Source of the DNA: a virus
Reading direction: 5' to 3' (one strand)
IMG/VR virus record: IMGVR_UViG_3300031951_000035
Span: 1 to 64,000 of that record
Length of the DNA: 64,000 nucleotides
The position numbers were made by a program, and so were the translations under genes. The notes beneath the pieces are model-generated. The model had not been told where the DNA came from and ran no database searches. It saw only the letters and a list, made by a program, of their open reading frames with translations. Shown one piece after another: positions 1 through 64,000 of this stretch (position 1 is the first letter of the stretch; each line of letters opens with the position of its first letter).

Positions 1-1
1 T

Positions 2-610
2 ACGTATTGTCCAAGCGGAATAGAATGTAGTGGTTGTGGACTTAGTAACTGTGAGGAAAGAAATGGAATATTTATCCAGATAGGAAGTCCTGTTGGTAAG
101 TTTTTTGATCCTAATATATTTACATCTATATCACCCATAGGGGAATTAGCAATAAATTCAACAGTTGTTTGTTATTGTCAATCCGGTAGTGGAACTACGT
201 CTGGCGTATACACAAACGTTGCTGGGCCTTTAACTGGATCATGGGCATTGAATACATGTGATGGAAGTGTATATCAATTATTACCAAGCGGAACAAGATA
301 TGTAAGAAAATGGACATGTCAAAATAATCAATATATAAATAAAGCACCAAGCTTAGGATATACCTCATTATGTGATTGCGAATCAGATATCAATGAGGGA
401 TTATGTGATGCAAAATATAGATGTGCAGACTTTTCGACATGTGCATGTCAAGAAGTTGGTCAATCAGGTCAAAGTGTTCCAAATATAACTACCATTGGTG
501 CAGGAGGAAGCGGAACATGGTGGTCATCAGACTGCGGATGCGAGGCATATCCAAAAGCTATGGGTGCCTGTGGACAAGACTCATTAATTGAGTGGCAAAT
601 AACAGAGTGA
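2..610 (+). CDS. Cysteine-rich protein, 5' end outside the window
   Basis: The frame is open from base 2 to the TGA at 608-610, so the start lies upstream of the window and only the last 202 residues are seen. The visible part is rich in Cys, Gly, Ser and Thr, with many spaced cysteines (for example CDCESD, CACQE, CGCEA) that could form disulfides or bind metal. There is no transmembrane segment. A secreted or virion surface role is possible, but I recognise no family. It ends back to back with the minus-strand gene at 611: the two TGA stops share the hexamer TGATCA. Confidence 0.6.
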   Translation, partial: TYCPSGIECSGCGLSNCEERNGIFIQIGSPVGKFFDPNIFTSISPIGELAINSTVVCYCQSGSGTTSGVYTNVAGPLTGSWALNTCDGSVYQLLPSGTRYVRKWTCQNNQYINKAPSLGYTSLCDCESDINEGLCDAKYRCADFSTCACQEVGQSGQSVPNITTIGAGGSGTWWSSDCGCEAYPKAMGACGQDSLIEWQITE

Positions 611-1045
611 TCACCACTTGCCAATGGGACAACTAGAAGATTCCCATTTTGTTTTTGTCTCTAGATAACATCCACATTTACCACATCTACTATTTTCAAT
701 AATAAATGGGCATTCAGCACAGATAGCCAATCTCTGTTTTTGTATATCTTCCGAAACGTTCTTCATACCATTCTGAATATGCTTTGCCGCAGATTGGATG
801 AAATTCTTTGCCATCTGTGTTGTGGAGGGAAGACTAGGTTCTTCCTTAATAACAGTCTGTTCGGGAATTGGATCTTTTTTTGAACAGTCATTTGGATTCT
901 GTTTTGGACCTCTGCATTGTTCCCACATATTAAAATAGCCAATGTGATTTTGGCATAGTTTATGTAAATGAGAAGATTTTTCAATCCCATGTCTTTTGCA
1001 GTATCCTGCCATTGGACATTCGCATGGGGTTTTATTATTGCTCAT
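611..1045 (-). CDS. Small cysteine-rich (zinc-binding-like) protein
   Basis: This 144-residue protein has two Cys clusters. The N-terminal one is CEC-x3-AGYCKRHG followed by further Cys/His near residues 27-44. The C-terminal one (about residues 108-141) has the form RLAIC-x2-CP, then C-x2-CGC, then CP-x-GKW. The C-terminal arrangement recurs in phage proteins and looks metal-binding; I know no defined function. Its start lies inside the end of the upstream gene (1035-1274), suggesting translational coupling. Confidence 0.7.
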   Translation of the reverse strand: MSNNKTPCECPMAGYCKRHGIEKSSHLHKLCQNHIGYFNMWEQCRGPKQNPNDCSKKDPIPEQTVIKEEPSLPSTTQMAKNFIQSAAKHIQNGMKNVSEDIQKQRLAICAECPFIIENSRCGKCGCYLETKTKWESSSCPIGKW

Positions 1046-1274
1046 CCTGCATTATTCCAGATAGTACTTGATAAGTTCCAATTCCTAACAGCATGGCATC
1101 TAGATAATCTCTATCTAAAGCTAAAAAGTGCATCATCCCAGCCATTTCATGGCGAACAATCGGTGCGTCCCAATTTAATGATTCAAGTTCTTGCTGTGAT
1201 ATATCCTGTTCAATTATATCACTAAATAGAACTTTATCATTCTCTTTTTTAAACATTAGTCTATAGTATTTCAT
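1035..1274 (-). CDS. Hypothetical protein, 79 aa
   Basis: A short acidic soluble protein with no recognisable domain. A GGAG-type ribosome binding site lies just upstream of the ATG (actggagtaattATG on the minus strand). It overlaps the following gene by 11 bases, so the two are probably co-expressed. Confidence 0.6.
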   Translation of the reverse strand: MKYYRLMFKKENDKVLFSDIIEQDISQQELESLNWDAPIVRHEMAGMMHFLALDRDYLDAMLLGIGTYQVLSGIMQDEQ

Positions 1275-1293
1275 AATTACTCCAGTCTATAAA

Positions 1294-1378
1294 CGGAAAC
1301 TACAGGAGTCGAACCTGTGGAAGATTTCTCTTCGGCGGTTTAGTAAACCGCTGCCTTAGACCACTCAGCCAAGTTTCC
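1294..1378 (-). tRNA. tRNA-Ser with anticodon ACU
   Basis: A complete class II cloverleaf. Acceptor GGAAACT pairs with AGTTTCC and the discriminator is G73, as usual for serine. The D arm is GCTGAGTGGTCTAAGGC, the anticodon stem GCGGT/ACCGC has loop TTACTAA, the long variable arm is GAAGA-gaaa-TCTTC, and the T arm is ACAGG-TTCGACT-CCTGT. No CCA is encoded. The serine AGU/AGC reader is normally GCU; A34 here is unusual. It stands alone between protein genes, far from the main tRNA cluster. Confidence 0.9.
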
Positions 1379-1391
1379 GCATGATCAATGA

Positions 1392-1751
1392 TCATTCTTC
1401 CTTATTAGTTTCCTTATTATACTTTCTCCAGGGCTTCCAATTTCCTTCATCATCCTTGTTCTTTGGAAATAAACCACCACCCTTCTTATTTACTCCGAAT
1501 GTACGCTTCGCAAAGTTACATTCAGGTTTCTTGGGATCGTGACATACCATTTCGTAGTATTCATTTTCTTCCTTATCAACTCTTACGTTGACGCGAACCT
1601 GATCCGATGTTTGTCCATTGCGTGAACATACGCAGTCATCAAATAATTCCTGCATATGATATAGAAACTTAAAAACATCCGTATCAGATTCACAATCGTT
1701 AGAGATAACAACATTCTTTTCACCAAGCTTAACAAAATATTCTACTTTCAT
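1392..1751 (-). CDS. Hypothetical protein, 119 aa
   Basis: A soluble protein with a Cys pair in the middle (DDCVCSRNG) and a basic, Gly/Lys/Trp-rich C-terminus (KKGGGLFPK, WKPWRKYN) that could contact nucleic acid. It follows the candidate annealing protein with a 4-base ATGA overlap, so it may act in the same process. No family recognised. Confidence 0.65.
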   Translation of the reverse strand: MKVEYFVKLGEKNVVISNDCESDTDVFKFLYHMQELFDDCVCSRNGQTSDQVRVNVRVDKEENEYYEMVCHDPKKPECNFAKRTFGVNKKGGGLFPKNKDDEGNWKPWRKYNKETNKEE

Positions 1752-2458
1752 GTTTCATTCCAATCTTCTTTATAGCCCATTAAACTCTTATCAACATTCT
1801 GTTCACCACGCTTGATCTTATTGATTAAATCAATCATCTTAGCGGCGGTGTCTCTCTTAACCTCGTATATGCTATTATATACCTTCTCACCAGAATTAAT
1901 AAACTTGACCACATCAATATTTAGCTTTTTACAGTTAATATCAATATACTTAATTTGTTCTGGCTTGATTCTTTCATCCATCTGGTTTGGCTGTTGCGAT
2001 AAGAACTGAGAAACATCTTTTTTGCATAGTTCTTCCGCAGCAACAACCCTTAGCTTTAGAGCCTTTCTCAATGCTCTACCCTCTGCCTTAGTTGAAGCAG
2101 TTGCAGGAGCATGAACGGCAAACATATCGTCTGTATTTCCAGCCCATACGTCTGCAACATCTGCATAAGTTTTACTGGATTTCTTTCCATCTTTGTCTGT
2201 AATTGAGAATACAACTTGATATATTACGGTAGTTTTTCCAATTGGATCTCCAGTTTCAATTCTATCCACTTTGATTGGTCCGCTGAATACAATTTCGCCA
2301 ATCAATAGTTCTGCTACGCGACGAAGGCCAGCCGTTAGTGGATTGCCATCAATTAACTCTCTATCTGTAAAGAACTGCATAGCATAGTCATGCCACTCTG
2401 GCGATAACATGCTTGGTGGTACGTCTTTTTCCGAATTAGATTCTTCTTGTTTGACCAT
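1748..2458 (-). CDS. Candidate single-strand DNA annealing protein (Erf/Rad52-like)
   Basis: The 236 residues show a beta-rich N-terminal half (about 40-115) followed by the helical motif ASTKAEGRALRKALKL (about 122-137). That motif resembles the alanine/arginine helix of Erf- and Rad52/Sak-type phage annealing proteins, which present a charged groove to single-stranded DNA. The C-terminal third is Lys-rich and variable, also usual in that group. A nuclease gene lies directly downstream in map order (2436-3263). The assignment rests on one motif and overall shape, so it is tentative; a phage-conserved protein of unknown role is the alternative. Confidence 0.45.
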   Translation of the reverse strand: MVKQEESNSEKDVPPSMLSPEWHDYAMQFFTDRELIDGNPLTAGLRRVAELLIGEIVFSGPIKVDRIETGDPIGKTTVIYQVVFSITDKDGKKSSKTYADVADVWAGNTDDMFAVHAPATASTKAEGRALRKALKLRVVAAEELCKKDVSQFLSQQPNQMDERIKPEQIKYIDINCKKLNIDVVKFINSGEKVYNSIYEVKRDTAAKMIDLINKIKRGEQNVDKSLMGYKEDWNET

Positions 2459-3263
2459 CTTTTACCTCAATTTCTATCAATCTACTTTTTGGTGGTGGAA
2501 AATTTTCCTGAATAGATGCAATTTCCTTCAATACTAATGATAGCAGATGATTCATCTTTGTCAAGGAGATACTTTTATCAATCTGTCTAATCCTAATAAT
2601 AACATATCCACTATTGATAAGAATACCCTGCTTGGCAGTGTCAGCAATTCTCTGCTTCATTAACTTCTCATCACCCCATATCGGCAAAAAATGCCCAGGA
2701 CCATCAATCTCAATTGCAGTTTTTATTTCTGGAAGGAATAAGTCTACTTCTAGATTATTTCCAAATACAAGACCGCTCTTATGAAATTCAACAGTATATC
2801 CGGCCTTACTGAGTCCATTGTTAAGATGAAGTTCAGTTTTAGATCCAAGTCTACTTGCCAGTCTTACGCTCTCTAGTGCTAATAGTCTTATTTCTTCTTG
2901 CTTTGCTTTTCCAAGTGCTTCCCAATTCTTTTTACTTATATCAGATATTTTCTTTTTGTCTTCTTCTGATAGATTATGATAAGCCTTAGATCTAGAAACG
3001 CCTATCTTTTCTTTATGGTTTTTGTCTAGAGTCTTACCTTCCGTTGGGTGTCTAGCCCTGCCCTTTTCTAGTGCAAGCTTTTGTGCTTCTGAATAGTCTC
3101 TCTTGTAATAGTCTTCGTCATTATGTAGAACTTTTCCCAAGAACTTTAGGGCACGAAGAATTTTTGTTGAATATGTGTTAAGTGATTCGGCTATTTCATA
3201 GCTACTGCACCCCTTGTTATACATATCTAAAATCCGATCTTTATTTATCAAAGCAAATTCCAT
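2436..3263 (-). CDS. Putative homing-type endonuclease (NUMOD3-like repeats plus Vsr/EDxHD-like domain)
   Basis: The N-terminal 45 residues look like a helix-turn-helix (CSSYEIAESLNTYSTKILRAL). Residues about 70-120 carry Lys-rich NUMOD3-type DNA-binding motifs. The C-terminal domain has a Glu in GSKTELHL, then LEVDLFLPEIKTAIEIDGPGHF, and then RIADTAKQGILINSGYVIIRI. That acidic-acidic-E-x-DG-x2-H pattern fits the Vsr-like nuclease core found in EDxHD homing endonucleases. No intron is visible around it, so it looks like a free-standing selfish nuclease. It overlaps both neighbours slightly. Confidence 0.65.
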   Translation of the reverse strand: MEFALINKDRILDMYNKGCSSYEIAESLNTYSTKILRALKFLGKVLHNDEDYYKRDYSEAQKLALEKGRARHPTEGKTLDKNHKEKIGVSRSKAYHNLSEEDKKKISDISKKNWEALGKAKQEEIRLLALESVRLASRLGSKTELHLNNGLSKAGYTVEFHKSGLVFGNNLEVDLFLPEIKTAIEIDGPGHFLPIWGDEKLMKQRIADTAKQGILINSGYVIIRIRQIDKSISLTKMNHLLSLVLKEIASIQENFPPPKSRLIEIEVKDGQTRRI

Positions 3264-3703
3264 AGTCCCTCCAATGTAAATCTATTCATAATTTTATCAA
3301 ATGTTATTCCACATAAATTTTTAATAGGTTGAATATAATCCTCAGATCTTAGTATTATTGTTAAGTCTTTATTTGTTAGCACATCGTATACATCGTCATA
3401 TAGTAATGGTTTAAACATCCAATCTAAATCATAAAGATATAATACTTTTTTCGAATTATTAGAACATCCAAGAATATACTGTGCGTTTTCTATTGTATTT
3501 ACCAGTAAAACACCATCGTTGAACGAGTCCATTTCTACTGGAGGAAATACGGCTGTATTTATATTCATAAGAGGAAAAGACTGATCTAATGCTGATATGG
3601 ATATTTCTTCATTAGAGTCCAATACTGTATTATTTATATCCAGCATAACAAAATGATTAAATTCTGAATAAGATAAATTATCTAAACATATCATTGTTTT
3701 CAT
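3248..3703 (-). CDS. Hypothetical protein in glycosyltransferase run
   Basis: I choose the ATG at 3703 because it forms an ATGA overlap with the stop of the upstream gene (3700-3702); an ATG 12 bases earlier is possible. The product of about 151 residues is acidic, without membrane segments. Regions such as KKVLYLYDLDWMFKPLLYDDVY and LTIILRSEDYIQPIKNLCG read like part of a GT-B-type fold lacking the sugar-nucleotide binding half. It may be a partner or remnant of the neighbouring transferase. Confidence 0.6.
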   Translation of the reverse strand: MKTMICLDNLSYSEFNHFVMLDINNTVLDSNEEISISALDQSFPLMNINTAVFPPVEMDSFNDGVLLVNTIENAQYILGCSNNSKKVLYLYDLDWMFKPLLYDDVYDVLTNKDLTIILRSEDYIQPIKNLCGITFDKIMNRFTLEGLWNLL

Positions 3704-4482
3704 TTTTTGCACCATTCTGTTTTCTTATTTCTTAATATATCCTCTGCTATTTTATTCAAGCCAACAGTCTTGAATATAAATGCCGCTCTATCAAAGGACG
3801 TATGCTTACTTATTATATCTTCTCTGCTATATCCTTCGACTTGATATTTTGCGTCATCAACAACAGCGTGGTGTATTTTATCAGCACATTCTTCATAATT
3901 ATTTCCATTATAGACTATTGGATTTCCACCGGCAGCAATAATATCCATTAGTCTAGACTCGTCATCATGAGAAACTAATGAGGCTTTAGAGTTGCTGTAA
4001 AACTTAAAATAATCATCTATATTGCACATTCCACAATAGCCGGATATATTATGCGGCTGATGATTAAAAAACTTAAAATTGAAACTACTGTTAACTATCC
4101 AATTTAGTAATTTTCCAAAAACAATTGGTGTTCCAATGTATAGAATATCAGAAGAAAATTTAGGAATATCTTTTTCATCTACTGTAGATGGTCTAAAGTG
4201 TACAAAACCTCCTATATAGTTTTTAGACTTTTTATTTGATAATGAAAAAGAGTTTTTAGAATCTGATTCATTTATATTTATTGAAACCGCACGATTCTTT
4301 ATTGGAAATTGATTGGTGTTTGGTATATTATGTATTATAACATCTGGATTAAAATTAGATATGGTTTCATGATTAATTTCTCCAGATAGATATCCACATT
4401 CATGCTTAGTCTTTGATATTACTGATAATAATGAATCAAAGTGTGTATCGCCTGTATATCTATAGAATAGTAGTCTCATCAT
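3700..4482 (-). CDS. GT-B-type glycosyltransferase-like protein (CgeB-like C-terminus)
   Basis: The 260-residue protein ends with a segment (about 165-215) containing SHDDESRLMDIIAAGGNPIVYNG and a following DDAKYQVEGYSREDIISKHTSFDRA. This matches the C-terminal pattern of CgeB-like GT-B glycosyltransferases: a short list of sites to update, AAGG, then a region ending in a helix that packs back on the N-terminal half. It would add a sugar to a phage or host glycan or to a virion protein. It is shorter than typical GT-B enzymes, so activity is uncertain. Confidence 0.6.
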   Translation of the reverse strand: MMRLLFYRYTGDTHFDSLLSVISKTKHECGYLSGEINHETISNFNPDVIIHNIPNTNQFPIKNRAVSININESDSKNSFSLSNKKSKNYIGGFVHFRPSTVDEKDIPKFSSDILYIGTPIVFGKLLNWIVNSSFNFKFFNHQPHNISGYCGMCNIDDYFKFYSNSKASLVSHDDESRLMDIIAAGGNPIVYNGNNYEECADKIHHAVVDDAKYQVEGYSREDIISKHTSFDRAAFIFKTVGLNKIAEDILRNKKTEWCKK

Positions 4483-5171
4483 AGTTCCTTTAAAGTTTTA
4501 ATATCGTCCTGTTTTTTCTTTATTACGGATATTGTGATTTGATTTAATAATGTATTTATGAATGACTCTAGATTATAGAACTTTCTTTTAACATGATCGT
4601 TAATGAGATTTCTAGCAATATCAAAATCTGACTCATTTATAAATAAGATTTCTGACCACACGTTTGGTAATCCGTATGACATATTTAATAGTTTTCCACC
4701 ATCAATTAAAAGCCCAATGTCATAATTATTTTTATCTTCGTTATGTATTATTGTATGTGTTTGTTTGTTATTTGATGGAGAGATGCATGACTTATTAAAT
4801 AATCTATCTCCGTGTATTATATATGTGTTTTGTGGTAGTGCTAAATTTAATCCAAAAATCCAACAGTCTAAAGCACTAGACATTTTATGATATTTATTTT
4901 CTGCTATACGTATGTTTTTATATTTCTTGGAATGTATATGGGATACTAATTTATCATGCTCAAATCCTGAGATAATGATGATCTCACTATCTGGATAAGA
5001 ACTTCTTATTGTTTGTATTTGCTCATCTATTAGGAAATTTTTGTTATCTAGTACGGTTAAAGGAATATTTTTGTATCCCCTTTTATTTGATTTTTGTGAG
5101 CATAATATGATAAATGTGGTTGATACATCACAATTGTTTTTGATTTTATGTATACATTTCTTATTATTCAT
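4479..5171 (-). CDS. Nucleotidyltransferase/GT-A-like protein
   Basis: I place the start at 5171 (MNNKKCIHKI...), which overlaps the stop of the upstream gene by 8 bases; a longer open frame runs to 5291 but would lie mostly inside the neighbour. The sequence resembles sugar-phosphate nucleotidyltransferases: an N-terminal strand and loop, QIQTIRSSYPDSEIIIISGFEHDKL, then NTYIIHGDRLFN, where HGD stands in the usual metal-binding Asp position. The canonical glycine-rich GGxGTR loop is not seen, so the enzyme may be divergent or inactive. Confidence 0.5.
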   Translation of the reverse strand: MNNKKCIHKIKNNCDVSTTFIILCSQKSNKRGYKNIPLTVLDNKNFLIDEQIQTIRSSYPDSEIIIISGFEHDKLVSHIHSKKYKNIRIAENKYHKMSSALDCWIFGLNLALPQNTYIIHGDRLFNKSCISPSNNKQTHTIIHNEDKNNYDIGLLIDGGKLLNMSYGLPNVWSEILFINESDFDIARNLINDHVKRKFYNLESFINTLLNQITISVIKKKQDDIKTLKEL

Positions 5172-5724
5172 ATTGATAAATTGTACACAAACTCTTTGGG
5201 ATGTGAATACTGGCATAATTATTACCAACAATTTGTAATTTATCCTGATCGGTAAAATGCTTAACAAGTTTAGATGTTGACCAAAACACAACTGGAATAT
5301 TTAGAGATACATTCATAGCCCTTGATCTCATAAAACATTTGATATCATTAATGTTGTAGTCAGTGTATATAAAACCACTACTTTCTTCTTTTAACCACTC
5401 TAGACCTAATTCATCTATAGAATAGGGATTAAGCACTACATTGTCTGATATGCTTGCAAATGCTATTGAATCACCATGCTGAATAAGATTTTGTAAAACA
5501 ATATTATCAGCGTTTTCTCTTTCTTCATAATCTCTAGTTAGTATTTCGATTTCTATTAATGATTTAATTTGACTCAATTGACTTTCAATACGTTTGGATA
5601 ATGAAAAATCATATAGGTTTAGAAAGACTTTATATTTTTTAGAATTACATCCATTGACTATAGAAAGTAATAGATTATCATCTATATCATTAAGTATCTT
5701 ATAATTAATTACTATATTCTGCAT
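5164..5724 (-). CDS. GT-A-like glycosyltransferase fragment or divergent family 2 enzyme
   Basis: The likely start is the ATG at 5724 (MQNIVINYK), overlapping the upstream stop by 20 bases; the frame is open to 5781. Residues 1-110 follow a family-2 GT-A layout: a first strand NIVINYK, a helix with the stretch LLLSIVNGCN, then a segment asking for a position in the donor pocket (GDSIAFASISDNVVLNP). DNV may replace the usual DxD. About 186 residues is short for a complete transferase. Confidence 0.5.
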   Translation of the reverse strand: MQNIVINYKILNDIDDNLLLSIVNGCNSKKYKVFLNLYDFSLSKRIESQLSQIKSLIEIEILTRDYEERENADNIVLQNLIQHGDSIAFASISDNVVLNPYSIDELGLEWLKEESSGFIYTDYNINDIKCFMRSRAMNVSLNIPVVFWSTSKLVKHFTDQDKLQIVGNNYASIHIPKSLCTIYQYE

Positions 5725-6445
5725 TGACTTCTTCCCATGTGAATACTTGTGGATCAGAATTTTCTTTACTAGATATATCAAGGAGTTTATCTTTAAAACT
5801 ACACTCTAGATCGCCCTTTAGCCATTTATATAGATGAACCATGCTCACAGATTGATGCACTGAATCAGTTCCTCTTATATGAAGAAGTCTATATAATTTT
5901 TTATTTACAAAAGTGTCTACTTTATCAATCATGTCCTGATCAAAATCAAAGTCTGAATTTAAAATAAATAGATATCCATTCTTTGCAAAAGATAGTGACT
6001 TATAAATCTGTAATGCCCCATTATTATCTATAGCATGTATTATCTTATAGTCTGTGTCAATATTATTGCCACATGCAGAAAAGACATCTTGATGTTTTAA
6101 TTTGCTATATATTACAATAATTTTAAAGTTCTTAATCTTAGGATTTTTATTTAACTTAATTAGAGTTCTTTCTAGTGCTTGTTTATCTAGAGCAAATATA
6201 ACGATAGTACCACAAATATAAACTTCATCGTTACATATATCTATCTTTTCCTTAAGAGATAGATCTGTATTCCAATTTTCTGGACGCTTATATTGACATA
6301 TTCTATCTATCAAGGGATCATTATTATCAGTGTATGTAATAGTAGCACCACGATCTATAAACTTATTAATAAGTCCATGCTCACATGTTTTATTACTATT
6401 ATCATAAAAACAACATCTTCCACAGTATGTTCCTATGTTAGCCAT
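5705..6445 (-). CDS. GT-A-like protein with N-terminal Cys cluster
   Basis: Residues 7-50 carry a Cys cluster (CGRCCFYD, CEHG, ICQYKRPENW) that could bind zinc. Residues about 75-200 resemble a GT-A nucleotide-sugar binding domain, including FAKNGYLFILNSDFDFDQDM, where DFD may serve as the metal-binding DxD. The same combination of Cys cluster and transferase core occurs in other phage glycosylation genes. It overlaps the upstream GT4 gene by 13 bases. I infer glycosyl transfer, acceptor unknown. Confidence 0.55.
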   Translation of the reverse strand: MANIGTYCGRCCFYDNSNKTCEHGLINKFIDRGATITYTDNNDPLIDRICQYKRPENWNTDLSLKEKIDICNDEVYICGTIVIFALDKQALERTLIKLNKNPKIKNFKIIVIYSKLKHQDVFSACGNNIDTDYKIIHAIDNNGALQIYKSLSFAKNGYLFILNSDFDFDQDMIDKVDTFVNKKLYRLLHIRGTDSVHQSVSMVHLYKWLKGDLECSFKDKLLDISSKENSDPQVFTWEEVNAEYSN

Positions 6446-8082
6446 TTTGCGTTCCTGTCAATTAGTCTTGATCTATTAATTCTGATTTCTTCCCATATAT
6501 TGTAATTTTGTAATCTACTTTCAAAAGTCTTAAATATTATCTCTCTATTCATTGGTTTTGGTCTATTATCTGAGAATGGAGAGAACTCACTTACATAAAA
6601 TCCATTCCAAGAAGCTTTAGATATTCCACGCTGCAAATCAGTTAGCATTGTCCTATAAAAATAGGAGGTCTTATGGGGTTGGTAATAGGAATAGGCGTCC
6701 GAGAGTTGCTTCATAAAAACAAAGTTAGATGGCTCTTGTACATTTATCTGAACTGGCTGTATTAATAATGGGGGCTGTTTCCAGTCTGCGTGTTTACAGT
6801 CATCAATAACTTTCATCCATTCGCTGGCAGTCTTATCCCAATTATAATTTTTTTCAAACAATTCTCTTGTCTCTATTCTCTTTTGATTTCTATAGTCTTC
6901 ACTGGATGCGAAGAAAGATTTGAATATATTAATAAGAGATCTGTTATCTATAACGGCACGATTGCATCCAGTCTCTAGTTCTTTATATGTAGAAAAAGAT
7001 ATAGGATATCCACCAAGTTTATTTACAACGTCTTCCATAGCGGAATAGTTTGTACATGCAATTGGAATTCCGCAAGCCGCAGCTTCAACTTGTGGTAATC
7101 CGAAACCCTCGGAATTAGCAGACTGTACATATAGATCAAATAGGTTATATATCTTAGCTAAATCTTCATCCGTAGCACCATTGCCGACGTTTGACGGGGT
7201 AGATGAATATTGTTTGCACTTACTGCATACTTTTCTAGAATCTCTGAAAAAAGATGCTTCAACGTGTTTGCAGTTTTCACATATATAGGTCATTAATACT
7301 TTAGAAGATATATTGTTTTGATGAATTAATTCAGCTAGATTCCATCCAGCATCTGGAAAGCTTGTATGCAGGTAAAGGAATGTATTCTTTTCGCCCGATT
7401 CTTCTAGATATTTGCTGAATGATTCTATCAAGGCGGGAAATAGCTTACGCCTTTGATTTCTCATCACAGTGCCAATTATCTTTACATCAGACCTAAGATT
7501 AAATTCCTCTCTGATAGCGTCTCTATCCATAGGAATAAAACATGGGGCGGCAGACGGGGAGGCGACACCAACTGTATTAAGTCTAGTACCGCCCTGTTCT
7601 TCTAATGTTTTCTTGGCCCAATCAGAGTATGTTAATACGTAATCAACATCAGAAAACATATCTATCCACTCTTGATTTTGTGGACTAGCATCAACCGTTG
7701 GCATCCATGCCCAAGAAAAGATTCTTCTATATGGAGAATGATATATAAAAGAATCCATCCAGAAGTCTCTAATAGAAAGTACTATATCTGGTTCAAATTC
7801 TAAGCAAACTCTTTCAAATCTCCATGCACCAAATTGGTTCATTGGATTAGAATTATATGCATTTACCTCTTGCTCATTATTTGGATCTGGCATATTAGCA
7901 TAATTTTTCCAAGGTATATTTTTTCTACGAGGATCGTCTATACCTCCATATACAGAAAATTCAGCAATATCATATTTATTAGAAGCATGTATTCTAGATA
8001 TTACTTCTTTACTGTATTTTGCATATCCTGTATTTAGATATGCTGCCTCAGATATAAATAATACTTTCTTTTTTTTAGCCAT
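6433..8082 (-). CDS. GT4 family glycosyltransferase with zinc-ribbon insertion
   Basis: This is a 549-residue GT-B enzyme. The N-terminal Rossmann half starts KKKVLFISEAAYLNTGYAKY. The donor-binding half has the E-x7-E signature in SEGFGLPQVEAAACGIPIACTN (about 324-343), typical of retaining GT4 transferases. A C-x2-C...C-x2-C zinc-ribbon (Cys268, 271, 286, 289) is inserted between the two halves, which is not usual for GT4. The last 110 residues are an extra domain. The next gene, a sigma factor, overlaps by 8 bases. A second GT4 enzyme without the ribbon lies at 33372-34451. Confidence 0.8.
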   Translation of the reverse strand: MAKKKKVLFISEAAYLNTGYAKYSKEVISRIHASNKYDIAEFSVYGGIDDPRRKNIPWKNYANMPDPNNEQEVNAYNSNPMNQFGAWRFERVCLEFEPDIVLSIRDFWMDSFIYHSPYRRIFSWAWMPTVDASPQNQEWIDMFSDVDYVLTYSDWAKKTLEEQGGTRLNTVGVASPSAAPCFIPMDRDAIREEFNLRSDVKIIGTVMRNQRRKLFPALIESFSKYLEESGEKNTFLYLHTSFPDAGWNLAELIHQNNISSKVLMTYICENCKHVEASFFRDSRKVCSKCKQYSSTPSNVGNGATDEDLAKIYNLFDLYVQSANSEGFGLPQVEAAACGIPIACTNYSAMEDVVNKLGGYPISFSTYKELETGCNRAVIDNRSLINIFKSFFASSEDYRNQKRIETRELFEKNYNWDKTASEWMKVIDDCKHADWKQPPLLIQPVQINVQEPSNFVFMKQLSDAYSYYQPHKTSYFYRTMLTDLQRGISKASWNGFYVSEFSPFSDNRPKPMNREIIFKTFESRLQNYNIWEEIRINRSRLIDRNAKWLT

Positions 8083-8548
8083 TGTTTTGTTTATCCATTC
8101 TCGACTTTAACGTAGTTAATATTTTTGATACTTTATTTGGAGATATCTTTAATTGTGTAGATATGCTCTTATTTGTATTTCCATTAATTTTCAAGTCAAC
8201 AATTTGTTTTTCTAATTCTGTTTTAGCATTTACTAGATCATAATAGTCTGTATAGGCAAATTCATTATCATGATATGTAAAACTATTATTATCAGCATAC
8301 AGTAATTCAGACTGTTGTTTTTGCGACTTGATAAATTTAAGAATATCGTTCCTTACGCAGTGGGTGATGAATGTTGAAATTTTTCCCCTAGTTTCATCAT
8401 ATTTGTGTCCACTCTTACATAATGCTAAGAAACCCACCTGTATTAGATCTTCCTTGCTAAATAATTTATTCTTGATATAGATTGAATTTGCAATTTTGTA
8501 TACTAACTTTTTATTATCCTCAATCATTTTCTCAACTGTTTTATCCAT
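8075..8548 (-). CDS. Sigma-70-like RNA polymerase sigma factor (minimal)
   Basis: The 157 residues contain a region 2-like core (about 10-80: LVYKIANSIYIKNKLFSKEDLIQVGFLALCKSGHKYDETRGKISTF in outline, with the D-E/T-R-G-K-I-S-T-F signature) and a region 4-like helix-turn-helix at the end (about 112-148: EKQIVDLKINGNTNKSISTQL). Such short factors direct host RNA polymerase to phage promoters. It sits at the head of the replication genes and may switch transcription to late genes. Its target promoters cannot be told from the window. Confidence 0.8.
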   Translation of the reverse strand: MDKTVEKMIEDNKKLVYKIANSIYIKNKLFSKEDLIQVGFLALCKSGHKYDETRGKISTFITHCVRNDILKFIKSQKQQSELLYADNNSFTYHDNEFAYTDYYDLVNAKTELEKQIVDLKINGNTNKSISTQLKISPNKVSKILTTLKSRMDKQNNG

Positions 8549-8557
8549 AATCTTTTC

Positions 8558-8848
8558 CTATTTAATAATCTTAAATTCATTTATTCTAAAATATACTCTA
8601 TATCTATCTTTTCTGGCAGTTGAATCTATAATCAATAATTCATCGCCAGGGTGTAAGCTAGATAGTATAAAAGCAGCACTTCCCCATGCCTCAAAATCTA
8701 AACATTCACAATCAATTTTTTTGAAATCATTATTACTTTTTCTTTTATTTTCTACTGCCAACGTGATATGGACATAATCTACAGCATCGGCTTTTTGACC
8801 GCCATAAGCTATATCCGTTACCTTGCCAAAAAATGAACAATGATTCAT
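8558..8848 (-). CDS. ssb: Single-stranded DNA-binding protein (OB fold)
   Basis: The 96 residues match the OB-fold core of SSB: MNHCSFFGKVTDI at the start, VHITLAVENKRKSN, then IDCECLDFEAWGSAAFILSSLHPGDELLI in outline, which is the W-G-x2-A...L..GD motif of the family. The acidic C-terminal tail of cellular SSB is absent. It would coat single-stranded DNA at the fork, and it lies next to the polymerase genes. Confidence 0.7.
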   Translation of the reverse strand: MNHCSFFGKVTDIAYGGQKADAVDYVHITLAVENKRKSNNDFKKIDCECLDFEAWGSAAFILSSLHPGDELLIIDSTARKDRYRVYFRINEFKIIK

Positions 8849-8855
8849 ATCAATC

Positions 8856-10406
8856 CTATATCATGTAAATTTTATCAATAATAAATGAATTTCTCTGCTT
8901 GTCCTTGATTTCACCAGAGATTAATACAGTTGCCTGCTCGTATATTATATCTTTGTTTTGCTCGTATATATCTGGAAAAACCACAATATTTTCAAGTTCA
9001 CCAGAGTCATCTTCTATTGATAAGAAAGCCATCAAATCACCATTCTTGGTCTTAAACTCCTTTGCCCTTTTAATAACTGCCGCAATTATGGAATGACCAG
9101 TTTTGCCATCGGCTATTTCTTTGCATGTAGTATCGGCATGTCCGACCTCCGCACATGCATTTAACTCGGAATGGTTTATAGCATATCCAAGAAGTTTCTC
9201 CTCAATCTTAGCATAAACGGCAGAATTGTCAAGTAGACTCCTGCCTGGATTATTAATTCTTACTAATATATTTTCTACCTTCTCTAATCTCGACTGAGTT
9301 GAAATTATGCCGCCATTCTTTTTTAAGCCCAGGTTGATAAATTTCTGTAGAGTTTCTGAGATAGTATTTGATACTAGATCAGACTTTGCAATGAAATCTA
9401 TTTCTTTGTCTGTTAAGTCTAGATAACAATGAAACTCATGAAGCATTTCGCTTCTTGTCTTTCCAAGACCAGAAAAGGCACCAACGCTAATAAGGTTTTC
9501 TATCGCTCTCTTATTAATATTTGTTAGAACCTTGGTCAATAGAACAGTCCATGTTCTTTCATTTGACGGTATATCATCTAGATATTTTTTAAGTTGCTCA
9601 AGATGTGCAGCACCAACATTTTTGACATTACAGATTCCGAAGTAGATTGCACCATTATGCCAAGAAAAATTATCTTCAAGAATATTTATAGTTGGTCCAC
9701 AAACTTTGATATCCTCTGATTTAGCTGCCATAATAAGTTGTCTAGTTTCCATATCTGGATCTATTTTTTCATCGGCATTTCTTAACCAGTTTTTAAAGAA
9801 TTTTGGAGTATAATGATATTTGATCCATGCAGACCAGTATGCCATTTTAGCATATGCTACAGCATGAGATTTATTAAATGAATATCTTGCTGATTTTTCA
9901 ATCATATCAAAGATTTCTATAGCCTTATCTTCATCAATATTATTATTTTTACAGCCTTCTATAAATTTTACGCGAACCTCTTTCATGAGGTCTGCCTTTT
10001 TCTTGCCAATAGCCTTACGAAGATCGTCCGCTTGCTTTAGATTAAATCCAGCCATTTTGACTGAGATTTCCATTGCCTGTTCCTGATATACAATAACTCC
10101 ATATGTTTCTTTTAGTAGGTCATCAATTAAAGGATGAAGGCTGGGAATATCTTCTTTGCCAAACTTACGATCAACAAAGTGCTGAGTCATTGATTTACCA
10201 TCTACTATCGCTTTTAACGTTCCGGGCCTAACGATGCTAATGAGTGCAGAGAGTTCTGTTATATTCTTTGGCTTTGACTTTTTAGACCATGTTTTACCAA
10301 GGTAGCTTTCTATCTGAAAGCAACCTTTGACGCGACCTTCGCCTATCATGTTCCATACTTCGGCGTCGTCTTCTCGGATTTTAGTGATATCAATTTTGGA
10401 ATGCAT
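8856..10406 (-). CDS. dnaE: DNA polymerase III alpha, C-terminal half (fingers, HhH, OB)
   Basis: The start corresponds to the middle of a normal DnaE: DDAEVWNMIGEGRVKGCFQIES matches the conserved FQLES region, followed by LISIVRPG and FNKSHAVAYAKMAYWSAWIKYHY of the fingers. A helix-hairpin-helix zone (near NKRAIENLISVGAF) and a C-terminal OB domain (GHSIIAAVIKRAKEF...) complete it. It lacks the PHP domain and palm aspartates, which are in the separate gene at 11060-12910. The two must assemble in trans. It overlaps the exonuclease gene by 17 bases. No intein sequences are present at either break. Confidence 0.9.
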   Translation of the reverse strand: MHSKIDITKIREDDAEVWNMIGEGRVKGCFQIESYLGKTWSKKSKPKNITELSALISIVRPGTLKAIVDGKSMTQHFVDRKFGKEDIPSLHPLIDDLLKETYGVIVYQEQAMEISVKMAGFNLKQADDLRKAIGKKKADLMKEVRVKFIEGCKNNNIDEDKAIEIFDMIEKSARYSFNKSHAVAYAKMAYWSAWIKYHYTPKFFKNWLRNADEKIDPDMETRQLIMAAKSEDIKVCGPTINILEDNFSWHNGAIYFGICNVKNVGAAHLEQLKKYLDDIPSNERTWTVLLTKVLTNINKRAIENLISVGAFSGLGKTRSEMLHEFHCYLDLTDKEIDFIAKSDLVSNTISETLQKFINLGLKKNGGIISTQSRLEKVENILVRINNPGRSLLDNSAVYAKIEEKLLGYAINHSELNACAEVGHADTTCKEIADGKTGHSIIAAVIKRAKEFKTKNGDLMAFLSIEDDSGELENIVVFPDIYEQNKDIIYEQATVLISGEIKDKQRNSFIIDKIYMI

Positions 10407-11073
10407 TTTTAAAGTTCTTTCTAGATGCTGTGGTCCTAAGCATTTTCATAGTTCTACAAAATAATTCAGCAGTCATTATAACGTCAGACATAGCATCGTG
10501 TGCCTTGCCTTTAGAATAATTCATATATCCACGAATCAGATTGTCGGCAGACAGAGAGTTAACGTCTTTATTATTTTCAAATAGTGCAAACATAAAATCA
10601 AGTAGGTCTATACTATGTATCCTATTGAACAGATCTTGCTCTCCACGCTTACTATCAACCGGTCCAAATTTGTATGGGGCTTGAGTGCAGAGGCGATTGA
10701 CTATAACAGAGTCAAAGTTTTTAATGTTATATCCTACGGATATTGGGGCACTCCAATTACTACCTTTAAAATTATGCTGATTGACATAATCAGTAAAGTT
10801 TTTCCAAACAGATTCTACACTTGGTGCATCACGTAATATTTCTTCTGTTTTACCATGCACCGCAACTGCACCATCTTCTAGTGGATCAATACCAAGTTTT
10901 TGACATTTATCTTTATCGAATACAGGCTTAATCAATGACTGAAATTCTGATCCGGGCTTTATCTCTAATTTTCTTCCATGAATAACAACGGCAGCTATTT
11001 GCACCGGCTGTGTTGTATATGGGTTTGCACTAGTCGTCTCAAAGTCATAGCAAATAAAATCACGATAGTTCAT
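10390..11073 (-). CDS. dnaQ: DnaQ-like 3'-5' proofreading exonuclease
   Basis: DEDDh exonuclease motifs are in order: ExoI DFETT near residue 8, ExoII in YNIKNFDSVIVNRL (about 120) and ExoIII as KAHDAMSDV (about 190). The start at 11073 is the second of two adjacent ATGs. It would proofread for the split polymerase III whose two halves flank it, overlapping both by roughly 14-17 bases. In cells the exonuclease is either fused to PolC or encoded elsewhere. Confidence 0.88.
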   Translation of the reverse strand: MNYRDFICYDFETTSANPYTTQPVQIAAVVIHGRKLEIKPGSEFQSLIKPVFDKDKCQKLGIDPLEDGAVAVHGKTEEILRDAPSVESVWKNFTDYVNQHNFKGSNWSAPISVGYNIKNFDSVIVNRLCTQAPYKFGPVDSKRGEQDLFNRIHSIDLLDFMFALFENNKDVNSLSADNLIRGYMNYSKGKAHDAMSDVIMTAELFCRTMKMLRTTASRKNFKNAFQN

Positions 11074-12910
11074 CATTAACCTCTTTTACTGTTTCTGCAA
11101 TTTTTTTAAGTAAATTTACACCTAAAATATCAAATTTAACACATCCAATAGCCTCTAGATCACCCATTTCCATTCCAGCAATTTGCTCTGAATTTCTAGA
11201 AGATTTAACCATGGGGCATATCTTTTCTAGACTGTCTGATGCAATTACTACGCCGGCAGCATGTTTTCCCTGTGTCTTAAATATTCCTTCCATTCGCATA
11301 GCCTGTTGAAATATTTTAGCATACTCGCCCTGTAGATTACCGTCATCGTCTAGCCAGCAATAATCAATTAGTGCCTCTCTGTCATTTTCAAGTGCCCATC
11401 TAATAACAGATGGATTATCCATTTCTTCCAACAGGTCAGAAATAGCGGCCTCGTTGGGAATCTTTTCTGTGATTTGATTCATCTGATCAAAACTACATGA
11501 CTCATTTACACGTAGAACTTCTTTAAGAATGGATTTGCCGGCAAGTCTACCAAATGTAAGCATTTGACAAACTCGGGATTCTCCATACTTATTCTTTAGA
11601 TATTCAATTACCTCATCCCTATAATCAGGAGGGAAATCTACGTCAATATCTGGAAGAGAGATATGATCTTCTGTATTTCTGCCGTCATTGTAAAAACGTT
11701 CAAAAAGAAGTCCATACTCTATAGGATCAATAAGAGTTATTCCCGTTAGATAACAAACAAGCGATCCACCACCAGAGCCACGGGCGGGACCAACTAGACA
11801 GCCTTTATTTCTAAAGTAATTTACATAATCTTGTACAATTAAGAAGTAGCCAGGAAGTTTAGCCTTGCTAATTACCTCTAATTCCTTAAGAACCCTATCT
11901 TTATAGATATCATGCTTGTCTTTCGGTATATTTGTAGATATCAATCTTTTCCATCCCTGCCTACACAATTCTTTAAGATATTCATCTTCTGATAGATTAT
12001 TAGGTGCATCAAATCTTGGCAGCTTAGGATTAGATAAAATGTTTATGTCTTCTATAAGAAGACTTATATTTAATAGATTTGATATTTGCCTATCTGAGTA
12101 ATTAGTCTTAAGAAAGTCTAGATTCTTAATATAATATTTACTGCTTCTAATAAACTTCAATGCGTCTATATTTTTTGAATCAGTTATAGACTGATCTAGT
12201 TTCTTCATTGTTGTTTTAAGTTTAGTACATAATATAACACGGTGATCAATCGCGTCTATATTTTCTGGATAGTATGATGAAGTATCAGGTATTGATAGTT
12301 CATGATTAGGATCAATTTCATAGATGATATTTTTAATTACATTAGTAATTGGATATGATTCATCATTTGTTGTGTTTACTTCTAGATAATAATATTTAAA
12401 TGTTTTACGCATTAATTCAATATGATCCCTAGCAACGGAACCATAGTTCGGCACTAGACAGTCAACTATACTTTCACTATCTATTGATTGAAAAATACAA
12501 TTGTTATCTGGCATCACTGATGAAAATAGCATACTTCCAACATATCCGTCCACACATACAAAATCATCTGGAGATATATTTTTGAGTAGTTCTTCTATAG
12601 AAATTCTAGGAGTATCATGATAGTTTTCTGGATTATTTGAAATAGAAATAACAGAAAGTAACTGATTCCATGCATTGCGATTCCTACAAAATAAACTGAT
12701 AGTTGATCCATTTGCCAAAACAATTTCAGTACCAATAATCGGCTTAATATCAGACTTCTTGCAGGCTTGTATAAAGTTTACGCATCCGCTGATTGTAGTA
12801 AGATCGCATATGCCGGCATGAGTATAGCCGGCATTTTTACATGCTTGTACAATCTGTTCTGATCTTGAGATTGACGATAAAAGAGAATAGTGACTATGAT
12901 TTCTAAGCAT
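11060..12910 (-). CDS. dnaE: DNA polymerase III alpha, N-terminal half (PHP and palm)
   Basis: The PHP domain occupies about residues 1-200, with NHSHYSLL and KPIIGTEI recognisable; the usual TDH metal ligand reads CDLT, so the PHP site is probably degenerate. The palm has GPARGSGGGSLVCYLTGIT and the metal-binding LPDIDVDF (Asp421, Asp423). The third catalytic Asp is in KFDILGVN (about 594), 22 residues before the stop. All three catalytic residues are therefore here, and the chain stops at the palm-to-fingers boundary. The rest is at 8856-10406. Confidence 0.92.
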   Translation of the reverse strand: MLRNHSHYSLLSSISRSEQIVQACKNAGYTHAGICDLTTISGCVNFIQACKKSDIKPIIGTEIVLANGSTISLFCRNRNAWNQLLSVISISNNPENYHDTPRISIEELLKNISPDDFVCVDGYVGSMLFSSVMPDNNCIFQSIDSESIVDCLVPNYGSVARDHIELMRKTFKYYYLEVNTTNDESYPITNVIKNIIYEIDPNHELSIPDTSSYYPENIDAIDHRVILCTKLKTTMKKLDQSITDSKNIDALKFIRSSKYYIKNLDFLKTNYSDRQISNLLNISLLIEDINILSNPKLPRFDAPNNLSEDEYLKELCRQGWKRLISTNIPKDKHDIYKDRVLKELEVISKAKLPGYFLIVQDYVNYFRNKGCLVGPARGSGGGSLVCYLTGITLIDPIEYGLLFERFYNDGRNTEDHISLPDIDVDFPPDYRDEVIEYLKNKYGESRVCQMLTFGRLAGKSILKEVLRVNESCSFDQMNQITEKIPNEAAISDLLEEMDNPSVIRWALENDREALIDYCWLDDDGNLQGEYAKIFQQAMRMEGIFKTQGKHAAGVVIASDSLEKICPMVKSSRNSEQIAGMEMGDLEAIGCVKFDILGVNLLKKIAETVKEVNDELS

Positions 12911-13907
12911 TATCTAGTTTTCCTCCACCAGCACCGTATTGTCCAAATTTATTCAAATCAGCATGTTCAGAGACGACAGTAGACATGCCCTTCAATTTTA
13001 TCAGATCATAGAAGTGTTGGCAAGTAGTTTTATTTGATCCGGGATATTGTTCGGCAAACTTGCATAGCTTAGTGCATTTCCAGTTTAATTGATCATTAGA
13101 TAATTGCCTAGGTAATTCAACAGATTTAATGTACTCAAATTTTTGTTTAAGCATTTCTTCCGCTTTATGATAATCTTCTTCCGAGAAGACGATATCGAAA
13201 ACCCCACCATCATTTATATAATAGATACTTGTATAAAAATTATAATCTGGATACATATTCTTCAACGCATAGAAATATAGCATCAACTGTTTATCGGAGC
13301 ATAAATCCTCGTATGTCTTTTCTTTACCCGTAGCCCAATTGAGTCTTTTGCCGGTCTTGTAGTCTAAGACCTGATAATAAACATCATCTTCTTTAATTAT
13401 AAGATCTACAGTTCCTTTTATGGCAAGATTCCCAGATATTTTTTTACCATTCACACTATATGTATATTTTGCCCACGGTTTTTTGATTTCTATATCAAAG
13501 AATAACTCTGTGGCATACACATTCTGATTTCTCGGATCAAGCGATCCATTACTATATTCAAGTGCCTTATTTACCCATTGTACACAGGTCTTGTAGTCTT
13601 TTTCATCTAGACCAACATCTTCTTCATGCTTCTTATAATAATCAAAACATATTCTAGTGATATATTCGATATCATCGCACTGAGAAAACTTTAAGCTTGG
13701 TATATCATCATTCTCGACAAGTTTCTTTTTGTCAAGCTGTGCTTTCTTTTTATCGGCAAGAACCTGCATTGTTCTATGGACAATTGTTCCAAGCACAGCT
13801 TTTTTGTTTGTTTTATCTTTCATTCCAAGAACATATTGGAAGAAATATTTCATCTCGCACATTTCAAGAGTGCCAAGACTTGAAGACCTTAAGTAACTAA
13901 TTATCAT
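12903..13907 (-). CDS. RecB/Cas4-like PD-(D/E)XK nuclease, possible Fe-S cluster
   Basis: The 334 residues follow the PDDEXK_1 layout: an N-terminal Cys (LEMCEMKYFFQY, residue 17), then GTIVHRTMQ (the conserved G-x-x-x-H), then KGTVDLII and QVLDYKTGK, giving D...D-Y-K. The C-terminal Cys cluster CTKLC...TTC with Cys17 resembles the 4Fe-4S arrangement of AddB and Cas4. It may process DNA ends for recombination or replication. Its stop overlaps the start of the polymerase N-terminal gene by 8 bases. Confidence 0.8.
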   Translation of the reverse strand: MIISYLRSSSLGTLEMCEMKYFFQYVLGMKDKTNKKAVLGTIVHRTMQVLADKKKAQLDKKKLVENDDIPSLKFSQCDDIEYITRICFDYYKKHEEDVGLDEKDYKTCVQWVNKALEYSNGSLDPRNQNVYATELFFDIEIKKPWAKYTYSVNGKKISGNLAIKGTVDLIIKEDDVYYQVLDYKTGKRLNWATGKEKTYEDLCSDKQLMLYFYALKNMYPDYNFYTSIYYINDGGVFDIVFSEEDYHKAEEMLKQKFEYIKSVELPRQLSNDQLNWKCTKLCKFAEQYPGSNKTTCQHFYDLIKLKGMSTVVSEHADLNKFGQYGAGGGKLDNA

Positions 13908-14695
13908 TTGATTGAAATGGTGTATTTACCAGTTTCCCTTATTTTTTGAGTAATGCCAGCACTAACTAGCATTGATAGAAATTGTTCACAAGATTGTTCG
14001 ATTGTCATTTCCTTATTATCAATAATTCCGTCAAATTTATCATAATTATCGGCATCAATTTCGCTTTGATGGTTACTTTCAAATGGCGATCTAGTCAATC
14101 TATATACTTTTCCGCCACGTTCTTGAGTGGCGACTATTTCATTAATAAATCTACAATCTCCAATTATAGCGATCTCTGGATTATCTTGTTCTATCCGCTT
14201 AAAACAATTTTCTAAATGGACAGGTTCATAAATCTTACGCATAATTTCTGTACCAAAAAATTGCATAAATTCGCGGGCTGTCATTGCACCAGATTTATTA
14301 TTCACCCCCGGCATATTTTCCCAACGTAAATGCTCTTGTAGCTGATTCTTTTCTTCGTCAGTCCCATATACGCATTCTGGGGGTATATTGAACAGGGTGA
14401 CGCATATCTCCTTCATAGAGTCAGCAAAGTTATATGATCTTATCAGCGGCCATATTCTTCTTGAAGCGTATTGGTAGAACTCGTCACTGTTCTGTTGTAG
14501 TTCTAGAACACCCATCTCTTCGAATTCTTTTCCAGATTCATCATGAAATGTACAATTAACTACTAGTTTTCCTTCTGGCGAAACAAAAAACTTTTCTATT
14601 ACATCATGTCTTTTCATTTCGTGACCATGTAGAAAGTTTGATAGAGTTGTCTTTCCCGATTGAGCCCTACCGGATATTGCGACTATTTTAGTCAT
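13904..14695 (-). CDS. Deoxynucleoside monophosphate kinase
   Basis: A Walker A loop GRAQSGKTT lies at residues 9-17 in an N-terminal strand-loop-helix. Other features of phage dNMP kinases are present: REFMQFFGTEIMRKIYEP in the substrate-binding region and IIGDCRFINEI as the Walker B-type strand followed by RLTRSP. It phosphorylates dNMPs to dNDPs, supplying precursors together with ribonucleotide reductase and ThyX. It overlaps the homing nuclease gene upstream. Confidence 0.7.
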   Translation of the reverse strand: MTKIVAISGRAQSGKTTLSNFLHGHEMKRHDVIEKFFVSPEGKLVVNCTFHDESGKEFEEMGVLELQQNSDEFYQYASRRIWPLIRSYNFADSMKEICVTLFNIPPECVYGTDEEKNQLQEHLRWENMPGVNNKSGAMTAREFMQFFGTEIMRKIYEPVHLENCFKRIEQDNPEIAIIGDCRFINEIVATQERGGKVYRLTRSPFESNHQSEIDADNYDKFDGIIDNKEMTIEQSCEQFLSMLVSAGITQKIRETGKYTISIK

Positions 14696-15494
14696 ATTTT
14701 ATTCCTTTTGCTTTAAATAATTTTTCAAATTTATTTTTTTTTCGTTCTAATGAAAATACACATTCTTTTCCATACATAGTCTTGTATAATGAAATAGTAT
14801 TTTGAATTTTACTATTTTGTAAATAATAAAATGACTTTTGATCTATGATAGTTCCGAATCCCAAAAATTTTTTAATATTTTCTAAAAAATTAATATCTTG
14901 ATTGCAAAGATTCCATTTATGTTCAATATTTGTATATTTTCCACGCTCTCTATGTCTCCAGCTAATCGAACCATCTCCATCAAAAAATCCACGAATTAAA
15001 CTACCAGTGTATTTTTGTGGAATAATATCAAATATTCTTGAACAATTCTTTTTTTTATGTACAATTCCTATATCATATAAATCTTTAACAAGTGTTTTTG
15101 AGGATATATCTAATTTTATAGAATTTTTATAACGTTTTATTTTTGCGTCTGGTGCAATTTCATTTTTAATAAAATCAAGAATAGCTATATCTTTTTCTGC
15201 TAATCCAAATTTTATTCTATATCTAATATCATTATCATAATCAGTTATATGCCCATCAGCGATAATAAACCCAATTATATAGCAAGAATTATCATTAAGA
15301 TTTTTAAAATAATTCACATTTACATTTTTTGATCTTTCACCAAATCTTCCACATTTTTTATTTAAAGACAGTTGATTTCTTTTATTTCTAACGCTTCTAA
15401 AATTATAACCTAATTTTTGACTAATTTCTTTATCTGTAAAGTTTTTATAATTTTCTTTTAAGAAATTCTCTTCTTCTATTGACCATTTTTTCAT
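14688..15494 (-). CDS. LAGLIDADG homing endonuclease with N-terminal Myb/HTH domain
   Basis: Two LAGLIDADG helices are visible: YIIGFIIADGHI and LIRGFFDGDGSI, so a single chain can form the whole active site. The N-terminal part (KKWSIEEENFLKENYKNF..EISQKLG.. in outline) looks like a SANT/Myb DNA-binding helix set. I place the start at 15494; an in-frame ATG at 15542 is also possible and neither has a good ribosome binding site. It is free-standing between primase and dNMP kinase and no intron is seen. It is more AT-rich than its neighbours, as expected for a mobile gene. Confidence 0.85.
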   Translation of the reverse strand: MKKWSIEEENFLKENYKNFTDKEISQKLGYNFRSVRNKRNQLSLNKKCGRFGERSKNVNVNYFKNLNDNSCYIIGFIIADGHITDYDNDIRYRIKFGLAEKDIAILDFIKNEIAPDAKIKRYKNSIKLDISSKTLVKDLYDIGIVHKKKNCSRIFDIIPQKYTGSLIRGFFDGDGSISWRHRERGKYTNIEHKWNLCNQDINFLENIKKFLGFGTIIDQKSFYYLQNSKIQNTISLYKTMYGKECVFSLERKKNKFEKLFKAKGIKYD

Positions 15495-15564
15495 AATATA
15501 TGCCACAATATAGTATTTTTTACCCACTTGTATATACACCATAAGGACAAAATCTAGTTTGTCA

Positions 15565-16638
15565 TTAAAATTTTCCTTTAATTTGTGGTTTAACTATCGT
15601 ATTGATTTCATCAACAGTCATATCGCCAATGTCATTTTTTGGTATATTGACTGAATATATATTAAATAAGTATTGTAGCCTACTGTTTAGGTCTTTAGCA
15701 CAGTCCACTCCAGCATCATCATTATCTGTCATAATAACGATATTTGATGCTCCAGTTTTCTGTATTAAAAATTCCTGAGAATCACTGATCTTAGACCCAA
15801 ACATTCCAACGGCATTGTGTATTCCAGCCTCCCACAATCTCAATATATCGCCTTGACCTTCAACTAAAATTATGGTCTGTGTACGCTTTATATGTTCTAA
15901 CGCTTTTCCATAATTATATAGAAAATTTGATTTATTGAATCCCTTTTGGTTTATCCATTTTCTTGGATCGTTATTGATTGTTCTTCCAGTACATCCTATC
16001 ATAAATTGATCAGTTTCATCATATACCGGAAATACAATTCTTTGATACATTTGACTCTTGGGGTTCATACATAATCCAACATCAAAGGTGTCAAGAACTT
16101 TTTCTGAAAATCCTCTATCAATATAGAATTTGGCTGGAAATATAAGACGCTTTCTTACAGTATCACGATCAATTCTAATGCCAGAAGTTTTCGAATTTCT
16201 TTTAGATGCTATTTTGATCAACTTATCAATAGCGTCATTGTTCTCAATAATTATAGAGTTTTCGTCTATGTCTAGACTAATATCTTTGCAAAATTTTCTA
16301 CAGAAACTTATAACATCATTGAATTTGAATACACGGTAATATTTTTTCTCTAGTAGAAGCCATATTAATGATAATATGTCTTTCCCAGGTTTTGACTCAT
16401 GACAATGCTTTGTATTACAAAACCATTTACCATAATGATCTATATTATCCTCATCAATATTTATATTGAATGCGGTTATATTGTCGCCTTCATGTATCGG
16501 GCATCTGCTCATCAATAAGTTATTAGACTCATAATAATCATCAATGTCAAAAAATTCATATATCTCAAAAATTTTCTTCATCATCTTCATCTTGAGAATC
16601 AATGTCTGTTTGATCTGCAAATCCTTGACTTCCGCCAT
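15565..16638 (-). CDS. dnaG: DnaG-type DNA primase
   Basis: The N-terminus has a zinc-binding set (RCPIHEGD, then WFCNTKHC). The TOPRIM core shows IILVEGQGDILRL (catalytic Glu, about 257) and IVIMTDNDDAG (DxD, about 300). The length, 357, is short for DnaG because the C-terminal helicase-interaction domain is missing. The start at 16638 has an AGAGG ribosome binding site 8 bases upstream and overlaps dnaB by 74 bases; later ATGs at 16590, 16584 and 16581 lack one. It makes RNA primers for the helicase encoded just upstream. Confidence 0.88.
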   Translation of the reverse strand: MAEVKDLQIKQTLILKMKMMKKIFEIYEFFDIDDYYESNNLLMSRCPIHEGDNITAFNINIDEDNIDHYGKWFCNTKHCHESKPGKDILSLIWLLLEKKYYRVFKFNDVISFCRKFCKDISLDIDENSIIIENNDAIDKLIKIASKRNSKTSGIRIDRDTVRKRLIFPAKFYIDRGFSEKVLDTFDVGLCMNPKSQMYQRIVFPVYDETDQFMIGCTGRTINNDPRKWINQKGFNKSNFLYNYGKALEHIKRTQTIILVEGQGDILRLWEAGIHNAVGMFGSKISDSQEFLIQKTGASNIVIMTDNDDAGVDCAKDLNSRLQYLFNIYSVNIPKNDIGDMTVDEINTIVKPQIKGKF

Positions 16639-18046
16639 GTTCTTGCCTCTTTATTCCTCTGATTGTGCCAAGTTCTTTTATTTTTGCGTATTTACCATCC
16701 ATCTGCAAACAGATATATCCCTCGTCCTCAATTCCAGGCCCATGCCTAGATACAACCGGTATCAACTTTTTATTTCCAGACGATATACCATCCGCCATTC
16801 TCTCTTCCTCAGTTTTATCTTTAAAGATAGAAAAGCTTGTACATAGCCAGACTAATCTGTCCGAGCCGCTAACAACATCAGTTGTCTCTTTTGTTATACC
16901 ATCACGATTTAGCTGCACAAATGATAAACATGGCACATCGTTCTCTACGCAGAAGTTATGTAGTGCTGTAATTTGGAAGCCTAGCACTTGAAACTCAGCT
17001 AGGTTGTTGTTGATACTATTGGAGGTCATAAGCTTCAAATAGTCATATATAATCAGGCAGTCATTCAGCACTCCATTCTCATCATATCCAACAGTCTTAA
17101 TAAGCCATCTCTTTGCAATAGATAGAGTCTCGTCAAATGGTCTTCCAGAAATACTGATATAATCATAAGGTATTTCCTTGAGAACGTTCTTACTATGAAT
17201 AACTTTATCTTTATGTTCTAGATTTTCAAAAAAAGAACCAGAAGCAATCTTATTGATTTCAATTTCGCTAAGATTAGCTAACATTCTATTGATATGATCT
17301 TCCTCACTCATTTCTGTATCAAGCACTAGAACGGGAATATTATGAGTCCTAGAGACATACAGTGCTATATTATCAGCTAGACAGCTTTTGCCGGCTTTTG
17401 GTCTAGCGGCAATTAAATCAACGCACTTACGTCTTAATCCACCACCAATGGCTTTATCAAATGCCGGAAATCCAGTGGTAATCCCAATTGATTTACCCTG
17501 GTTGTTTTCTAAGTGATTAAGATATTCTTCAATTCTATTACCAATACGCTGCGGAAGCAACTCGTCTTCTTTTATGTATGATAGACATGTATTTTGAATT
17601 GGATTTTCAGCTAAAGCTAATATTTCTGTAATTGATTCGTCGCCGGTTACTTTATTTAGATCGGAATATATTGTCCTAAGCTGGGACTGAATTTTTCTAG
17701 CAAACTCAAGTCTTTTTAGTTTCTTTGCATGTTCTACGACATTATCTATATGAACCGGAGTATTCATAACTCCAGAGATATGTTTTAATACTTCGTTCTT
17801 TTCAATATATTCATCTAGCTGTAGACTTTTAGCAGACGATAGGATATCTGCATATCCAGCAGACTCTTTATCTTTTAGTGAATGTATAATACATTTATAT
17901 AATACCTTATTTGTATCTAGGGTAAAGCTATCTTCGTTTAATAGGAGTTCTACTTCTATTAAGCTTTCTTTTCCATACTGTAGTAATCCGGCTAATACCG
18001 CCCTTTCAGATGCAACATTTTTTAGACTACTTTCTATCTTCGACAT
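16565..18046 (-). CDS. dnaB: Replicative DNA helicase, DnaB-like
   Basis: The N-terminal domain (about 1-120) has the usual helical DnaB layout. The RecA-like motor begins with ITTGFPAFDKAIGGGL; Walker A is ARPKAGKS (about 213-220). LVLDTEMSEED is the family H1a-type motif and CLIIYDYLKLM the Walker B strand; SGSDRLVWL and an Arg-rich H4 region follow. The C-terminus is acidic (DSQDEDDEENF). It forms the ring helicase of the fork together with the primase next to it. Confidence 0.92.
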   Translation of the reverse strand: MSKIESSLKNVASERAVLAGLLQYGKESLIEVELLLNEDSFTLDTNKVLYKCIIHSLKDKESAGYADILSSAKSLQLDEYIEKNEVLKHISGVMNTPVHIDNVVEHAKKLKRLEFARKIQSQLRTIYSDLNKVTGDESITEILALAENPIQNTCLSYIKEDELLPQRIGNRIEEYLNHLENNQGKSIGITTGFPAFDKAIGGGLRRKCVDLIAARPKAGKSCLADNIALYVSRTHNIPVLVLDTEMSEEDHINRMLANLSEIEINKIASGSFFENLEHKDKVIHSKNVLKEIPYDYISISGRPFDETLSIAKRWLIKTVGYDENGVLNDCLIIYDYLKLMTSNSINNNLAEFQVLGFQITALHNFCVENDVPCLSFVQLNRDGITKETTDVVSGSDRLVWLCTSFSIFKDKTEEERMADGISSGNKKLIPVVSRHGPGIEDEGYICLQMDGKYAKIKELGTIRGIKRQEHGGSQGFADQTDIDSQDEDDEENF

Positions 18047-18552
18047 TAACCATTCCTTCTATTTAGGCATCTATCACAAATATAATTTTCTTTGGCAAAC
18101 ATGGGATGAACTTCGTTTGTCTTCCCACACTCTCTACATGTTACCTGTTTTTGAGAAAATTTTGGCCTATTTCTACTAGTAGGCTTAATGTTATCATTGA
18201 TTTTATCAAATCCATCTTCTTTGTCAACCTCTGGTAAAATATCGACCATTTGCTCAAATCTATTAATTTTTTCTTCTTGTTTTGCAGTTGCTTTTTTTCT
18301 ACCAGTCTTACTTGTTTTATTTGACTTAGTTGTGGTTGTATTATTTTCTAGCTTATTGACACGTTCAAGTAGTTCTTTGAACTGTGAATCAACTATTTTG
18401 TCATCACTTGGGACTTCTATCTTTCGTCCAGTAATCAACGCATAAGCATTAGCAATCGCATTCCAGTCTTTATTTTCGATAGCATGTTCAATATTATCTA
18501 CAACTATTAATAGTTCGTCATTTAATTCTTTTATATTCTCAAGTATATTCAT
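18046..18552 (-). CDS. Protein with C-terminal zinc ribbon, next to DnaB
   Basis: The 168 residues have a helical N-terminus, a Lys/Thr-rich linker (KSNKTSKTGRKKATAK) and a C-terminal four-Cys ribbon C-x2-C...C-x2-C (CRECG...CDRC). The stop overlaps the dnaB start. A helicase loader or transcription accessory protein is possible from position, but no family is recognised. Confidence 0.6.
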   Translation of the reverse strand: MNILENIKELNDELLIVVDNIEHAIENKDWNAIANAYALITGRKIEVPSDDKIVDSQFKELLERVNKLENNTTTTKSNKTSKTGRKKATAKQEEKINRFEQMVDILPEVDKEDGFDKINDNIKPTSRNRPKFSQKQVTCRECGKTNEVHPMFAKENYICDRCLNRRNG

Positions 18553-19040
18553 TTAAAACTCCTAGACTTTCCAAGGTCTTGAAAAAGTGTTACTCTTTTC
18601 TTGATATCTTTAGTTGTTTCAGATAGCATTCCAAGACTAGCATACATTCTAAGTCTGCACTTTTCTACCTTTTGTGCAAAAGAATTTTCAGCAATGATTG
18701 ACTTTTTCTTTATATCTGCCGGTAAATACTTATCGTATCTATCCCAATATTTTGCGTATAGAAAGTTAAGTGCCTCAACACACCAAGTATATTGACTATT
18801 GATTAGATCATGTTTCTTTTGTAGTCTACCAGCATAGTTCATTAGTGTTATTGCGTTGGCAAAACACTCGTCGCTAGAAAGACCAATAATATCTTCATTA
18901 GATAGAGAAAGTATTGGCTCATATTCATTAGAGTCTTTATATTCTATGATATTATTATCTTTACAGAAATTTTCTACCCATTCTGTAAATCTATCCAAAA
19001 CTTCTACTGATTCATCGTCATCTGTATTAAATTCTTCCAT
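18549..19040 (-). CDS. Hypothetical protein, 163 aa
   Basis: A predominantly helical acidic protein (NTDDDESVEVLDRFTEWVE at the start; a long Arg/Lys-rich helical C-terminus). It is co-transcribed with the recombination genes upstream and overlaps the zinc-ribbon gene by 4 bases. No family recognised. Confidence 0.6.
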   Translation of the reverse strand: MEEFNTDDDESVEVLDRFTEWVENFCKDNNIIEYKDSNEYEPILSLSNEDIIGLSSDECFANAITLMNYAGRLQKKHDLINSQYTWCVEALNFLYAKYWDRYDKYLPADIKKKSIIAENSFAQKVEKCRLRMYASLGMLSETTKDIKKRVTLFQDLGKSRSFK

Positions 19041-19432
19041 TCTGATTCCTTATTATAAGGTAATGATACAATTTTAATATTGTTTAAATTACACCACTCA
19101 ATTTTGTCTGCGTCTCTTTTTTTAGACTTTAAGAAATCCATTTTATCACTATGGAAGAAAGAGCAAAATTCATAATGTTGTTTTCCATGCACTTCTATAA
19201 TAAGCATCAACTCTGGAATAAAAAAGTCAGCGTATAATAATGAAGACCTTCCCAGCTTTTTAGATCCGGGAAGGGTTACTTCTTCATATACAGATGATTT
19301 AGGAAATAACTCTTTTATTAAGAATCTAGCTTTATTATGAAATGAGGATTTATTATCTTGATATCTTCTTTTTTGGTTTTTGGTAAAATTGAATAGATGT
19401 TCTTTATTATCAAAGCCAACTACTCTAATCAT
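19004..19432 (-). CDS. Small PD-(D/E)XK/Vsr-like endonuclease
   Basis: The 142 residues carry LLYADFFIPELMLIIEVHGKQHYE, giving an Asp, a Glu and the E-V-x-G-x-x-H ending of DUF559/Vsr-like nucleases, then KKRDADKIEWCNLNNIKIVSL. The start overlaps the RecA-like stop by 4 bases, suggesting joint use. It may resolve or trim recombination intermediates; a homing origin is the alternative. Confidence 0.68.
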   Translation of the reverse strand: MIRVVGFDNKEHLFNFTKNQKRRYQDNKSSFHNKARFLIKELFPKSSVYEEVTLPGSKKLGRSSLLYADFFIPELMLIIEVHGKQHYEFCSFFHSDKMDFLKSKKRDADKIEWCNLNNIKIVSLPYNKESEWKNLIQMTMNQ

Positions 19433-20463
19433 TCTGATATCATATCCTTAACTTGTTTTTTGATTAATTCAAAAATATCTTTACGTTCTACCAAAAATTC
19501 ATAAACCTTAGATTGTCCTTGGAATTTTGGAGATTCTTTGAACTCTTCCAAAGTCGATAAAAGGGGGATGCTGTACCAAGAACCGGCCTTTTCTATAATT
19601 CCAAAAGATTCTGCTAATTCAATAACTTCTTTTTCTTTATCAATACCTTTATTGAACTTGATATAGCTAATGCATTCAGTTCCAGAAGCACCCATTGCCG
19701 AGCAACTAATTTTCCAATGAACTAATTGTCCAATTTTCTTTCCATTTTCTTCCCAGGGTTCTATCTTGGCAATATCTAATCTGGTATCGGCCGCATATTG
19801 TACCTGACCACCACAATCCGGAATCTTTATTTTACCGTATCCAGATGTGTTAGTAATATAGTGGGTGATTATTAGAAGTATAATTTTATTCTTGACAATA
19901 GTTTGAGCATTCTTTTTGATCCAGTGTGAAAGTAATTTTGGTAAACTAGCACGGATTGTAGCAGAACTACTTTCTTCAAGTTCTGACCTTGGAACTAATG
20001 AAGAACAAGAATCTATCACGCAAACAGCACCAGCATTTTCTGGACGCTTTAAGAGACTTTCTGCAATATCAAGAAAATCTTCCGCAGATAGTGCCTCTCC
20101 GTCCTCTGGGCTATGTACAATCTGTATTTTTTCCAGATCTAGACCTTGTGTTCCAACTAGATTATAAGCTTTTAGACGGCTTTCTCCGTCAATATAAATT
20201 ACCGGCCGGCCTTCATCTTGTGCGTTTTTACATACCTGTAAACAGGTTGTACTCTTGCCAGTTTTTGGATCTCCAGAAATAATAGTCCAACTTCCCTCAA
20301 GAAGTCCACCATTCAATGCTAAATCTAATGCGGGACTTACAGTAATAGATTTTAGAGTTTTTTTTGCGGTTATTAATTCAGAACCTCTAGATACAACTTT
20401 CCCGAATGCTTTTTGTATAGCTTTATCATTACTTAAATCAAGTTTCTTCTTTTCTTTAGACAT
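19429..20463 (-). CDS. recA: RecA/UvsX-like recombinase
   Basis: The core starts SPALDLALNGGLLEGSWTIISG, with Walker A GDPKTGKST (about 60-68). Walker B is in AVCVIDSCSSLV, and IILLIITHYITNTSGYGK marks the L1-type region, followed by GGQVQYAADTRLDI. The 344 residues are a normal size for a phage RecA. It forms filaments on single-stranded DNA for strand exchange and replication-linked repair. Confidence 0.9.
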   Translation of the reverse strand: MSKEKKKLDLSNDKAIQKAFGKVVSRGSELITAKKTLKSITVSPALDLALNGGLLEGSWTIISGDPKTGKSTTCLQVCKNAQDEGRPVIYIDGESRLKAYNLVGTQGLDLEKIQIVHSPEDGEALSAEDFLDIAESLLKRPENAGAVCVIDSCSSLVPRSELEESSSATIRASLPKLLSHWIKKNAQTIVKNKIILLIITHYITNTSGYGKIKIPDCGGQVQYAADTRLDIAKIEPWEENGKKIGQLVHWKISCSAMGASGTECISYIKFNKGIDKEKEVIELAESFGIIEKAGSWYSIPLLSTLEEFKESPKFQGQSKVYEFLVERKDIFELIKKQVKDMISE

Positions 20464-20467
20464 AAAT

Positions 20468-20965
20468 TTATAAATCCTTCAATATATTTTTTTTACCAGA
20501 ACGAAACGGCTTTGATATCTTTTCTGGTTCATTATAGCTTTCAATCAGTTCTTTATCAACGCGAGCGTTCTCAAACTTTTGAATGATAGGCTCAAGCTTT
20601 TTATCCTGTAGTTTAAAGATAAACTTAGCCTCATCAGATTTCAATGCCTTAATAATAGAGTCGGCATTAAACCTTTTTAACAATTTTGCAGCAGCAATGA
20701 CTTGGCCTTTATAGGCACCATGCAATTTATTTCCAGTAATCCAGAATCTTTCTGGACATTTGCCGCTGTTAAAGAACTCATTCCTTTTATCAAAAATAGT
20801 TTCAGCAAGGAAATTAGACGCAGTGATGTATCCTTCTTTGTACTTAGACTTGAAAGGAGTTTTATCACTGCGTTCTTTTGGTTTGTTCTGTTTTCTACTT
20901 GTTGCCTCTGATTCTGTGGATGTGTTCAGAGAGCGGTCTGGTGGCTGTTTTTTTTGTCGCTTCAC
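20468..20965 (-). CDS. Hypothetical basic protein, 165 aa
   Basis: The N-terminal 40 residues are charged and probably disordered (KRQKKQPPDRSLNTS...). The remainder is Lys-rich and helical with aromatic positions (FWITGNKLHGAYKG). It follows a helix-turn-helix-like gene with a 71-base overlap and precedes recA by 4 bases. A DNA-binding accessory role is possible but not shown. Confidence 0.6.
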   Translation of the reverse strand: MKRQKKQPPDRSLNTSTESEATSRKQNKPKERSDKTPFKSKYKEGYITASNFLAETIFDKRNEFFNSGKCPERFWITGNKLHGAYKGQVIAAAKLLKRFNADSIIKALKSDEAKFIFKLQDKKLEPIIQKFENARVDKELIESYNEPEKISKPFRSGKKNILKDL

Positions 20966-21209
20966 CTCGTTCCGATGCCTCCTTACTCATAATAGCATAG
21001 CCTCTTTTACTGTTGACCATCATCAACTTATCTATTGTATCTGGTCGCTTCACTTTGTCAAGACACTCTTTGTAGTAAGCTTCGGCATATTCTGGACTAC
21101 ACTTTAGGTCTTCGCAAATAGATTCAAGAGTCATTTTATGACAGTTATGTTCTATATAAAATTTTTCTACTATGCATAAATCATGTGTTTGCTTTTTTGC
21201 TTTAGCCAT
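20895..21209 (-). CDS. Small HTH-like protein
   Basis: The 104 residues contain MTLESICEDLKCSPEYAEAYYKECL, which reads as a helix-turn-helix, followed by a basic C-terminal tail (TRPLSEHIHRIRGNK). It could bind DNA. Phage small proteins of this form occur beside replication genes. No defined family. Confidence 0.55.
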   Translation of the reverse strand: MAKAKKQTHDLCIVEKFYIEHNCHKMTLESICEDLKCSPEYAEAYYKECLDKVKRPDTIDKLMMVNSKRGYAIMSKEASERGEATKKTATRPLSEHIHRIRGNK

Positions 21210-21213
21210 TCTA

Positions 21214-21429
21214 TCACTCCTCTAATATAGCTTTAATTTTCTTTATCTTAGTTTTAATATCATTTAGACAATCTATATAAGAATTATGTTTCTTCTTATA
21301 TTCAATCACAAAATTTTCTTGTTCTAAAAACTTTAACTCATCTTGATTTAGTGATCTTAAGAAGATATTAGTGTCATGATATTCTCCAATATTAGGACTA
21401 ATTAATATCACAGAATCAATATTTTCCAT
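21214..21429 (-). CDS. Hypothetical protein, 71 aa
   Basis: A small charged protein with a C-terminal Lys-rich helix (DIKTKIKKIKAILEE). It overlaps the zinc-ribbon gene upstream by 14 bases. No family recognised. Confidence 0.5.
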   Translation of the reverse strand: MENIDSVILISPNIGEYHDTNIFLRSLNQDELKFLEQENFVIEYKKKHNSYIDCLNDIKTKIKKIKAILEE

Positions 21430-21763
21430 CTTCTATGTATCTCCTTTTTTGTTCCTCATTCATAGAATTAATTTTAGATCTAATTTCTTTTTTAGCTTCT
21501 TTAAGTGCTTCCTTCTTGCTGTCTTTATCTTTTAGAGATAATTCCTGCACTTTAGTTTTGCCCATTTTCTTAGAATTCTTTTCAGCTAATTGTCCGACAG
21601 TTGTAGGTTCTCCTTTTACAAAAACATATGGAATATGAATAACTCTATATAGAGTATCTTTTTCACAATTACTACATCTAACCAGTGAATCTGACTTGAT
21701 AGACTGATACACATCAGTCATTTCGTATTCACAGTTACTACATTTATAGTCATAATTTGGCAT
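21416..21763 (-). CDS. FmdB-type zinc-ribbon protein
   Basis: The N-terminus MPNYDYKCSNCEYE followed by VRCSNCEKDTLYRVIHIP is the FmdB zinc ribbon (four Cys in two CxxC). The C-terminal 55 residues are a highly charged coiled-coil-like helix. FmdB domains are common in phage genomes, with role unproven. It overlaps the phoH stop by one base. Confidence 0.7.
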   Translation of the reverse strand: MPNYDYKCSNCEYEMTDVYQSIKSDSLVRCSNCEKDTLYRVIHIPYVFVKGEPTTVGQLAEKNSKKMGKTKVQELSLKDKDSKKEALKEAKKEIRSKINSMNEEQKRRYIEDGKY

Positions 21764-22458
21764 TATTCCTCCAGTGCGTCCAATACTCTGCCGAGTATTC
21801 CATTTCTCTGTATGTCATCTTTTGTCAGTCTACATATTCCAATACCTTCAATAGATGACAGTTTTGACAGAATAGTGCTAAGGCCGGTCATTTTTTTAAT
21901 ATCATGCTGTTTAATATCGCCGTTAACAATAACTTTTGAGTTTTTGCCCATTCTTGTTATAAACATTTTGATCTGTTCTAAAGTACAGTTTTGTGCCTCG
22001 TCTAGAATCATAAGAGAATTATGAAATGTGGCACCACGCATTAATTCTAATGGTTCATATCTAATACGTTCTTCATTAAAATATTTTCCATAATATATAG
22101 GACCAAAAAAGTCTTTTATATTTTCTTCTAATGGTTTAAAATATGGTGCTATCTTTTCTTTAAGTTCTCCCGGAACAGCACCAATGTCTTTTCCGGCAGC
22201 AACTAGAGGCCTAGTAGCGATTATCTGATTATAATTTCCAGAGTGTAAAAATTGTGCAAATAATCCAGCAGAAATATAAGATTTACCACACCCCGCTGGA
22301 CCAACGCATATAGTGATATCATTATTTAATATTGAATCTATATAGTTTTGATGATTTGCTGTTTTAGCCTCAACGGTTTTTATTACACTTCTTTTATCTT
22401 GCTCTGCCTGCTTTTTGGTCTTGACCACTCTCTGATTTTTAGGTCTGCTTTTTCTCAT
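21763..22458 (-). CDS. phoH: PhoH-like ATPase
   Basis: Walker A GPAGCGKS (about 54-61) is followed by YISAGLFAQFL, the RPLVAAGKDIGAVPGELKEKI motif characteristic of PhoH, LMILDEAQN as Walker B and KVIVNGDIKQHD. The 231 residues cover the whole ATPase domain. PhoH is frequent in phages and was first known as a phosphate-starvation gene; the phage role is not settled. Confidence 0.9.
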   Translation of the reverse strand: MRKSRPKNQRVVKTKKQAEQDKRSVIKTVEAKTANHQNYIDSILNNDITICVGPAGCGKSYISAGLFAQFLHSGNYNQIIATRPLVAAGKDIGAVPGELKEKIAPYFKPLEENIKDFFGPIYYGKYFNEERIRYEPLELMRGATFHNSLMILDEAQNCTLEQIKMFITRMGKNSKVIVNGDIKQHDIKKMTGLSTILSKLSSIEGIGICRLTKDDIQRNGILGRVLDALEE

Positions 22459-22519
22459 GGTGTCTTCTTTATTAGAGTTGTGTTAATTTATTGAACACTA
22501 GATTATCTATCGTTTTCTT

Positions 22520-22834
22520 TTATAGAGAGTCCGACATTTGGCTCTTGATAAAGGATATCATGTCTAAAAGATTGATTTGTTCTACTCTGTTGTTATCAGA
22601 AGCTTGTAACATAGGCTGTCCTTCTTTGTCTACAAAAATACAAATGCCGTGAGCAAGTTTATTAAACTTATTATGATGAACAGAAAAACCTGCGTATTGA
22701 CTGCTCTCATTTGGATTCACTTCTAGTCCTAGACTAACTTCTGAATTTCCAACCCATACTCCCTTGCCTTTTTTGTCTTTAGTCTCGTAGGTCGCTAGCA
22801 CCTTGCTTAGTGCTGATTTTACTAATTTTGACAT
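22520..22834 (-). CDS. Hypothetical protein, 104 aa
   Basis: A soluble protein with a Gly/Lys-rich beginning (KDKKGKGVWVGNSEVSL) and a beta-strand-rich middle. A candidate ribosome binding site, AAGGAGATATATAATATG, precedes the start on the minus strand. It stands before the conserved phage protein at 22860-23801 and after phoH. Confidence 0.6.
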   Translation of the reverse strand: MSKLVKSALSKVLATYETKDKKGKGVWVGNSEVSLGLEVNPNESSQYAGFSVHHNKFNKLAHGICIFVDKEGQPMLQASDNNRVEQINLLDMISFIKSQMSDSL

Positions 22835-22859
22835 TATTATATATCTCCTTTTTGTTTAA

Positions 22860-23801
22860 TTATGCTAGATCAGACACATCTGTTTTAGACCAAAACTTAC
22901 AACTCCAATATCTAGCTTTCCATTTTGGTCCTGGGCTAGTATCGCATTGGTGTCTAGCACGGAACCTTTTTCTGCTTTCTGGATCATCTCTTTTTATAGA
23001 CATGTTTGGATCACCAAAGTTTACTTTTACAACATTACCCTTATCATTCTTAACATATACTGAGAACTTTTTTGGACCCTTTGGCGTTCTAAAGGGTTTA
23101 TTTAGTTGAACTTTTTTGCCTTTGTTTTCAGCAGCGTACAATGTTGGCATTGCTTCTGTTTCTGGACCTTCCATTTCAGAAGGTTCTTCTACTTCGTCTT
23201 CATCCTCTTCTTCTGAATATTCATCTGTTTTACTAGCATAGAATACAGAGTCAAATATTGCTTCGATATAATGTTCTGCTTTTGAAATTTTATCTTTAGC
23301 CCATTCTTCAAATTCAACGGGAACTGATTCTAAAAGTTTAACAAGCATCATTAATTGTTGATGCATCTTATTAATTTGATTAACCTGCATTGAATTATCT
23401 TCATCAGATTGTGCCTTTTTCCAAGATGTTGGGTCTGGCCTGTCTTTATCTCCGGGCTTTGCGGGCTTATAATTTTTACCTTCTCTCTTCTTCTTCTTAC
23501 GGATGTTTTCCCAAAGTCCAGGCTTTTCATCTTCTCCGATAATATAAACTTCTGGCTGTTCATCAAAATCAAGATATTCCGAATCACTAGGAATATAATC
23601 TATAATGGATTCAGTTGACCCAAAAGTTTGTTCATAATAGGTATCTTCTACTTGTTGTAGCTGTGACCCTTTTGCTGAACTCTGGCATACAGCATATCTT
23701 TGTGCATTATCTGGATAATCCTTGTTCATTGTAGAATCGCCCATACATCTAGATAAAAAATCTGCCCTGTCTTCATCTTTTCTTCTTTTTGGAATTGGCA
23801 T
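22860..23801 (-). CDS. Conserved phage protein of unknown function, with C-terminal RxRHxCD motif domain
   Basis: The 313 residues have a conserved start (MPIPKRRKDEDRADFLSRCM, then YPDNAQRYAVC) of a kind found near phage head and portal genes. A disordered acidic middle (EEEDEDEVEEPSEMEG) follows, and a C-terminal domain (about 240-310) with KRFRARHQCDTSPGPKWKA and YWSCKFW. I have seen the ending in other phage proteins but know no function. Structural or scaffold-type roles would suit the composition. Confidence 0.6.
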   Translation of the reverse strand: MPIPKRRKDEDRADFLSRCMGDSTMNKDYPDNAQRYAVCQSSAKGSQLQQVEDTYYEQTFGSTESIIDYIPSDSEYLDFDEQPEVYIIGEDEKPGLWENIRKKKKREGKNYKPAKPGDKDRPDPTSWKKAQSDEDNSMQVNQINKMHQQLMMLVKLLESVPVEFEEWAKDKISKAEHYIEAIFDSVFYASKTDEYSEEEDEDEVEEPSEMEGPETEAMPTLYAAENKGKKVQLNKPFRTPKGPKKFSVYVKNDKGNVVKVNFGDPNMSIKRDDPESRKRFRARHQCDTSPGPKWKARYWSCKFWSKTDVSDLA

Positions 23802-23809
23802 AGTTTACC

Positions 23810-24112
23810 TCATAGATCTTTTTCTTTAACGAATACGCCATCAATCATTTTGCCTTTACGATCTTTAATATCATTGTAAGCTTGCTCTAGGCATTCTTCC
23901 AGCGTAATCTTATTTCTTGCGGTTAAATTTAACATAACAACTAACATATCGCCTATATCATCACGAATATCTCGGCCCTTACAAACACTATCTGATAATT
24001 CTCCAAGTTCTTGTAGCAGTTTTAGAGTTTGATCTTTATCACTACTTCCATCAATTAGATTTCTATCATGGTGCCATGTAACTACTTTATCAATCAAATC
24101 ATTCAAATTCAT
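23810..24112 (-). CDS. mazG: MazG-like nucleotide pyrophosphohydrolase
   Basis: The 100 residues show the MazG signature: LLQELGELSDSVCKGRD with paired acidic positions and DDIGDMLVVMLNLT. It would hydrolyse (d)NTPs or related alarmones to the monophosphate. It follows nrdB with a 4-base overlap, so it belongs to the nucleotide-metabolism operon. Confidence 0.85.
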   Translation of the reverse strand: MNLNDLIDKVVTWHHDRNLIDGSSDKDQTLKLLQELGELSDSVCKGRDIRDDIGDMLVVMLNLTARNKITLEECLEQAYNDIKDRKGKMIDGVFVKEKDL

Positions 24113-25182
24113 AGTGTCATATCTCCAAAGTCAATATCGCTCAAATCGTTTTTACTTGCACCAATTTTATATGAAGTTATTTCATGTTCTTGTGGTGCTA
24201 CTTGTACGCTTTCGCTATTCATCCAGGGCTCTGTCCATCCAGCGATAGGATTCTTTCCAACGCTTTCATATGGAAGGCCAATGTTCTTACGCCTTGACAT
24301 ACAGAGCCAATCAATATACTGATGTAATACATTTTCATTCAGTCCAATGATAGAGCCGTCTTTAAATAGATAAGATGCCCATTCTTTTTCTTCCTGTGCG
24401 GCACTTTCAAACATTTTGATAGCTAGTTCTTCGCACTGCTTGGCTGTTTGGACAAAACCCTCAGACTCTTCCCTTTGTAGAATTTTGATTATTTCCTGAG
24501 TATTCTTAAGATGTAGAGCCTCGTCACGCTTTATCAACTTTATTATATCTGCGTTGCCAGCCATCTTCTTATTTTCTGCAAAAGCAAAAGAGCAAACAAA
24601 ACTTACATAAAATCTTACTGCTTCAAGTATATTAATACTTACCAATGTCATATAGATTTGTTTTTTTAGATCGGCAGTTTTAGTGCTACCTGAATCCATG
24701 CCCATTAAATTGTTATAGTCTTCAATTGCTCTCTTCGCTCTTTTAATGATTTCAATATCATCATAGATACCGCCAAATACTTCTGAACTATCAGAATATA
24801 CATTTTGTATAATATAACTATAACTTTGTGAATGAATTTTTTCAAAAAATTGCCATGTCATTAGACATGCTTCTAGTTCAGTATTTGTAACATATTCTAG
24901 TAAAGTGGGAACTCCTCGACAGATAACACTATCAAGCATTGTTTGATACTTAAGATTAGATGTGAATATAAACTTCTCGTTTTTACTTAGAGTCTGAAAA
25001 TCAGATCTATCTTTCTTAAGTTCTATTTCCTCTGGACGCCAGAAGTTCATCATCTGCTTACTATCAAGTTCTTTAAATATTGGATATTTAACTATATCAT
25101 ACCTCTGCACACCAAGATCTTTACCAAGGAATAGAGGCTGAGTCATTGGATCAACGTTCTTTGTATTAAAGATTGTTTTCAT
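24109..25182 (-). CDS. nrdB: Ribonucleotide reductase beta subunit, class I
   Basis: The protein has the ferritin-like fold of R2: motifs TNTELEACLMTWQFFEKIHS and RAKRAIEDY, and later KRDEALHLKNTQEII carrying iron ligands (Glu and His). It houses the radical cofactor for NrdA. The start at 25182 forms an ATGA overlap with the nrdA stop and has GGGAG upstream. An ATG nine bases earlier is less likely. Confidence 0.92.
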   Translation of the reverse strand: MKTIFNTKNVDPMTQPLFLGKDLGVQRYDIVKYPIFKELDSKQMMNFWRPEEIELKKDRSDFQTLSKNEKFIFTSNLKYQTMLDSVICRGVPTLLEYVTNTELEACLMTWQFFEKIHSQSYSYIIQNVYSDSSEVFGGIYDDIEIIKRAKRAIEDYNNLMGMDSGSTKTADLKKQIYMTLVSINILEAVRFYVSFVCSFAFAENKKMAGNADIIKLIKRDEALHLKNTQEIIKILQREESEGFVQTAKQCEELAIKMFESAAQEEKEWASYLFKDGSIIGLNENVLHQYIDWLCMSRRKNIGLPYESVGKNPIAGWTEPWMNSESVQVAPQEHEITSYKIGASKNDLSDIDFGDMTL

Positions 25183-27407
25183 ATTGCACAACTCCCACTT
25201 TCACAATTTGTTTCTTTTTCTGTTTCGCCGTCACCATCTGGAGAATTAGCATAGTAGAAATTCTTGATCCCATACTTATAACCATAGATTTGATCTTTTA
25301 TCAAAACACTCAATGGAATATTTCCATCTGGATAATGTGCATAATTATAATAAAGATTAACACTTATACTCATGTCTACAAACTTCTGGATAATAGCAGC
25401 TATATTTAATATAGACTTATTATCTTTTAGGTTCCATGCAATTGTATAGTAATTTTTACGGGTATAGAAGTTTGGAACCAACTGCTTTAGCACACCATTC
25501 TTCGCCTTTTTATATGACAATAGATTTCTTACAGGCTCTATACCATTGGTGCTATTCTGTATGACAGAACTGCTCTCACATGGCATTATAGCCGATAAAG
25601 TTGAGTGTCGCAATCCAAATCTTGCAACCCTATCCCGTAATGATTCCCAATCCATTTTGTACACTGGCTTGATAATTTCATCTACAGACTTCTTATACCA
25701 ATCAATCGGTAATAATCCTTTAGCGTATTTTGTATCATTAAACTTTGGACATTTACCTTTTTCCTGTGCAAGTTCACAACTAGCATTAATTAAATGCCAT
25801 TGAATTTTTTCCATAAGTTCATGTATAACCTGTAATGTCTCTGGATTATCATAGAATAACTTATTCTTAGCAAGAAATCCGGCGAGATTTGTTATTCCTA
25901 TCCCAAGAGAGCGACGGTTCTTTGTAAAGTTTTCACCAGCTAATACTGGATAGTCTTGATAATCTATTACTGAGTCTAGAGTTCTTACGGCGATTCGGCA
26001 AGCCCTCTCAATATCGGAATCATCAGATAATTCAAGTACATTTAGTGCGGCTAGAATACAAATTCCAATTTCACCATTTGGATCGTCAATAGATTGAATT
26101 GGCTTAGTTGGGTGTACTATTTCCTGGCAGAGATTTGACATATAACAAGGAATTGACCAAGATCCATGTTCATTAGCATTGTCAATATTCATTGTATAAA
26201 TACGTCCAGTTTCTAGTCTTTCTCTAGAAAATATTTCTGCTAACTTACGAGATGAAATTTTCTTCTTAAATTTAATATGTCTTGAATTTTCATATTTTAG
26301 ATATAAAGTTTCGAACTTTTCATTATTACCAAACGCCTCATATAATCCAACGGCTTCATGCGGACTGAATAGAGTAATGTCTTCATTCTTAATCAATCTA
26401 TCATAAAATAGCTTGCAGAATTGTATGGAATAATCCAGCTTTCTAACTCTATTATCGTCTGTTCCAGCATTATTTTTGAGAACTAGAATATCTTCAATTT
26501 CATAATGCCAAAATGGAACATGAACCGTAGCAGAACCGCCACGTAGTCCGTTTTGGCTAGTAGACTTTACTGCTGATTCGAAGTTCTTTAAATAGGGAAT
26601 AAGTCCAGTATGGATTACTTCACCGCCGCGAATTGGAGAATTGATAGGACGCATTCTTCCAATATTTAATCCAATACCGGCACGACGGGCAGTATATTTG
26701 CCTACGGCATGAAGGCTGGAGAATATAGCGTCTAGATTATCGTCAACGTCAACTAGGACGCAACTAGCAAACTGGCGGATATTAGTTCTTACGCCGGCCA
26801 TAATAGGTGTTGGCAAATTGACTTGGAATGTAGAATAGCAATCGTAGGCTTCCTTTACTTCCTCTATGGTATTAAATAGACACATAGCAATACACATATA
26901 TGCAAACTGAGGAGTCTCATATATTTTGCTAGTAGTTCTATTCTTTACTAGATATTTATCAATTAATTGCTGTAGACCAGAGTATGTAAATAGATTATCT
27001 CTATCGTGATTTATAAGTTTTTCAATAGTTCTAACGTCATCATTTGACCATTTTTGTAAAATAATCTGATCGTATACTCCGTTATCAACATTTAGTTGTA
27101 AGAAATGAAGAAAGTCCATTGGCTTATCACCATATCCCCAAACCGTCTTTCTTAGGTGCATATTTAGTAGTCTAGCAGCTACATATTGATAATTTGGAGA
27201 CGATGTAGATATCAGGTCATTGGCGGATTTAATCAATATCTGATGGATTTCCTCACTAGTAATGCCATCGTATAATGCAAGATTTGCATTCATTTCAATA
27301 TCAGAAAATGATACGCCAGATATATCATTAGTAGCCCATTCTAGAACCTTATGGATTTTCTCAACAGAAAACTCTTCTTTCTCCCCATTCCTTTTTTGCA
27401 CTTTCAT
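25179..27407 (-). CDS. nrdA: Ribonucleotide reductase alpha subunit, class I
   Basis: The ATP-cone begins the protein (KRNGEKEEFSVEKIHKVLEWA). The catalytic core has ASCVLVDVDDN and the active-site SNLCQEIVHP (Asn, Cys, Glu), then SAIMPCESSSVIQNSTNGIEP. The C-terminus ends CESGSCAI, the Cys pair reduced by thioredoxin or glutaredoxin. The 742 residues are a typical length. It makes deoxyribonucleoside diphosphates with NrdB and the upstream leader is attenuator-like. Confidence 0.94.
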   Translation of the reverse strand: MKVQKRNGEKEEFSVEKIHKVLEWATNDISGVSFSDIEMNANLALYDGITSEEIHQILIKSANDLISTSSPNYQYVAARLLNMHLRKTVWGYGDKPMDFLHFLQLNVDNGVYDQIILQKWSNDDVRTIEKLINHDRDNLFTYSGLQQLIDKYLVKNRTTSKIYETPQFAYMCIAMCLFNTIEEVKEAYDCYSTFQVNLPTPIMAGVRTNIRQFASCVLVDVDDNLDAIFSSLHAVGKYTARRAGIGLNIGRMRPINSPIRGGEVIHTGLIPYLKNFESAVKSTSQNGLRGGSATVHVPFWHYEIEDILVLKNNAGTDDNRVRKLDYSIQFCKLFYDRLIKNEDITLFSPHEAVGLYEAFGNNEKFETLYLKYENSRHIKFKKKISSRKLAEIFSRERLETGRIYTMNIDNANEHGSWSIPCYMSNLCQEIVHPTKPIQSIDDPNGEIGICILAALNVLELSDDSDIERACRIAVRTLDSVIDYQDYPVLAGENFTKNRRSLGIGITNLAGFLAKNKLFYDNPETLQVIHELMEKIQWHLINASCELAQEKGKCPKFNDTKYAKGLLPIDWYKKSVDEIIKPVYKMDWESLRDRVARFGLRHSTLSAIMPCESSSVIQNSTNGIEPVRNLLSYKKAKNGVLKQLVPNFYTRKNYYTIAWNLKDNKSILNIAAIIQKFVDMSISVNLYYNYAHYPDGNIPLSVLIKDQIYGYKYGIKNFYYANSPDGDGETEKETNCESGSCAI

Positions 27408-27434
27408 AATCGGTCCTTATTCGGTAATAAAAAA

Positions 27435-27485
27435 ACCCGTCCTTTATGCACGTTTCCTCACATGGAAGGAAGAGGTGCGACGGGT
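27435..27485 (-). promoter_or_regulatory. Attenuator-like structured leader of nrdAB
   Basis: On the minus strand the outer stem ACCCGTC (27479-27485) pairs with GACGGGT (27435-27441), seven perfect pairs. An inner GCAC/GTGC helix and a further TTCC/GGAA pairing lie inside. Seven T residues and ATT follow, as in an intrinsic terminator. It begins only a few bases after the promoter start and ends about 30 bases before the nrdA ATG. It therefore lies in the nrdAB leader and could regulate read-through, or it could terminate the upstream operon. Confidence 0.6.
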
Positions 27486-27498
27486 ATGTTGGTTCACT

Positions 27499-27525
27499 AT
27501 TATATCTACTGTCTTCAAATGTCAA
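27499..27525 (-). promoter_or_regulatory. Promoter of nrdAB
   Basis: TTGACA at 27520-27525 and TATAAT at 27499-27504 are separated by 15 bp on the minus strand. Both hexamers match the sigma-70 consensus. Transcription would start near 27491, immediately before the structured leader. Confidence 0.65.
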
Positions 27526-28181
27526 GCCGTAAAATAAAGAGATGGCTTTTTGACAAGTTGATCTAAAAATCTCTTAACAACCCAATTGATGATAGCTGGG
27601 AGAAAGAAATATAGCAATATTAAAGCCACGGATGATGATTTTGGCTCTACTTTTTTAGAATTGATTATATTTTCATATACAAAGTTTTTGCAATCTTGAT
27701 ACAACTGATTTTTGCTTTTTTCATCGCATTGTTTGAAGTCCACTCCTCCATTGCTGGCAAGAGTAGCCCATTCATTTGCATAATTCAATGCAAGTTCTGC
27801 AACTGTTTTTCTTTTATTGTCTGGATATTGTGTAGCAATTTCTTGTTTTATTTTTTCTAAATTTACAAGAGGAGGGCTTCCAAATCTTTGTTCACTAGTG
27901 TCTTCATTATATGAGAAATTAATATCTGGAAAATGCTTTAGCTTAATTGATCCTCCGTCTTGTCCCAATATTATTCCCTCTACTTCTGCCTTAATAGAAA
28001 GAAATAATTTCTTTGTTTTTACAGCAGGTAAATTATTTAAGAATAATACTTGAACAGAGTTATCTTTCTTTTCAACTTTAATAGTTGTTGAATTTGGAAT
28101 AAAGATAGAAAATTTTGATATGGAATATCCATTTTTTGAAAAAGCTTGATATATAGCTTCTTTTATTTTAATTAGGTCCAT
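27522..28181 (-). CDS. Membrane-anchored protein, 219 aa
   Basis: Residues about 185-203 (VALILLYFFLPAIINWVVK) form a transmembrane helix near the C-terminus. The N-terminal 170 residues are soluble, beta-strand-like at first (IKAEVEGIILGQDG) and helical later. It is next to other secreted or membrane proteins and could act in envelope passage or lysis. No family recognised. Confidence 0.6.
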   Translation of the reverse strand: MDLIKIKEAIYQAFSKNGYSISKFSIFIPNSTTIKVEKKDNSVQVLFLNNLPAVKTKKLFLSIKAEVEGIILGQDGGSIKLKHFPDINFSYNEDTSEQRFGSPPLVNLEKIKQEIATQYPDNKRKTVAELALNYANEWATLASNGGVDFKQCDEKSKNQLYQDCKNFVYENIINSKKVEPKSSSVALILLYFFLPAIINWVVKRFLDQLVKKPSLYFTA

Positions 28182-28182
28182 T

Positions 28183-28653
28183 TCACTTTCTTTCTATTAG
28201 ACACCATGATAGTCCAGAAAATAATTGCTTTAGAGTTTTCTTTTCATAGTCGGTGACTATATGGTTTTCATCAGCTAGAACTGACTGGAAAAGACTGGTT
28301 AATTCAGTAGATAGTTTTGGATATTTACCACGTAGAGAATCACCAAAAAACTTAGAAGCCGCTTTTACGTATAGATCATTTATCTGCTGAGAATCTGTCT
28401 TATATTTGAGTATTCTTTCGCAGAATTCATAATTGAATAATGCTATTTTTGCCCTATCTTCATTCTCCGTAACTAGATCGGCAATTGGCCTAACTTTGTT
28501 TAGTATTTCTTCTGATGGTTTTTCAATATTCAATATTGAACTTACTTCATCAACCTCGTTTGGAACAATATTTGGAACGAATTCTGGAACTGATCCAAAG
28601 AACACAAATACAATTAGTCCAATAGCGAAAATCGTCTTAAGAGTTTTAATCAT
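28183..28653 (-). CDS. Secreted or membrane-anchored protein, 156 aa
   Basis: The N-terminus (KTLKTIFAIGLIVFVFFGSVP) is a signal anchor of about 20 residues. The remaining 130 residues are helical. The adjacent gene at 28655 has a similar size and topology, so the two may be partners in the envelope. Confidence 0.6.
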   Translation of the reverse strand: MIKTLKTIFAIGLIVFVFFGSVPEFVPNIVPNEVDEVSSILNIEKPSEEILNKVRPIADLVTENEDRAKIALFNYEFCERILKYKTDSQQINDLYVKAASKFFGDSLRGKYPKLSTELTSLFQSVLADENHIVTDYEKKTLKQLFSGLSWCLIERK

Positions 28654-28654
28654 A

Positions 28655-28945
28655 TTATTTCTCCTCTAAATTATCATTTAGAAGCGGAAATACCTCGTCT
28701 AATTTTTGCGATGCTGAAACTAATTTTGACTCATCGCACCTTCTTTTTAGCAAGTACCACAATTCAAGAGTTTTTAGAAATTCAGCACTATTTTCTTTGT
28801 CTACAGCAGTATCTACATTAACAACCGTATTTGGACTGTCTTTAACTAAAAACTTTCCAATTAAGTAGGAGAAGTCTATATTGGATAGCAAAAGTCCTAC
28901 GGCAATTACTAGGGCAATGCCCTTTATTATAAGGTTCGTGTCCAT
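28655..28945 (-). CDS. Small membrane protein, 96 aa
   Basis: One N-terminal transmembrane helix (IIKGIALVIAVGLLLSNI) precedes a helical domain. A GGAG-like site lies before the start of the next gene. Position between secreted proteins suggests a role in the lysis or envelope group. Confidence 0.6.
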   Translation of the reverse strand: MDTNLIIKGIALVIAVGLLLSNIDFSYLIGKFLVKDSPNTVVNVDTAVDKENSAEFLKTLELWYLLKRRCDESKLVSASQKLDEVFPLLNDNLEEK

Positions 28946-29361
28946 TACTTGATCTCAACTTTCTTGCATTGGCATGGTTTGCAACCGCATTTTGTTTCAC
29001 ATTGGCATGTAGTTTTTGTTGTCATCAAATTGCATTTTCCATCTGGGCAATTTTTAACCTGTGGAAGATCTTGCTTGGAATGATATGGGCATGGGGTTGT
29101 ATGAGTATCTCCATGGATAACTATTCCTGTGCCTTTACAAGCACATTTTTTAGGATCTGGATCGGTAACTGGACCATCATCTGGTTTTGGAACCGGTAGT
29201 ATATTATATACTTCCTTTTCAGCAGAGTCAAATGCATTAGATATTTCTAGTCTCCATTTGCTCGCTAGGCTAGAATAATTTTGCAATATATCTTCGCTAA
29301 AACAATTCAATGAATAGCTAGCCAATAGAAATGTCGATATTAGTATTATATTTTTTTTCAT
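28945..29361 (-). CDS. Secreted Cys-rich protein, 138 aa
   Basis: A signal peptide (KKNIILISTFLLASYSLNCF, possibly with a lipobox-like Cys) starts the protein. The mature part ends in a Cys-rich block (CACKGTG..., CPYH, CQCETKCGCKPCQCKKVE in outline) with about a dozen Cys. The last block has the C-x-C repeats of metal-binding or disulfide-rich proteins. It stands between the protease and small membrane proteins. Confidence 0.65.
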   Translation of the reverse strand: MKKNIILISTFLLASYSLNCFSEDILQNYSSLASKWRLEISNAFDSAEKEVYNILPVPKPDDGPVTDPDPKKCACKGTGIVIHGDTHTTPCPYHSKQDLPQVKNCPDGKCNLMTTKTTCQCETKCGCKPCQCKKVEIK

Positions 29362-29374
29362 TTTTATTCCAATA

Positions 29375-30301
29375 TTAAAATACAGTATCTAACGTCCATG
29401 TTACTTTTCTTGGGGGAAATCCATCAACGTCACTAAATGCCCATGAGCCATCTTGTGATAGCATACCTGCGGCATCGCTTTCTCTAATCCAGAAACTTCC
29501 ATCGGGCTGATCATGCCGTTTTTCACCGCCATTCCACACGCCCCAAGAATTTTGAACCAGAAAAAGTGTTTCATTATATATTTCATGAGTATCATCTACT
29601 GCAATCCATGCCATGGCATGATTCCAAGAACCGCTTCTTCTAGCTATGCCATATTGATCTCTACGTGAACTGAATCCATAATTACTACACACCGATAAGG
29701 CATAACCGTTAGCAATAGCGTCTCTTGCTTCTTCTACTGTCTTAACAAGACTGGCAGTTTTAACTTGGTGTTTTTGTGCTTCTGTTATTAAAGAGGATGG
29801 TACTCCTCTACTGCCCCATCCAGCACCTAGATGACCATTGTAAACAGATAGGTCTATACTATCATATTTACGTCTTAGAAGTATACCACCACTTTGACGA
29901 AGGAATCTGACCGCTTGAGAGCCAGTCATTCCCTCTCCGCTAAAGCCCCTAGAACCATATATTCCCTCCGTGGCACCTCTGGCAACGAACTCTTCTCGTT
30001 CGCCTCCAATTATTTCATGGCATCTAGTAATGTCTACAGCGTTCCTGCCAGCATGGGAAACACAATCTCCGACTACTTGTCTTTCGTGAGATCCAAATGT
30101 AGGATCAAACTTTTGCACTGACTTGAAAAGTAATGATAACTTCCCTTTACCAGTACCATAAAGACCATAAGCGGCAGCACCGAAAATTGGGTGTTTTAAC
30201 TCACCAAGTAAACGGTCTGTATCTTCTGGATCTTTTATAAAACCCATAAAGCCATCTTTATAGGCTTTTAATAAATCTGTAGGTTTATCAAACATTGTCA
30301 T
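29375..30301 (-). CDS. Papain-like cysteine peptidase (C1 fold)
   Basis: The triad is readable: Cys80 in VVGDCVSHA with Gln75 before it as the oxyanion residue, His228 in SWNHAMAWIAVDD and Asn251 in VQNSWGVWNGG. No signal peptide is visible. Its start overlaps the stop of a small two-helix membrane protein (ATGA). Roles could be in host wall or S-layer protein cleavage at lysis or entry, or in maturation of virion proteins. The neighbours (membrane, secreted) favour envelope action; this part is inference. Confidence 0.78.
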   Translation of the reverse strand: MTMFDKPTDLLKAYKDGFMGFIKDPEDTDRLLGELKHPIFGAAAYGLYGTGKGKLSLLFKSVQKFDPTFGSHERQVVGDCVSHAGRNAVDITRCHEIIGGEREEFVARGATEGIYGSRGFSGEGMTGSQAVRFLRQSGGILLRRKYDSIDLSVYNGHLGAGWGSRGVPSSLITEAQKHQVKTASLVKTVEEARDAIANGYALSVCSNYGFSSRRDQYGIARRSGSWNHAMAWIAVDDTHEIYNETLFLVQNSWGVWNGGEKRHDQPDGSFWIRESDAAGMLSQDGSWAFSDVDGFPPRKVTWTLDTVF

Positions 30302-30516
30302 ACCTTTTCGGATTTGGTATTATCATTTACCCATTTAACAGAGGAGTCAATTAATACTGTGATTACAGGAACAAGCATTACGCCAAGAGGACCAAGATCT
30401 ATTTTAGTTAGATTTTGTCCAGCATATGTAAGAAATGCGGCAACGCCAACAAGTGCTGCGTTTTTGACTACTTTAAGTAGATCGGACTTATTGAATGAAA
30501 AAGATTTAGAACCCAT
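30298..30516 (-). CDS. Small two-helix membrane protein, holin-like
   Basis: The 72 residues include two hydrophobic stretches (NAALVGVAAFLTYAGQ and LGPLGVMLVPVITVLIDSSV) separated by a short turn. That is holin-like topology, and the gene sits next to a peptidase. Family identity is not clear. Confidence 0.55.
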   Translation of the reverse strand: MGSKSFSFNKSDLLKVVKNAALVGVAAFLTYAGQNLTKIDLGPLGVMLVPVITVLIDSSVKWVNDNTKSEKV

Positions 30517-30525
30517 GATATTCTC

Positions 30526-31032
30526 CTAACTTAAGCCAAGGACTAGTAATTTATATGAAACGCCAGAAACAGAACTGTTTAGATAAACATATCTTTGAGA
30601 AGCACTAATGGTAAATCCGGTAAATGGATCATTAGAGACAAACAAAGAATATGGTTTAACTAGTATATTACCACTTCCTCCGTTGAAGAGATTTGTGCAA
30701 GCATTTGTTCCGGTGCATGAAATATTAAAATTATAATTCTGTGTAGTAGATGTATTATAGATTGTAAAATTTTTAATACCGGTAAAGTTTATATTTTGTG
30801 TAGAACCAAAAGTATTTTGCGGAAGTGCTTGAAGATCGAGTCTAATTCCAGAACCTGATGGCAATATTCCAGTTATGGATACTGCGTTTGTAATCTGGTT
30901 TGTTCCACTTCCATACGAATATGACATAGAAAGATTATTAGAATCTACTAAAGATAAGGATTCATTCGCATTGGTTTCAACTAGAGTAAAGCCAGTCTTA
31001 TGGTTTACTGACGCACTGATAGAAAATGCCAT
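30526..31032 (-). CDS. Probable virion structural protein, 168 aa
   Basis: Low-Lys, Ser/Thr/Asn-rich beta-type sequence with repeated short strands (SLSMSYSYGSG, YNFNISCTG, RYVYLNSSVSG). Such compositions are typical for head decoration or fibre proteins. It lies between the holin-like gene and another small protein. A ribosome binding site TAAGGTAATTAA precedes its start weakly. Confidence 0.55.
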   Translation of the reverse strand: MAFSISASVNHKTGFTLVETNANESLSLVDSNNLSMSYSYGSGTNQITNAVSITGILPSGSGIRLDLQALPQNTFGSTQNINFTGIKNFTIYNTSTTQNYNFNISCTGTNACTNLFNGGSGNILVKPYSLFVSNDPFTGFTISASQRYVYLNSSVSGVSYKLLVLGLS

Positions 31033-31041
31033 TTAATTACC

Positions 31042-31323
31042 TTATACTTTTATTGAAATATCATGAGTTTTTACTAAATCTTGTATAGCACACGATAATT
31101 CTTTTAGAGCATCATTCGTCTGTTCTTGTCTTATTGTTGCATCATGCTTCCATTCAGCACGTTCATCCTTGTGCATTGTGTGAATTTGAAAAATAGTTTC
31201 TTGAAATGATTCAGTTCTTTTATCTTCTCTTTTATTGAATGAAACTATTGTATAAAATAGCAGAGTAATCAATGAAGAAATCATTAATCCAACTATACCT
31301 AATTCAGTAACTATGCCACTCAT
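31042..31323 (-). CDS. Small membrane protein with coiled coil, 93 aa
   Basis: An N-terminal transmembrane helix (VGLMISSLITLLFYTIVSF) is followed by a charged coiled-coil region (about 30-85). The topology resembles inner-membrane spanin or holin partner proteins. A strong hairpin lies between this gene and the gene transcribed before it (31384-32007). Confidence 0.55.
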   Translation of the reverse strand: MSGIVTELGIVGLMISSLITLLFYTIVSFNKREDKRTESFQETIFQIHTMHKDERAEWKHDATIRQEQTNDALKELSCAIQDLVKTHDISIKV

Positions 31324-31346
31324 TTTTTGTTCTCCAAAGTAAATCC

Positions 31347-31370
31347 TCTCCCCCTATTTCTAGGGGGAGA
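31347..31370 (-). terminator. Strong hairpin after the virion protein gene
   Basis: The stem TCTCCCCCTA pairs with TAGGGGGAGA in ten pairs around a GAAA tetraloop as read on the minus strand. There is no U tract. It may stop the structural-gene transcript partly or protect its 3' end from decay, allowing high expression of the gene at 31384-32007. Confidence 0.55.
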
Positions 31371-31383
31371 AGAAATAAGTTAA

Positions 31384-32007
31384 TTATACGTTTCTTGCTG
31401 GGTAATCTTTCAGAACGGGATTAATTGCACCATACATATAGACGAGTTCGCCAGGAACACTCTTGTATGTTACAAACTGAGCCTGATCAACAGCATTTGA
31501 CGCATTATTAGTTGGAAGAACATAGCTAACATTATTTGAAGCTGGAGGAGTACTCCAACTAGTTCTCTGTCCAGAAATCTTAAGAAATCTGAAATAACCA
31601 CTTCTGAAAGCCGAGCATGTCTGGGCACCTTTAGACTTGTTAGATATAAGAGTGCGTGGACGATTGCCCGGAGTTCCAATTGACAATAGTGTACTAGCAA
31701 CATTGTTAATTCTGGTAGTTACAGTTCTAATCATGAACTGACTCTGATCATATGCAAAAGTGCCGGAAGCATATGCTTTAGTTGCACTGTATGCATGAGC
31801 GGCACCAGAAGCCGCAAGAACTAGAACACGCTTGACTCTTCCATCAATAGCGTTATTTGTTAATGGAAATGTTCTTGAAACCGGTGATCCAACAGTTGTT
31901 GTGGTAGCAGATGTAATACCTACTATTGTTCCACCATTAGATTTTTCATTTACAATATTAGAATTGCCAGTGGCCGATACGACATAACCGCTTGGTAGTA
32001 AAGCCAT
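31384..32007 (-). CDS. Probable major virion protein, 207 aa
   Basis: A Ser/Thr/Ala/Val-rich sequence with little charge and no signal peptide, like phage capsid decoration, tail tube or fibre proteins. CTGGAG lies just before the start codon as a strong ribosome binding site, and a very stable hairpin follows the stop. Both suit a highly expressed late gene. Family not recognised. Confidence 0.55.
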   Translation of the reverse strand: MALLPSGYVVSATGNSNIVNEKSNGGTIVGITSATTTTVGSPVSRTFPLTNNAIDGRVKRVLVLAASGAAHAYSATKAYASGTFAYDQSQFMIRTVTTRINNVASTLLSIGTPGNRPRTLISNKSKGAQTCSAFRSGYFRFLKISGQRTSWSTPPASNNVSYVLPTNNASNAVDQAQFVTYKSVPGELVYMYGAINPVLKDYPARNV

Positions 32008-32085
32008 GATATTCTCCAGTAGCTTTATTGCCAGTGTCCTAAATGTCCTTAAAGTTTAGTCCAATTCCTAATAATGTATACTCCA

Positions 32086-32754
32086 TCAGAGGCTATCGTA
32101 TGTAATAATATTTCCGTTTTTTAGTAATTTTAGTGTTGTCAACTCTTTCTGATAATCAGTATCTGATTCGAATTCTGAGTTTTTAATGGTCATTATATTA
32201 CCATCTTTTCCTACAAAAACTGCCCATTTGTTAGAATCTTTAATATTGAATAATGCCTCGTTTAGTCTGGATATAACATTATCAATCTCGTTATTGTTAA
32301 CATTATTAATATCTTGGTCAAATTCTAAATTATTACATAATTCTTTCTGTATTTGTATTCTAACTGATGGAAAAGTAAACATTCTCTCTATACCAATGAA
32401 AAATCTATATGGAGATATGACTTTAAGGCATCCTATTCCATCAATTTGTTTGTTTAGAATATGAAAATCAGATTGTCTAATTCTGAAATTGGTATGACCA
32501 ATCCAGCAATCAAACATATTATAAGGAGAAAATTGATCATTAATATCGTAATATCCAAATGGGGTTCTTATCTTTCGCATTGATATAAGATCCTGAATAT
32601 TTACAAAATTCATCATTCCTTCTTCATTATCTTCGTCTTCTTCAAAATTACTATTATCTTGATCGTTTTGATCATCAATAACAGTATTGTCTAAATCGTT
32701 TGCTTCGTATGCCGGAATAAATTTTTCCCAAGCTATTTTTCTAGCAACACTCAT
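32086..32754 (-). CDS. Hypothetical protein, 222 aa
   Basis: An acidic N-terminal linker (NDQDNSNFEEDEDNEEGM) precedes a beta-rich central part with FRIRQSDFHILNK and YRFFIGIERMFTFP. The start has an AAGGAGATATAATATG ribosome binding context. It forms a run with two other small acidic proteins (32766 and 33032). Confidence 0.6.
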   Translation of the reverse strand: MSVARKIAWEKFIPAYEANDLDNTVIDDQNDQDNSNFEEDEDNEEGMMNFVNIQDLISMRKIRTPFGYYDINDQFSPYNMFDCWIGHTNFRIRQSDFHILNKQIDGIGCLKVISPYRFFIGIERMFTFPSVRIQIQKELCNNLEFDQDINNVNNNEIDNVISRLNEALFNIKDSNKWAVFVGKDGNIMTIKNSEFESDTDYQKELTTLKLLKNGNIITYDSL

Positions 32755-32765
32755 ATTATATCTCC

Positions 32766-33035
32766 TTATTTAAAAGAGCTTGGATTGATGCAATTATCAT
32801 CATCTTCAATATTATTATTTGGATTTGTATACTCTATAATGGCCCTTAGTATCTGTAATTCCTCAATCTTGTTATTAAGTGTTAAGTCTTTTTCTATGGT
32901 TTTGCAAAAAAGATTAAGGCCAGATGGAGAAGAAATAAAAAATATTAGATCTTTGAAAACGTCAAGATCTGAATATTCCATTGATATTATAGGATTAGAA
33001 TCAGAAATATCTATTTTGATATGACCATTACTCAT
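32766..33035 (-). CDS. Hypothetical protein, 89 aa
   Basis: A short acidic protein containing IKIDISDSNPIISMEYSDLDVFKDL. It overlaps the gene at 33032 by 4 bases and seems coupled with it. No family recognised. Confidence 0.55.
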   Translation of the reverse strand: MSNGHIKIDISDSNPIISMEYSDLDVFKDLIFFISSPSGLNLFCKTIEKDLTLNNKIEELQILRAIIEYTNPNNNIEDDDNCINPSSFK

Positions 33036-33400
33036 GATTGATAATTATTATTCATTAGTCGATATAGTTCGATACTTTGTTTATTGAACCTAACAAATGA
33101 TCCTTTTTTTGTGGTGTCTGATTGAGAAAGAATATTATATACTATATCAATTTTATCCTTATTGTTATCAATAGAAGATATTTGCTTGTTATTGATTAAA
33201 GAGTATATATCATTTTCATAGAAATATGATTGAATCAAATTATATATTTGAGCATTTATATGCAAATCAGAAGACAAGGTAAAAGATGGAAGATTGCCGT
33301 TTTCATCCAGAAATATAAGTATGTTGCCGTTATCTTCTGCTGTAGTTATTATTCTTAAGATGACTTTAGCTTCAAATAGATTCATTAAGATGTTTCTCAA
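33032..33400 (-). CDS. Hypothetical protein, 122 aa
   Basis: A beta-plus-helix type soluble protein; the N-terminal part VILRIITTAEDNGNILIFLDENGN may be a strand pair. Its start overlaps the end of the GT4 gene (33372) by 29 bases. No family recognised. Confidence 0.55.
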   Translation of the reverse strand: MRNILMNLFEAKVILRIITTAEDNGNILIFLDENGNLPSFTLSSDLHINAQIYNLIQSYFYENDIYSLINNKQISSIDNNKDKIDIVYNILSQSDTTKKGSFVRFNKQSIELYRLMNNNYQS

Positions 33401-34451
33401 CTGTTTTTGCCGTGTTTAGCCATGAATATTTTTGTCCAGTGGATATGCCATTTTCATTTACTGAAAGTTCATTATTTTGGACTTTCTTGTGAACAAGTCT
33501 CATGTACTCAACCATCTGATCAATTTCATCATTATCTATTTTATGCCAATTGAATCTACCGTCAAAAAACTTATTATCTATCGCCTGTTCTTTTCCACTG
33601 TTCATATTTACAAGCATTGAATTATCTTGATTGCAAAATTCAGTATGTGCAGTAACATTGGTGATAATTAAGTGTCTGCCACACGCGAGCAATTCAAGTG
33701 CTTCTAGATTCCACCCCTCTGCTCTTGATGGAAATATTCCACAATGTATTTGAGACATGATATTATACACCATTGAGTGGCTTTTCTGTCTGTTGACAAA
33801 AACCATCTTATCTCCAAGCTTTGTGTTTCTGTATCGCCTGACCCATTCATCAGTTTCTTGCTGATTCAAGAAAAAATTATGTGGCATCATAACAAGTATA
33901 ACATCATCATCTTTTTCAAAAGCCTTATTAAAAACTTCTGGAAGTATATCATGTCCTTTTCTAATCTCAAATTTGCCAAAATTTCCAAAGACTGTTTTTT
34001 TAGGACTAGGCAAATTACATGGCTTAAAAATTGAAGTATCTACTCCAAGAGGCACAACATGAACAACGCCGGCCATAATTGGTAGATTATCAAGGATAAC
34101 ATCTTTTGCCCATGACGAGCATACAAAAAGTTCATCAGGATTCTTTAGGGAATGCAGTTCTATATCATTGAACTCTTCTAGTTCAAATATTGGCATTCCT
34201 ATTCTTTTTCCATGGCCGGGGAATAGATTTAAATCATGTTGATGCCATATTTTTATAGACGGGGCATTATAAGAGTAATCCCAACGATTAAGAGTTTCAG
34301 AAATATATGGAAAAAGTTCTTCGTCTGGAGTATTCTGCCCAATTGGTATATGTCTTAAATCATGCCCAAGTGAATTAAGTTCCTTAATGATATTACATGA
34401 AACATATCCATAAGAAGTTTGATTTATTGGAGCATTAACATTAATTATCAT
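33372..34451 (-). CDS. GT4 family glycosyltransferase
   Basis: A compact 359-residue GT-B enzyme with EIRKGHDILPEVFNKAF in the linker, and SRAEGWNLEALELLACGRHLIITN as the E-x7-E donor-binding site (about 240-260). PNFxPLGVD-type text appears as HVVPLGVDTSIFKP. It resembles the C-terminal half of the gene at 6433-8082 but lacks the zinc ribbon. It may glycosylate virion proteins encoded around it or a host glycan. Confidence 0.82.
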   Translation of the reverse strand: MIINVNAPINQTSYGYVSCNIIKELNSLGHDLRHIPIGQNTPDEELFPYISETLNRWDYSYNAPSIKIWHQHDLNLFPGHGKRIGMPIFELEEFNDIELHSLKNPDELFVCSSWAKDVILDNLPIMAGVVHVVPLGVDTSIFKPCNLPSPKKTVFGNFGKFEIRKGHDILPEVFNKAFEKDDDVILVMMPHNFFLNQQETDEWVRRYRNTKLGDKMVFVNRQKSHSMVYNIMSQIHCGIFPSRAEGWNLEALELLACGRHLIITNVTAHTEFCNQDNSMLVNMNSGKEQAIDNKFFDGRFNWHKIDNDEIDQMVEYMRLVHKKVQNNELSVNENGISTGQKYSWLNTAKTVEKHLNESI

Positions 34452-34620
34452 TTTTATCTTTTCGTATTGGAACCTGTTTTGGTTCTAGCTCTTTTTTTAG
34501 TTTAAATAGTTCATTTTCCAGTTTTCTTTCCTGACGCATAAGTAGACGCTTTTTTAAAAGCTTTGTCTTAATATTTTCTTTGCGTCTTTTTTCTTTTCGT
34601 TTTTTGTGCTTTTCACTCAT
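34441..34620 (-). CDS. Very basic small protein, 59 aa
   Basis: I choose the ATG at 34620, which overlaps the upstream stop by 8 bases; the longer frame to 34659 is less likely. Almost every second residue is Lys or Arg (EKHKKRKEKRRKENIKTKLLKK in outline), probably a helix that binds nucleic acid or coats the virion chromosome. No fold assigned. Confidence 0.5.
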   Translation of the reverse strand: MSEKHKKRKEKRRKENIKTKLLKKRLLMRQERKLENELFKLKKELEPKQVPIRKDKNDN

Positions 34621-34840
34621 CAGATATTTCCTCTTGTGTTCTGACATACAGAATTTCATCAGCTTTTAATAGAATTGTTTCTTTGCCAAGCTCAGTGCTT
34701 CCAGATATCTCAACGCAATTATCATCAAATTCTCCAGAAAACACACTATAGATTTGATCTATTAGAGAGTTTGTTTCTTGCAAAGAAAGGAAGAGATGTA
34801 TTTCTTTAGAATTTTTGAGAAAAATTATTATTTTTTTCAT
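34613..34840 (-). CDS. Hypothetical protein, 75 aa
   Basis: A small acidic alpha/beta protein (KKIIIFLKNSKEIHLFLSLQETNSL). It precedes the basic protein in the same operon. No family recognised. Confidence 0.55.
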   Translation of the reverse strand: MKKIIIFLKNSKEIHLFLSLQETNSLIDQIYSVFSGEFDDNCVEISGSTELGKETILLKADEILYVRTQEEISDE

Positions 34841-34848
34841 ATAGAAAT

Positions 34849-34877
34849 ATTCTGGGGCTAATATTTAGCCCCAGAAT
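34849..34877 (-). terminator. Perfect 12-bp inverted repeat after gene 34889-35191
   Basis: ATTCTGGGGCTA pairs with TAGCCCCAGAAT around a 5-base loop. It lies 11 bases beyond the stop of the first leftward gene. There is only a weak U-rich stretch, so partial termination or RNA stabilisation is likely rather than a full stop. Confidence 0.55.
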
Positions 34878-34888
34878 CATAGAGAGAA

Positions 34889-35191
34889 TCAAGAAATTAC
34901 GTCTAGCATCTTACCCCTAACAATCTGTGCATGTCCACGATTTGATTGTGAATATACAGCACTCGCTAGTTCCTGTGTGATTCCTAGTGCCCGTGCGGCA
35001 CGTTCTGTTCCACGCTTGTTGGCTGGAAACACGCCAAGGCCGAGACTATTGGCAACAGCGGTTACTGGATTAAAAGTCTTACCGCGAGTTTTTCCCCTAT
35101 ATGATAAACCAAGCAGTCTATTATCAACATAGCTCCAACTATATCCTGCTGAAACTTCACTTAAAACTTCTAAAAATTCATATTGAGTCAT
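34889..35191 (-). CDS. Hypothetical protein, 100 aa; first gene leftward of the divergent region
   Basis: A basic soluble protein with short repeated helices (TAVANSLGLGVFPANKRGTERAARALGI). AGGAG lies eight bases before the ATG. It is the first gene behind the promoter at 35230-35257 and may be strongly expressed. Family unknown. Confidence 0.65.
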   Translation of the reverse strand: MTQYEFLEVLSEVSAGYSWSYVDNRLLGLSYRGKTRGKTFNPVTAVANSLGLGVFPANKRGTERAARALGITQELASAVYSQSNRGHAQIVRGKMLDVIS

Positions 35192-35229
35192 GTTATTCTC
35201 CTAAATTAGATTTGACAAACCAACAAGAC

Positions 35230-35257
35230 ATTATATCTTAAAAACTCTCGGTTGCAA
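35230..35257 (-). promoter_or_regulatory. Leftward promoter in divergent region
   Basis: TATAAT at 35230-35235 and TTGCAA at 35252-35257 are separated by 16 bp, giving a start near 35222. A 9-bp direct repeat CTCGGTTGC at 35247-35255 and 35258-35266 (spaced one helix turn) overlaps the -35 region and may be an operator. Confidence 0.65.
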
Positions 35258-35579
35258 CTCGGTTGCTAAAATTTCAATTTCTTGGCATTTTGTTTGCCTT
35301 TTGTTGGCTATAATGCGGTAGCTGGTTGTTGATTCCCAGCCTACAGCATTTGTTTGCAATTAAAATCATCAGCTTGTTGGGCGTAGGCGAAATAAATAGC
35401 TAAAGACCCTCCAACGGCATTAGCGGCTTTTTAGTTCTGCGTAGGCGGATAATTGCTAATGTTAACCCTTCAAGTTTTAATTTTTTTATTTTCTCTCTGA
35501 GCAAACAGTTTGTTCTAGTAAAGAGAAGAGGTTGATCAATATTTCTTTCTCTTTTATAGATAATTGAGGATATTAATTT
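35258..35579 (+). promoter_or_regulatory. Long non-coding leader and control region of the sugar operon
   Basis: No gene is visible in these 320 bases. On the plus strand TATAAT at 35309-35314 lacks a good -35; an alternative promoter is TTGACA (35212-35217), 16 bp, TATCTT (35234-35239). A hairpin GCTGG/CCAGC lies at 35321-35340 and GTTGG/CCAAC at 35376/35415. GCGTAGGCG occurs twice (35381-35389, 35439-35447). The last 80 bases are AT-rich with no clear Shine-Dalgarno, apart from TTGAGGATATTAATTT before the ATG at 35580. Confidence 0.45.
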
Positions 35580-36167
35580 ATGAGCGATATATTTTTAAAT
35601 CTAGGATGTTTTGATAAAAGATTTCCTAAACCATATATTAATGTAGATATAAGAAAAGATGTTAATCCAGATATTGTAGATAACGCTTTTGAATTAAATA
35701 AATTTGATGATGACTCTGTAGATTTAATATATTGTTCTCATATGTTTGAACATTTAAAACCACCGCAGGCATCAATGGCATTGTCTGTTTGGTTTAGAAA
35801 GCTTAAAATTAATGGAATAATAAGACTTGCTGTTCCTGATTTTAAAGCTATATGCAGAAGGTATATCTATACTGAAAATCTAAATGAACTAGATAAGCTA
35901 CTGTATGGTTCTCAAAAGCACGAATTTGATTATCATTATGCTGTATATGATTTTGAGAAAATTAAAAATTTATTAGAATCACATGGATTTACAGATATTG
36001 AAAAATGGGACTGGTGGAATACTGAACACAATAGATATATTGATGATTTTTCAAGGGCATATTTACCTAGTAATCAACCTGATATAGCATTATCTCACAA
36101 TAGATTACTCAATAACAATGGACTATTAATGTCATTAAATATACAAGCAAAGAAGGAAAAACAATGA
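35580..36167 (+). CDS. SAM-dependent methyltransferase, type 11-like
   Basis: Residues 5-25 form the SAM-binding motif (LNLGCFDKRFPKPYINVDI), then DDSVDLIYCSHMFEHL is motif II/post-I as in methyltransferase family 11, and GIIRLAVPDF is motif III. With 195 residues it covers the catalytic domain. At the head of a glycan operon it may methylate a sugar. It overlaps the next gene by 4 bases. Confidence 0.8.
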   Translation: MSDIFLNLGCFDKRFPKPYINVDIRKDVNPDIVDNAFELNKFDDDSVDLIYCSHMFEHLKPPQASMALSVWFRKLKINGIIRLAVPDFKAICRRYIYTENLNELDKLLYGSQKHEFDYHYAVYDFEKIKNLLESHGFTDIEKWDWWNTEHNRYIDDFSRAYLPSNQPDIALSHNRLLNNNGLLMSLNIQAKKEKQ

Positions 36168-36847
36168 TTTCTATATTGCTACTTTCCAGAAAAAGAGAGT
36201 TAATGCTAGAAGAATGTATTGATTCTATTTTTAAAACATCATCAACAGAAGTTGAAATTTTTGTAGGATGCGATACAGATGATGATACCGATTATAAAAG
36301 ATTACACAATAAGTATTCTGAAAAAAATGTAACATTTATATATCAGCAAAGAGGATTTTTTAGCATACCAAAATATTTAAATAAAATGGCAAAACTGACA
36401 AAAGGAAGTTCTATATTTGTTTTAAATGATGACTGTATAATGGAAGATACTGATTGGGACTTGCAGATTATTGATAAGTTAGGAGATGGAAGTATTCCAC
36501 TATATGGAAAAACATATGACGATTCTATTGATAGAATATCTGATGATTATGCTGCATTTCCAATAATTACGAGATCTGCATATGATAAACTTGGTTTTTT
36601 TATGGATGATTCTTTAGATAACCATGGTGCCGATGTTATTACCTATAGAATATATAAGTCCGCAAAGAAAGTGGTTGATTTAAATAAAGTAAGAATTAAA
36701 CATATTTATCACAATAGCAATGAAGCACTTGCTAAAAGACAAAATGATCTAACAGCAACAGAAATGATTAATAGAACATTTTCTAAACCGTTTAGTGTTG
36801 AATTGATGCTAACTCTTGATATTTCAGAGAAAGCTAAATTACTATGA
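36164..36847 (+). CDS. Glycosyltransferase family 2-like (GT-A)
   Basis: A GT-A Rossmann core starts ISILLLSRKRELMLEECIDSIF; VEIFVGCDTDDDTDYK follows, and SSIFVLNDDCIMEDTDW contains the NDD that would hold the metal and nucleotide-sugar. The 227 residues are a minimal transferase. Its start overlaps the methyltransferase stop. Confidence 0.72.
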   Translation: MISILLLSRKRELMLEECIDSIFKTSSTEVEIFVGCDTDDDTDYKRLHNKYSEKNVTFIYQQRGFFSIPKYLNKMAKLTKGSSIFVLNDDCIMEDTDWDLQIIDKLGDGSIPLYGKTYDDSIDRISDDYAAFPIITRSAYDKLGFFMDDSLDNHGADVITYRIYKSAKKVVDLNKVRIKHIYHNSNEALAKRQNDLTATEMINRTFSKPFSVELMLTLDISEKAKLL

Positions 36848-37800
36848 AAAAACAGATTTTATTTGTAACTGAAAAATGGTGCGATGCTAACCCAAAGTTA
36901 GCTTTAACTAATAATTTTCATAATTTATTCAATAGCTTTTCAAATTCAAGACCTGATTGTACATATAGCACTATTCATCTTGATGAATCAATGATGATAT
37001 ATGGAAGACATATAGATCAAGTCCTTGAAGGGTACTGTAAAACTTTTAATGTAGATATGGTTATATATTCTTTACTTGGTCTTTCGTCGGCAAATCCATC
37101 TATAGAAACGTTTAGAAAGATTAAAAATCTTAATATATATCAATGTATAATGTGGCCCGATACCGGTTCAGTATGGGGAGTAGAAACCATTAAACAGATA
37201 GGCGATTCAGTTAATTTAAATGTTTTATGGGACAATCCAGTTTCTGATTATCATAATCAATCGCTTCCATTGCTAGAGAATACCAAATCCATGTGGGTTC
37301 CACAAGACAATGAAATGTTTTGTGACAATAGAATAAAAGATATTGATGTTAGTTTCATAGGAAGTGATAGATATCCTGAAAGAAAAGTATATATAGAATA
37401 TATTAAAAAACATTGCGAAACATTTGTATTCTCTGGTGGACAAAGAGAAGATAAATTATCTACTAAAGAATATGCTGATTTAATTAAAAGAAGTAAAATA
37501 GGAATAAACTTTGCTGGTAATCCAGGCGGATTTTGGCAATGCAAAGGTAGAGTTTATGAAATAATAGCATCTAATTCAATGCTATTGGAAAGTAAAAATC
37601 CATCAACAGAAAAAATTCTTAATAATAATGAATATGTTGACTTTACAAGTCCAAAAGATTTATTATCAAAAATTCAATACTATCTAGTAAATCAAGATGA
37701 AAGAATTGAAATAGCAAATAGAGGATATGATAGATACATTAAAAACTACTCATCTCAAATATTTTGGGATAAAATAATGAAGGAAGCATTTGATGAATGA
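36844..37800 (+). CDS. GT-B glycosyltransferase, CgeB-like
   Basis: Residues about 235-315 match the CgeB/Glyco_trans_1_2 C-terminal domain: KGRVYEIIASNSMLLESKNP, EYVDFTSPKDLLSKIQYYL and ANRGYDRYIKNYS. The N-terminal half has GT-B strands (QILFVTEKW, DVSFIGSDRYPERKVYIEYI). Overlap of 4 bases with the upstream gene. Confidence 0.75.
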   Translation: MKKQILFVTEKWCDANPKLALTNNFHNLFNSFSNSRPDCTYSTIHLDESMMIYGRHIDQVLEGYCKTFNVDMVIYSLLGLSSANPSIETFRKIKNLNIYQCIMWPDTGSVWGVETIKQIGDSVNLNVLWDNPVSDYHNQSLPLLENTKSMWVPQDNEMFCDNRIKDIDVSFIGSDRYPERKVYIEYIKKHCETFVFSGGQREDKLSTKEYADLIKRSKIGINFAGNPGGFWQCKGRVYEIIASNSMLLESKNPSTEKILNNNEYVDFTSPKDLLSKIQYYLVNQDERIEIANRGYDRYIKNYSSQIFWDKIMKEAFDE

Positions 37801-38626
37801 TTTTAGTAAACCATTTATTTCAATAATATTGCCAGCTATTAGACAAGATAGATGGGACGATCTATACGATAGTGTCTTATTAGCATGTGGAAAATATACA
37901 TTTGAGTTAATCTTTTGTGGTCCCTTGCCATTAACTGAAAAACTTCAAGCAATACCAAATGTTAAATACGCAAAAGATTTAGGCTCTCCAACAAGAGCAT
38001 CCAATATAGCATGTTCTTTAGCAGAAGGTCTTTTAATAACTTGGATAGCCGATGATTGTTTGATGATAGAAGATTCGATAGATAAAAATATTGATCTATT
38101 ATTATCTATGGGAGATGACATAAAAAATGTTGTAATCCAAAAGTATTATGAAGCTGGAAACATAACCAAAGACGAGTATTTAGTTATAAATAATTCAAGA
38201 AATTTTTCACCATATTTTAGTAATTCATGGGTTGGATTTAATAATCCAATAATGTATAGAAAATATTATGAATTACTTGGTGGTCTTGATGCGTATTTTG
38301 ATGCATGTCCAACCGCACACAATGATTTAGCGGTAAGGGCACAGGCACAAGGTGCTATTGTAAAAATATCTCAATTTCCATTCCTTAACTGCGGATGGAT
38401 GGAAGGTGGAACTGGAGATCATAAAGCAATATATCTTTCTCAAGAACAAGTTGATGAGCCAAAATTTAGACAAAGGTATCATAATCCACAATGGATATAT
38501 AGTGATTTAAATATTCCTATTGATAACTGGAAATTGTCACAATCAATATGGAATGTTAGATTCAAAAATGGCGTTCCAAAAACATATCAAAGTATACTAG
38601 ATGAAAATGAGTTAGCTTCATTATGA
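37793..38626 (+). CDS. GT-A glycosyltransferase-like, tandem paralogue 1
   Basis: I choose the ATG at 37793 (MNDFSKPF), overlapping the previous stop by 8 bases. The GT-A core has PFISIILPAIRQDRW, SPTRASNIACSLAEGLLITWIADDCLMIEDS, with IADDC as the metal site. The product of the next gene shows the same order and similar wording (PSRAFQLATMIAEGEYIAWCSDDS), pointing to a tandem duplication. Confidence 0.68.
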   Translation: MNDFSKPFISIILPAIRQDRWDDLYDSVLLACGKYTFELIFCGPLPLTEKLQAIPNVKYAKDLGSPTRASNIACSLAEGLLITWIADDCLMIEDSIDKNIDLLLSMGDDIKNVVIQKYYEAGNITKDEYLVINNSRNFSPYFSNSWVGFNNPIMYRKYYELLGGLDAYFDACPTAHNDLAVRAQAQGAIVKISQFPFLNCGWMEGGTGDHKAIYLSQEQVDEPKFRQRYHNPQWIYSDLNIPIDNWKLSQSIWNVRFKNGVPKTYQSILDENELASL

Positions 38627-39390
38627 AATTATCATTAATAGTTCCATCAATTAATTCGGATAAATGGATTAATATCAATGAATATATGAAAGTTGCTTGT
38701 AAAAAATATTTATATGAAATTATTGGAGTTGGTCCAAAATTTCCAGACCAATCTCTAGAAAGTATTAAAAATTTTAAATTTCTAAGAGATTTTGGTTGTC
38801 CATCAAGAGCATTTCAATTAGCAACAATGATAGCCGAAGGAGAGTATATAGCTTGGTGTTCAGATGATTCAAAAATAATTGAAAATTCTATTGATGAATG
38901 TATAGCATTTTTTGATAATAATATGACAGAAAATGATGCAATGACCCTCAGATATTCTGAGGGTGAAAATTATACAGGTAATCAACATAATGAAGAATTA
39001 TATTGGATAGGATTTACGCATACTGATTTAAAACAGCCTGGGGTTCATAGAGACTGGAAGATAGCACCATTGTTCATGATAAGAAAAAGTTTATATTATA
39101 AACATGGAGGTCTTGATTGTAGATTTGAACACATAAATATGAATACACATGACCTAATGTTTGCAATACAGAAAAATGGCGGTAAACTATATTGTTCTCC
39201 TTCTAAAGTATTTTCTGTAAATTGGAGTCCAAATAATAATACATCTAATTATCAGCCAATATTTTTAGCATATCATCAAAATGATTTACCATTATTTAAA
39301 TACTTGTATCAGCAAGAGTATAATAGATCAGTTGATTTTGAAAACTGGAGATTACAACCGTCGCTATGGTCTAGGAGATATAAAGAATGA
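38623..39390 (+). CDS. GT-A glycosyltransferase-like, tandem paralogue 2
   Basis: The 255 residues parallel the previous protein: SLIVPSINSDKWININEYM, then LRDFGCPSRAFQLATMIAEGEYIAWCSDDSKI with SDD at the metal site, then an aromatic C-terminus ending RLQPSLWSRRYKE. The divergence suggests different donor or acceptor choice. Overlaps its neighbours by 4 bases on both sides. Confidence 0.68.
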   Translation: MKLSLIVPSINSDKWININEYMKVACKKYLYEIIGVGPKFPDQSLESIKNFKFLRDFGCPSRAFQLATMIAEGEYIAWCSDDSKIIENSIDECIAFFDNNMTENDAMTLRYSEGENYTGNQHNEELYWIGFTHTDLKQPGVHRDWKIAPLFMIRKSLYYKHGGLDCRFEHINMNTHDLMFAIQKNGGKLYCSPSKVFSVNWSPNNNTSNYQPIFLAYHQNDLPLFKYLYQQEYNRSVDFENWRLQPSLWSRRYKE

Positions 39391-40328
39391 AAGTATTAGT
39401 AACAGGTTCTAATGGCCTTTGTGGAAATTCGATAAAATCATTATCTTCATCGTCTAATCATGATTTCACCTTTATTGGAAGAAATAGCATTGATTTAAGA
39501 AATCAAAATCAAGTTGATGATTTATTTAATTCTATTAATGATATCGACGCTGTAATACATACCGCTGCCAGAGTTGGAGGTATAGGAGCAAATCTTTCAT
39601 ACCCTGAGTCATTTTTTTATGATAATATAATGATTAATACAAATATTATACATAACTGTATAAAGAAAAATATTAAAAAGTTATTTGCATTTTCTTCTGT
39701 ATGTGTTTTTCCAGATAATTTGACTCTATTAGAAGAAGAAAAAATTAATGACGGTCCAGTATATGGTGCCAATTTCGCATATGGATATTCAAAAAGAATG
39801 GTTGATGTTCACATAAATGCTGCAAAAAAACAATACAATATTAAAAATTGGTGTTCTATAATTCCAGGAAATATATATGGCCCATATGATATGTTTTCTA
39901 TAAAAAATGGACATATAATACCAGCATTGATACATAAAATGTACTTATCAAAAATTAATAACAAGCCTCTTGAAATGTGGGGCGATGGATTGTCTCTTAG
40001 AGAATTTATATTTGTTGATGATTTAGCTTCTATGTTGATACAATTACTTGACAAAGAAGATATTCCAGATAAAATTATAATGTCCGGCATAGAAGAAACA
40101 TCTATTAAAAATATTGTTGATATTCTTTCAGATATAGCTGATTTTAAAAACGATGTTATATGGGACACTTCAAAACCAAACGGACAAAGAAGTAGACCTT
40201 CATCAAAAGCTAGAGTAAATAGATTATTTCCAGATTTTAAATATACTGATCTTAGATACGGTTTAGAAAAAACATGGAATTGGTTTTGTAATAATTATCC
40301 AAATGTTAGGACTGAATATAATGCATAA
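39387..40328 (+). CDS. GDP-L-fucose synthase-like SDR epimerase/reductase
   Basis: An extended SDR: NAD(P) loop TGSNGLCG (residues 6-13), then HTAARVGGIGANLSYPESFFYDN, a hallmark of the GDP-fucose synthase (WcaG) group, SSVCVFP with the active Ser and YGYSKRM with the Tyr-x3-Lys pair. Members act on 4-keto sugars as C3/C5 epimerase and C4 reductase, including GDP-4-keto-heptose enzymes in Campylobacter capsules. The substrate here is probably made by the rest of this operon. Confidence 0.82.
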   Translation: MKVLVTGSNGLCGNSIKSLSSSSNHDFTFIGRNSIDLRNQNQVDDLFNSINDIDAVIHTAARVGGIGANLSYPESFFYDNIMINTNIIHNCIKKNIKKLFAFSSVCVFPDNLTLLEEEKINDGPVYGANFAYGYSKRMVDVHINAAKKQYNIKNWCSIIPGNIYGPYDMFSIKNGHIIPALIHKMYLSKINNKPLEMWGDGLSLREFIFVDDLASMLIQLLDKEDIPDKIIMSGIEETSIKNIVDILSDIADFKNDVIWDTSKPNGQRSRPSSKARVNRLFPDFKYTDLRYGLEKTWNWFCNNYPNVRTEYNA

Positions 40329-40950
40329 AGAAGATCTTATAAATTTCGAAAATGAAATAGAAAATTTATACAAAGAAGCGTCAATACATGGGCCGATACA
40401 TCTAAGAAATGGAAATGAAGATAATCTTATTGAAATATTTAAGAATATTAAAGATAATCACTATGTATTTAGTACATGGGCTAATCATCTACATGCTATT
40501 TTGAAAGGTATACCATTAAATAAAATAAAAGATAGAATACTTGAGTCTCAGTCAATGGCAATGAATTTTCCAGAATATAGATTCTATACTTCCGCAATAG
40601 TTTCAGGTATTTCTCCAATATCCATAGGAACTGCACTATCAATTAAAAGACATAATATCGACAGTAGGGTTTGGTGTTTTCTTGGAGATATGTCTTTTAG
40701 GACTGGAATATCTCATGAGTCAATTATATATGCGATATCCAATGATTTACCGATAACATTCATTATCGAAGACAATGGTAAATCCGTTGATACTCCAACG
40801 CAAGATGCTTGGGGGTCAGTTCCAATTGGTGACATTGTATCTTTTTATCAGGAATTGATTAAAAAATTTAATTCTACATGCGATATAATATACTATCAGT
40901 ACAGTTCTAAATTTCCTCATTCTGGCACTGGAACATTTGTTGCATTTTAG
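40321..40950 (+). CDS. Thiamine-diphosphate enzyme, E1 alpha-like subunit
   Basis: The start at 40321 overlaps the previous stop by 8 bases. The TPP-binding motif is GDMSFRTG...IIEDN, matching GD-x-...-(N)N of E1 alpha subunits. It is only about 209 residues, so it is a short form. The partner (E1 beta-like) is the next gene. Such pairs in sugar operons act as transketolase-like or decarboxylating enzymes that transfer two-carbon units; the actual substrate is not known. Confidence 0.72.
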   Translation: MHKEDLINFENEIENLYKEASIHGPIHLRNGNEDNLIEIFKNIKDNHYVFSTWANHLHAILKGIPLNKIKDRILESQSMAMNFPEYRFYTSAIVSGISPISIGTALSIKRHNIDSRVWCFLGDMSFRTGISHESIIYAISNDLPITFIIEDNGKSVDTPTQDAWGSVPIGDIVSFYQELIKKFNSTCDIIYYQYSSKFPHSGTGTFVAF

Positions 40951-40958
40951 GATTAATA

Positions 40959-41477
40959 ATGAAATATATAGAAGAAGTAGACCGTGGAATGAAACTGCTA
41001 GCCTCTAGAAACACAATAATTATTGGTCAAGCAGTAAAATATAAAGGACACGCCATAACGAGACAAGCCGCGTTTTGGCCTGAAAATAAAAAAATTGAAC
41101 TTCCTGTAGCCGAAGAAATGCAAACCGGAATGGCTTTGGGTATGTCTATTATTGGAGATACTGTAGTCTCTATTTACCCGCGAATAAACTTTCTAATTTG
41201 TGCGGCTAATCAACTACTTAATCATCTTGACAAATGGGAACTGATGGGATGTGGAGTTCCACATGTAATACTTAAAGCTGTTGTTGGTAGTGAACATCCA
41301 CTTGACCCCGGTCATCAACATAAGGCTAATTGGGCAGATCAGATTAAAGCTATGTGTGATAAAATCCATGTCCATAATCTATTGTATGCACATAAAGTAT
41401 ATCCAGCATATGAATACGCTCTCAATAATAACGGAGTCCATCTAATTATTGAGCATGGCGATTTATATAGTAATTAA
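40959..41477 (+). CDS. Thiamine-diphosphate enzyme, E1 beta-like subunit
   Basis: The 172 residues follow the pyrimidine-binding E1 beta fold: ELPVAEEMQTGMALGMSIIGDTVVSIYPR contains the catalytic Glu (PVAEE) that activates the thiamine; DPGHQHKANW follows. The C-terminal transketolase domain is missing. It pairs with the subunit at 40321-40950, separated by 8 bases. Confidence 0.72.
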   Translation: MKYIEEVDRGMKLLASRNTIIIGQAVKYKGHAITRQAAFWPENKKIELPVAEEMQTGMALGMSIIGDTVVSIYPRINFLICAANQLLNHLDKWELMGCGVPHVILKAVVGSEHPLDPGHQHKANWADQIKAMCDKIHVHNLLYAHKVYPAYEYALNNNGVHLIIEHGDLYSN

Positions 41478-41495
41478 TTTATATAGGAAATATTC

Positions 41496-42632
41496 ATGAA
41501 AAGAATTGAATTTGGTGAATTGAGAATTGGAGATCTTGCAAGAAAAAATCTTCTAGAAGTATGTGACTCTAATTGGGCGAGTGGTGGTCCAAAAGTTGCT
41601 GAATTTGAAAAAAAATGGAGTAATTTATTTGGATACAAGAAAAGCGTAGCCATGAGTTCTGGAACGGACGGAGTTATTAACGCATGTCTTGCACTATATG
41701 ATTTAAAAAATGCCAAACGCGGTATTAGTGAGGTCATTGTACCAGCACTGTCTTTTATCGCAACATCAAATGCTGTACGTGCCGCAGGTCTTATTCCAAG
41801 ATTTGTGGACGTTAAGACAGAGACTCTCAATATTGATGAATCTAAAATAGAAGATGTAATTAATGAAAATACAGTTGCTATTATGCCAGTGCATACAATG
41901 GGCAGAATGGCAGAAATGGGACCAATATGTAAGTTAGCCGACAAATATAATCTAATAGTTATAGAAGATGCATGTGAGGCACATGGTGCAATATACAACG
42001 ACGGTATTGAATCAAGACACGTTGGATGTTGGGGACATATGTCTGTATATAGCTATTATATTGCACATTTAGTTTGTTGTGGAGAAGGTGGTATGGTATC
42101 CACAAATCATGATAATATTGCTGAGATACTATATTCTACACGATCCCATGGTCGCCCGGCACATTCTGTATACTTTGATCATTTACGGACTGGATTAAAC
42201 TCAAAGATGAATGATCTTGAAGCATCTATTGGTCTTGAGGCAATTGAAGTATTTCATGATACATTTTGGACTAGGCATGAATTTATGAAAAGAATGCGTG
42301 AAGCCGCTAATGGATTTGAAAATGTTGCTTGGTTCTCAGAAGAAGATCATGGTAACTTAAACTGTCCGCATGGTTTTAGTATAACATGCAAAGAACCCGG
42401 AAAAATAGATCAGGTTAAGTCTGTGTTGGATGCATATAATATCCATCATAAACGTAATTTTGGATGTATTCCCACACAACATGGTGCATTTGCCGATATG
42501 GGATATAAACTTGGAGATTTTCCAAATTCAGAATGGATTGGCAATAATGGAGTACATATCGGGTGTCATCAATATCTATCTAATGAAGACGTAGAAAGAA
42601 TTTGTACAGCAATAAAGGAAGCACTGTCATGA
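41496..42632 (+). CDS. DegT/DnrJ/EryC1-fold PLP enzyme with His in place of Lys (sugar 3-dehydratase type)
   Basis: A fold-type I PLP enzyme of 378 residues. SSGTDG binds the phosphate, IEDACEAHGA supplies Asp158 for the pyridine ring, and SYYIAHLVCCGEGGMVSTN is the family loop where aminotransferases have Lys. Here His191 occupies that position. The same replacement defines ColD and RfbH/E1-type enzymes, which remove the C3 hydroxyl from NDP-4-keto-sugars instead of transaminating. A 3-deoxy sugar is therefore likely made. Confidence 0.82.
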   Translation: MKRIEFGELRIGDLARKNLLEVCDSNWASGGPKVAEFEKKWSNLFGYKKSVAMSSGTDGVINACLALYDLKNAKRGISEVIVPALSFIATSNAVRAAGLIPRFVDVKTETLNIDESKIEDVINENTVAIMPVHTMGRMAEMGPICKLADKYNLIVIEDACEAHGAIYNDGIESRHVGCWGHMSVYSYYIAHLVCCGEGGMVSTNHDNIAEILYSTRSHGRPAHSVYFDHLRTGLNSKMNDLEASIGLEAIEVFHDTFWTRHEFMKRMREAANGFENVAWFSEEDHGNLNCPHGFSITCKEPGKIDQVKSVLDAYNIHHKRNFGCIPTQHGAFADMGYKLGDFPNSEWIGNNGVHIGCHQYLSNEDVERICTAIKEALS

Positions 42633-43132
42633 TAGAAAAAATTCAACAATGCCTTGCCGCTATCAATCCAGATGATATACGAGATCTGAAAGATCTAGTA
42701 AAAGACTCATCGCAAGTTATACTTATAGGTAATGGCGGAAGCAACGCAATAGCTTCACATATTGCTGTGGACTATGTTAAATTCTTAAATATTAAATCAT
42801 TTTGTTTCTCTGATGCAAGTATGTTGACCGCATATATGAATGATTATTCTGTCGAGGATGCATACAAACAATTTATTGTAGATATGCATGAGTCTGGAGG
42901 ATTAGTAATTTTAATCTCATCTTCTGGAAATTCTAAGAATATTTATAATGCTGCGAGTTACTGTAAAGAAAATGATATCAATTTTGTTATACTTACTGGA
43001 TTCGACCAGAATAATCTGGTACGTAGTAATTTAAAAGATTATGCTGCCATTGACTATTGGGTAGATTCAAATAGCTATGGAGTGGTTGAGTGCGTACATC
43101 AAATATTTCTACATGCAATTATAGACAATTAG
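42629..43132 (+). CDS. gmhA: SIS-domain phosphoheptose isomerase-like (GmhA-like)
   Basis: The start at 42629 overlaps the DegT stop (ATGA). GNGGSNAIASHIAVDYVK and ISSSGNSKNIYNA are the two sugar-phosphate binding motifs of GmhA, and VECVHQIFLHAI matches its C-terminal active-site helix. GmhA converts sedoheptulose 7-phosphate to D-glycero-D-manno-heptose 7-phosphate. The kinase and nucleotidyltransferase that would follow are in the same operon. Confidence 0.78.
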   Translation: MIEKIQQCLAAINPDDIRDLKDLVKDSSQVILIGNGGSNAIASHIAVDYVKFLNIKSFCFSDASMLTAYMNDYSVEDAYKQFIVDMHESGGLVILISSSGNSKNIYNAASYCKENDINFVILTGFDQNNLVRSNLKDYAAIDYWVDSNSYGVVECVHQIFLHAIIDN

Positions 43133-43139
43133 GACTAAT

Positions 43140-44081
43140 ATGAATATTGTAATAACAGGTGCTGCTGGATATATTGGAACTAAATTAACTAAATATTTCT
43201 TAGATAGTGGGCATAAGGTTTTTGCTTTTGATAATTATTTCTATAGTCAAAAACAATTAGTATCTCATGTGTTCAATCATGAAAATTGTCTTCTATTCGA
43301 AGAAGATGTAACAAATTGGTCAGAAAATCTTAAAAATGCTATTGCTAATTCTGATATTCTAATCCCCCTGGCCGCATTGGTTGGGGCACCACTATGTAAT
43401 AAATACCGTAGTAAAGCAACTAAGTTAAATCAGGAATGGTTTAATGAATTAATACCATATCTAAATGGGCAAAAGGTTATTTATCCAAACACTAACTCTG
43501 GATATGGAAGCACGGGAAATGATATATGTACGGAAGAAACCCCATGCAATCCAATTTCTCTTTACGGTATAACGAAGGGAATGGCAGAGCAAGTATTATT
43601 AACAAAATATGATAACTCTATATGTTTTAGGCTAGCCACCGTATACGGTAAAAGCTATAGACAGAGAATGGATTTACTTGTAAATAATCTAGTATATACT
43701 GCACTTAAAACAAAAAATCTGGAAGTTTTCGATGGACATTTTAGACGCAACTATATTCACATTGATGATATTGTTTCTGCATTTGCACATGCTATTGATA
43801 ATTTTGACACTATGAAAAATAATGTGTATAATTTAGGCAATGATTCTGTAAATATGACAAAGCTTGATCTCGTCAAGAGAATAGCTTCACATACCGGTGT
43901 TAGTTATTCTATAGTCGATAATATAACAGATCCAGACAAACGAGATTATATTGTTAGTAGCCAAAAACTGTATAATACTGGTTTTACCCCTTTATATGAT
44001 CTTGATTACGGGATTAAAGAGATGATAGAAGTTTGCAGTAATTTTAATGATGATATCATGTATATGTGCAGGAATTACTGA
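43140..44081 (+). CDS. NAD-dependent sugar epimerase/dehydratase (SDR), heptose-type
   Basis: NAD loop TGAAGYIG (6-13), IPLAALVGAPLC, SGYGSTGND with the active Ser, and YGITKGM as Tyr-x3-Lys. The AALVGAPLC segment resembles the 4-dehydrogenase used on GDP-heptose in Campylobacter capsule clusters and related SDRs. It probably forms a 4-keto sugar for the DegT-fold dehydratase and the reductase of this operon. Its stop overlaps the kinase start (TGATG). Confidence 0.78.
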   Translation: MNIVITGAAGYIGTKLTKYFLDSGHKVFAFDNYFYSQKQLVSHVFNHENCLLFEEDVTNWSENLKNAIANSDILIPLAALVGAPLCNKYRSKATKLNQEWFNELIPYLNGQKVIYPNTNSGYGSTGNDICTEETPCNPISLYGITKGMAEQVLLTKYDNSICFRLATVYGKSYRQRMDLLVNNLVYTALKTKNLEVFDGHFRRNYIHIDDIVSAFAHAIDNFDTMKNNVYNLGNDSVNMTKLDLVKRIASHTGVSYSIVDNITDPDKRDYIVSSQKLYNTGFTPLYDLDYGIKEMIEVCSNFNDDIMYMCRNY

Positions 44082-45055
44082 TGATTATTTCAAAAACTCC
44101 ATTTAGAATATCATTATTTGGTGGCTCAACAGATTACGAGTCATTCTACTCTGAACATGGTTCATTGCTCATTGGTTTCGCAATTGACAAACATTGCTAT
44201 CTTACCGTTAGAGATAATCCAAACATCTTTGATTACTACTCAAAAATCACGTACTCAACAATAGAATCTGTAGAAAATAATAGAGATATAAAACATAATG
44301 GTGTTCGTGGAGTTCTTGAATATTTTAATCTCCTAGATAGAAGATTAGAAATTTCATGCTTTAATGATCTTCCAGCACAAACAGGAATTGGGTCATCTTC
44401 TTCTTTTGTTGTTGGATTAATAAATGCTATGATGTATCATACTAGGAGTTATAGATTTTCACCAAATAGATTGGCAGAACTTGCCATAGATATTGAAAGA
44501 AAGCATCTGAAAGAAGCGGGAGGGATTCAAGATCAAATATGGGCTGCACATGGCGGTTTTAACTCAATCAATATAGACAAAAAAGGAAAATTCAAAGTCA
44601 AACCGCTTCCGATATCTGATGATTTTGTTAAAGAATTTATTGATAGATCATTCCTAATATATACTGGAAATAATAGACAATCTTTTAAAATCGCCTCTTC
44701 TCATGATACAGGAAGTCAAGACAGAAACAAAGAAAATATCCTTTTCCTTGCTCGTCATGGATATGACGCCTTCTGTAATGAAAATCTACACGGCATAGCT
44801 TCGTTACTTAGAGAATCATGGGAATCTAAAAAACAAATATCTAACTTAATTTGTACGAAAGAAATAGAAGAAATGATTAATGATTTATATGGATATGGAA
44901 TGATTGGCGGGAAATTGATCGGCAGTGGAGGTTCTGGATTTATATTTGGAATGGCTGACAACTTTATTGAAAAACAAACGATAAAGAACATATTCTCTAA
45001 GAGATATATAGATTTTAATATTTCAAAAATAGGATCTACTATTATCCATGAGTAA
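44081..45055 (+). CDS. hddA: GHMP kinase, D-glycero-D-manno-heptose 7-phosphate kinase-like
   Basis: The start at 44081 (MIISKTPFRISLFGGSTD) overlaps the upstream stop by one base. The N-terminus is the HddA type (RISLFGGSTDYESF), and PAQTGIGSSSSFVVGL is the GHMP phosphate loop; KLIGSGGSGFIFG is the C-terminal Gly-rich motif. HddA phosphorylates heptose 7-phosphate at C1 in the GDP-heptose route. It agrees with the GmhA-like gene two genes upstream. Confidence 0.8.
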   Translation: MIISKTPFRISLFGGSTDYESFYSEHGSLLIGFAIDKHCYLTVRDNPNIFDYYSKITYSTIESVENNRDIKHNGVRGVLEYFNLLDRRLEISCFNDLPAQTGIGSSSSFVVGLINAMMYHTRSYRFSPNRLAELAIDIERKHLKEAGGIQDQIWAAHGGFNSINIDKKGKFKVKPLPISDDFVKEFIDRSFLIYTGNNRQSFKIASSHDTGSQDRNKENILFLARHGYDAFCNENLHGIASLLRESWESKKQISNLICTKEIEEMINDLYGYGMIGGKLIGSGGSGFIFGMADNFIEKQTIKNIFSKRYIDFNISKIGSTIIHE

Positions 45056-45494
45056 TTTTAAAATCGGTATAGTCTCTGGATATTTTAATCCATTACATGC
45101 CGGTCATATAGAATATATTAATGCCGCAAAAAAACAATGTGACTATTTGATTTGCATTATTAATAATGACGATCAAGTAAATCTAAAAGGGTCCGCTCTT
45201 TTTATGGACGAAGACCATCGTAAAATAATTGTTGAAAATCTTAAAGGAGTAGATTTTGCAGTTATTTCAATAGATGATGATCTTTCTGTATCACAAACAC
45301 TTGAGAATATATCAAATCTGGAAGGTATAAACGAAAACTGTCGCCTGCTATTTTTTAATAGCGGCGACAGAAATCCTGAAAATCAAAACTTAAAAGAAGT
45401 TAATATATGTAAAGATAAAAATATAGAAAGAGTATTTCTAGATTTACCTAAAATATATTCTTCTTCTACATTAAAACTCAACCTTACCACGTAA
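45048..45494 (+). CDS. Cytidylyltransferase-fold nucleotidyltransferase (heptose 1-phosphate type candidate)
   Basis: The HxGH-type signature GYFNPLHAGHIEYI begins the protein, as in RfaE/HldE C-domains and glycerol-phosphate cytidylyltransferases; NNDDQVNLKG and YSSSTLK (the S-S/T-T motif) follow. It would activate a sugar phosphate with NTP to give the NDP-sugar. The base is not predictable. It ends the plus operon and overlaps the convergent gene 45471-45767 by 24 bases. Confidence 0.7.
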   Translation: MSNFKIGIVSGYFNPLHAGHIEYINAAKKQCDYLICIINNDDQVNLKGSALFMDEDHRKIIVENLKGVDFAVISIDDDLSVSQTLENISNLEGINENCRLLFFNSGDRNPENQNLKEVNICKDKNIERVFLDLPKIYSSSTLKLNLTT

Positions 45495-45767
45495 AATATC
45501 AAATAGCATAACCCAATCAGAAGCTTTTGCTAAGATTGGATTCTTAAATGCCGCAGGCTTATTCTTCTCAAAGTAATAATGTCCTGTCCATGCAAACGGA
45601 TATACAACAAATGGTGCAAATGGAATTAGACACCACCACCATCCTCCATTGTATATAATTGCAGATACAAATGCAATAGTTACTAACTGTCCCAGCACAT
45701 GAAGTCTCCTGCATGTTTTATTTTGATGCAGACTTAGATAATGCTGATAGTATTCTTTAAAAGTCAT
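45471..45767 (-). CDS. Mpo1/YGL010w-like (DUF962) membrane protein
   Basis: The 98 residues carry the DUF962 pattern: HYLSLHQNKTCRRLHVLG at the start, a central hydrophobic hairpin (GGWWWCLIPFAPFVVYPFAW), then HYYFEKNKPAAFKNPILAKASDW, with conserved His. In yeast the family member oxidises 2-hydroxy fatty acids. In a phage it may alter host membrane lipids. It converges with the plus operon. Confidence 0.75.
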   Translation of the reverse strand: MTFKEYYQHYLSLHQNKTCRRLHVLGQLVTIAFVSAIIYNGGWWWCLIPFAPFVVYPFAWTGHYYFEKNKPAAFKNPILAKASDWVMLFDILRGKVEF

Positions 45768-46130
45768 TTAAACCTCCACGTTTTCTATTCCTATATTCCT
45801 ATCTACACAAACCGCAAAACTTGTAATCATACCGTTTGGTTTCTTGTCGTTAATTACCACTCTAGGCCCAACAGGAAGCCCCATAATCAATTGATCATAG
45901 AATATACCATGCCTATCCAGATGCTGCTGCGTAATTGATCTACAGCCTTCCGGGCGAGCCGTTGTTAAAACTATATAGTAGTCTTTATCTCTCCACTCTG
46001 CTAATTTAGCAGTAACTCCTGGCAATAATGTTGGCTGAAAGGTTACAATATCATGTAAATCTCGCCAATGATACAGCAAGGTTCCATCTATATCGCAAAA
46101 TATTGTTTTTCTATTTGTCCTATCATTCAT
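45768..46130 (-). CDS. HAD-family phosphatase, small
   Basis: Motif I CDIDGTL (Asp13 region), motif II LTTARPEG and motif III/IV INDKKPNG are in the proper order within 120 residues. Its lack of a cap domain suits small substrates or proteins. Next to a heptose pathway it could act as the missing GmhB-type phosphatase, but orientation and operon differ, so this is only a possibility. Confidence 0.78.
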   Translation of the reverse strand: MNDRTNRKTIFCDIDGTLLYHWRDLHDIVTFQPTLLPGVTAKLAEWRDKDYYIVLTTARPEGCRSITQQHLDRHGIFYDQLIMGLPVGPRVVINDKKPNGMITSFAVCVDRNIGIENVEV

Positions 46131-46801
46131 TATATTTCCTTTATATTTTTATCCTCAATCTGTTTAAAATCATAGAAATACTGTTCTTCGTTGCTTTCGC
46201 TAGTCCATCTACTTCCTGTATTCTCACAGCTAAATTCTCTACTAAATACTAGCCAGTCTGGTTTTTTGTCAAAAGATCTGCTAATAAATGATCCACCATC
46301 CATCCACAAAATACGATTATTTGGCTGTAAGAAGTATTGACCCCCATCTCCTTCAAAAAAATGTCCGCATTTATGCCCACCAGCCATTTCTCCATATCCA
46401 GAACTATACTGTGGTCCCAACGACCAGTCAATCGTAAACAGATATTTTGACTTATGCCTACTCTTATCTTTTATGATAATATTGGCCGATCTATTTTTTA
46501 GATAATCAACTATATTTACGCTGGCATAATAACTTAGACTATCCCAGAGTTGTAAAAAATCTAAAGGATAGTTCGATCCACCTTCCTTATCTCTATGCAA
46601 ATAATGTATTGGAACTCTTGCGTGTTGACTTCCATATTCAGTCATGACACTAAAAAGACCACATCTTTGAGGTATGCTTGTAAAGTTAAACACTTCTACA
46701 AGAATTCTATCTGCATTTAAATCTGGAGGATTATTATATAGAAAAGATGTATCTAGATATGAGGTGAAGTAAGGAATATTTATGTTTAGAAAATTGCTCA
46801 T
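46130..46801 (-). CDS. Hypothetical protein, 223 aa
   Basis: A soluble protein rich in aromatic and Gly residues (YSSGYGEMAGGHKCGHFFEGDGGQYF). The segment NRILWMDGGSFISRSF and TSESNEEQYFYDF are noticeable. Cys/His pairs could bind a metal. Start overlaps the HAD gene end. No family recognised. Confidence 0.55.
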   Translation of the reverse strand: MSNFLNINIPYFTSYLDTSFLYNNPPDLNADRILVEVFNFTSIPQRCGLFSVMTEYGSQHARVPIHYLHRDKEGGSNYPLDFLQLWDSLSYYASVNIVDYLKNRSANIIIKDKSRHKSKYLFTIDWSLGPQYSSGYGEMAGGHKCGHFFEGDGGQYFLQPNNRILWMDGGSFISRSFDKKPDWLVFSREFSCENTGSRWTSESNEEQYFYDFKQIEDKNIKEI

Positions 46802-46802
46802 A

Positions 46803-47294
46803 TTATATGTAATCTAGCCATTCTTCTGGCATGTTTTCTACAACTAGAAGTAATTCTGCCTTTTTAGGCGTTATAAGCAGATTCATGCCCGCTTCTTGTG
46901 GCGTTCTATTTCCTTTTGACAAGTTGCATTTTCTGCAACAACTGACTTGATTCTCCCATGTATTCGCCTGGGACTTTTGTTTAAATCTACTGACAGGGAT
47001 TATATGATCTATAGTTAGTTCTTCTGTGTGCAGTTCTTTATTACAATATCCGCACCTACTTCTATCTCTGGTGCGTATTGCTCTTTTAGATGGGAATTTT
47101 TTGTATGAAATGCGAATATACTTAGAATATACCATCACAGCGGGGATTTTTACCTCCCCACTGGATGAGCATAATCTCTTTTTATAGTATGATAATACGC
47201 TAACATTGGTATTATTTAGGTCCAATACTATCGCTCGTCTTATATTGATAATAGATAGTGGCGTATAATCCGCATTTAATATCAGTGTCTTCAT
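46803..47294 (-). CDS. HNH endonuclease
   Basis: The core is RSRCGYCNKEL, LTIDHIIPVSR, ANTWENQVSCCRKCNLSKGNRTPQEAGM, an HNH domain flanked by two CxxC zinc pairs. The N-terminal LILNADYTPLSIINIRRAIVL is the extension known from the cyanobacterial and phage HNH family. The start is at 47294 (TGATG with the upstream stop). It may be a homing or packaging-type nuclease. Confidence 0.82.
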   Translation of the reverse strand: MKTLILNADYTPLSIINIRRAIVLDLNNTNVSVLSYYKKRLCSSSGEVKIPAVMVYSKYIRISYKKFPSKRAIRTRDRSRCGYCNKELHTEELTIDHIIPVSRFKQKSQANTWENQVSCCRKCNLSKGNRTPQEAGMNLLITPKKAELLLVVENMPEEWLDYI

Positions 47295-47482
47295 CAACAT
47301 TCACCAACAGCAATTCCACTTCTTTGCATAAGTTCTGAAATCTTCTCAAGCTCAAGAGGAGTCAGCCCAATTTGATAGAATTTATCACATCTATACTGAG
47401 TAAATCTACCATTGATAATAAATCCGACAACTCTATTTGTATAGTCAATAACTGTTTTTTTATCTTTGCTAATCTTGTACAT
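47294..47482 (-). CDS. Hypothetical protein, 62 aa
   Basis: A short soluble alpha/beta protein (DYTNRVVGFIINGRFTQYRCDKF). It overlaps the dCMP deaminase gene by 14 bases and the HNH gene by one base; no family recognised. Confidence 0.5.
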   Translation of the reverse strand: MYKISKDKKTVIDYTNRVVGFIINGRFTQYRCDKFYQIGLTPLELEKISELMQRSGIAVGEC

Positions 47483-47966
47483 TTAAAACCTCCTGATAAA
47501 TCAAGTTATTTGGAGTAAAGGATATAGATATCTTATCCTTAATCAGTTCTAGAATTTGATTATATTCTTCTGAAAAGATGCTCATTTTAACTTTTGAAAC
47601 ATCTGTAAATTTAATTTCCTTAATTCCACATTGATATAATGCCTGTAAACAAGATATACATGGAGGACCGGTTATATATGCTGTCGCATCAAGTGTTTGC
47701 CGGCCCAGCCTAGCTGAGTTATAAATAGCGTTAGCCTCTGCATGTATCATAAATGGGTACTTTTTTGGCCTAGTTCTTGGCAGTATATCATCATCTATAT
47801 CTCTGATAAATCCATTATATCCGGTAGAGATTAACGTTTTATCTTTTACCAGGGCACAGCCACACTGAGTCTCCATATCATGGCTCATTTCCCGCCAGGA
47901 TATAGCTTCCTTAAAATAACGAATATCCCATTTAGTTAATATAGTATTGAGTTTTACAATATTCAT
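47469..47966 (-). CDS. dCMP deaminase
   Basis: The zinc-binding motifs are MIHAEANAIYNSA (His and catalytic Glu) and GPPCISCLQALYQCGIKEI (two Cys). STGYNGF matches the substrate loop. It deaminates dCMP to dUMP, which the ThyX at 57189 then methylates to dTMP. Confidence 0.88.
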   Translation of the reverse strand: MNIVKLNTILTKWDIRYFKEAISWREMSHDMETQCGCALVKDKTLISTGYNGFIRDIDDDILPRTRPKKYPFMIHAEANAIYNSARLGRQTLDATAYITGPPCISCLQALYQCGIKEIKFTDVSKVKMSIFSEEYNQILELIKDKISISFTPNNLIYQEVLNVQD

Positions 47967-48304
47967 TGTATTTCTTTCTTGCCTTTTTCTGTAAGTTCAA
48001 AGTAAAACTTTCCATCTTCCCCGACTTTATAATCCATTAAACCATTCTTAACCATTTCTTCTATTGAGTCAGATATTTCTTGTTCTACTTCTTCTTTTGT
48101 CTTAAAATAAATATTGTTTAACTCATAATCATCAATTATATATTCATACTTTCCTTTATTTTTTTTAGTTAAGTCTTTGACTATAGCTTTCGCTAGCCCT
48201 TTCTTATTGAAAATACCAACAATAAATGGAAGTGCATTATCAAGTTCAGCCGGATCATGCTCTACTTCTGGACTTAATGTCTCATAGACTACATATAATT
48301 TCAT
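47963..48304 (-). CDS. Hypothetical protein, 113 aa
   Basis: I choose the ATG at 48304, preceded by GGAGGG; a frame open to 48325 lies in the neighbour. The protein reads MKLYVVYETLSPEVEHDPAEL, then a Lys/Glu-rich region (KTKEEVEQEISDSIEEMVK) and ends with a winged-helix-like GLMDYKVGEDGKFYFELTEKGKKEI. The last part resembles the C-terminal wing of small transcription factors; not firm. Confidence 0.6.
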   Translation of the reverse strand: MKLYVVYETLSPEVEHDPAELDNALPFIVGIFNKKGLAKAIVKDLTKKNKGKYEYIIDDYELNNIYFKTKEEVEQEISDSIEEMVKNGLMDYKVGEDGKFYFELTEKGKKEIQ

Positions 48305-48912
48305 AATCCCTCCTTGTTTACCCAAAGTTCTTCTTCAAACCATTCTGAAAATACAGATTGATTTAATACCACCCCCGGCTTTCCGCCCATATAATGTATT
48401 GGTTGTATCATATTATTCTTGATAGCATAATCGAAGAAATCTTTCACTGTTACCGGGGTCATTATTCCCCATCTCAGCTTATCTTTTATAGATTCGATCT
48501 TGGAAATGTGCTTATCTAAGTCATAATCTTTTGGAATCTTTAGATCCAGATTTATCTTTTCTGATGGATAGATGAATAAGATAGCGGCTTTTTCCCTAAT
48601 GTATGCTTTCAGATCGCCAACCTTAAGGGTCAATTTACCATACGTAGGAACCCATTTAATTTCTATTGGCATATCATTGATTGGGCAGGAATTATATTTA
48701 AGATCGACTATATAATCTGCACCAGATGTTTTGCCTTTTTCAACAAATTCACCCGTGTTGTCAACACCATTATTTCTTGGATTTTTGACGCTGATTCTTT
48801 TACTATTACAATTTTCAATCCACTTAAAAAAGAAATAGTTTTCTAACATAGTAGAAAACTTTATTTGCTGTTTGAAAGTGTCTATACTCCTATTATCAAA
48901 ACGGTTAGACAT
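48301..48912 (-). CDS. Possible PD-(D/E)XK-type protein, 203 aa
   Basis: GADYIVDLKYNSCPINDMPIEIKW has the spacing of a nuclease core: Asp in ADY and then E-x-K in IEIKW, next to a strand AAILFIYPSE. No other motif is decisive. A nuclease or a nucleic-acid binding protein is suggested. It is next to the RNA gene cluster; AGGAAAAAAATATG is its ribosome binding context. Confidence 0.5.
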   Translation of the reverse strand: MSNRFDNRSIDTFKQQIKFSTMLENYFFFKWIENCNSKRISVKNPRNNGVDNTGEFVEKGKTSGADYIVDLKYNSCPINDMPIEIKWVPTYGKLTLKVGDLKAYIREKAAILFIYPSEKINLDLKIPKDYDLDKHISKIESIKDKLRWGIMTPVTVKDFFDYAIKNNMIQPIHYMGGKPGVVLNQSVFSEWFEEELWVNKEGL

Positions 48913-48939
48913 ATTTTTTTCCTAAAGTAAAAATTCAAA

Positions 48940-49208
48940 TTCGGGAACTAGGATTTGAACCTAGACAGAATGATCCACATACTACTATAGTTTTCACTAC
49001 CCTTTATGGTTTGTAGTCTAGACTTTACCTTCACCATGGATTAACTTTAGGTGTCTCCCGTCAAGTCGTTACACCTTCTAATTTCTTAGCTTGGCTCGGG
49101 ATTGGCATTTTACAGCGTTCCCCGAATTTGAGAGATTATACTATTAAAGTTTCCCTTAATGCACTCCAGTTCTTAAAGTCATTCGTGCTACCGTTACACC
49201 ACTCCCGA
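48940..49208 (-). tRNA. tRNA-Gln(UUG) interrupted by a group I intron
   Basis: The exons combine to a 71-nt tRNA. The 5' exon (49208-49176) has acceptor TCGGGAG, D arm GTGTAACGGTAGCAC and anticodon stem AATGA then CTT. The 3' exon (48977-48940) gives TGGA, TCATT, CTGTC and T arm CTAGG-TTCAAAT-CCTAG, then TTCCCGA plus A73. Joined, the anticodon loop is CTTTGGA with anticodon UUG. U1-A72 is usual for Gln. The intron splits the anticodon between U34 and U35. Confidence 0.85.
48978..49175 (-). other. Group I intron (about 198 nt) in tRNA-Gln anticodon
   Basis: The intron starts after a U and ends with G, the required ends. P1 forms between exon ACTT and GAGT at 49066-49063 or rather 49166-49163, with a U-G pair at the splice site. 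The conserved strands are in order: P (CGGGGAACGC, 49124-49115), Q (GCCAATCCCGAGCCAAGC, 49106-49089), R (GTGTAACGACTTGACGG..., 49074-49051) and S (AAGGTAAAGTCTAGACT, 49032-49015). They resemble the catalytic core of phage and bacterial tRNA group I introns. No endonuclease gene lies inside. The P1 coordinates meant are 49163-49166. Confidence 0.82.
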
Positions 49209-49209
49209 A

Positions 49210-49284
49210 TACGAGAGGGGGGAGTCGAACCCCCAACATTCAGATCCTAAATCTGACGCCTCTGCCAAATTGGGCTACCCTCGC
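49210..49284 (-). tRNA. tRNA-Leu(UAG), short variable loop
   Basis: Acceptor GCGAGGG/CTCTCGT (two G-U pairs), D arm starting GCCCAATTTGGCAGAGGC, anticodon stem TCAGA/TCTGA with loop TTTAGGA, variable loop ATGTT, T arm GGGGG-TTCGACT-CCCCC, A73. Anticodon UAG reads CUA. Bacterial leucine tRNAs normally have a long variable arm; this one has five bases. It is one base from the tRNA-Gln 5' end. Confidence 0.85.
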
Positions 49285-49309
49285 ATGATATATAGTAGTT
49301 AAACAAGTT

Positions 49310-49370
49310 CTTGTGGGTTCTGTGATTGTGGTAAAGCCACAATTCAGGCTTGCTCACACCTAGCCACAAG
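49310..49370 (-). ncRNA. tRNA-like element lacking a T arm (uncertain)
   Basis: On the minus strand CTTGTGG (49370-49364) pairs with CCACAAG (49316-49310). Inside are AGG...CCT (D-arm-like) and a 7-bp stem ATTGTGG/CCACAAT with loop CTTTA. It resembles a cloverleaf without the T arm. It lies between tRNA-Leu and tRNA-Thr in the same transcript. It may be a degenerate tRNA or a processing element; flanking sequences contain an additional TAGTTAAA/TTTAACTA pairing. Confidence 0.35.
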
Positions 49371-49401
49371 ATACAGCAAGTCTCTACTCATTTAACTATA
49401 A

Positions 49402-49474
49402 AGCCGATGAAGGGAATCGAACCCCCGACAGGCGATTTACAAAACCGCTACTCTACCAACTGAGTTACATCGGC
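49402..49474 (-). tRNA. tRNA-Thr(UGU)
   Basis: Acceptor GCCGATG/CATCGGC, D arm ACTCAGTTGGTAGAGT, anticodon stem GCGGT/ATCGC with loop TTTGTAA (UGU), T arm GGGGG-TTCGATT-CCCTT, discriminator T. All elements are canonical. No CCA encoded. Confidence 0.9.
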
Positions 49475-49484
49475 AAATTCTAAG

Positions 49485-49585
49485 GATGGATGAGTGGAAT
49501 CGAACCACTTCAAGGGCATTTGTTTGCCTACTTTGCTGTCGCAATTCGGAACTTCCCTCACGCTACCATTCACGCTACATCCATC
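49485..49585 (-). tRNA. tRNA-like gene with expanded anticodon region, identity unassigned
   Basis: Acceptor ATGGATG/CATCCAT (plus a possible extra G-C pair), D-arm-like GCGTGAATGGTAGCGT and T arm AGTGG-TTCGATT-CCACT are clear. The middle is too long: GAGGG and CCCTT could form the anticodon stem, but 38 bases lie between them instead of seven. A small hairpin TTGC-GACA-GCAA sits inside. It may hold an insertion of about 31 bases, or be a pseudogene or fusion of two tRNAs. Confidence 0.55.
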
Positions 49586-49655
49586 ATGCAAGGCTCGCCA
49601 TCTCTAACGAGCCAAGATCGCTCTATCCACATGGGTAGATACGTCAGCCTCCGAA

Positions 49656-49732
49656 TAGGGGAAGTGGGATTCGAACCCTACGATCTCCAGCTTATGAGGC
49701 TGGCGAGAACGACCTGACTTCTCTATTCCCCG
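49656..49732 (-). tRNA. tRNA-Met(CAU), initiator-like
   Basis: Anticodon stem CCAGC/GCTGG with loop CTCATAA gives CAU. The 5' end CGGGGAA faces TTCCCCT, leaving C1-U72 unpaired as in initiator tRNA. D arm GAGAAGTCAGGTCGTTCTC has the AGGTCGT wording of fMet tRNAs. The T stem GTAGGG/CCCAC needs one bulged A. The three G-C pairs of a classic initiator anticodon stem are absent, so function is uncertain. Confidence 0.82.
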
Positions 49733-49745
49733 ATAATTATTATAG

Positions 49746-49816
49746 TCCCAGGTCCGAGAGTCGAACTCGGCGTGAGTACCTTATAAGAGTACGTTGCCAA
49801 CCGGTTTCCACCTGGG
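49746..49816 (-). tRNA. tRNA-Ile(UAU)
   Basis: Acceptor CCCAGGT/ACCTGGG with A73, anticodon stem GTACT/GGTAC and loop CTTATAA giving UAU, T arm CCGAG-TTCGACT-CTCGG. The D arm (AAACCGGTTGGCAAC) pairs poorly. It reads AUA, a codon used often in this AT-rich genome. It is first behind the promoter at 49833-49860. Confidence 0.82.
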
Positions 49817-49832
49817 AAGTTAGTTCTTAACT

Positions 49833-49860
49833 ATTATACTCCACGTATCGTCATTGTCAA
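49833..49860 (-). promoter_or_regulatory. Promoter of tRNA cluster
   Basis: TTGACA (49855-49860), 16 bp, TATAAT (49833-49838): consensus in both hexamers. It faces the tRNA run from 49816 down to 48940. GGAG precedes the -10, like the other copies of this promoter type. Confidence 0.85.
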
Positions 49861-49880
49861 GAACTGGTCTTTAATTTTTC

Positions 49881-50069
49881 TCAATCGTGATTAAAAAAAC
49901 ATAAGTTTCCAAAATCTTCTATTGGCAAAGACTTAGGTTCAACCTTTGGTCTAGGCTTAGGTGCGTTCTCCCCAAATAAAGCTTCTGCTTCCTCTGGAGT
50001 CATAACGTAACCGTCTCTCTGTGCCTCACGAACCGCGTCTAGCATACGTTTTACACTTTCTTTAGTCAT
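49881..50069 (-). CDS. Hypothetical protein, 62 aa
   Basis: A short protein with a helical N-terminus (KRMLDAVREAQRDGYVMTPEEAEALFG) and Pro/Lys-rich tail. It overlaps the DUF551-like gene by 8 bases and has no clear family. Confidence 0.6.
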   Translation of the reverse strand: MTKESVKRMLDAVREAQRDGYVMTPEEAEALFGENAPKPRPKVEPKSLPIEDFGNLCFFNHD

Positions 50070-50370
50070 TAAATAATCCCTTTAGATATTCCCTAGGAGG
50101 AAGCGGACGCCAACCCTTGTATTCACGTTCAGCATCATACGGTTGCCAGTATGGAGCATCACAGGCATCCACGTTACCAAATCCATCATCACGGTAAAAA
50201 GCGTGCGGACACAACCCTATGTATACTTCCACACCATTTTTCTTCTTGCCGGGAACGCCTCTTTCTTCATATTTATACGTTCCGGTCCACAATCCGATAT
50301 TCTCTCCGAAGTAATAAACTCGTTGACCTTCTTTGGGAGGATCGGTATGAGAGTTTCGCCAGTCATTCAT
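50062..50370 (-). CDS. DUF551-like small protein, 102 aa
   Basis: The start at 50370 forms TAATG with the previous stop. The N-terminus NDWRNSHTDPPKEGQRVYYFG resembles DUF551-type phage proteins (W...PP..G), and the C-terminus APYWQPYDAEREYKGWRPLPP repeats a W-x-P-L-P ending. Function unknown. Confidence 0.65.
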   Translation of the reverse strand: MNDWRNSHTDPPKEGQRVYYFGENIGLWTGTYKYEERGVPGKKKNGVEVYIGLCPHAFYRDDGFGNVDACDAPYWQPYDAEREYKGWRPLPPREYLKGLFND

Positions 50371-50567
50371 TATTGATACCTTTTCCAAGCTTCCTCAGAC
50401 GGACCCTCAACAGCCTCGCACAACTCTTCCCACAAACTTTCGACTAGATTTTGGTCACAGTCAACAGCCCTAAAAGGAACGTCATAGATAGAGTCAAGAA
50501 ATCTATTAACAAGACTCTTCAAGTCCGCTAGTTCCTTCCGGGAATCATCAACCTCTTGGATTGTCAT
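50370..50567 (-). CDS. Hypothetical protein, 65 aa
   Basis: The start is at 50567, because AAAGGAGGAAAGTG directly precedes it; a longer frame to 50627 runs over the promoter. The product is acidic and helical (DDSRKELADLKSLVNRFLDS; ESLWEELCEAVEG). No family recognised. Confidence 0.65.
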   Translation of the reverse strand: MTIQEVDDSRKELADLKSLVNRFLDSIYDVPFRAVDCDQNLVESLWEELCEAVEGPSEEAWKRYQ

Positions 50568-50587
50568 CACTTTCCTCCTTTTTTCTG

Positions 50588-50615
50588 ATTCTACCACGCT
50601 ACGCGAGAATGTCAA
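50588..50615 (-). promoter_or_regulatory. Promoter, TTGACA-16-TAGAAT
   Basis: TTGACA at 50610-50615, TAGAAT at 50588-50593, spacer 16 bp ending CGTGG. It reads genes 50567 to 49881. Confidence 0.8.
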
Positions 50616-50627
50616 TATGGGCGGCAC

Positions 50628-50809
50628 CTATTCCTACTCCCACTCATCAGTGGTTTGGGAGGCCACATGGGTATGTCTACCTCTCTGCTGTGCTTTGCCT
50701 CGTCATACGGTAAACCGTCGCCCATAAGGTGTATTGGTAGGATTTTGAAAATGGAATCCTAAAAACCATTAGGGCAGTCATCCGCTTGGATAGCCAAGGT
50801 TCAGACCAC
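50628..50809 (-). ncRNA. Structured non-coding RNA with its own promoter
   Basis: No reading frame with a ribosome binding site is seen. The RNA would start near 50809 from the promoter at 50816-50843. Stems visible on the minus strand are CTTGG/CCAAG with loop CTAT, a long hairpin GCCCTAA...TTATGGGC enclosing TAGGATT/AATCCTA, a short ACGG-TTTA-CCGT, and CCAC/GTGG near the end. No tRNA, 6S or known riboswitch pattern is recognised. Size is about 180 nt. Confidence 0.5.
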
Positions 50810-50815
50810 GATCTT

Positions 50816-50843
50816 ATTCTACCACTGTTTATCGTCCTGTCAA
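50816..50843 (-). promoter_or_regulatory. Promoter of the structured RNA
   Basis: TTGACA (50838-50843), 16 bp, TAGAAT (50816-50821). The spacer contains GACGATAA and ends AGTGG, very like the copies at 49833 and 52586. Confidence 0.8.
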
Positions 50844-50867
50844 GTCTGTTTCTTTAAACTTTCAAAG

Positions 50868-50939
50868 CTGTGGGAGGTGGTTCTGCCCCACCATCTTACA
50901 CTTTAACAGAGTGCCGCATTACTGTTATGCTATCCCACA
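50868..50939 (-). tRNA. tRNA-Asn(GUU) with non-canonical T loop
   Basis: Acceptor TGTGGGA/TCCCACA with G73, D stem GCAT/ATGC, anticodon stem GCACT/AGTGT with loop CTGTTAA (GUU), T stem GGTGG/CCACC. The T loop is GGCAGAA, lacking T54-T55-C56, and the D loop AACAGTA lacks the GG pair. Both partners of the usual elbow contact are thus gone. Confidence 0.82.
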
Positions 50940-50950
50940 AAGATATAAAA

Positions 50951-51023
50951 AGCAAGAGAAGGGAATCGAACCCTCAACTTTCAGTTTGGAAAACTGACAC
51001 TCTGCCAATTGAGTTACTCTTGC
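50951..51023 (-). tRNA. tRNA-Gly(UCC)
   Basis: Acceptor GCAAGAG/CTCTTGC with discriminator T, D arm ACTCAATTGGCAGAGT, anticodon stem TCAGT/ACTGA with loop TTTCCAA (UCC), T arm GAGGG-TTCGATT-CCCTT. Fully canonical; no CCA encoded. Confidence 0.9.
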
Positions 51024-51062
51024 AAATCCTATGAAAAGATTTCTCTAATCATAGGAAAAATA

Positions 51063-51275
51063 TCAACGAACCACAGAACGAACGCGAGAACCAACCCTAC
51101 GCAGTCCATTGCGGGTTACTTCTACCGTCTTCTTTGTGACCTGAACTGGAACACGAACTACTTCCTTAGTAGCGGTAACTACACGGTTGCGAAGTCCACA
51201 AGTTCCATTAGCACAATCTCCAGCATTTACAGAGCCACAAGCAAGTGCAAATGCTACAACAAGAATATATCTCAT
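51063..51275 (-). CDS. Small secreted basic protein, planctomycete-like
   Basis: The signal peptide MRYILVVAFALACGSVNAG has a predicted cut after VNA. The mature part is short, Cys-containing (DCANGTCG), then Val/Arg/Thr-rich (VVRVPVQVTKKTVEVTR) with a very basic end. AAAGGAGGATTCT gives a strong ribosome binding site. Many small proteins of this kind are encoded by planctomycetes, so it may be host-derived. Role unknown. Confidence 0.7.
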   Translation of the reverse strand: MRYILVVAFALACGSVNAGDCANGTCGLRNRVVTATKEVVRVPVQVTKKTVEVTRNGLRRVGSRVRSVVR

Positions 51276-51310
51276 AGAATCCTCCTTTAAAAAGTAAAGT
51301 TAAAACAAAT

Positions 51311-51470
51311 GCCCGTTTGGATATCAAGGGCGGGCAACCCCCCGTCACTGTCAAGCAGCGAGTGCGTAGGTTTCTACGTCATTTAAAATTTGTCTATTTT
51401 TAAACTGGCCTTTAGACAAACCAGTACATGCAATTATCTTTTCCATAATCAGTCGATACTTTTCACCCCC
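51311..51470 (-). ncRNA. ssrA: tmRNA coding piece (5' half with tag), permuted tmRNA
   Basis: The 5' end GGGGGTG (51470-51464) pairs with CACCTCC of the acceptor piece. TATCGACTG follows as the D-loop equivalent. The P2 strand is GATAATTGCATGT (51438-51426). PK1 is complete: ACTGG/CCAGT (51425-51421 with 51408-51404) and TTTGTC/GACAAA (51420-51415 with 51394-51389), crossing. Eleven bases later comes GTA GAA ACC TAC GCA CTC GCT GCT TGA (51377-51351), tag ending YALAA; its stop lies in hairpin CGCTG-cttga-CAGTG. The end near 51311 contains TGCCCG/CGGGCA. Confidence 0.85.
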
Positions 51471-52008
51471 GATAAATTACTATAGCCTTTGCAAATTTTA
51501 TAACATCTTCATCTGAAAATTTATTTCTGGCAAAATTAAACATAACAGATACAAATCTAACATTTCCAATTATATATCCTTTATTATTATCAATTCTGTC
51601 TAAACTAGCAGAGTTAATATTTAATGGATTTAATTTGTTATCTTGATCCTTATATGTTCTTAAATCTAAAGCAAAACCGGTAAATGGACAAGTACCATTC
51701 TGTGATTCCCAAACATCTTTTAAATGTTCTAAAGTCAAAGAATATTCTTTCTTTTTTCTTCTTTTTGCGTCTCTCAGAAACGGTTTAAATACACTATATT
51801 CATCTTGTTTTTTTGGATTATTCAAATTCCAAACGGGATAGTCCGTTCTATTACTTAATATTCTTTCAGTAGTTTCTGGACTTTTGCCATAACAAGACAA
51901 ACAGCAGTAGAATTTGTCCTTTCCCGCTTTTACTTTTCTATTATACTCGCCTTTTTCTTTTTCAAATTCTTTGTTACAAGTAGCACAAACTAATTTTATT
52001 TTTGACAT
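51463..52008 (-). CDS. HNH endonuclease inside the tmRNA loop
   Basis: The N-terminus has C-x2-C...C-x3-C zinc text (CATCNKEF, CCLSCYGK); the C-terminal HNH core includes TGFALDLRTY, NINSASLDRIDNNKGYIIGN and VRFVSVMFNFARNKF, the usual phage HNH form. The gene has its own site TAGGAGATAAA before the ATG. It fills the segment between the two tmRNA halves, and its last codons (CGG GGG TGA) run into the tmRNA 5' end by eight bases. Confidence 0.85.
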   Translation of the reverse strand: MSKIKLVCATCNKEFEKEKGEYNRKVKAGKDKFYCCLSCYGKSPETTERILSNRTDYPVWNLNNPKKQDEYSVFKPFLRDAKRRKKKEYSLTLEHLKDVWESQNGTCPFTGFALDLRTYKDQDNKLNPLNINSASLDRIDNNKGYIIGNVRFVSVMFNFARNKFSDEDVIKFAKAIVIYRG

Positions 52009-52073
52009 TTTATCTCCTATTTAGGTTATATATTTTATTATACACCAAAAATGATGGAGATGATCAAAAAAAG

Positions 52074-52136
52074 TGGAGGTGGAGGCATTGCAGCCTCGTC
52101 CTGTGTTATTTCCGAAATAATCTCTACATGTTTAGG
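52074..52136 (-). ncRNA. ssrA: tmRNA acceptor piece (3' half), permuted tmRNA
   Basis: On the minus strand: P2 strand ACATGTA-gag-ATTATT (52131-52116) complementary to GATAATTGCATGT of the coding piece, then GGAC (52101-52098), T arm GAGGC-TGCAAT-GCCTC and acceptor CACCTCC with A73 at 52074. Pairing with GGGGGTG gives G3-U70, the alanine identity pair. No CCA is encoded, and a run of seven T follows. The T loop has six bases rather than seven. Confidence 0.85.
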
Positions 52137-52298
52137 CTAAGTTTGAGTCAATAGCCATGACTGTACCTTTTCATTTACTGATTTCCGTAATAGATCAATA
52201 ATTCCAGAAAATTTAAGACTTGTACGATCTGGATTATATTTATCATGATATACTATAGCGAGAAGAATTTGTTCAATTTCCCATTCAAGGTCACTCAT
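52137..52298 (-). CDS. Hypothetical protein, 53 aa
   Basis: I choose the ATG at 52298 with GGGAG upstream; it overlaps the stop of the previous gene. The product (MSDLEWEIEQILLAIVYHDKY...) is a small helical protein. Its stop is only a few bases before the tmRNA acceptor piece, so the mRNA and tmRNA precursor share a transcript. Confidence 0.6.
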   Translation of the reverse strand: MSDLEWEIEQILLAIVYHDKYNPDRTSLKFSGIIDLLRKSVNEKVQSWLLTQT

Positions 52299-52299
52299 A

Positions 52300-52557
52300 T
52301 TATACTCCCACCAGGGTCTTATCAGTAATTTCTTCCGTCTCATTATTATAGTGGACAAAGAACGAATAACCAATCTTTTTAATATTTAGATCCCAAGTCT
52401 TGATGTATTCTTCAATCCATACGTCAATTCTATATCGCTCAATATTATCCCTGTTCCAAAGGAAATGGCATCTAGTATTGACAATATTTCCTAGATTATT
52501 ATATCCAACTTTTGACTCTACAAACTCGCTTAACACACTGTTTGGGATCGTGTTCAT
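52300..52557 (-). CDS. Hypothetical protein, 85 aa
   Basis: AAGGAGAAACAG precedes the ATG at 52557; a longer frame to 52638 crosses the promoter. The protein has an aromatic-rich C-terminal half (WIEEYIKTWDLNIKKIGYSFFVHY). First gene after the promoter at 52586. No family recognised. Confidence 0.62.
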   Translation of the reverse strand: MNTIPNSVLSEFVESKVGYNNLGNIVNTRCHFLWNRDNIERYRIDVWIEEYIKTWDLNIKKIGYSFFVHYNNETEEITDKTLVGV

Positions 52558-52585
52558 TCTGTTTCTCCTTGTTGGTGATGCGTTA

Positions 52586-52613
52586 AGTATACACCATTTA
52601 TCGTCCATGTCAA
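52586..52613 (-). promoter_or_regulatory. Promoter of genes 52557-51311 including tmRNA
   Basis: TTGACA (52608-52613), 16 bp, TATACT (52586-52591), with GGTG before the -10. It would drive the two small genes, the tmRNA acceptor piece, the HNH gene and the coding piece. Confidence 0.85.
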
Positions 52614-52635
52614 GCGGAATCTTTAGGCTATCAGG

Positions 52636-52669
52636 CAAAAAAAGAGGATGACCGATTAGATCACCCTCT
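52636..52669 (-). terminator. Intrinsic terminator after the DUF1559 gene
   Basis: AGAGGGTGA (52669-52661) pairs with TCATCCTCT (52651-52643), nine pairs with one G-U, loop TCTAATCGG, followed by seven T residues on the minus strand. It separates the DUF1559 gene from the promoter at 52586. Confidence 0.88.
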
Positions 52670-52697
52670 CATAATTCTATTTATATAGAATATTTAT

Positions 52698-53654
52698 TTA
52701 ATCAATTGATGTTGCCTCTCCACCACTTCTTGTGACTAATCCACAAAATACCCTTAAATCGACATCTTGAGAGATTAATCTTGTGCTACCATCGCACATA
52801 ACTACTACACACCCTCCGGGATGAAAGCTGTAAAATTCTCCATCATTGCTAGCATTTATTGGCATACCGGCATTTGGTGCAGCACCTTTAAAACCATCCG
52901 GCCTAAAAGCATCTACTTTAAATGGACCAAGATTATCAGCCCAAGAAATACACTGATTAACTGATCCTTGTTCTATTTTACGCAGTCTATACACATAAGG
53001 TCTTGAAACACACTCTCCGACTAATATCGTCTTGCTAGTTCCATCCATAATTGAGGAAAGCTTAGTAACCTTATCTTTATCTAAGGCACCAACTGATGAA
53101 TCTCCACCATTGATATAAATATCAGGATCTACTACTTTCTTTTTGACTCCAGTACAGACTTCATAATCAGTGCTTGCCAAAGATAGATTTGAAATAGACG
53201 GTCTTATGCTATCACTATCTGGACTTGCTGGATAATTATTTAGTTCACCCCTAACTGCACTAGGGCAATAATAAACGCTTACTTTTCTCATGGCAGCATT
53301 TAAATTATTCTGACTATACCAATGCTCATTCCAGTTATAACTAGATGCTAGATTTCCTTCTTCCATATATGGCATTACTAAGACTCTCCAACTATGTTCT
53401 ACTCCTGATGGATTTCCAACAGGTTTTGGATTCATTTTAGCACTAGCTACCGTATAACATGCGGCCGGTAGATAATTTCTACTATCAGCACAATTTAAAA
53501 AAGCCAATCCAATTTGTCTTACATTGCTTGAACAATTTGTTCTATTTGCGGCCTCTCTTGCCGCCTGAACCGCCGGAAGTAAAAGTCCAACTAGTGTTCC
53601 AATAATAGCAATAACAACTAATAGTTCAACCAGTGTAAATCCACGTTTTTTCAT
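52698..53654 (-). CDS. DUF1559 pilin-like protein (planctomycete type)
   Basis: The N-terminus [20 protein letters not shown] is a type IV prepilin signal with cleavage before the F and the Glu at position +5, followed by [20 protein letters not shown] and [12 protein letters not shown], the DUF1559 start. The C-terminal part has [22 protein letters not shown], the family H-x-GG...DG..R signature. Start at 53654 with AAAGGATTG upstream. Families of this kind are expanded in Planctomycetota. A pilin or surface protein made by a phage is unusual; it may modify the host surface. Confidence 0.9.
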
Positions 53655-53742
53655 AATCAATCCTTTTTTTAAGTTTAAAAATACAATTATACATTTTATG
53701 TATCCCAATAAAAGATGGCAATAATGTTAGAATTTTGTTTAA

Positions 53743-54045
53743 TTACGGATTAAATGCATTTGGCGGGATATCCCTATCCAGAAACATCCGGCGTTCTTCT
53801 CGCAATCCGGCAATTTCTTTTCTTTGAACTCTTATTTCTCTTTTTAGCGAAGCGACATAATCATCTTCATAGATGCTAAATCCTCCACGACCAACAACTT
53901 CAACAATAGCTTTTGTTAAATGCCAAATATCTGCTGTATTATCAGAAACCTTATATAGAGAATCTAGTGTTTTACTTTTTAGTATTTCGCAGAAATATTG
54001 TAGATCGAATAGATCAGCGTCATTCAATTTTGTCATGTATGCCAT
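53743..54045 (-). CDS. Hypothetical protein, 100 aa
   Basis: A soluble helical protein with a C-terminal coiled coil (VASLKREIRVQRKEIAGLREERR). It overlaps the upstream gene by 13 bases. No family recognised. Confidence 0.6.
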   Translation of the reverse strand: MAYMTKLNDADLFDLQYFCEILKSKTLDSLYKVSDNTADIWHLTKAIVEVVGRGGFSIYEDDYVASLKREIRVQRKEIAGLREERRMFLDRDIPPNAFNP

Positions 54046-54329
54046 TCCTCTTTTACCCGCCCAATTAATTCATTGAAAACAACATAAGCATCAATATTTC
54101 TACATGGTGCCCAATATACTATAGCTTGATCATCCATAGCAAGTTCTGTAGAATAGCAATAATAATGCCATTGATGTATCTTTCTAATGCTTCCAATAAT
54201 TGGTCTATTATCTGGCTCAAAAGACCTAAAGATAATATTGTTCGGCCTAGCGTAATAATGAAAGCCTATGAATTCATATTCAGTATCTTTTGTTTCAAAG
54301 ACAATCTTGACTCTTGAAGTATCAATCAT
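54033..54329 (-). CDS. Hypothetical protein, 98 aa
   Basis: The ATG at 54329 forms TAATG with the previous stop. The protein is beta-rich with aromatic residues (YEFIGFHYYARPNNIIF; IRKIHQWHYYCYSTEL). No family recognised. Confidence 0.6.
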   Translation of the reverse strand: MIDTSRVKIVFETKDTEYEFIGFHYYARPNNIIFRSFEPDNRPIIGSIRKIHQWHYYCYSTELAMDDQAIVYWAPCRNIDAYVVFNELIGRVKEEWHT

Positions 54330-54592
54330 TATAAACAATTCTTCCCTTCTAGTGGATCATAAATTGAATTAGGCATAACATCCCATCGTCGCTCGTTTTT
54401 TAGGAATTTGATTACATACTGAAAGCACAAGCAGCAAATATCAATATCAAATTTGCTCCCGTCTAAAGGACTACCATATCCCCACTCCGCCTTAAGAACA
54501 GCATAATCTGGTCCAGTCATGTCAGATATTGTACAACTCTTTCCACAGATATCGCACTTAATATCATCGACAACATCTTTTAGTATCTTCAT
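54329..54592 (-). CDS. Zinc-ribbon-like small protein
   Basis: CDICGKSC near residue 14 and ICCLCFQYVIKFL near residue 52 form a four-Cys set, with the linker YAVLKAEWGYGSPLDGSKFDID between. The same architecture, CxxC...W-G-Y-x-S...D-G...C-x-x-C, recurs in phage and planctomycete small proteins. Function unknown. Confidence 0.65.
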   Translation of the reverse strand: MKILKDVVDDIKCDICGKSCTISDMTGPDYAVLKAEWGYGSPLDGSKFDIDICCLCFQYVIKFLKNERRWDVMPNSIYDPLEGKNCL

Positions 54593-54803
54593 AGTTATAC
54601 TCGTCTAGATTAAAGACTTGGCTCATTGTATCATGTAGTTTTGAAATATGCAACTCAAGCAAAACACTCATCCCCGAAAGCACATTCACAATTTCATCTT
54701 GTGACAAGTCACGTTCCATAACTCCGTGTGCTACACTGTCTAGATTAGAAATAAATGAGTGTAGTTCCATAATTTCGTTTTCAAGATCAAATCTGTCCTT
54801 CAT
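54564..54803 (-). CDS. Hypothetical protein, 79 aa
   Basis: A helical acidic protein (ENEIMELHSFISNLDSVAHGV; SVLLELHISKLHDTMSQVFNL). It overlaps neighbours on both sides (17 and 29 bases). Confidence 0.55.
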   Translation of the reverse strand: MKDRFDLENEIMELHSFISNLDSVAHGVMERDLSQDEIVNVLSGMSVLLELHISKLHDTMSQVFNLDEYNYEDTKRCCR

Positions 54804-55005
54804 TTGTATTTCCTTTTTTTGGAATTGGTACTGAATTATTATACTTCATAATGAATACTTTTTTATCATTAGCAAATGATTCTTCACGATAATATAGGTG
54901 AATAACATTATCTACCTTAAAACCTAGTGTCTCGCGGTCTTGTTCTACGGCATAGATTCCGCCATCCATCGGTCCACCAACACATTCTATAGTTTCATAC
55001 TTCAT
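54787..55005 (-). CDS. GGPxDG-type small protein
   Basis: The 72 residues include ECVGGPMDGGIYAV near the start. The same GGP-x-DG motif appears in the 59760-59987 product (YGGPFDGSAQ), so the two may be related. Many phages have such small proteins of unknown role. Confidence 0.6.
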   Translation of the reverse strand: MKYETIECVGGPMDGGIYAVEQDRETLGFKVDNVIHLYYREESFANDKKVFIMKYNNSVPIPKKGNTNEGQI

Positions 55006-55562
55006 TTTACAAGTACCTTAATTGCAATTTCTACGGATTTATCATAGATCTTCTTAAAAACTCTAACTACAAACTTGCCAAAATCTACCAGTAGATCACC
55101 AAGAATATAGAATATAACTGAAAGGGGCCAGCAAAATATCCACGAACTAATTAGATGTACATTATCTAGTAGATTAAGATTCTTAATATCTCCATAGATT
55201 TTTAGTTCGTCTTCATTCCTCCAAAGACGACCGCTGATTCGCATATATTCAATATATACCTCATAGGGAGTTGTATTAGTTTTCTTAGCAATCTCTGATA
55301 GTGTTGCCCCATTTACATCTAGGAATTTCTTTGTCCACTTAAATACACTCCAAATAAATCCAACGCCAATATATGACATTAGATATAAAATACATGACTT
55401 TGGATGCAATTGAACATAAGCTAATACATCTGGAAGATAGCCAAAAAGCCATAGTCCAGCAATTGTGCTTAATATAACGCCTAGTCCACCATCACATTCA
55501 TTGTAAACTAAAAATAAAATAAAACAAACTAAAAGAATTGCCGGAAGTATTGTTAGAATCAT
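55002..55562 (-). CDS. Membrane protein, 186 aa
   Basis: Several hydrophobic helices: ILTILPAILLVCFILFLV at the start, GVILSTIAGLWLFGYL, SCILYLMSYIGVGFIWSVF, and later LISSWIFCWPLSVIFYILG. A soluble segment of about 40 residues lies between helices 3 and 4. Family unknown. Confidence 0.68.
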   Translation of the reverse strand: MILTILPAILLVCFILFLVYNECDGGLGVILSTIAGLWLFGYLPDVLAYVQLHPKSCILYLMSYIGVGFIWSVFKWTKKFLDVNGATLSEIAKKTNTTPYEVYIEYMRISGRLWRNEDELKIYGDIKNLNLLDNVHLISSWIFCWPLSVIFYILGDLLVDFGKFVVRVFKKIYDKSVEIAIKVLVK

Positions 55563-55864
55563 TTTTCATTTTCCTTTTCTGTGTGTGTAAATGTCATATC
55601 GTCTATTGATCTTTGTAAAATCCACATAGACTCCCAATGTTCTGCGGCTTTTACTGGACCAACCATTAAGAAACAATGGACAATACCCCTGATGTATTGA
55701 AGCTTATCTCTTAAGTTATGCGACTCTGATTTTTCATTATTAAGTATGGTTAATACTGTATCTGCGAACACGGCTACTGGAGCCAACTTTTCTTTCAGTT
55801 GCCCGTTAGACCAGTCATTTGTCACTTTTTCACAAAGTTGTTTTACTTCTTCAATTGGTGTCAT
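55559..55864 (-). CDS. Hypothetical protein, 101 aa
   Basis: The ATG at 55864 has CGGAGAGAAAATT upstream; a longer frame runs to 55894. The product is helical (EEVKQLCEKVTNDWSNGQLKEKL...). No family recognised. Confidence 0.6.
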   Translation of the reverse strand: MTPIEEVKQLCEKVTNDWSNGQLKEKLAPVAVFADTVLTILNNEKSESHNLRDKLQYIRGIVHCFLMVGPVKAAEHWESMWILQRSIDDMTFTHTEKENEK

Positions 55865-56354
55865 AATTTTCTCTCCGCGAGTCAAAGCTTTCAATTGTCC
55901 ATCCCATGCTCAGTAGATCGTTCCTAATTTCATCCGTAACAAAACTTTCTCCTACATATCCATTGTTTTTATCTATAATTCCAGAACAATACCAGTCTAT
56001 GTAGTCTCCTTCTTGTCTCATATCAGCAATTATACCGCCAGCATATCTCCATGAACAACCCCACGGTTCTTCACAATCACTATAAAAGAAATCATTATTA
56101 CACATAGCGGCATATAGATTTTGAGCATAGATTTTACTTGATCTACATTTTTCTAGGATAGTTTGGTTTGATCTAAGATCGTACTCTAGATTACAAGTTT
56201 TACTGGCCTGATCTTTACGACTCTCTTCTTGATCAAGGATATTCATCCATGAATCATAAACTTCCTTAGTCATCGTACCATCATCATGCTGTCTTTTAAG
56301 GCTAGATTTAAAGAAATAGCCTCTATCTGGACTAGAAGAATATTCAGTTGTCAT
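55851..56354 (-). CDS. Hypothetical protein, 167 aa
   Basis: An acidic soluble protein with Trp/Cys-rich middle (CEEPWGCSWRYAGGIIAD; DWYCSG). It overlaps the next gene by 14 bases. No family recognised. Confidence 0.6.
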   Translation of the reverse strand: MTTEYSSSPDRGYFFKSSLKRQHDDGTMTKEVYDSWMNILDQEESRKDQASKTCNLEYDLRSNQTILEKCRSSKIYAQNLYAAMCNNDFFYSDCEEPWGCSWRYAGGIIADMRQEGDYIDWYCSGIIDKNNGYVGESFVTDEIRNDLLSMGWTIESFDSRRENYDTN

Positions 56355-56363
56355 AATAATTTT

Positions 56364-56543
56364 TTACCTATCTATATTAGAATAATTAATTAGAGATATT
56401 TTATAGTCCGCATATCCTAAATCTAACAATGAACGAACATCTGCCAGAACTTCATCACAGCCGGTTGATTCTTCTTTGGTTATTTTTTCCCAGAATTCAT
56501 CACAACCTTCTGTAATCTCTATTTGAATAACATATTTTTTCAT
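56364..56543 (-). CDS. Small protein, 59 aa
   Basis: ATTAGGAGGTATATTT is a strong ribosome binding site before the ATG at 56543. The reading is MKKYVIQIEITEGCDEFWEK... ending ...INYSNIDR with a TAA at 56364-56366. Acidic alpha/beta protein without known family. Confidence 0.65.
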   Translation of the reverse strand: MKKYVIQIEITEGCDEFWEKITKEESTGCDEVLADVRSLLDLGYADYKISLINYSNIDR

Positions 56544-56554
56544 AAATATACCTC

Positions 56555-56755
56555 CTAATAATTATCCCTTATTCTTTCGTTATCCCACGCTCTTTCAATA
56601 ATCTCGTCAAGCTTTTCTAACTCTTCGATAGTTTTTGCCTCTTTGGCTCGCCTAATACCATCTTCGCACCAATCATCACAACAGTTCATAACAATACGAT
56701 AAGAACCGTATGAATCGATAACGCTCTCGCGGAGTTCTTCTAGATTTTGTTCCAT
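56555..56755 (-). CDS. Hypothetical protein, 66 aa
   Basis: An acidic helical protein (EELRESVIDSYGSYRIVMNCCDDW). Overlaps the P-loop kinase gene by 16 bases. No family recognised. Confidence 0.55.
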   Translation of the reverse strand: MEQNLEELRESVIDSYGSYRIVMNCCDDWCEDGIRRAKEAKTIEELEKLDEIIERAWDNERIRDNY

Positions 56756-57198
56756 AAATATTCTCCACTTTTTAGTTTAATTTTAGAGCATCCCATCTGG
56801 TTATCAAGTTCATCTATCCAAATATCCCAATTCTTTTCTACTAAAGAGATAAAGTCTGGAGTACTTCCTCTATTCTTGTATCGTTGTATATATTCGTCTT
56901 TTAATTCTCTATCTGGATACACTAGAAGAAAAGGGATATCATTATCAACAAGTGCGTCCCTAACAACTTTATGAGAAGATACAAATATTTTATAGATAGA
57001 TTCGTTTAATAAAGATGTTTGAATATGTTCGATATAATTTGCCGGGAAATATTGTTTATCAAACTTTGAACTATCACTATCTAATACCGTACCAATTTGA
57101 ATATTATAGGAATAGTGTTTATTGGAATAGTATGTTTTACCTGTTCCTGGGAAGGCAGACACTACTTTTGCGTACATGCTACTGTGTTTTATTTCCAT
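56740..57198 (-). CDS. P-loop nucleotide/polynucleotide kinase-like protein
   Basis: Walker A AFPGTGKTYY (about 15-24) follows the first strand, TVLDSDSSKFDK supplies the acidic magnesium site, and IPFLLVYPDRELKDEYIQRYKNRG contains the Arg-rich lid. The order agrees with phage P-loop kinases that phosphorylate nucleotides or polynucleotide ends. It overlaps the thyX stop. Confidence 0.7.
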   Translation of the reverse strand: MEIKHSSMYAKVVSAFPGTGKTYYSNKHYSYNIQIGTVLDSDSSKFDKQYFPANYIEHIQTSLLNESIYKIFVSSHKVVRDALVDNDIPFLLVYPDRELKDEYIQRYKNRGSTPDFISLVEKNWDIWIDELDNQMGCSKIKLKSGEYLWNKI

Positions 57199-57827
57199 CC
57201 TAGTGCCTCCGCTACAGTCGGGAACTGTTCACAAAAAATACTCTTACACTCATTCGCAATAATCATATGTTCTTTTTGAGTGCCATTTCCTGATCTTAGA
57301 TCAATATAGTGAATCCACGATCTTACTGAGCCTTTCATATAAAGTCTAGTAGGTGTTGCAAGAGGTAGAGCAAATCTGGCACACTCCTTAGCAATCCCAC
57401 TAGCAATCATTCCATCATAAAGACTCTTAGCCTTTGCAAAATGCTCGCGGATTTGAGTATTCCATTTAGCTTTTACTTCATCACTAACATCATCAATACT
57501 ATTTTGACGATTCTTGTGATCCTGGCTACGAAGTTCAAAAAGAGGAATATCTTCTGCTAGTAATGTTGTGTCCGCATATCTTTGAGAGAACTCTTGAAAA
57601 TTGAAACTTTTATGTCTTAAAATTTGTGCGGCTAATCCCCTAGTAGTATTGATCTCAAAAATAAGATCAGCCATCTCAAATACAGACCAATGTTTCTTAT
57701 TGATACAGTATCTGAGTAGCTTGGCACAATCCTGATTGTTTTGACCTTCTGGATTTGATACTCTGGCACAATAAGCCATTAACTTTTCAGCATCAGGAGT
57801 AACACTGACTAGTTTTACTTGAGTCAT
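57189..57827 (-). CDS. thyX: Flavin-dependent thymidylate synthase
   Basis: The ThyX signature RHRxxSxNExSxRY appears as RHKSFNFQEFSQRY (about 79-92). Other family text is AYCARVSNPEG, HWSVFEMADLIFEI and the C-terminal RSWIHYIDLRSGNGTQKEH. It makes dTMP from dUMP with a folate and FADH2. Together with dCMP deaminase and NrdAB it completes a dTTP supply route. Confidence 0.93.
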   Translation of the reverse strand: MTQVKLVSVTPDAEKLMAYCARVSNPEGQNNQDCAKLLRYCINKKHWSVFEMADLIFEINTTRGLAAQILRHKSFNFQEFSQRYADTTLLAEDIPLFELRSQDHKNRQNSIDDVSDEVKAKWNTQIREHFAKAKSLYDGMIASGIAKECARFALPLATPTRLYMKGSVRSWIHYIDLRSGNGTQKEHMIIANECKSIFCEQFPTVAEALGWK

Positions 57828-58078
57828 ACTTGTTCCTCTACTATTGTTATATCAAACTCTTCTAGCGGACAGAGTTCTTCGTCCCAAAATCCGTTTCGTA
57901 ATCCTAATCCTAAGATATGACCGGGTAATTTCCACTGATCAAATTCTTGAACTGTAATTCGTCGATGTTTTCGCCCCCAATCGCAAACGGTAGCGTCGAA
58001 CACCTCTGTACCATCATCATACCACATTCCAGGCTTGCTGACAAACCTTACAAATTGTTCAGGTTTCTCTAAAGTCAT
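57824..58078 (-). CDS. Hypothetical protein, 84 aa
   Basis: A short soluble protein (KPEQFVRFVSKPGMWYDDGTEV). Its start overlaps the SLOG gene and its stop the thyX start by 4 bases. No family recognised. Confidence 0.58.
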   Translation of the reverse strand: MTLEKPEQFVRFVSKPGMWYDDGTEVFDATVCDWGRKHRRITVQEFDQWKLPGHILGLGLRNGFWDEELCPLEEFDITIVEEQV

Positions 58079-58397
58079 AGATTATTAACTCCATTCTTTT
58101 GGCTATATCATACATATGTCCGGTTCCTTTTCCGCCGGGAAATAAAACAACAGCATCGGCATATTTTGCCATCTGCTGGTTCCTTCTATATCCGGCTGAT
58201 TTACCAAACTTTTCCCAATCTGCGGGGAATTTCTTGACTGGAATATTATTCTTCTTAGCCCACACTTCTCCAGCCGTGTCAACTCCTCTTGCACAGCCGG
58301 ATACAACTTCTGAGATTGTACCACCTAACTGATCAAGTTTTTTGAAGTCTTCATCAGTTAAGTGATAGTCTCTACCGCCAGCAATAATGGTTTTCAA
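58059..58397 (-). CDS. DUF2493 / SLOG-domain protein
   Basis: KTIIAGGRDYHLTDED, then EVVSGCARGVDTAGEVWAKKNNIPVKKFPADW and NQQMAKYADAVVLFPGGKGTGHMYDIAK make the SLOG pattern of the DUF2493 family. SLOG domains bind nucleotides and their derivatives, and some act in defence signalling. It may sense or sequester a signalling nucleotide; that last step is inference. Confidence 0.82.
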   Translation of the reverse strand: MKTIIAGGRDYHLTDEDFKKLDQLGGTISEVVSGCARGVDTAGEVWAKKNNIPVKKFPADWEKFGKSAGYRRNQQMAKYADAVVLFPGGKGTGHMYDIAKRMELIIYDFRET

Positions 58398-58681
58398 AAT
58401 TCTGTTCTCTCAAATAGCAACCACTTATACTTATCCAGATCGGCAATAGGAAATGGATAAAGCTTTCCGCCATAAACATAATCCGTACTCCAGTCTGGAT
58501 TAATCATGACAAAAATATATTGTGTAACCCCACCAATATTTGCCTCAACAACTAAAATATCGCCAACTTTCAGATCATATTTCATGACAACTGCCGGCCT
58601 ATTATCAACAGGGGCGGCGATAATACCATTGCTAAACATAAGAGACATACAAACAACAAAACCAGCCACAAGCTTATTCAT
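58394..58681 (-). CDS. Secreted small protein, 95 aa
   Basis: The signal peptide is MNKLVAGFVVCMSLMFSNGIIA with cut near AAP. The mature part is small and beta-rich (MKYDLKVGDILVVEANIGGVTQYIFVM). AGGAGAG lies upstream of the ATG. It overlaps the SLOG gene by 4 bases. Confidence 0.65.
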   Translation of the reverse strand: MNKLVAGFVVCMSLMFSNGIIAAPVDNRPAVVMKYDLKVGDILVVEANIGGVTQYIFVMINPDWSTDYVYGGKLYPFPIADLDKYKWLLFERTEF

Positions 58682-58691
58682 AAACTCTCCT

Positions 58692-58826
58692 TTACTTGAG
58701 AAAATTCTTCATAATTCTTACAATAAGATAGCCACACACTATACTTATAATCAGACAAATTATTAACCTCGATATATCATCATGAACAATCGATTCAATT
58801 AACGGACGATTTACTATTGTTTTCAT
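58692..58826 (-). CDS. Small membrane protein, 44 aa
   Basis: A frame from ATG 58826 to TAA 58692-58694 codes for one transmembrane helix (LIICLIISIVCGYLIV) after a short N-terminal region MKTIVNRPLIESIVHDD. No clear ribosome binding site precedes it, so it is less certain. It ends just before the AGGAG of the secreted protein gene. Confidence 0.4.
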   Translation of the reverse strand: MKTIVNRPLIESIVHDDISRLIICLIISIVCGYLIVRIMKNFLK

Positions 58827-58839
58827 CAATATAGAAATT

Positions 58840-59253
58840 TCACAGTTTATCTACATTGTCTTCAATAGCATCAGCAATTCTATAAAAATCATTTCCACCA
58901 TCATTCAAGACTGTAAGATCTTCATAATAAGTATATACATTATCATTGAATGATCCTTCTTGTGTTTTCAATCCAGCCCAGTCTTGAACATTCTTTGGAA
59001 GAACTGTCACTCCACGCTCAGTATTACCCTGTCCGAATCGAATTGCTGATACACCTTCCCATCTTACCTCATGAACCTTCATCTGCTTCTTCTTATGCCT
59101 CTTCTGTTCCTCATTATACAACTCACACAGGACACCAAGGCAACAATGACATGAATCTCCCTCATGGTCAGTGATCTTTAGATATCCTTGACCTTGCTTA
59201 TATTTACCGCTACGTAGAGCCTTAACCCACTTCTTTGCAATATTCTTATTCAT
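58840..59253 (-). CDS. Hypothetical protein, 137 aa
   Basis: A soluble basic protein with HEGDSCHCCLGVLCELYNEE, the kind of CxxC/H cluster seen in a phage protein family of unknown function (start KKWVKALRSGKYKQGQGYLK). Its 3' part ends with acidic helical text. Overlaps the upstream gene by 8 bases. Confidence 0.65.
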   Translation of the reverse strand: MNKNIAKKWVKALRSGKYKQGQGYLKITDHEGDSCHCCLGVLCELYNEEQKRHKKKQMKVHEVRWEGVSAIRFGQGNTERGVTVLPKNVQDWAGLKTQEGSFNDNVYTYYEDLTVLNDGGNDFYRIADAIEDNVDKL

Positions 59254-59455
59254 TATTGTACTCCTTTAGTTCTTCTTCTGATAGAGCCAAGATACGGACG
59301 TAAAAACTATCACCAAGTCCTGCAATTTTATCAGCCGGATAGCCCATGTCAACTAGCCATTCGTGCAGATTAGGATTTTTACTACGATTATAAACCTTTG
59401 GGAAACCATACATCCATCCGCTAGGTGGATCAATCCATACAAGATCATTTTCCAT
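59246..59455 (-). CDS. Hypothetical protein, 69 aa
   Basis: A small soluble protein (WIDPPSGWMYGFPKVYN; EWLVDMGYPADKIAGL). The start overlaps the small membrane protein that precedes it. No family. Confidence 0.58.
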   Translation of the reverse strand: MENDLVWIDPPSGWMYGFPKVYNRSKNPNLHEWLVDMGYPADKIAGLGDSFYVRILALSEEELKEYNNE

Positions 59456-59594
59456 TTTTAAACTCCTGTGTTGTGTGAAATATATACAATATCATGAAAA
59501 AAATTAGAAGCCTATTGGACCAAAGCTTATCTGCATCTATTATTCCACTAATTACATAAAATAGCATAAATAAATAAAAGTAGATACTATTCAT
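59445..59594 (-). CDS. Small membrane protein, 49 aa
   Basis: Frame from ATG 59594 to TGA 59445-59447: MNSIYFYLFMLFYVISGIID, then LLIFFMILYIFHTT. Two hydrophobic helices. It overlaps the stop of the upstream small membrane gene (ATGAATAG) and the start of the next gene, as translationally coupled genes do. Confidence 0.6.
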   Translation of the reverse strand: MNSIYFYLFMLFYVISGIIDADKLWSNRLLIFFMILYIFHTTQEFKNGK

Positions 59595-59763
59595 AATATT
59601 TAAACCACCTTATGTATCCAAGCCTTGTCTTGCCTTCCGAGATATAAATCTTTCCCCCACATACCCAAACAAGTAAAGCAAAGGACATACCCCACAGAAT
59701 AATTCCAAGCACCGCCCAAATTGGAAGAGAAAGAAATAGCAGTAGATAGAAAACCCAAATCAT
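59587..59763 (-). CDS. Small membrane protein, 58 aa
   Basis: Frame from ATG 59763 to TAG 59587-59589. AAAGGAGATAGA gives a good ribosome binding site, and the ATGA overlaps the previous stop. The sequence has two hydrophobic stretches (VFYLLLFLSLPIWAVLGIIL and GMSFALLVWVCGG). No family recognised. Confidence 0.65.
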   Translation of the reverse strand: MIWVFYLLLFLSLPIWAVLGIILWGMSFALLVWVCGGKIYISEGKTRLGYIRWFKYYE

Positions 59764-59987
59764 TCTATCTCCTTTACGTTGACTAGACCCGGCTTAAATA
59801 TCCCCTGATATACCAGTTCATCGTCTTCCACTTGATACACATATAGACCATGTTCTCCATCTATAACCGCACCAAAGATATGAACTCTTGTGGAGGGATC
59901 AATCAGTTGTGCAGACCCATCAAATGGTCCACCATAGATAGAAATATTATCTAGTCTAATATCGTTAAGATAAAATGACTGTCTCAT
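59760..59987 (-). CDS. GGPxDG-type small protein, 75 aa
   Basis: The ATG at 59987 overlaps the previous stop (ATGA) and has GGAGAAGG before it; the frame is open to 59999. ISIYGGPFDGSAQLIDPS carries the motif also present at 54787-55005. No function known. Confidence 0.65.
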   Translation of the reverse strand: MRQSFYLNDIRLDNISIYGGPFDGSAQLIDPSTRVHIFGAVIDGEHGLYVYQVEDDELVYQGIFKPGLVNVKEIE

Positions 59988-60334
59988 CCTTCTCCCCACT
60001 GTTTCATGATACGACCGATACAGGCACGGATGCCACGCTTACGATTGAAATTGTGACCCTTCGGGGTATTAAACTTAGCAGAGAATTCCTGACCGGTCAT
60101 AGTGGTAAGATCAATGCGGGTATAGCCACCCTTGCAGGAAAGTTCATGAAATTTACGATCACCCCTTTCGGACATCTCCCTCTTACTCATAAGGATATCG
60201 CGGCCCCCATGCTCCAACCAACCATCGGCCGCAAAAACACGACAATGATAAACCCGAACCTTATGACCAGCCTCACGAAGTTCTTCAATACTAGGCACGT
60301 TACGAATCTTCTCACGCTTAATTTTAGTAGTCAT
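59984..60334 (-). CDS. Hypothetical basic protein, 116 aa
   Basis: A Lys/Arg-rich soluble protein (KIKREKIRNVPSIEELREAG; HGGRDILMSKREMSERGDRK; NRKRGIRACIGRIMKQW). Nucleic-acid binding is possible. No family recognised. Confidence 0.62.
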   Translation of the reverse strand: MTTKIKREKIRNVPSIEELREAGHKVRVYHCRVFAADGWLEHGGRDILMSKREMSERGDRKFHELSCKGGYTRIDLTTMTGQEFSAKFNTPKGHNFNRKRGIRACIGRIMKQWGEG

Positions 60335-60335
60335 T

Positions 60336-60551
60336 TTATTCCTCTGTTATTGTTACTTCAACACCATCAAACACATGAACGTCAACGCTGTCATAAATAC
60401 CACAGGCACGGGGCTTATTCACCACTTTCCAGTGAAAGTGAAACTTATTCCCATCAAGTTCAGAATATCCTATCTTAACAAGATACTCGTTAATGATATC
60501 TTCCAGATCAGGCAGGCATAGGTCAAGTTTTGTTGTTTTGGTTGTCTTCAT
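60336..60551 (-). CDS. Hypothetical protein, 71 aa
   Basis: A soluble protein (LDLCLPDLEDIINEYLVKIGY) with a beta-rich second half (VDVHVFDGVEVTITEE). GAGAAGGAGAAAACG precedes the ATG; the promoter at 60571 is close upstream. Confidence 0.62.
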   Translation of the reverse strand: MKTTKTTKLDLCLPDLEDIINEYLVKIGYSELDGNKFHFHWKVVNKPRACGIYDSVDVHVFDGVEVTITEE

Positions 60552-60570
60552 CGTTTTCTCCTTCTCTCAG

Positions 60571-60598
60571 AGTATACCACGCCTATCAGCGTTGTCAA
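60571..60598 (-). promoter_or_regulatory. Promoter, TTGACA-16-TATACT
   Basis: TTGACA (60593-60598), 16 bp ending CGTGG, TATACT (60571-60576). It reads the genes from 60551 downward. Confidence 0.85.
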
Positions 60599-60616
60599 GC
60601 CACTTGTTCCATTTGC

Positions 60617-61102
60617 TCATAGTACCCAACAAACCTTCCTATATTTATCGTGAGGATCACTATCGTTAATAATCTGCTCAATAATATTCCAATCACCATT
60701 CGCTAGGCCCGCCCCAATTTTCGGAAAATGAACATCCGAAAAATAATTGTATTCAATGTTACTATTGCTGATTATTCTGAAAACATTAGCCACTGCCACA
60801 TAATTGACATATCTTACTGTAGGATCGCCTCCACAAGTTTCTTGAGTTAATGCATTAGCAATCCATAGATAGTCTCTCTTAGCAGACTTATATTCGTTCC
60901 ACGGATGATAATACCAAATAATGTCGCCAAGCTTCGGTTTATCTTTTGATTCCAGACTCAACTTATATCGTGTATAACACTCAGGATATTTATCTTTGAT
61001 TGCTTTAGCAACGCCCGCACCCATAACTCCCAACATATTACAGCCATGAACAATCACTCCAGACTGAGCATCCAGCAGATTACCTTTTCTGTATTCAATC
61101 AT
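60617..61102 (-). CDS. Macro-domain protein (ADP-ribose binding)
   Basis: The 161 residues match a macro domain: EYRKGNLLDAQSGVIVHGCN, GVMGAGVAKAIKDKYPECYTRY, then LWIANALTQETCGGD and FPKIGAGLANGDW as the diphosphate-binding loops. Macro domains bind or hydrolyse ADP-ribose, ADP-ribose-1''-phosphate or related marks. In a phage it might reverse host ADP-ribosylation or handle RNA-repair products; not shown. Confidence 0.85.
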   Translation of the reverse strand: MIEYRKGNLLDAQSGVIVHGCNMLGVMGAGVAKAIKDKYPECYTRYKLSLESKDKPKLGDIIWYYHPWNEYKSAKRDYLWIANALTQETCGGDPTVRYVNYVAVANVFRIISNSNIEYNYFSDVHFPKIGAGLANGDWNIIEQIINDSDPHDKYRKVCWVL

Positions 61103-61389
61103 TAAATGTCTCCTGTCTCAACAAATTTTTGCAGCATAGGGATTAAAGCCTTAACTTGCTCGACATTAAGGTGCATTCGACTATTAGATACTAGTTCTTT
61201 GGCTTTAAGAAGCGTTTTGATTTCCTCTTCTGAAACATCTCGCCAAGGATATCCCGCCCTTAGACCAATATCATTACATCCTAACCAAATTCTAACGCCA
61301 GAGCTACTACGTTGAAGGCTACATTCGGCCCCGTAATCGTCTACGAAATTGTATCGGCCAAATCCACGTTGAGTATGAGTTTTTTCCAT
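61102..61389 (-). CDS. Hypothetical protein, 95 aa
   Basis: A soluble protein with GFGRYNFVDDYGAECSLQRSS (a pattern I have seen in small phage proteins) and helical end HLNVEQVKALIPMLQKFVETG. It overlaps the macro-domain gene by one base. Confidence 0.62.
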   Translation of the reverse strand: MEKTHTQRGFGRYNFVDDYGAECSLQRSSSGVRIWLGCNDIGLRAGYPWRDVSEEEIKTLLKAKELVSNSRMHLNVEQVKALIPMLQKFVETGDI

Positions 61390-61428
61390 TAGTGATTCCT
61401 TGGTTAGTCGGTTATCTGTACGAAGGAC

Positions 61429-61456
61429 AGTATACCATACCCTTACGGGTTGTCAA
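61429..61456 (-). promoter_or_regulatory. Promoter, TTGACA-16-TATACT
   Basis: TTGACA (61451-61456), 16 bp ending ATGG, TATACT (61429-61434). It drives the genes 61389 and 60617. It overlaps the stop of the gene 61453-61719. Confidence 0.85.
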
Positions 61457-61719
61457 CCCCATGCTATAGTGTAATATGGATCAACTGATCCTTGTGGATC
61501 TCTCTGGTCATAGAATCCACTCTTCTTATCCACTTTATATCCCAAGCTGGTTAAACGGAATATAATCGTCTCATTAACATACTTCTCATTAATAGCAACT
61601 GCATATTTACCCTTACTGGATGCTTCTGCGATTTTGCTTTCAATAATAGTAAGATGAGTCTGATTAGTATTGCTATTTAGATCATCAGAGATCTTTCTTG
61701 CAGTTTTTGCGTCAATCAT
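61453..61719 (-). CDS. Hypothetical protein, 88 aa
   Basis: The start is placed at 61719 (MIDAKTARKIS) with AAAGGAAATAATAG before it. The product (SDDLNSNTNQTHLTIIESKIAEASSKGKYAVAI) ends with YYTIAWG; similar to phage proteins of unknown function that carry TARKIS-like text near the N-terminus. Confidence 0.62.
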   Translation of the reverse strand: MIDAKTARKISDDLNSNTNQTHLTIIESKIAEASSKGKYAVAINEKYVNETIIFRLTSLGYKVDKKSGFYDQRDPQGSVDPYYTIAWG

Positions 61720-61723
61720 TCTA

Positions 61724-62131
61724 TTATTTCCTTTCATACTTTTTCATCAGTATACACAATTGATTTAATAACTCGATATGTCGCTGATGCCAATAATCTA
61801 CCGCTTCTTTTGCATGATCCGCCGACTCGTAGCGAATAACGTGGCAATTCTCCCATAAACAAAAAGATCTTTTTTGCACAAAGAATCCACGAAATTCGCC
61901 GTTATTATAAAGTTGTTCAACAACTCTGAATCCACCAGCGTAAGATTTAATTACATTAGTAATATATGACTTAAACATATACTCCGATTCTTTTGCTTCG
62001 TTGATAGAAACCGGATGGTGATGGCAATCTTCCCATACCCAGAAAAATAAAGGATGTCTTTTCTGAATAAAATAACCCAAAAGTTTGCCATTATCAAACT
62101 CTCTCTTGACTACTCTAGTTTTATCAAACAT
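61724..62131 (-). CDS. Protein with internal duplicated domain, 135 aa
   Basis: Two copies of about 45 residues are visible: RVVKREFDNGKLLGYFIQKR..FWVWEDCH and RVVEQLYNNGEFRGFFVQKR..CLWENCH. The second lies after residue 68. Each ends with the W-E-(D/N)-C-H text that might bind metal. No known family. Confidence 0.65.
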   Translation of the reverse strand: MFDKTRVVKREFDNGKLLGYFIQKRHPLFFWVWEDCHHHPVSINEAKESEYMFKSYITNVIKSYAGGFRVVEQLYNNGEFRGFFVQKRSFCLWENCHVIRYESADHAKEAVDYWHQRHIELLNQLCILMKKYERK

Positions 62132-62498
62132 GATTTTCTCTTTCTATTGGTTGTTTGTGGGTTTTTCTAAATTCTCGCAGTCTTTTTACAAACCACCAAT
62201 GGAAGTTTTCTTTTCCTGGCTTGAATCCGGCTTTTTCACAAGACTGAACGAATAAATATCCGTCACCGGGACAACAAACGATAAAATCTCCATTATATTC
62301 TTTTCCACCATACTCAGCTTCGTACTCGTCATCCCAGCTAAATGTAGCCATTCCAGTGTTTCTTCTAACAATAAACCAGTCACCAGCGTCTACAAGAATA
62401 TGACCAGTTTCGTAACCATTCGTAATTGCTTTAGAAACAAACCAGTCTGGAACAATCTCGCCATAGAGTTCAGCATTCGTGTCGCAAATTTGGCACAT
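62124..62498 (-). CDS. Hypothetical protein, 124 aa
   Basis: A start with CQICDTN and a compact Trp-rich C-terminus (NFHWWFVKRLREFRKTHK). The middle has GDWFIVRRNTGMATFSW. No family recognised. Overlaps the duplicated-domain gene by 8 bases. Confidence 0.62.
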   Translation of the reverse strand: MCQICDTNAELYGEIVPDWFVSKAITNGYETGHILVDAGDWFIVRRNTGMATFSWDDEYEAEYGGKEYNGDFIVCCPGDGYLFVQSCEKAGFKPGKENFHWWFVKRLREFRKTHKQPIERENHV

Positions 62499-62529
62499 AG
62501 TCTCTCGCTTTGTAATAGGTGTGTAGAAC

Positions 62530-62557
62530 GATTATACCTCACGACTCAAACGTGTCA
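62530..62557 (-). promoter_or_regulatory. Promoter, TTGACA-16-TATAAT
   Basis: TTGACA (62552-62557), 16 bp ending GAGG, TATAAT (62530-62535). It drives genes 62498 to 61453 and overlaps the end of the gene 62555-62773. Confidence 0.85.
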
Positions 62558-62773
62558 ACCGTTGATCCACCCCCTCAAGTCTACGATTTCATACCAGTCA
62601 CGGTCACTGCCATTCACGGTATAAGACTCGTCGCATGCGTTGCCTTGAAAATTATATTTCTCAACTTTTACCTGACTTAATGCTTCCTCATATGTTTCAA
62701 AACATCCAATCCAGTCACCAGTACGACGGGACGGATAATAATCTTCCCCTGCGATTAGCAAATAGTATTTCAT
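62555..62773 (-). CDS. Hypothetical protein, 72 aa
   Basis: A soluble acidic protein (YYLLIAGEDYYPSRRTGDWIG; WYEIVDLRGW). The last bases lie in the promoter at 62530-62557. Overlaps the next gene upstream by 4 bases. Confidence 0.6.
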   Translation of the reverse strand: MKYYLLIAGEDYYPSRRTGDWIGCFETYEEALSQVKVEKYNFQGNACDESYTVNGSDRDWYEIVDLRGWING

Positions 62774-62961
62774 AGAACTCCGTTCTTTCGTAAAAAGCCG
62801 TACAAATTTTTCATATCATTCTCGTCAACACGAAACTCGACCGGATCATTGTTGTAACTAAAAACCCTCACCAGATAAGGATTTCGCTTTAGATTTTCAT
62901 TATAGTGAATTTCAATAAGGTCATACTCTAAAACTAGAGTTCGCAACAATGAAGATTTCAC
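62770..62961 (-). CDS. Hypothetical protein, 63 aa
   Basis: A small beta-rich soluble protein (TLVLEYDLIEIHYNENLKRNP; VRVFSYNNDPVEFRVDE). No family recognised. Confidence 0.58.
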   Translation of the reverse strand: MKSSLLRTLVLEYDLIEIHYNENLKRNPYLVRVFSYNNDPVEFRVDENDMKNLYGFLRKNGVL

Positions 62962-62991
62962 AGCTACACCTTGCGTCTAGAGTCCCAATGA

Positions 62992-63231
62992 CTAGTCATG
63001 GTCATTCCTTACTGAGTATTCAATAACGAGATCAACTGGCTGAACTTGTTCATCATACAAAAAATTGTATAATATACCGAATTTTAAACTTACTGCATTA
63101 AAATCAACATCATTCACTCTCATAAAAATTTCACTCATGCCTATACCTTTAACAAAAAAAGTATCAGTTACATTCATGTGTTTAAATATGATTTCTTCGG
63201 GCTTGCTAGACTTTTCTTTAAACGTAATCAT
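62992..63231 (-). CDS. Hypothetical protein, 79 aa
   Basis: A soluble protein (FKEKSSKPEEIIFKHMNVTDTFF) with beta strands in the middle. GGAGGAAAAATG is the start context. No family recognised. Confidence 0.6.
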   Translation of the reverse strand: MITFKEKSSKPEEIIFKHMNVTDTFFVKGIGMSEIFMRVNDVDFNAVSLKFGILYNFLYDEQVQPVDLVIEYSVRNDHD

Positions 63232-63252
63232 TTTTCCTCCAGTTAGTTGTTA

Positions 63253-63987
63253 CTAAGAATTACTTTTCCATTTGCCATCATACACTAAAATTTCAGATAA
63301 GTACTTATTAGCAGTTTGATCGTCACATTCAATATACAAGCCTTCTGCGGTCCAGTTTTCAAGATTTACTTTGGAGTAATTAATCCCGTCGTAAGGTTTA
63401 GATGCGGGAAATTCTTCCACTAACCAAGAGCAAACACGGTTTTCAGGAACAAAAACGGTATGTAATAGGTCTGAACGCAAGAAAAAAGAATAGCCCGAAT
63501 CATAGGATTCATACCTAGTAAGTGAGAGATTTTGCTTTCCAAGACTAATAAACTTGCCACAACCTCCAGAGATATGACTATCCCATCTATATTTGTTGTA
63601 CTCTTCTCCTCGTTGATCGTCTAGAGCATATACCTTATTATCAAGTTGACCTTTCAAAACCGTAATTTTGAGGTCTACATGATGAGAATGAATAGCAATA
63701 GCCGAATCTTTGTAAAGTTCATGATTCTTATCCGCATAAAAAACTCTTTTATAGCGTCCATCTTCATATTCAAGCGGGAAAGAATGAACTCCTACACAGT
63801 GACAGTTGAGAAGATTTTTCATATTACCAACGCTCTCCACAATTAGTTTTACGTTATGATTCTTACACAAAGTTTCGTATTCTTCTGACGAGTATGCTGA
63901 ATCTGGAGTTATCATTATGCGTCTAGCTTCGCCCTTTTCTAGACTCTCATAAGAAACAAACTTTCCGCAAACGTCGCACTTAATCAT
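63253..63987 (-). CDS. Zinc-ribbon-type protein, 244 aa
   Basis: IKCDVCGKFVSYESL at the N-terminus gives one CxxC, and ETLCKNH a third Cys; the set resembles the short Cys protein at 54329. The rest is a beta-rich domain (YRWDSHISGGCGKFISLGKQNLSLTRY; NYSKVNLENWTAEGLYIECD). GAGGAGATTTCG precedes the ATG. It is the last complete gene in the window. Confidence 0.65.
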   Translation of the reverse strand: MIKCDVCGKFVSYESLEKGEARRIMITPDSAYSSEEYETLCKNHNVKLIVESVGNMKNLLNCHCVGVHSFPLEYEDGRYKRVFYADKNHELYKDSAIAIHSHHVDLKITVLKGQLDNKVYALDDQRGEEYNKYRWDSHISGGCGKFISLGKQNLSLTRYESYDSGYSFFLRSDLLHTVFVPENRVCSWLVEEFPASKPYDGINYSKVNLENWTAEGLYIECDDQTANKYLSEILVYDGKWKSNS

Positions 63988-64000
63988 CGAAATCTCCTCG

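Follow-up and report, generated by a model that had tools for sequence, protein, structure and literature searches.

The minus strand of a 64,000-nucleotide virus sequence (positions 1 to 64,000 of the IMG/VR record IMGVR_UViG_3300031951_000035, hereafter the window) very probably carries a phage permuted tmRNA gene into whose spacer a free-standing HNH homing endonuclease gene has moved, a member of a family associated with tmRNA 3' ends. Cleavage by the endonuclease, processing, regulation and tmRNA activity are inferred, there being no RNA or biochemical data.

The permuted tmRNA gene

An earlier note on this DNA had described two tmRNA halves, with the acceptor half first, and had assigned the acceptor pairs GGGGGTG/CACCTCC, G3-U70, A73, P2, GGAC and a two-stem PK1 on the minus strand. 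All of these elements lie where it had placed them, and the two halves are supported by covariance-model matches, covariation and HNH-free permuted relatives. The loop of about 603 bases with a complete HNH ORF, the stop of which runs into the tmRNA 5' end, was likewise confirmed in the sequence. Read 5' to 3' on the minus strand, the order is acceptor half, 603-nt segment with the HNH gene and coding half, with the following features:

52136-52074, minus: acceptor (tRNA-like 3') half of the permuted tmRNA (sequence; RF00023; covariation)
52131-52116, minus: P2 3' strand in the acceptor half, pairing with the P2 5' strand 51438-51426 in the coding half
52101-52098, minus: GGAC of the acceptor half
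52097-52082, minus: T stem-loop of the acceptor half
52081-52075, minus: acceptor strand CACCTCC, followed by A73 at 52074
52073-51471, minus: intervening segment from A73 to G1, 603 nt, holding the HNH gene
52061-52056 and 52017-52012, minus: hairpin AUCUCC/GGAGAU predicted by folding, with TGTATAAT (52044-52037) inside
52008-51463, minus: HNH endonuclease gene, 181 aa
51470-51311, minus: coding half of the permuted tmRNA (RF01850; covariation)
51470-51464, minus: acceptor strand GGGGGTG at the start of the coding half, G1 being 51470
51425-51389, minus: PK1 pseudoknot with two crossing stems, ACTGG/CCAGT and TTTGTCTA/TAGACAAA
51380-51351, minus: tag reading frame, GAC GTA GAA ACC TAC GCA CTC GCT GCT TGA
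51335-51331 and 51315-51311, minus: 3' hairpin of the coding half, GCCCG/CGGGC

No CCA is encoded after A73, and the T loop comprises 6 nt (TGCAAT), a length also found in L004, L073 and L189. The TGA stop of the HNH gene (51465-51463) begins within the acceptor strand GGGGGTG and takes in the base after it, thereby overlapping the tmRNA 5' end. The proposed tag frame ending in YALAA was upheld, but the 11-base gap proposed before it was not, as alignment with the relatives L079, L002 and L228 positions the resume codon (GAC, 51380) 8 nt after PK1. The encoded tag is DVETYALAA, with nine codons as in relatives (which encode ADESLALAA, AEPSFALAA and AKPSFALAA), and its stop is at 51351.

In a cmscan of a 951-nt stretch each half was matched separately, both below the gathering score: the acceptor half by the tmRNA model RF00023 (27.4 bits, E 5e-9) and the coding half by the beta_tmRNA model RF01850 (22.6 bits, E 6e-5). 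With RF04321, the model for permuted tmRNAs, only the coding half was recovered in the window, at 11.2 bits, presumably because of the long insert. Neither an Rfam cmscan in gathering mode nor ARAGORN called a tmRNA in the window, a result that is expected because the halves are split and that is not evidence of absence. In L079, which shows the same layout including the HNH gene, RF04321 attained 61.8 bits, above gathering, with a match (2369-3141) that spans the HNH gene, and HNH-free permuted relatives gave covariance-model scores of 79.9-101.3 and 87.6 bits, also above gathering.

Covariation of the acceptor stem, P2 and the first PK1 stem was assessed with anchored strands in a set of 12 distinct permuted tmRNAs, only some of which contain the HNH gene, an approach that replaces a biased choice of strands by eye. 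Pairing was retained in 98.2% of cells, both sides had changed in 9 of the 19 pairs, and the covariation score was 0.404 versus 0.136 for shuffles; when the partner strand was slid, pairing did not exceed 56%. Thus, the acceptor, P2 and PK1 pairs covary among the permuted relatives, including the acceptor pairs 6-67 (U-A/C-G) and 4-69 (G-C/C-G), and the covarying acceptor and P2 strands are about 600 nt apart in the genes filled by the HNH gene. The second PK1 stem was displaced in a MAFFT alignment of whole coding halves and was left out of the pair counts; its region contains a pairing run of 8-10, with a shuffle P of 0.0045-0.0275 in 12 of 13 sequences and of 0.10 in L074. Both PK1 stems vary in sequence among the relatives with their pairing kept.

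The tag frame is intact and G3-U70 is present in all ten filled permuted loci. In one of these, L002, P2 is partly broken (GCATG against CAATC), so that one or more filled alleles may be impaired; this P2 resembles a chimera of two lineages, which may be a price paid for gene conversion. SmpB was not found in the phage record (130.7 kb, possibly incomplete), and in the absence of a phage copy the host SmpB would be needed. In conclusion, the window gene is, as judged from its sequence, a circularly permuted two-piece tmRNA, whose activity and processing are inferred without RNA data. Close to it, at 50868-50939 (minus strand), is a tRNA-like gene (49.3 bits) with an apparent GTT anticodon and an odd T loop, which was missed by ARAGORN.

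The HNH family and its inferred mobility

The HNH protein possesses an N-terminal Cys4 zinc finger (C8, C11, C35, C39) and an HNH-type segment at about residues 134-162, with a beta-beta-alpha segment modeled around residues 133-158. It recovered phrog_3322 (endonuclease, 4e-23) and phrog_3118 (HNH) among the PHROGs and no Pfam match at E 0.01. A first structure model, built from 13 sequences, scored poorly (57.6) and was set aside; the AF2 model used here has a pLDDT of 86.9. In the PDB this model matched PacI, an HNH enzyme, best (E 0.009, prob 0.99); the score is weak, but many further HNH enzymes rank below it in the structure search. With dN/dS values of 0.17-0.28 among relatives, the gene is by this measure evolving under purifying selection.

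A search of viral contigs with the window HNH and with an alignment retrieved 55 distinct proteins. Nine of the 55 loci place the HNH gene between the halves of a permuted tmRNA, making ten with the window, and the intervening segments of such loci measure 588-618 nt. Among the 46 distinct non-permuted loci, 43 have a one-piece tmRNA (called by ARAGORN or by a gathering-level Rfam match) directly upstream of the HNH gene; the remaining three are L110, with an acceptor half near the contig edge, and L142 and L147, with a tmRNA nearby in another arrangement. A further tmRNA-linked HNH gene occurs in L149, a Verrucomicrobiota MAG. ARAGORN alone found a tmRNA beside the HNH gene in 25/46 loci of the close family versus 0/50 more distant HNH loci; with the link running throughout the close family and none in the distant loci, a chance HNH neighbor was ruled out. 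Sequence comparison thus indicates that the family is linked to tmRNA 3' ends in general, be they permuted or one-piece. In a tree built by a quick method, with several open forks, the ten HNHs from permuted loci group with the one-piece-associated L080, inside the one-piece family.

Right after the HNH stop, L111, L116 and L138 contain a 16-bp copy of the locus's own tmRNA 3' end, as a displaced tmRNA end would give. A duplicated 3' end behind the HNH gene could not be sustained as a general rule, being clear only in these three loci and weak in L080 and L103; since most one-piece loci lack it, the insertion boundary there is undefined. Relatives with 35-44% identity are present in the crAss-like phages L066, L067 and L068 without an adjoining tmRNA; downstream of them, on the opposite strand, are a group I intron in L067 and L068 and RAGATH-20/RAGATH-9 RNAs in L066. 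Two HNH relatives (L147:2501-3529 and L196:5001-5537) face a tmRNA on the opposite strand, and in L147 the 342-aa ORF stops at the tmRNA edge. A GOLLD RNA (L204:3157-3541, plus strand, 204.9 bits) precedes a one-piece tmRNA and its HNH gene by about 1 kb.

Permuted tmRNAs without the HNH gene were recovered by two DNA-pattern searches, of which one yielded short-spacer forms, including L189 of the same tmRNA lineage, and a second one L207, L208 and L212, all above the RF04321 gathering score. Their spacers span 5 nt (L212), 29 nt (L189), 112 nt (L207) and 174 nt (L208). In the closest tmRNA-bearing phages found (G005, G006, G008, G010; DNA pol 69%, NrdA 76% in G010), the spacer of the same permuted tmRNA is a 123-nt hairpin without an HNH gene, and the halves align to window positions 52134-52073 and 51471-51304. 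The HNH-free segments of different phages (L228/G010, L208, L189) have like ends, AGAAG or AAAAG at one end and TTTCTGA before the acceptor strand at the other, suggesting that the hairpin segment is older than the HNH gene. The spacers of L207 (minus strand) and L208 hold other, apparently structured inserts, with a T-arm-like GATAGGGTTCGATTCCCTATC in L207; neither of these two spacers yielded an Rfam family or a tRNA. Beside the permuted tmRNA of L208 and its cluster of about 20 tRNAs is a GOLLD RNA (L208:3077-3542, minus strand, 174.8 bits), the match of which contains a tRNA-Ile.

In two pairs of filled and empty alleles (L209 and L212; L210 and L207), the DNA surrounding the tmRNA is colinear apart from the HNH cassette. 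Differences between filled and empty partners are concentrated in the T arm and acceptor on one flank and in the initial 25 nt of the coding half on the other, with hardly any farther away: near versus far from the insertion they number 8/25 versus 2/138 (P 4e-6) in one comparison and 7/25 versus 1/77 (P 2e-4) in another, the two not being fully independent as both use one filled haplotype. The filled L001, L002 and L003 have the exchanged arms in common, and L209 and L211 are 96.7% identical over the HNH gene and tmRNA flanks versus 77-87% elsewhere. This exchange of tmRNA flanks along with the HNH gene is the pattern left by homing with co-conversion, which is seen here in sequences and not by experiment. 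Filled permuted loci occur in phages whose NrdA is 64-76% identical to that of the window (G011-G015), and also in contig G019, whose NrdA-like match is only 27% identical. The filled/empty pairs, the co-conversion tracts and the spread over different phages together support the suggestion of the earlier note that the loop holds a homing gene.

The window contains other nuclease genes, namely a probable LAGLIDADG-type homing endonuclease (14688-15542, minus strand, motif IIGFIIADGH) between replication genes and a second HNH gene (46803-47300, minus strand, PF14279/PF01844). A counterpart of the latter (L244:8204-8698) adjoins a dCMP deaminase-like gene in a relative with an HNH-free tmRNA, and it is therefore not the mobile HNH. 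At 52698-53708 (minus strand) a DUF1559 protein with a prepilin-type N-methylation motif is encoded, and L244 carries DUF1501-like genes. DUF1559/prepilin-type proteins are common in Planctomycetota, and given these genes the host may be a planctomycete.

Proposed mechanism and competing explanations

The above observations suggest a course of events for the favored explanation, invasion of the spacer by a homing gene. In a mixed infection the HNH enzyme would cleave the tmRNA gene of a phage that lacks HNH, in or close to its acceptor/T-arm end, and repair from the HNH-bearing copy would carry along the HNH gene and short tmRNA flanks, comprising the T arm with the acceptor to one side and the acceptor with the D-arm to the other. 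The insertion lies just behind the gene in one-piece tmRNAs, and in permuted ones the corresponding point is the inter-half spacer. RNase P and 3' processing would remove this spacer, leaving the mature two-piece RNA unharmed, so that the insertion would be tolerated in permuted genes because it lies in a segment lost during RNA processing.

The ribosome-binding site of the HNH gene is paired in the predicted hairpin, with TATAAT in the loop. Thermodynamic folding gives this hairpin -12 kcal/mol in the window (z -2.35, 5/200 shuffles as good), which is only moderately better than shuffles; the z values in the relatives L069, L100 and L111 are -5.6, -5.9 and -4.7. A plain run-length test was significant in 19/54 loci and not in the window. 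As a consensus sigma-70 promoter scan listed none at the TATAAT before the HNH gene, and TGTATAA-like strings are frequent in the A+T-rich window, an HNH promoter is only suggested. The hairpin might mask the ribosome-binding site in the long precursor, with HNH made only from a shorter transcript, without the acceptor half, that starts from the promoter-like TATAAT; ribosomes would thereby be kept off the acceptor strand of the tmRNA precursor.

The HNH stop lies inside the mature tmRNA in 10/10 permuted loci (positions 6-25 of the coding half), and RNase P cleavage at G1 would hence leave the HNH message non-stop. It is conceivable, though we regard it as rather unlikely, that tmRNA maturation and the HNH gene control each other in this way, the non-stop HNH mRNA being a substrate for tagging by this very tmRNA; the idea rests on nothing but the stop-codon position in the ten loci. 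Intact HNH would then come only from transcripts of the hairpin-loop promoter, which would be unable to form the acceptor stem. Such coupling would resemble ArfA with its stopless message, which is reported to be repressed by trans-translation (PMC10107115).

In an alternative origin the HNH gene formed the spacer of the permuted gene from the outset: a one-piece tmRNA and HNH gene would have been duplicated in tandem and the outer halves lost, the HNH-free relatives having lost HNH later. Permuted tmRNAs have been proposed to originate by duplication and loss (PMC3978253), the required precursor exists in the form of one-piece tmRNAs with this HNH gene behind them, and the permuted-locus HNHs cluster, with a single one-piece-associated HNH (L080) beside them. 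However, the like segment ends in L228/G010, L208 and L189 point to a hairpin segment older than HNH, and co-conversion marks the filled alleles as newcomers, which renders this origin improbable. Still less credence can be given to the notion that the halves are relics at which the HNH gene merely persists, with no functional tmRNA made: the failed gathering-level detection in the window, the weakened P2 of L002 and the lack of a detected phage SmpB would be in line with it, but decayed halves would have to be squared with covariation in the acceptor, P2 and PK1 and with tag frames and G3-U70 preserved in every filled locus.

A somewhat better, if still doubtful, case can be made for the HNH gene being a domesticated phage gene, acting for example in the exclusion of competing phages, with the tmRNA spacer as a safe location. 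Purifying selection on HNH speaks for this, as does the report, cited in PMC2988022, that T4 SegG promotes marker exclusion; the presence or absence of the HNH gene in close relatives and the co-conversion fit mobility. Domestication and homing are not exclusive readings.

Known systems and significance

Known permuted tmRNAs (RF04321; RF01849 alpha, RF01850 beta, RF01851 cyano) share with the window the order acceptor half, spacer and coding half, the stems, PK1 and an ALAA-type tag, and they are known in phages, such as Melnitz (PMC9004378). However, their segment is short, whereas the window has a 603-nt spacer with a complete HNH gene. The earlier note knew of no such arrangement, and the nearest reports, both in a tmRNA database paper covering 97,179 sequences (PMC11915505), concern permuted segments that contain a tRNA-Ala or a repeat element and group I introns of the tmRNA T-loop that carry LAGLIDADG genes; HNH is not mentioned in its text. 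Those introns likewise place a homing gene at the 3' end of the tmRNA gene, but the window has no group I intron, no splicing and an HNH instead of a LAGLIDADG enzyme; a group I intron around the HNH ORF was ruled out by the lack of any RF00028 match in the window.

Other parallels come from T4, in which SegB (between tRNA genes) and the Mob HNH enzymes are similarly selfish nucleases beside small RNA genes, with filled and empty alleles, co-conversion and an RBS hairpin. SegB is a GIY-YIG enzyme, whereas the window HNH has an N-terminal zinc finger, and its target is a tmRNA with the mature form of which the ORF end overlaps. RBS hairpins with a promoter in the loop are described for the T4 homing genes I-TevI, II, III and segB and for Aeh1 mobE, and ORF ends reaching into structured RNA for genes like I-TevI, in which loss of the hairpin harms splicing of its intron (PMC2988022). 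As proposed for the window, the I-TevI hairpin in the T4 td intron keeps ribosomes off an RNA that needs folding and processing, but that intron self-splices, whereas the window spacer would be removed by tRNA-processing enzymes.

No earlier report of the tmRNA-linked HNH family was found in the accessible literature, paywalled work (for example Mao et al. 2009) being outside its scope, and the combination of two known kinds of element, a permuted tmRNA and a homing HNH gene, appears to be unreported. The family thus seems to be an undescribed group of homing endonucleases devoted to tmRNA 3' ends across many phages, for which the permuted tmRNA spacer is a landing site for selfish genes. Such insertions are a reason why some phage tmRNAs escape annotation, and the natural filled/empty pairs are suited to tests of homing into an RNA gene. 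In these phages, ribosome rescue and the message of the parasite may be coupled through RNase P.
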